From the NCBI GenBank assembly GCA_003243865.1, contig QHBQ01000125.1, positions 1 to 7,956 of the forward strand: DNA of 7,956 bases, in the 5' to 3' direction. The notes under the pieces are model-generated. The model was not told where the DNA came from and did not search any database. It saw nothing but the letters and a program-made list of their open reading frames with translations. A program made the position numbers and the translations under genes. Of the stretch, positions 1-7,956 are shown one piece after another; position 1 is the first letter of the stretch; the number at the start of each line of letters is the position of its first letter. This stretch comes from Candidatus Chloroheliales bacterium (lineage in GTDB: Bacteria; Chloroflexota; Chloroflexia; QHBQ01).

Positions 1-663
1 TACACCTTCATCAACGACAGCGACTGGCTGGTGGTGATGTTGCTCAGTGTAGTGGCGGCGATAATGACCGGCAGCGAGTTCAGCCTCGGCACCGTCCGCC
101 TGCTGCTGGTGCGCGGGCCGGGGCGGATCAACCTCTGGTTGAGCAAGGCGCTGTTGCTGCTCATCTTCGCGGCGGCTATCAGCGTAGTTGATGTATTGCT
201 CGGCTTCGTCCTCGGCACGATAATTGACGCAGTGACCGGCCACCAGAACGCCTGGAGCTTTGGCGAAACCGCGCTGGGCGCGTTGCAGCTGATCGGCGCA
301 GGCACGCTCTCGTTCTGGACCTACGCGCTGCTGGCGCTGCTCGCCGCTACCTTCTTCCGTTCGCCGATTGCGGGCATCGGCGTGGCGCTGGGCTACCGCG
401 TGGCTGAGATTGTCGCTACCCCGCTGCTGATACTCGCTTTGCAGGGCACCGATCTGATCCACCTGCTCGGCCAGTTGAACTACTTCCTGATCGGTAACAA
501 TATGGACAGCCTGTTCCGCTACGCTGCCCCGGTTGGCTGGGCCAGCACGCCCTCGCTGTTCGTCATCAACGGGCCGCAGGCGCTGATCTATATGCTGGTC
601 GTCGCCACTCTCTGCCTGGGCCTGGCGCTGTTCAATATGCAGAGCCGCGATGTGACGAGCTAG
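1..663 (+). CDS. ABC-2 type transporter permease, C-terminal part (5' truncated by window)
   Basis: The frame is open from base 1, so the start lies upstream of the window; 220 residues are visible, ending at TAG. It is strongly hydrophobic, with about five membrane segments near residues 10-24, 48-72, 97-117, 121-147 and 193-212. Between the first two lies a cytoplasmic-type loop, GSEFSLGTVRLLLVRGPGR, matching the E-[FY]-S-x-G-T-x-R-x-L-L pattern of ABC-2 type permeases of exporters for drugs or other substrates. Such a protein would sit in the cytoplasmic membrane and pair with an ATPase probably encoded upstream, outside the window. The substrate cannot be read from this fragment. A heptamer repeat and a strong terminator follow directly, so this is the last gene of its operon. 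Family is fairly sure; specificity is unknown. Confidence 0.8.
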   Translation, partial: YTFINDSDWLVVMLLSVVAAIMTGSEFSLGTVRLLLVRGPGRINLWLSKALLLLIFAAAISVVDVLLGFVLGTIIDAVTGHQNAWSFGETALGALQLIGAGTLSFWTYALLALLAATFFRSPIAGIGVALGYRVAEIVATPLLILALQGTDLIHLLGQLNYFLIGNNMDSLFRYAAPVGWASTPSLFVINGPQALIYMLVVATLCLGLALFNMQSRDVTS

Positions 664-690
664 AAGTTGAAAGTTGAAGATTGAAGATAG
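664..690 (+). repeat. Heptamer tandem repeat after the permease stop
   Basis: Directly after the stop codon are imperfect 7-bp units: AAGTTGA (664-670), AAGTTGA (671-677), AGATTGA (678-684), then AGATAGG. It resembles, in unit length and purine bias, the heptamer array at 3357-3384. It runs straight into the terminator stem. No function is evident. Confidence 0.6.
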
Positions 691-714
691 GGGCGCACTA
701 ATGTGCGCCCTTTT
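691..714 (+). terminator. Rho-independent terminator of the permease gene
   Basis: Perfect 8-bp stem GGGCGCAC (691-698) / GTGCGCCC (703-710), loop TAAT, followed by TTTT (711-714). It lies 28 bases past the permease stop codon. The stem is closely similar to the one at 2040-2064, so it may be a repeat element used as a terminator. Confidence 0.85.
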
Positions 715-720
715 GCTATG

Positions 721-751
721 CTCATCATAAAGCCCTAGACTCATCACAAAG
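721..751. repeat. Short direct repeat CTCATCAyAAAG
   Basis: CTCATCATAAAG (721-732) and CTCATCACAAAG (740-751) match at 11 of 12 bases with a 19-base period. Related AAAGCC(C)TAG words occur at 729-738 and 772-780. They lie 75-105 bases upstream of the TATAAT box at 827, so an operator role is possible but unsupported. Confidence 0.35.
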
Positions 752-826
752 GCTGAGATAGCCCTACACCCAAAGCCTAGATAGTAGATACCCCCGTAGT
801 CTGAGGTGAAAGATGCGCACATTCGG

Positions 827-832
827 TATAAT
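827..832 (+). promoter_or_regulatory. Promoter -10 box for the micro-ORF transcript
   Basis: A perfect TATAAT lies 72 bases upstream of the first micro-ORF. No convincing TTGACA is seen at the right distance; the best is a weak AGGTGA-like word near 804-809. Transcription would start near 838-840, just at a small inverted repeat, TGTCA-GTAA-TGACA (838-851). Confidence 0.5.
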
Positions 833-852
833 AACAATGTCAGTAATGACAA

Positions 853-877
853 CTAGCGCGGACCGCAAGTCCGCTAG
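853..877 (+). other. 5' leader hairpin of the micro-ORF transcript
   Basis: CTAG (853-856) pairs with CTAG (874-877) and CGGAC (859-863) with GTCCG (869-873), leaving a two-base CG bulge and a CGCAA loop. It lies between the predicted transcript start and the first micro-ORF. A degenerate counterpart (CCGGCCAAGCTAGCC, 1003-1016) precedes the second micro-ORF, so the duplication probably includes this leader. Confidence 0.5.
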
Positions 878-903
878 AGCAGTGACAGAAAGCGAGAATA
901 GAA

Positions 904-972
904 ATGCAGGTCACGATGAGCCAGCTATTTGAGGCCGCCAACAGCGGCGTCACGAAGCCCCACAACCGTTAA
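904..972 (+). CDS. Micro-ORF 1: 22-residue peptide, MQVT..Q.F.A.NS family
   Basis: ATG at 904 to TAA at 970-972 gives 22 residues beginning MQVTMSQLFEAANS, with a basic C-terminal end (K, H, R). It is preceded by AGAAAGCGAG (887-896), a purine-rich element 17 bases from the ATG (first base to first base), repeated at the same distance before micro-ORF 2. The case for translation is the comparison of the two copies: over the first 14 codons, 9 residues are identical and several differences are synonymous third-base changes (GTC/GTT, ACG/ACA, GCC/GCA) or conservative (M/L, L/I). I recognise no family. It could be a regulatory leader peptide, a small signalling or membrane-associated peptide, or part of a structured RNA that only looks coding. 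The stop codon lies in the loop of a hairpin (955-983). Confidence 0.45.
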   Translation: MQVTMSQLFEAANSGVTKPHNR

Positions 973-983
973 CGGTGCGGCTT
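955..983 (+). other. Hairpin spanning the stop codon of micro-ORF 1
   Basis: AAGCC (955-959) pairs with GGCTT (979-983), CAC (961-963) with GTG (975-977), with one C/C mismatch, and an inner CG-TTAA-CG carries the TAA stop codon in its loop. An alternative inner fold is the palindrome ACCGTTAACGGT (965-976). There is no T-run, so this is not a terminator. A terminating ribosome would have to melt it. Confidence 0.5.
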
Positions 984-989
984 ACCTCT

Positions 990-1045
990 ATGGTAATCCT
1001 CACCGGCCAAGCTAGCCACTAGCACAAGAAAGCGAGGATTACCAT
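990..1045 (+). promoter_or_regulatory. Inverted repeat sequestering ribosome site and start of micro-ORF 2
   Basis: ATGGTAATCCTC (990-1001) is a perfect 12-base inverted match to GAGGATTACCAT (1034-1045), with a 32-base loop. The 3' arm contains the GAGGA ribosome site and the first two bases of the ATG (1044-1046); the third can add a G-U pair with T989. In RNA this would block initiation at micro-ORF 2 until the helix is opened, the layout expected of a translational switch. What opens it is not visible. Confidence 0.6.
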
Positions 1046-1115
1046 GCAGGTTACACTCGGCCAGATCTTTCTGGCATTGAACAGCAAGAGTTCTGGCAAG
1101 TCAAAAGACAAGTGA
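1044..1115 (+). CDS. Micro-ORF 2: 23-residue peptide paralogous to micro-ORF 1
   Basis: ATG at 1044 to TGA at 1113-1115 gives 23 residues beginning MQVTLGQIFLALNS and ending in a lysine/serine-rich tail. The start lies exactly 140 bases after that of micro-ORF 1. AGAAAGCGAGGAT (1027-1039) supplies a good GAGGA ribosome site with five-base spacing after AGGA. Upstream similarity reaches back to a shared GCTAG word, so the whole unit looks duplicated: leader, ribosome site and peptide head. The first 14 codons share 29 of 42 bases with copy 1, while the tails are unrelated. The N-terminal half is mildly hydrophobic and could be amphipathic. It is not hydrophobic enough to look like a classic type I toxin. 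The function is unknown. Confidence 0.5.
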   Translation: MQVTLGQIFLALNSKSSGKSKDK

Positions 1116-1119
1116 GCAA

Positions 1120-1146
1120 GCGTGCCCCAACCCCGATGGGGTACGC
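1120..1146 (+). other. Hairpin just after micro-ORF 2
   Basis: GCGTGCCCC (1120-1128) pairs with GGGGTACGC (1138-1146), nine pairs including one G-T. An alternative compact fold is CCCC-GAT-GGGG (1131-1141). No T-run follows, so it is more likely an RNA fold or stability element than a terminator. Confidence 0.5.
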
Positions 1147-1182
1147 ACCTCCACTAACAACCACACCTTTCCTCTCCGGAAC

Positions 1183-1220
1183 AAAAAGGCGCTTAGGCTA
1201 TATGCCCAAAGCGCCTTTTT
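1183..1220. terminator. Bidirectional terminator between the micro-ORF transcript and the PIN toxin
   Basis: AAAAAGGCGCTT (1183-1194) is a perfect 12-base inverted match to AAGCGCCTTTTT (1209-1220), with an inner GGC-TATAT-GCC. The T-run continues as TTTTTGTTTG on the plus strand and a matching T-run is present on the minus strand. It therefore closes the micro-ORF transcript and also lies 17 bases beyond the toxin stop on the other strand. Confidence 0.85.
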
Positions 1221-1236
1221 GTTTGTAATCTAGTTG

Positions 1237-1637
1237 CTATGGAACCCGCTTGTAAGGCTGCTCAATCAATAGCCCCGGTATCGGCTTGAAATCCCTGACG
1301 TTGAAAGTGCAGAGTGGCACGCCCAAGCCTACCGCACACGCTCCGATTAGCGCATCGAAGATACCTATGTTGTGGCTGAGGTGTAGTTTCTCATAATAAG
1401 CAACCGCCCATTGCACTCGGCATCAGTGGGCCAGTAGACGGTGAATTGTCTAACCAGCTTCATTACCCGCTGCATCTCTTGCTTGTTCGCGCACCCAGCC
1501 ATCAACTCCATAACTACATAGCCAGGGAGAGCAAAATCTGCGGCAGACATGGTGCTAAACCAATTGAGTACAGGCGGGTAACCTCTCATTACGTCAACTA
1601 CGATGTTGGTGTCAAGCAGACGCACCACCCTACTCAT
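1237..1637 (-). pseudogene. PIN-domain (VapC-type) toxin, broken by a one-base frameshift
   Basis: VapC-type PIN domains are small Mg-dependent ribonucleases that form the toxin of type II toxin-antitoxin systems. The ATG at 1637-1635 has a good AGGAG site and gives MSRVVRLLDTN..., with the first acidic residue D9 and E44 in VVMELMAG. The reading frame breaks near 1407-1413, after about residue 76 (TDAECN), and runs to a stop at 1365-1367. One frame over, the protein continues as AVAYYEKLHLSHNIGIFDAL, then a TFNVRDF motif, and ends ...QPYKRVP at 1237-1239. Adding one base restores a 133-residue protein of normal family length with all four acidic positions (D9, E44, D95, D116). As read, the last two active-site aspartates are lost. 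It may be an inactivated toxin or a sequencing error. The start overlaps the antitoxin end by eight bases. Confidence 0.8.
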
Positions 1638-1986
1638 GCGTTCTCCTTTCCGCCTCTCTACGCAGCTTACGTGCGAACTCAACACTATCGCCAATGTCGG
1701 TTCGATCCGCCCACATCCCAACTATGCCCGACTCCAACAGTTGCTTGCCGGTGAAGGTCTTGAGGCGAGGTTCTGTTTCGTTATCCTGAACGCCGAAACT
1801 GGTTACGAGCGGCCGATCCTCATCAATGAGTGAAGCCCCGCCCAAAATGCGTTTAACCGCTTCCTTCAGGTTGGCTAGCGCCTCCTCGATAGTCGCCCCA
1901 TTGCTAGTAATGCCTGCCTCAGGGCTGTTTGCCACGTAGCCGCCATTCTCCTTCTGCACTACAGCGGTGAAGTTTCTTGTATTCAT
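1630..1986 (-). CDS. Type II antitoxin, HicB-like N-terminus with VapB-like C-terminal tail
   Basis: This 118-residue protein starts at the ATG at 1986, chosen for its strong GGGAGG ribosome site (1991-1998 region) and because residues 5-48 then form a complete HicB-like unit (FTAVVQKENGGYVANSPE..., then an ATIEEALANLKEAVKRIL helix). The C-terminal part, about residues 84-112, contains GIVGMWADRTDIGDSVEFAR, the short neutralising tail seen on antitoxins of PIN toxins. It should bind and inhibit the PIN ribonuclease encoded next and probably repress its own promoter. The stop TAG overlaps the toxin ATG by eight bases, so translation is probably coupled. A longer reading upstream to 2067 would run through the promoter and is rejected. 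The family call is solid; the pairing of the two modules is less usual. Confidence 0.8.
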   Translation of the reverse strand: MNTRNFTAVVQKENGGYVANSPEAGITSNGATIEEALANLKEAVKRILGGASLIDEDRPLVTSFGVQDNETEPRLKTFTGKQLLESGIVGMWADRTDIGDSVEFARKLRREAERRTHE

Positions 1987-2016
1987 AATCGGCCCTCCCT
2001 TCTTAACTCTATCTGA

Positions 2017-2025
2017 ATTATACCA
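2017..2025 (-). promoter_or_regulatory. Extended -10 promoter of the toxin-antitoxin pair
   Basis: On the minus strand TGGTATAAT gives an extended -10 (TG-n-TATAAT) 31 bases upstream of the antitoxin ATG. There is no recognisable -35 box, consistent with an extended -10 promoter. It lies against the terminator of kbl (2040-2064). Confidence 0.6.
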
Positions 2026-2039
2026 CACCGAAACAGAAA

Positions 2040-2064
2040 GGGGCGCACTCATAATATGCGCCCC
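2040..2064 (-). terminator. Terminator of the tdh-kbl operon
   Basis: GGGGCGCA (2040-2047) and TGCGCCCC (2057-2064) form an 8-bp stem with a nine-base loop. Read on the minus strand it is followed by CTTTCTGTTTC. It lies about 40 bases past the kbl stop. The stem is nearly the same as that at 691-710. Confidence 0.65.
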
Positions 2065-2079
2065 CATTCCCCCACCCAG

Positions 2080-2097
2080 CCTCCCCCTTTAGGGAGG
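2080..2097. repeat. CCTCCC/GGGAGG palindrome after kbl
   Basis: CCTCCC (2080-2085) / GGGAGG (2092-2097) with loop CCTTTA, preceded by a C-rich run (2061-2079). This C-rich-plus-palindrome layout resembles interspersed intergenic elements; here it sits 8 bases beyond the kbl stop and may simply protect the 3' end of the message. Confidence 0.4.
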
Positions 2098-2104
2098 AGT
2101 ACGC

Positions 2105-3337
2105 CTAGATGATCCCCAATTCCCTCCCCACCTGCTCGAACGCGCCGAGCGCGGTGTCTAGGTTCTCTTTTGTGTGCGCAGCGGTGACGATGGTGCGCAC
2201 GCGGGCCTTGTCTGCCGCGACGGTGGGGTAGACGATGGCCTGGGCGAACACGCCCTCCTCGAACAGCCGGTCACTCAGCTTGCCCGCCGTCTCACTGGTG
2301 CCGACAATAACCGGCGTGATCGGCGTTTCGCTCTTGCCGGTGTTGAAGCCGAGCGCGTTGAGCCGCTCCTTGAAATAGCGGGCGTTGTCCCACAGCCGCT
2401 GGTGCAGTTGCGGCTCCGACTGCATGATGCGCAACGCTTCGCGGCAGGTGGCGACTACGCTGGGCGGCTGGCTGGTGCTGAACAGGAAGGGGCGAGCGCG
2501 TTGGATCATCATGTCGCGCAACTCCTGCATACAGGCAACGTAGCCGCCCATCGCGCCGATCGCCTTCGACAGCGTGCCGATCTGCACCGCGACCCGCCCG
2601 TACAGCCCAAAGTGGCTGGTGCTGCCCGCGCCGTTCTCGCCCAGCACACCGCTGGCGTGGGCGTCGTCAATGTAGACCGCCGCGCCGTAGCGCTCGGCCA
2701 GCTCGACAATCTCCGGCAGCTTCGCAATGTCGCCATCCATGCTGAACACGCCGTCGGTGATGATCAGGCGCAGACGATAGCCGTTCTGCGTCTCCTTCAG
2801 CGCCGCTTCCAGCGCGTCCATATCGCTGTGCTTGTAGATCTTGCGGGCGGCTTTGGTCAGGCGGATGCCATCAATGATGCTGGCGTGGTTCAGTTCGTCG
2901 GTGATGACCACATCCTGGTCGGTGACGATGCTGCCGATCGCCCCCTGGTTGGCGGTGAAGCCGGAGCCGAAGGTGAGCGCCGCCTCGGTGTGCTTGAACT
3001 CAGCCAGTTCCTGCTCAAGCAACTGGTGCAGGGTCATCGTGCCGATGATGGTGCGCACCGCGCCGCTGCCCACCCCAAACTCGTCAATCGCCTGCTTCGC
3101 CGCCGCTTCGAGGCGCGGATCGGTGCAGAGGCCGAGATAGTTGTTCGACGACAGATTGATCACCGTCTTGCCGTTGATGGTCGAGACTGCCGCCTGGCGG
3201 CTCTCCAACACGCGCAGTTCGCGGTAGAGGTGCTGGGTCTTCAGGTCGTTCAGCGCCGCCTGCAATGCGGTGCGCAGCCCGCCCGCGTCGGTCATTGCGT
3301 TGCTGGCTGCTTGTGGGGTAATTACATCTGTTGCCAT
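2105..3337 (-). CDS. kbl: Glycine C-acetyltransferase (2-amino-3-ketobutyrate CoA ligase)
   Basis: A PLP-dependent cytosolic enzyme of the alpha-oxoamine synthase family that splits 2-amino-3-ketobutyrate with CoA into glycine and acetyl-CoA, the second step of threonine breakdown. The 410-residue length is close to the family norm of about 395-400, with a short non-conserved N-terminus. Visible motifs (numbered from the chosen start): SSNNYLGL near 63-70, VGSGAVRTI for substrate binding near 89-97, GSGFTAN near 124-130, [11 protein letters not shown] with PLP-stacking H151, YIDDAHASG with D224 and H227, and the PLP-binding lysine K258 in [12 protein letters not shown]. BioF, which shares these motifs, is the main alternative, but the adjacent tdh and the [10 protein letters not shown] and [15 protein letters not shown] segments favour Kbl. 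Of two close ATGs, the one at 3337 is chosen because AGGAGG abuts the other with no spacing. Confidence 0.93.
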
Positions 3338-3343
3338 TGTCAT

Positions 3344-3349
3344 CCTCCT
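3344..3349 (-). promoter_or_regulatory. Ribosome binding site that fixes the kbl start
   Basis: A perfect AGGAGG on the minus strand directly touches the ATG at 3343-3341 (zero spacing) but is six bases from the ATG at 3337-3335. The second ATG is therefore the likely start. Confidence 0.75.
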
Positions 3350-3356
3350 AGTAATA

Positions 3357-3431
3357 GGATTAAGGATTAAGGACGAAGGATTAAGGAAGTTATGCTAAAT
3401 CCGCTTTATCTTTAATCCTTAATCTTTAATC
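3357..3431. repeat. Heptamer repeats forming a long hairpin between tdh and kbl
   Basis: Tandem units GGATTAA (3357-3363), GGATTAA (3364-3370), GGACGAA (3371-3377), GGATTAA (3378-3384) are followed after 26 bases by the inverted units TTTAATC, CTTAATC, TTTAATC (3411-3431). The best pairing, 3358-3372 with 3410-3424, matches 14 of 15 bases. The element fills nearly all of the 94-base gap between the tdh stop and the kbl start, so the message carries a hairpin just before the kbl ribosome site. No T-run follows it in the direction of transcription. Confidence 0.7.
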
Positions 3432-4574
3432 TCACGGTATCAGCACAATCTTGCCCGACTTACCCTCGTTCATCAGGCGGAAGGCTTCATCAAATTGGTC
3501 GAGCGGCAGGTGGTGGGTGATAACCGAGCGGGGGTCAACCAGGCCACCAGCAAGCAGGGCGCGACTCTGATACCAGGTCTTCCAGATGCGTCGCCCGGTG
3601 ATGCCATGCACGGTCGCGCCCTTGAAGATGACGTCGCCCGCCATATCCAGTTCGTAAGGCCGGGCTGGGGTGCCGAGCATCGCGATTGAGCCGCCGAAGC
3701 GGAGCATCTCGAACGCTTGCTGGGTGGCCCGCGCATTGCCGCTCATCTCCAGCACCACGCCCGCACCGACCCCGTCGGTTGCGGCCCGCACCGCCGCGAC
3801 CGGGTCTTGCTCCAGCGAGTTGATGGTCAGGGTTGCGCCCATCTGCCGCGCAAGGTCGAGCCGCAGGTTGTTCACGTCAATTGCGACCACACCGAGCGCC
3901 CCTGCGGCTCTGGCGATGCCAATTGCCCACAGGCCGAGTGGCCCGCAGCCCACCACCGCAACGTACTCGGTGACCAGCGGCTGGGCAAGGGCGGTATGCA
4001 CCGCGTTGCCGAACGGCTCCATGATCGTTGCCAAATCGAGCGGCAGGTGGGGGTCGTTCTTCCAGCAGACGGCGGCAGGAACCGCGATGTACTCGGCGAA
4101 GCAGCCGTCGCGGTCAACCCCGATGATCTTGACGTTCTGGCAGATGTGGCGCATATCGGTGCGGCATTGGTAGCAGTGGCCGCAGGTGATGTGCGTCTCC
4201 ACCGACACGAAGTCGCCCGCCTGAAGCTCGCGCACGTTGCCGCCGACGGCCACAACATCGCCGCAGAACTCGTGACCCATCGTCTGCGGCGGATGCACCC
4301 GCCCCTGCGCCCAGGGGTCCCAGTTGTAGATATGCAAGTCGGTGCCACAAATCGAGGTGGCCCGTACCTTAATCAGCGCCCCGTCCGCGCCCACCTGCGG
4401 TATCGGCACCTGCTGCAGCTGCGCCCCTGGCGCGGCCTCAGCCTTCACCACTGCCTGCATCGTGCTGCCCGCTGGCGGCGCCGTGTGCTGGTGGCTGGTG
4501 GTAGTCGTCGTGCCGTCAGCAACCAGCCGGGCATCTGCGCGCACGCTGGTTGAAGTTTCAGTCATGGTAGTCAA
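3432..4574 (-). CDS. tdh: L-threonine 3-dehydrogenase (zinc, NAD-dependent)
   Basis: A zinc-containing medium-chain dehydrogenase that oxidises L-threonine with NAD+ to 2-amino-3-ketobutyrate, the substrate of the next gene, kbl. Counting from the internal methionine in MQAVVKAEA (codon at 4460-4458), catalytic zinc ligands fall at C38, H63 and E64, the active-site H90 in VETH, structural zinc cysteines at C93, C96, C99 and C107, the NAD-binding GCGPLG at 171-176, and NAD-selecting D195. As I recall, these equal the E. coli numbering, and the module is 342 residues (E. coli 341). The frame extends 38 codons further upstream, rich in T, A and S. I chose TTG at 4574, nine bases after AGGAGG (4584-4589); the ATG at 4565 is 18 bases away and the ATG at 4460 lacks a ribosome site. 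A GTG at 4655 lies inside the promoter. Function is sure, the exact start is not. Confidence 0.93.
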   Translation of the reverse strand: MTTMTETSTSVRADARLVADGTTTTTSHQHTAPPAGSTMQAVVKAEAAPGAQLQQVPIPQVGADGALIKVRATSICGTDLHIYNWDPWAQGRVHPPQTMGHEFCGDVVAVGGNVRELQAGDFVSVETHITCGHCYQCRTDMRHICQNVKIIGVDRDGCFAEYIAVPAAVCWKNDPHLPLDLATIMEPFGNAVHTALAQPLVTEYVAVVGCGPLGLWAIGIARAAGALGVVAIDVNNLRLDLARQMGATLTINSLEQDPVAAVRAATDGVGAGVVLEMSGNARATQQAFEMLRFGGSIAMLGTPARPYELDMAGDVIFKGATVHGITGRRIWKTWYQSRALLAGGLVDPRSVITHHLPLDQFDEAFRLMNEGKSGKIVLIP

Positions 4575-4583
4575 TGCCAATGC

Positions 4584-4589
4584 CCTCCT
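4584..4589 (-). promoter_or_regulatory. Ribosome binding site favouring a TTG start for tdh
   Basis: AGGAGG on the minus strand is nine bases from TTG (4574-4572) and 18 from ATG (4565-4563). No comparable site precedes the ATG at 4460 that would give a standard-length enzyme. This supports translation of the N-terminal extension. Confidence 0.55.
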
Positions 4590-4646
4590 CGTCGAGCGCA
4601 TCTCGGTGCTATCTTCAGGCCACCACAGTTGCAGCCCTGTGCCTGA

Positions 4647-4675
4647 GTATATCACCCACCCATATGCCTGTCAAC
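4647..4675 (-). promoter_or_regulatory. Promoter of the tdh-kbl operon
   Basis: On the minus strand, a perfect TTGACA (4675-4670), a 17-base spacer, and TATACT (4652-4647) preceded by TGA, an extended -10. Transcription would start near 4640, about 65 bases before the TTG start of tdh. The -35 box lies in the centre of an inverted repeat (4656-4697). Confidence 0.8.
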
Positions 4676-4697
4676 CTACCATCTGCGTATGGGTGGG
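4656..4697. promoter_or_regulatory. Dyad flanking the -35 box of the tdh promoter, candidate operator
   Basis: CCCACCCATATG (4656-4667) is an inverted match to CGTATGGGTGGG (4686-4697), 11 of 12 plus one G-T. Arm centres are 30 bases, about three helical turns, apart. One arm fills the promoter spacer and the -35 box lies between the arms, so a bound dimer would probably control RNA polymerase access. No regulator gene is in the window. Confidence 0.55.
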
Positions 4698-4751
4698 CTG
4701 TTGCGGCGGCACCAGGGTGCGATAAATCCGCGCCTCTACCAGCACGAAACC

Positions 4752-4778
4752 TATGTAGGAGCGTGATTCACCACGCCC
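4752..4778. repeat. Degenerate GTAGG(G/A)GCG palindrome
   Basis: TATGTAGGAGCGTG...CACGCCC holds a GCGTG (4761-4765) / CACGC (4772-4776) stem. Its TATGTAGG-GCG head matches that of the palindrome at 6974-7000, so the two look like copies of one small interspersed element. Confidence 0.45.
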
Positions 4779-4823
4779 AGGGTGCCGACTTTGCCACAGC
4801 CCTACCCGTCAAGTTAAATGCTA

Positions 4824-4852
4824 TTGACAGTACTCTCGAAGTGTGTCATACT
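4824..4852 (+). promoter_or_regulatory. Promoter ahead of the SLH remnant and lipoprotein
   Basis: A perfect TTGACA (4824-4829), a 17-base spacer, and CATACT (4847-4852, four of six) with an upstream TGT that makes it an extended -10. It points toward the SLH remnant, and no terminator is seen before the lipoprotein at 5438, so it may now serve that gene through a long leader. Confidence 0.55.
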
Positions 4853-4879
4853 AGCAACAGAAAGTTGGCTTGGTGGTAG

Positions 4880-5375
4880 CGTCCACGTTCTGAACTGAGC
4901 TACCCTTATCGCGCAGTTACTCGTGGAGAATACGCCCAGATCACCGCAAAACTGTGGGGCTACTACATACTCGGTTTTCCACCTCCTGGTTGCGACTTCA
5001 CCGATATAAGCACGAGCGTTTTTTAGGGCGCCATCTGGGCTATTTGCCAGCACCGTATAGTCACTGGCTACGATGTTGCTACGTGCGCTGCTCGTGGCTT
5101 CGGCGTTCCTTACTTTGGACCAGTCGACAACATTCGCCGTGACGAAATGGCGAAGTTTATATCTCTAGCTGCCAATATTCTTTCATCTCCCTCAAGCACT
5201 GCTCCGCCTTACCCCGATGCTGGCCCGGGTCTCTGGGCATATGGATACATTGAGAGCTTGTACAATGCCGTGGCGCTACAACTGGATTTTCAACGACGAC
5301 GGTGCGACCTACGGTGGCACCTGCAATTATCCAGCCTACGCATGGTATCAGAAGTGGACACATCCGTATCCATGA
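4880..5375 (+). pseudogene. Decayed S-layer homology (SLH) domain protein
   Basis: SLH domains anchor secreted proteins to the cell envelope. From 4880 one frame reads SYPYRAVTRGEYAQITAKLW, then a CDFTDIS segment, an in-frame TAG (5024-5026), and continues GAIWAICQHRIVTGYDVATC, then PYFGP..IRRDEMAKFISLAA and WAYGYIESLYNA. These match the SLH consensus: VTR-x-[EQ]-[ML]-A, then F-x-D-[IV], then W-A-x-x-Y-I-E-x-L, then [IV]-[TV]-[ST]-G-Y. At the TAG the family usually has a tyrosine (FY), and TAC to TAG is the simplest explanation. Past 5269 the homology jumps frame to GATTGF (5272-5289) and again to NDDGATYGG (5292-5318), then ends at TGA (5373-5375). There is no start codon in frame and a stop at 4877. 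At least one nonsense change and two frame changes make this a pseudogene. The original length and upstream end are unclear. Confidence 0.72.
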
Positions 5376-5437
5376 TCTCAAGTTTACTTCTTACCGAAGT
5401 TGGTATTCACACGATGCACACAGGAAGGGAAAGGGCA

Positions 5438-6850
5438 ATGTACGCTCAATCAGGCTGGATTAGGCAACTCACCTTGCTGAAGGTAGTCAGCGCAGTTCTG
5501 CTCAGTTGGTTTGCGCTTGCTGCCTGTAATACAGGCGGTCAGCCGAGTCAGGCTGGCACCGGTGCCGGGCAAGTGTCATCGAACTCACCTGCTACCCAAA
5601 TGCTGCCCACCCCGGCTGGGACGCCAGGTCAGGATGAAATAAATGCACAGGCAACCAAGATTGCTCTGCGAGTGTTGGCAACGCCAGTTTCTCTAGTAAA
5701 CAAATCTCCAGAGGAAATTGCGCAAAAGGCGGTGGAGTTCGCACGTCAACACGGCACAATTCGCAGTGGCGAACCTCAAGTGCTGCTCACCCGTCCAGTT
5801 ACCCTTGATCAACTCACCGCACTGGGGCTGGGGAAACACGAGAGCGAGACTATCGAGCAGCCACCGCTAGTTATGGTTATCCTCAAAGGGGATTTCTCCC
5901 CCTTCCCCAAACCGGGCGCAGGCGAAAGCGCCTCCCCCAGCCAACCCCCTTCGCAAGCGGACGCTAACCGCATTACTTACGTCGCTTACGTGTATAACCT
6001 GTGGGGTGGGACACCCACTATTATCCAAGAGTCCACGGATGGTGGCGTTTTTAAGAAAGCGCTCAATGATCCAACGCTGCCTGATGTGCCATCGCTCAGC
6101 CCGCTGGATGATCCGAAGCATGACTCGCAACCACGAGTAGCCAAGGTGCTGCATTATGGTGATACTGGCATTGGGGAACCAATCAGCGGTCAGGCTATAC
6201 ACAAAGCAAGCTTTGGAGCCTGGGATTACCTTGCCAAGCTCGGCGTTGTGAACGTGCTGGACACCGACGGTACGGTGATCAACCCCAACCAAATCTACGT
6301 CATGGTTGGTCACAACTGGAACTCACCGACCGGAACACAGGATTACATTGCAGCAAACAAGCAAATGCTGCCGCACCTTGCAACGCAAGGTGGACAGGTG
6401 GAGATCTCGATCGTCTTCAACACGTATGTACCTGCCGAGCGGTTCCGAACCTTCGCGCAAGCGCACGGGCTGCGAGTAGGCTCATCGTACCTGAGAGCAA
6501 TAGACCAGGCTGCCACGCCAATCTATGCTCCATACTACACCCTGCACATCAAAGCGGGCGAGGCCGACCCTGTTCCACAAGCTCAAGTGGGCAGCAAAAT
6601 CGTGGCCGCGAACGACGCACCGCAGAAACAAGTGCAACTCAAAGGTGTGTATTCAACTCACGCCTGGGTAGATGCAAAGGAACTTCCCGCAATCGCTGCC
6701 GAGTCCTCTGTTTACTACGTTGACGTTACGGCAGAGGCGGCGCGTAACGACCTGGTGAAAGCTGGCATCAGCAATGCCAAGCAGGCGGTGGTGGTGAACT
6801 ACGCATACGTCCTCTTCGCAGCGGTGGAACAGCCGTATCAATCCAAGTAG
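5438..6850 (+). CDS. Lipoprotein of unknown function, 470 residues
   Basis: The ATG at 5438 follows a purine-rich AGGAAGGGAAAGGG ribosome site and opens a lipoprotein signal: basic start (K15), hydrophobic stretch 16-28 and lipobox LAAC with the lipidated cysteine at C30. A low-complexity G/S/P/T linker (31-65) follows, typical of surface lipoproteins. The mature part is probably extracytoplasmic and membrane-anchored. Around 113-215 is a compact-looking segment (VMVILKGDF, then YVAYVYNLWGG, then FKKALNDP), interrupted by a proline/serine-rich insert (158-176). A middle part (236-375) contains DTDGTVINPNQIYVMVGHNW, and the end (400-465) is a further mixed region. I recognise no named domain or catalytic motif. 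The frame stays open upstream into the SLH remnant (from 5147), but that is decay product rather than the true N-terminus, since the signal peptide would then be internal. Confidence 0.8.
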   Translation: MYAQSGWIRQLTLLKVVSAVLLSWFALAACNTGGQPSQAGTGAGQVSSNSPATQMLPTPAGTPGQDEINAQATKIALRVLATPVSLVNKSPEEIAQKAVEFARQHGTIRSGEPQVLLTRPVTLDQLTALGLGKHESETIEQPPLVMVILKGDFSPFPKPGAGESASPSQPPSQADANRITYVAYVYNLWGGTPTIIQESTDGGVFKKALNDPTLPDVPSLSPLDDPKHDSQPRVAKVLHYGDTGIGEPISGQAIHKASFGAWDYLAKLGVVNVLDTDGTVINPNQIYVMVGHNWNSPTGTQDYIAANKQMLPHLATQGGQVEISIVFNTYVPAERFRTFAQAHGLRVGSSYLRAIDQAATPIYAPYYTLHIKAGEADPVPQAQVGSKIVAANDAPQKQVQLKGVYSTHAWVDAKELPAIAAESSVYYVDVTAEAARNDLVKAGISNAKQAVVVNYAYVLFAAVEQPYQSK

Positions 6851-6883
6851 GCAACGCATCTTTCATCGGGCTGTACTAGAGAC

Positions 6884-6938
6884 AAGCTACGAGCATGAGC
6901 TGCTAACCGGACACGGTTGGTTCTCATGCTCGTAGCTT
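6884..6938. terminator. Long perfect hairpin downstream of the lipoprotein gene
   Basis: AAGCTACGAGCATGAG (6884-6899) is a perfect 16-base inverted match to 6923-6938. Inside is a second stem AACCG-GACA-CGGTT (6905-6918). It begins 33 bases after the lipoprotein stop. It lacks a real T-run (TTTGGG follows), so it may be a weak terminator, an mRNA end-protecting structure, or a small palindromic element. Confidence 0.5.
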
Positions 6939-6973
6939 TGGGTGTGTCGCAAGTTATTGGGTAAGTGGCTGAT

Positions 6974-7000
6974 ATGTAGGGGCGAATCGTCATTCGCCCC
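6974..7000. repeat. GTAGGGGCGAAT palindrome, REP-like
   Basis: GGGGCGAAT (6979-6987) / ATTCGCCCC (6992-7000), a perfect 9-bp stem with CGTC loop, headed by TATGTA. It shares the head with 4752-4761 and the GGGGCG...CGCCCC core with 690-710 and 2040-2064. It lies 20 bases before the tRNA promoter. Confidence 0.55.
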
Positions 7001-7019
7001 CGCAGGCTCAAAACCGGGA

Positions 7020-7049
7020 TTGACAATTGCCCGCCCGATGCTGTATAAT
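7020..7049 (+). promoter_or_regulatory. Consensus promoter of tRNA-Asp
   Basis: Perfect TTGACA (7020-7025), 18-base spacer and perfect TATAAT (7044-7049). The tRNA starts 35 bases later, leaving a short 5' leader to be trimmed. Confidence 0.88.
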
Positions 7050-7083
7050 ATCGCTTGCCCGCAGCAACGCAGGTAGGTTATCT

Positions 7084-7156
7084 GGAGACGTGGTGTAGCG
7101 GTTAACATGCGGCCCTGTCAAGGCCGAGATCGCGGGTTCGATCCCCGTCGTCTCCG
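7084..7156 (+). tRNA. tRNA-Asp (anticodon GTC)
   Basis: A complete 73-base cloverleaf: acceptor GGAGACG (7084-7090) pairs with CGTCTCC (7149-7155), discriminator G7156. The anticodon stem CGGCC/GGCCG encloses CTGTCAA with anticodon GTC, and the T arm GCGGG-TTCGATC-CCCGT has the canonical loop. CCA is not encoded (CCCA follows), so it must be added enzymatically. It is a single-gene unit with its own promoter and terminator. Confidence 0.96.
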
Positions 7157-7177
7157 CCCAGTCAACCAATCAGCAAG

Positions 7178-7208
7178 CCCTGACTACCAACAAGTAGCCA
7201 GGGTTTTT
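7178..7208 (+). terminator. Terminator of tRNA-Asp
   Basis: CCCTG (7178-7182) and CTAC (7184-7187) pair with GTAG (7194-7197) and CAGGG (7199-7203) around one A/C mismatch, loop CAACAA, followed by TTTTT (7204-7208). The convergent gene at 7211 ends three bases later, so the stem may also sit in its 3' end. Confidence 0.88.
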
Positions 7209-7210
7209 CT

Positions 7211-7432
7211 TTACTGCTCATTGCCCCGCTTGAAGTTCCCCGTAATCTTCGCCATCACTAGTTGCGCTTCGCGTTCGTCCAAACCTTCCAGCTTGTTGAG
7301 AAACTCGCGGGCCTGCTTGTCCTTCAGGATCATCACCTGCTTGCCGTGCCAGTAGATGAACACCTTGCCGTCTTTGCTGGTGCGGTAGGTGAACACCTCT
7401 TCGCCGAAGCGGTTGCGCTTGTCCTCGCTCAT
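7211..7432 (-). CDS. Small conserved-looking protein coupled to PTS enzyme I, 73 residues
   Basis: I do not recognise a named family. The protein is short, soluble and charged: residues 10-37 look like beta strands (EEVFTYRTSKDGKVFIYWHG, then KQVMILKD), and 38-66 like two helices (KQAREFLNKLEG and DEREAQLVMAKIT). There is no signal or membrane segment. Its ATG overlaps the stop of the enzyme I gene in the sequence ATGA (7432-7429), so it is translated with that gene and probably made in step with it. A role linked to PTS phosphorelay or to central carbon control is only inferred from this coupling. A strand-then-helix fold is also compatible with a small nucleic-acid-binding protein. Confidence 0.78.
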   Translation of the reverse strand: MSEDKRNRFGEEVFTYRTSKDGKVFIYWHGKQVMILKDKQAREFLNKLEGLDEREAQLVMAKITGNFKRGNEQ

Positions 7433-7956
7433 AGCAGCTTCATCACCTCATCGAGCGCCGCACAACTCAGCGCCTTTGCCGCCAGTTCGCGGCAATCACT
7501 TGCGCTGCGGTTCAGGATAGCCTCTTTGACTGCGGGAATGAGCGGCGCAGCCATGCTAAGTTCGTCAATGCCGAGGCCGAGCCAGAGGGGGGTGAGTTGG
7601 GGGTCGCCGCCCGCCTCGCCGCAGATGCCGACCCAGCGCCCAGCCTTATGCGCGGCCTCGACGGTGCGGGCAATCATACGCAGGACGGCGGGCTGGGCCG
7701 CGCTGTAGAGGCTGGCGACGTGGCGGTTGCCACGATCGGCGGCCATTACGTACTGGGTGAGGTCGTTGCTGCCGATGCTGAAGAAATCGCACTCCTGCGC
7801 CAGTATATCGGCCATTATTACGGCGGCTGGCACCTCGACCATAATGCCGACATCTAGTGCGCTTGGTTGCGCGTCCCCAACTGTCCGCCGCGCTTGCCGG
7901 ACCATCGCCTTTGCCTCACGCAACTCCTCGACGGTAGAGACCATCGGGAACATGAT
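7429..7956 (-). CDS. ptsI: PTS enzyme I (phosphoenolpyruvate-protein phosphotransferase), C-terminal part
   Basis: The 5' end lies beyond the window; 175 residues of the PEP-binding TIM-barrel domain are visible. Enzyme I takes phosphate from phosphoenolpyruvate and passes it to HPr in the cytosol, starting the sugar phosphotransferase relay. Diagnostic motifs in the fragment: GIMVEVPAA with the metal-binding glutamate E41, DFFSIGSNDLTQYVMAADR with D65 of the ND pair (PEP-utilising enzyme signature), and GICGEAGGDP with the catalytic cysteine C112. The start MFPMVST matches the usual barrel strand. A PEP synthase or pyruvate phosphate dikinase is less likely, because the GICGE-GDP motif and tail have enzyme I form. 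An EI-like domain of a multidomain DhaM-type protein cannot be excluded without the N-terminus. It overlaps the next gene by ATGA. Confidence 0.9.
   Translation of the reverse strand: MMFPMVSTVEELREAKAMVRQARRTVGDAQPSALDVGIMVEVPAAVIMADILAQECDFFSIGSNDLTQYVMAADRGNRHVASLYSAAQPAVLRMIARTVEAAHKAGRWVGICGEAGGDPQLTPLWLGLGIDELSMAAPLIPAVKEAILNRSASDCRELAAKALSCAALDEVMKLL

Follow-up and report, generated by a model that had tools for sequence, protein, structure and literature searches.

The DNA analysed here (the window) is a stretch of 7,956 nucleotides from Candidatus Chloroheliales, an order in the Chloroflexia that is mentioned 13 times in a study of a phototrophic member of the Chloroflexota possessing a type I reaction centre (PMC10972752). 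An intergenic gap of 573 bases (664–1236) separates the end of an ABC-2 permease gene from a convergent vapC-like gene, and inside this gap, on the plus strand, are two micro-ORFs whose starts are 140 bases apart (Table 1). Each is preceded by an identical copy of the block AGAAAGCGAG, which begins 17 bases 5' of the ATG in either case (at 887 and 1027). The spacer between block and ATG is seven bases long in both copies, with two of the seven bases identical. This order, a common block followed by an equal spacer and then by an ATG and a common head, is what would be expected of a ribosome site, a spacer and a coding start. The arrangement had been noted in a preliminary description of the locus, and the lengths of the two ORFs, their separation and the placing of the block are all confirmed from the sequence.

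Table 1 Features in and beside the gap
Feature	Position	Strand	Details
ABC-2 permease gene end	1–663		PF12730 match
TATAAT hexamer, possible −10 box	827–832	+	exact sequence; no recognisable −35
Small 5' hairpin	838–851	+	5-bp stem, GUAA loop; fold of 838–975
Small 5' hairpin	858–874	+	6-bp stem; fold of 838–975
AGAAAGCGAG copy 1	887–896	+	contains weak Shine-Dalgarno-like part of ORF1
Micro-ORF 1 (ORF1)	904–972	+	22 aa, MQVTMSQLFEAANSGVTKPHNR
Hairpin over ORF2 ribosome site and ATG	984–1051	+	arms 984–1001 / 1034–1051, perfect core 990–1001/1034–1045
AGAAAGCGAG copy 2	1027–1036	+	ahead of ORF2
Micro-ORF 2 (ORF2)	1044–1115	+	23 aa, MQVTLGQIFLALNSKSSGKSKDK
10-bp hairpin 3' of ORF2	1120–1146	+	fold of 1120–1180: −20.6 kcal/mol, z −4.1
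Terminator-like palindrome	1180–1223		near-symmetrical, either strand possible; arms 94% complementary

The vapC-like (PIN) toxin gene that closes the gap (1237–1637, minus strand) is itself interrupted by a frame break near 1400, which may reflect either a pseudogene or a sequencing error. Its N-terminal part matches the NCBIfam VapC model with an E value of 1.7e-4 and 21.7 bits, below the cut-off of 80, and has no Pfam match; the C-terminal part, PIN-like by sequence reading, lies in another frame. Directly upstream is a gene for a 118 amino acid DUF7387/HicB-like protein (1633–1986, minus), for which 33 proteins were listed, one relative being named HicB family by its source, and which has one identical protein on another contig. 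The two genes possibly form a mixed toxin–antitoxin pair.

The two peptides have a common, mildly hydrophobic head (mean hydrophobicity 0.16 for peptide 1 and 0.42 for peptide 2 on the Eisenberg scale) and differ in their tails, which are polar and mostly basic. The mildly hydrophobic part of the head spans some 12 residues, peptide 1 having a glutamate at position 10, and neither peptide contains cysteine. A reading of the heads as amphipathic helices was dropped, as their helical moments are not above those of permutations (P 0.16 and 0.48).

Over the 14-residue head, nine residues and 29 of the 42 bases are identical, as a recount of the figures first given showed, and similarity drops after codon 14 in both copies. 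The BLOSUM62 score of the pair over these 14 residues is 44. Among the 10,953 pairs that can be formed across the whole window from the 149 ATG starts of 14 codons or more, nested starts being counted apart, the next best score is 30. A score of 44 was not attained in any of 400 shuffles of 664–1236 using ATG starts (largest 29), nor in 400 further shuffles allowing ATG, GTG and TTG starts (largest 39). At the DNA level, the local match between 838–983 and 984–1140 (score 28) was equalled by one of 1000 shuffles preserving dinucleotide content. It could be argued that micro-ORFs of 22 codons are common and that this pair was picked post hoc out of the whole window, so that two random short ORFs merely happen to look alike, but a lead of 14 score units over every other pair, two sets of shuffles without an equal and a DNA match reached once in a thousand make this very unlikely. 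The resemblance of the micro-ORFs exceeds chance. That the two units, each comprising a ribosome site and a micro-ORF, are paralogous is well supported by these comparisons, and the tandem pair originally proposed thus stands.

A duplication within one short stretch offers a built-in, if weak, coding test from a single genome. The 13 base changes in the heads fall 5, 2 and 6 times at codon positions 1, 2 and 3. When the changes were placed at random, the observed head score had a P value of 0.0008 or 0.002, depending on which copy served as the starting sequence; for the count of identical residues it was 0.010 or 0.024. Shuffling alignment columns is the stricter null: over the 14 codons the ORF frame gave P 0.0104 and the other five frames at least 0.15, whilst over 19 codons (a 59-base block beginning at AGAAAGCGAG) the values were 0.0033 and at least 0.067. 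The ORF frame was the best of six in both versions, and multiplying by the six frames gives approximately 0.06 and 0.02, respectively. The frame tests rest on two sequences from one contig. The preliminary description had seen in the synonymous changes a sign of selection on the peptide; the frame-specific pattern lends this moderate support from two sequences, and the peptide is probably, on thin evidence, the conserved entity. An antisense ORF of 41 amino acids (840–965, minus) was considered and rejected: the copies resemble each other less in its frame (P 0.067 for 19 codons and 0.15 for 14), and no database protein shares three words with its product.

The similarity in frame does not begin at the ATGs but extends five codons upstream of both, reading KARIE in one copy and KARIT in the other, with two synonymous third-base changes (in the R and I codons). 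It may reflect either a conserved ribosome site or a coding sequence that was formerly longer upstream, between which two copies cannot discriminate. The second possibility leads to a serious rival explanation, namely that the micro-ORFs are two fragments left by the decay of a longer gene that had been duplicated, KARI(E/T)MQVT..Q.F.A.NS being its remnant and the ORFs having been cut by stops. The upstream similarity runs as far as in-frame stops at 883–885 and 1020–1022, as decay would have it, and the split of the adjoining vapC-like gene over two frames means that decay may be going on nearby. Most of that similarity consists, however, of the ten identical bases of AGAAAGCGAG, which a common ribosome site explains equally well, and the loss of similarity past codon 14 in both copies also speaks against a longer parent. 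No parent protein was found with short-peptide queries in Pfam, NCBIfam, PHROGs or the PDB, and the pattern KARI.MQVT occurs at no place in the viral contigs searched. We consider decay a somewhat doubtful account of the locus.

The region also has a marked potential for RNA structure. As a whole, 838–1230 folds far better than shuffled sequence (z −7.7, with none of 100 shuffles as good), mainly on the strength of the hairpins at 984–1051, 1120–1146 and 1180–1223. The second of the small 5' hairpins, 858–874, is absorbed into a larger stem when 838–903 is folded alone. Such folding could indicate a structured RNA that is non-coding and contains an internal repeat, the ORFs being incidental, and when the two units (853–983 and 996–1123) are aligned, four of the 15 pairs in their consensus fold are indeed kept through changes on both sides. 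None of the three strong hairpins is common to both units, however, and the consensus fold reaches just −6.7 kcal/mol, so that a common RNA structure is not favoured despite the double changes; moreover, the differences between the copies track the codon frame. At the gathering score there is no Rfam family in the gap, the sole match in the whole window being a tRNA at 7084–7156, and nine permissive matches all lie outside 904–1115, on terminator-like hairpins. A non-coding RNA is, on this showing, rather unlikely.

One of the hairpins covers the start of ORF2. Its 18-base arms are 89% complementary, the fold of 976–1055 has an energy of −29.3 kcal/mol (z −3.7) and its 12-bp perfect core was reached in none of 60 shuffles of 664–1176, in which the longest was 10. 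In the predicted transcript, bases 1034–1046 would be paired nearly always, and opening the start would cost 16.4 kcal/mol for copy 2 versus 7.2 for copy 1. The ribosome site and ATG of copy 2 are thus predicted to be sequestered, a feature absent from the preliminary description. In local folds of 200 bases copy 1 costs 6.5, copy 2 16.6 and the vapC-like gene 16.8 kcal/mol, with four further starts (duf7387, kbl, tdh and the lipoprotein-like ORF) ranging from 6.0 to 9.7 kcal/mol; since the vapC-like start is about as costly to open, an occluded start is not unique to copy 2. The predicted Shine-Dalgarno duplexes with an assumed 16S tail have energies of −5.2 kcal/mol for ORF1 and −8.1 for ORF2, compared with values at five nearby starts of −9.0, −12.1, −9.6, −6.1 and −7.0, which would make the ribosome sites of the micro-ORFs weak to middling beside those of their neighbours.

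The proximity of ORF1 to this hairpin raises the possibility that the peptides are regulatory leaders, with a ribosome on ORF1 controlling the hairpin of ORF2 or a downstream gene. The occluding hairpin starts 12 bases past the ORF1 stop (972 to 984). The footprint of a ribosome is approximately 15 bases, and one halted at 970–972 would barely touch the 5' arm. There is, in addition, no same-strand gene before the palindrome at 1180–1223, and the next gene is convergent. A leader function appears very unlikely.

The micro-ORFs had been credited with a TATAAT box and a terminator of their own, and both attributions are less certain than that. The hexamer is present exactly, but a sigma-70 scan of 600–1300 on either strand found no site with both hexamers (none found, 0.4 expected). 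The palindrome at 1180–1223 is strong (−28.1 kcal/mol, z −6.5 in the fold of 1176–1230). Against its assignment to the micro-ORFs, it is near-symmetrical and rich in A and T at either end, a consensus terminator scan lists the site on the minus strand only, and the convergent frame that ends at 1237 has its stop just 13 bases away. It may therefore be shared with, or belong to, the convergent gene.

Our preferred reading, held tentatively, is that the gap encodes an unannotated micropeptide transcript carrying two diverged copies, the second gated by a hairpin. The simplest account is that a ribosome site together with its micro-ORF was duplicated within a gap that is otherwise empty. The transcript, putatively started from the TATAAT box, would run for approximately 387 bases (838–1224) and encode two paralogous micropeptides derived from an old tandem duplication of the unit. 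ORF1, with its lower opening cost, would be freely translated and ORF2 mostly silent until the hairpin opens, whether through the binding of a factor, the passage of a ribosome, temperature or processing of the RNA. Because the head is common to both peptides and the tails differ, the head would probably carry a common function, such as binding a protein partner or a membrane surface, and the tails might have different targets or be free to vary; what the peptides do is a guess. In favour of a micropeptide pair are the head score, the distribution of changes over codon positions, the ORF-frame test, the weakness of the common fold and the hairpin predicted at the second start. Against it are the reliance on two sequences, the doubly changed pairs in the consensus fold, the weak ribosome sites, the lack of a −35 and of a homologue, and the KARIE/KARIT similarity, which a micro-ORF starting at its ATG does not need. 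The more specific proposal of a micropeptide family confined to the Candidatus Chloroheliales lineage and encoded as a two-copy transcript, in which copy 1 is always on and copy 2 is on when its hairpin opens, is an unlikely one as things stand. If translated, the pair would be an example of small genes that are invisible to ordinary annotation.

Several known systems invite comparison. Type I toxin mRNAs, of which Ldr and Ibs are examples, have tiny ORFs that are at times found in tandem copies. According to one account (PMC8167048), type I toxins are under 60 amino acids, a limit within which both peptides fall, and the full-length AapA1 mRNA is translationally inactive with its Shine-Dalgarno sequence sequestered. 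Like the present pair, toxin mRNAs such as those of AapA1 and Fst combine tiny ORFs with a Shine-Dalgarno sequence or start hidden in mRNA structure, although in AapA1 this is achieved by long-distance 5'–3' pairing and at ORF2 it would be by a local hairpin. The same account describes type I toxins as typically hydrophobic transmembrane proteins, whereas the micro-ORF peptides, with their mildly hydrophobic head and polar tail, lack that character as judged from their sequence. For this reason membership is not claimed; by analogy, the ORF2 hairpin may work like the hidden Shine-Dalgarno sequence of some type I toxin mRNAs. As to a promoter for an antisense antitoxin, a scan of 600–1300 for promoters of the sigma-70 type found no site on either strand.

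Precursors of the RiPP type are likewise encoded by tandem short ORFs with a common head and divergent tail. The pair shares this layout and differs from them in having no cysteine and a short head. A Pfam scan of seven proteins from the window found no modifying enzyme, and the upstream neighbour is the end of the ABC-2 permease, inside whose gene the window starts. With the entries of small-ORF catalogues (for example GMSC, PMC11364881) the pair has in common that it comprises short intergenic ORFs without a Pfam family, and it differs in being known from the sequence of one genome alone. We place it among the numerous small bacterial ORFs that lack annotation, as a fair candidate and not a discovery.

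Neither peptide has a match in Pfam, NCBIfam, PADLOC or the PDB. In PHROGs peptide 1 has none and peptide 2 two weak, non-significant ones (E 0.06 over 12 residues and E 0.17), in agreement with the earlier remark that no family was known for the peptides. Searches with tblastn of both peptides against phages and plasmids, at E values up to 10, gave no match, nor did the DNA of 800–1240 against the same sequences. The exact element pattern was absent from viral contigs and had one match in GTDB contigs, at the start of a 579 amino acid acetolactate-synthase-like ORF (a name read from sequence) of Bacterium D16-50, which we rejected as chance; the GTDB search used this one exact pattern, requiring 20 unchanged bases, and diverged copies would be missed. 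Two of three degenerate head patterns, KARI.MQVT being one, gave nothing in viral contigs, and the single match of the third was also rejected as chance, there being no similarity beyond approximately 30 bases. Patterns derived from the alignment picked out 45 stretches in viral contigs, none confirmed by tblastn, and the neighbouring genes, used as a route to syntenic viral contigs, gave 18 and 41 pattern matches, again with none confirmed. As these searches covered viral contigs, phages, plasmids, profiles and one exact GTDB pattern, the missing homologues are weak evidence. No publication on this locus was found, judged by titles and the starts of abstracts, which does not in itself show absence from print. 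The single match of the third head pattern, the string MQVTFGQIF, lies inside a 469 amino acid ORF of an IMG/VR contig (5445–5471) and looks coincidental.

Further along the window, a kbl-like aminotransferase-fold gene and a tdh-like zinc dehydrogenase gene lie in tandem on the minus strand (2105–4565) and presumably represent the usual threonine degradation pair. A lipoprotein-like ORF, so named from its sequence, occupies 5417–6847 on the plus strand and has no Pfam family. For a 477 amino acid stretch of its product, 13 relatives besides its own entry were listed among the 7995 candidates sharing most words, with relatives at 62–83% among them, and the one with a named organism, from a Candidatus Chloroheliales MAG, has 69% identity. 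Finally, similar terminator-like palindromes of the form GGGGCGCAC...GCGCCC are found beside gene ends at 689–714 and 2040–2065.
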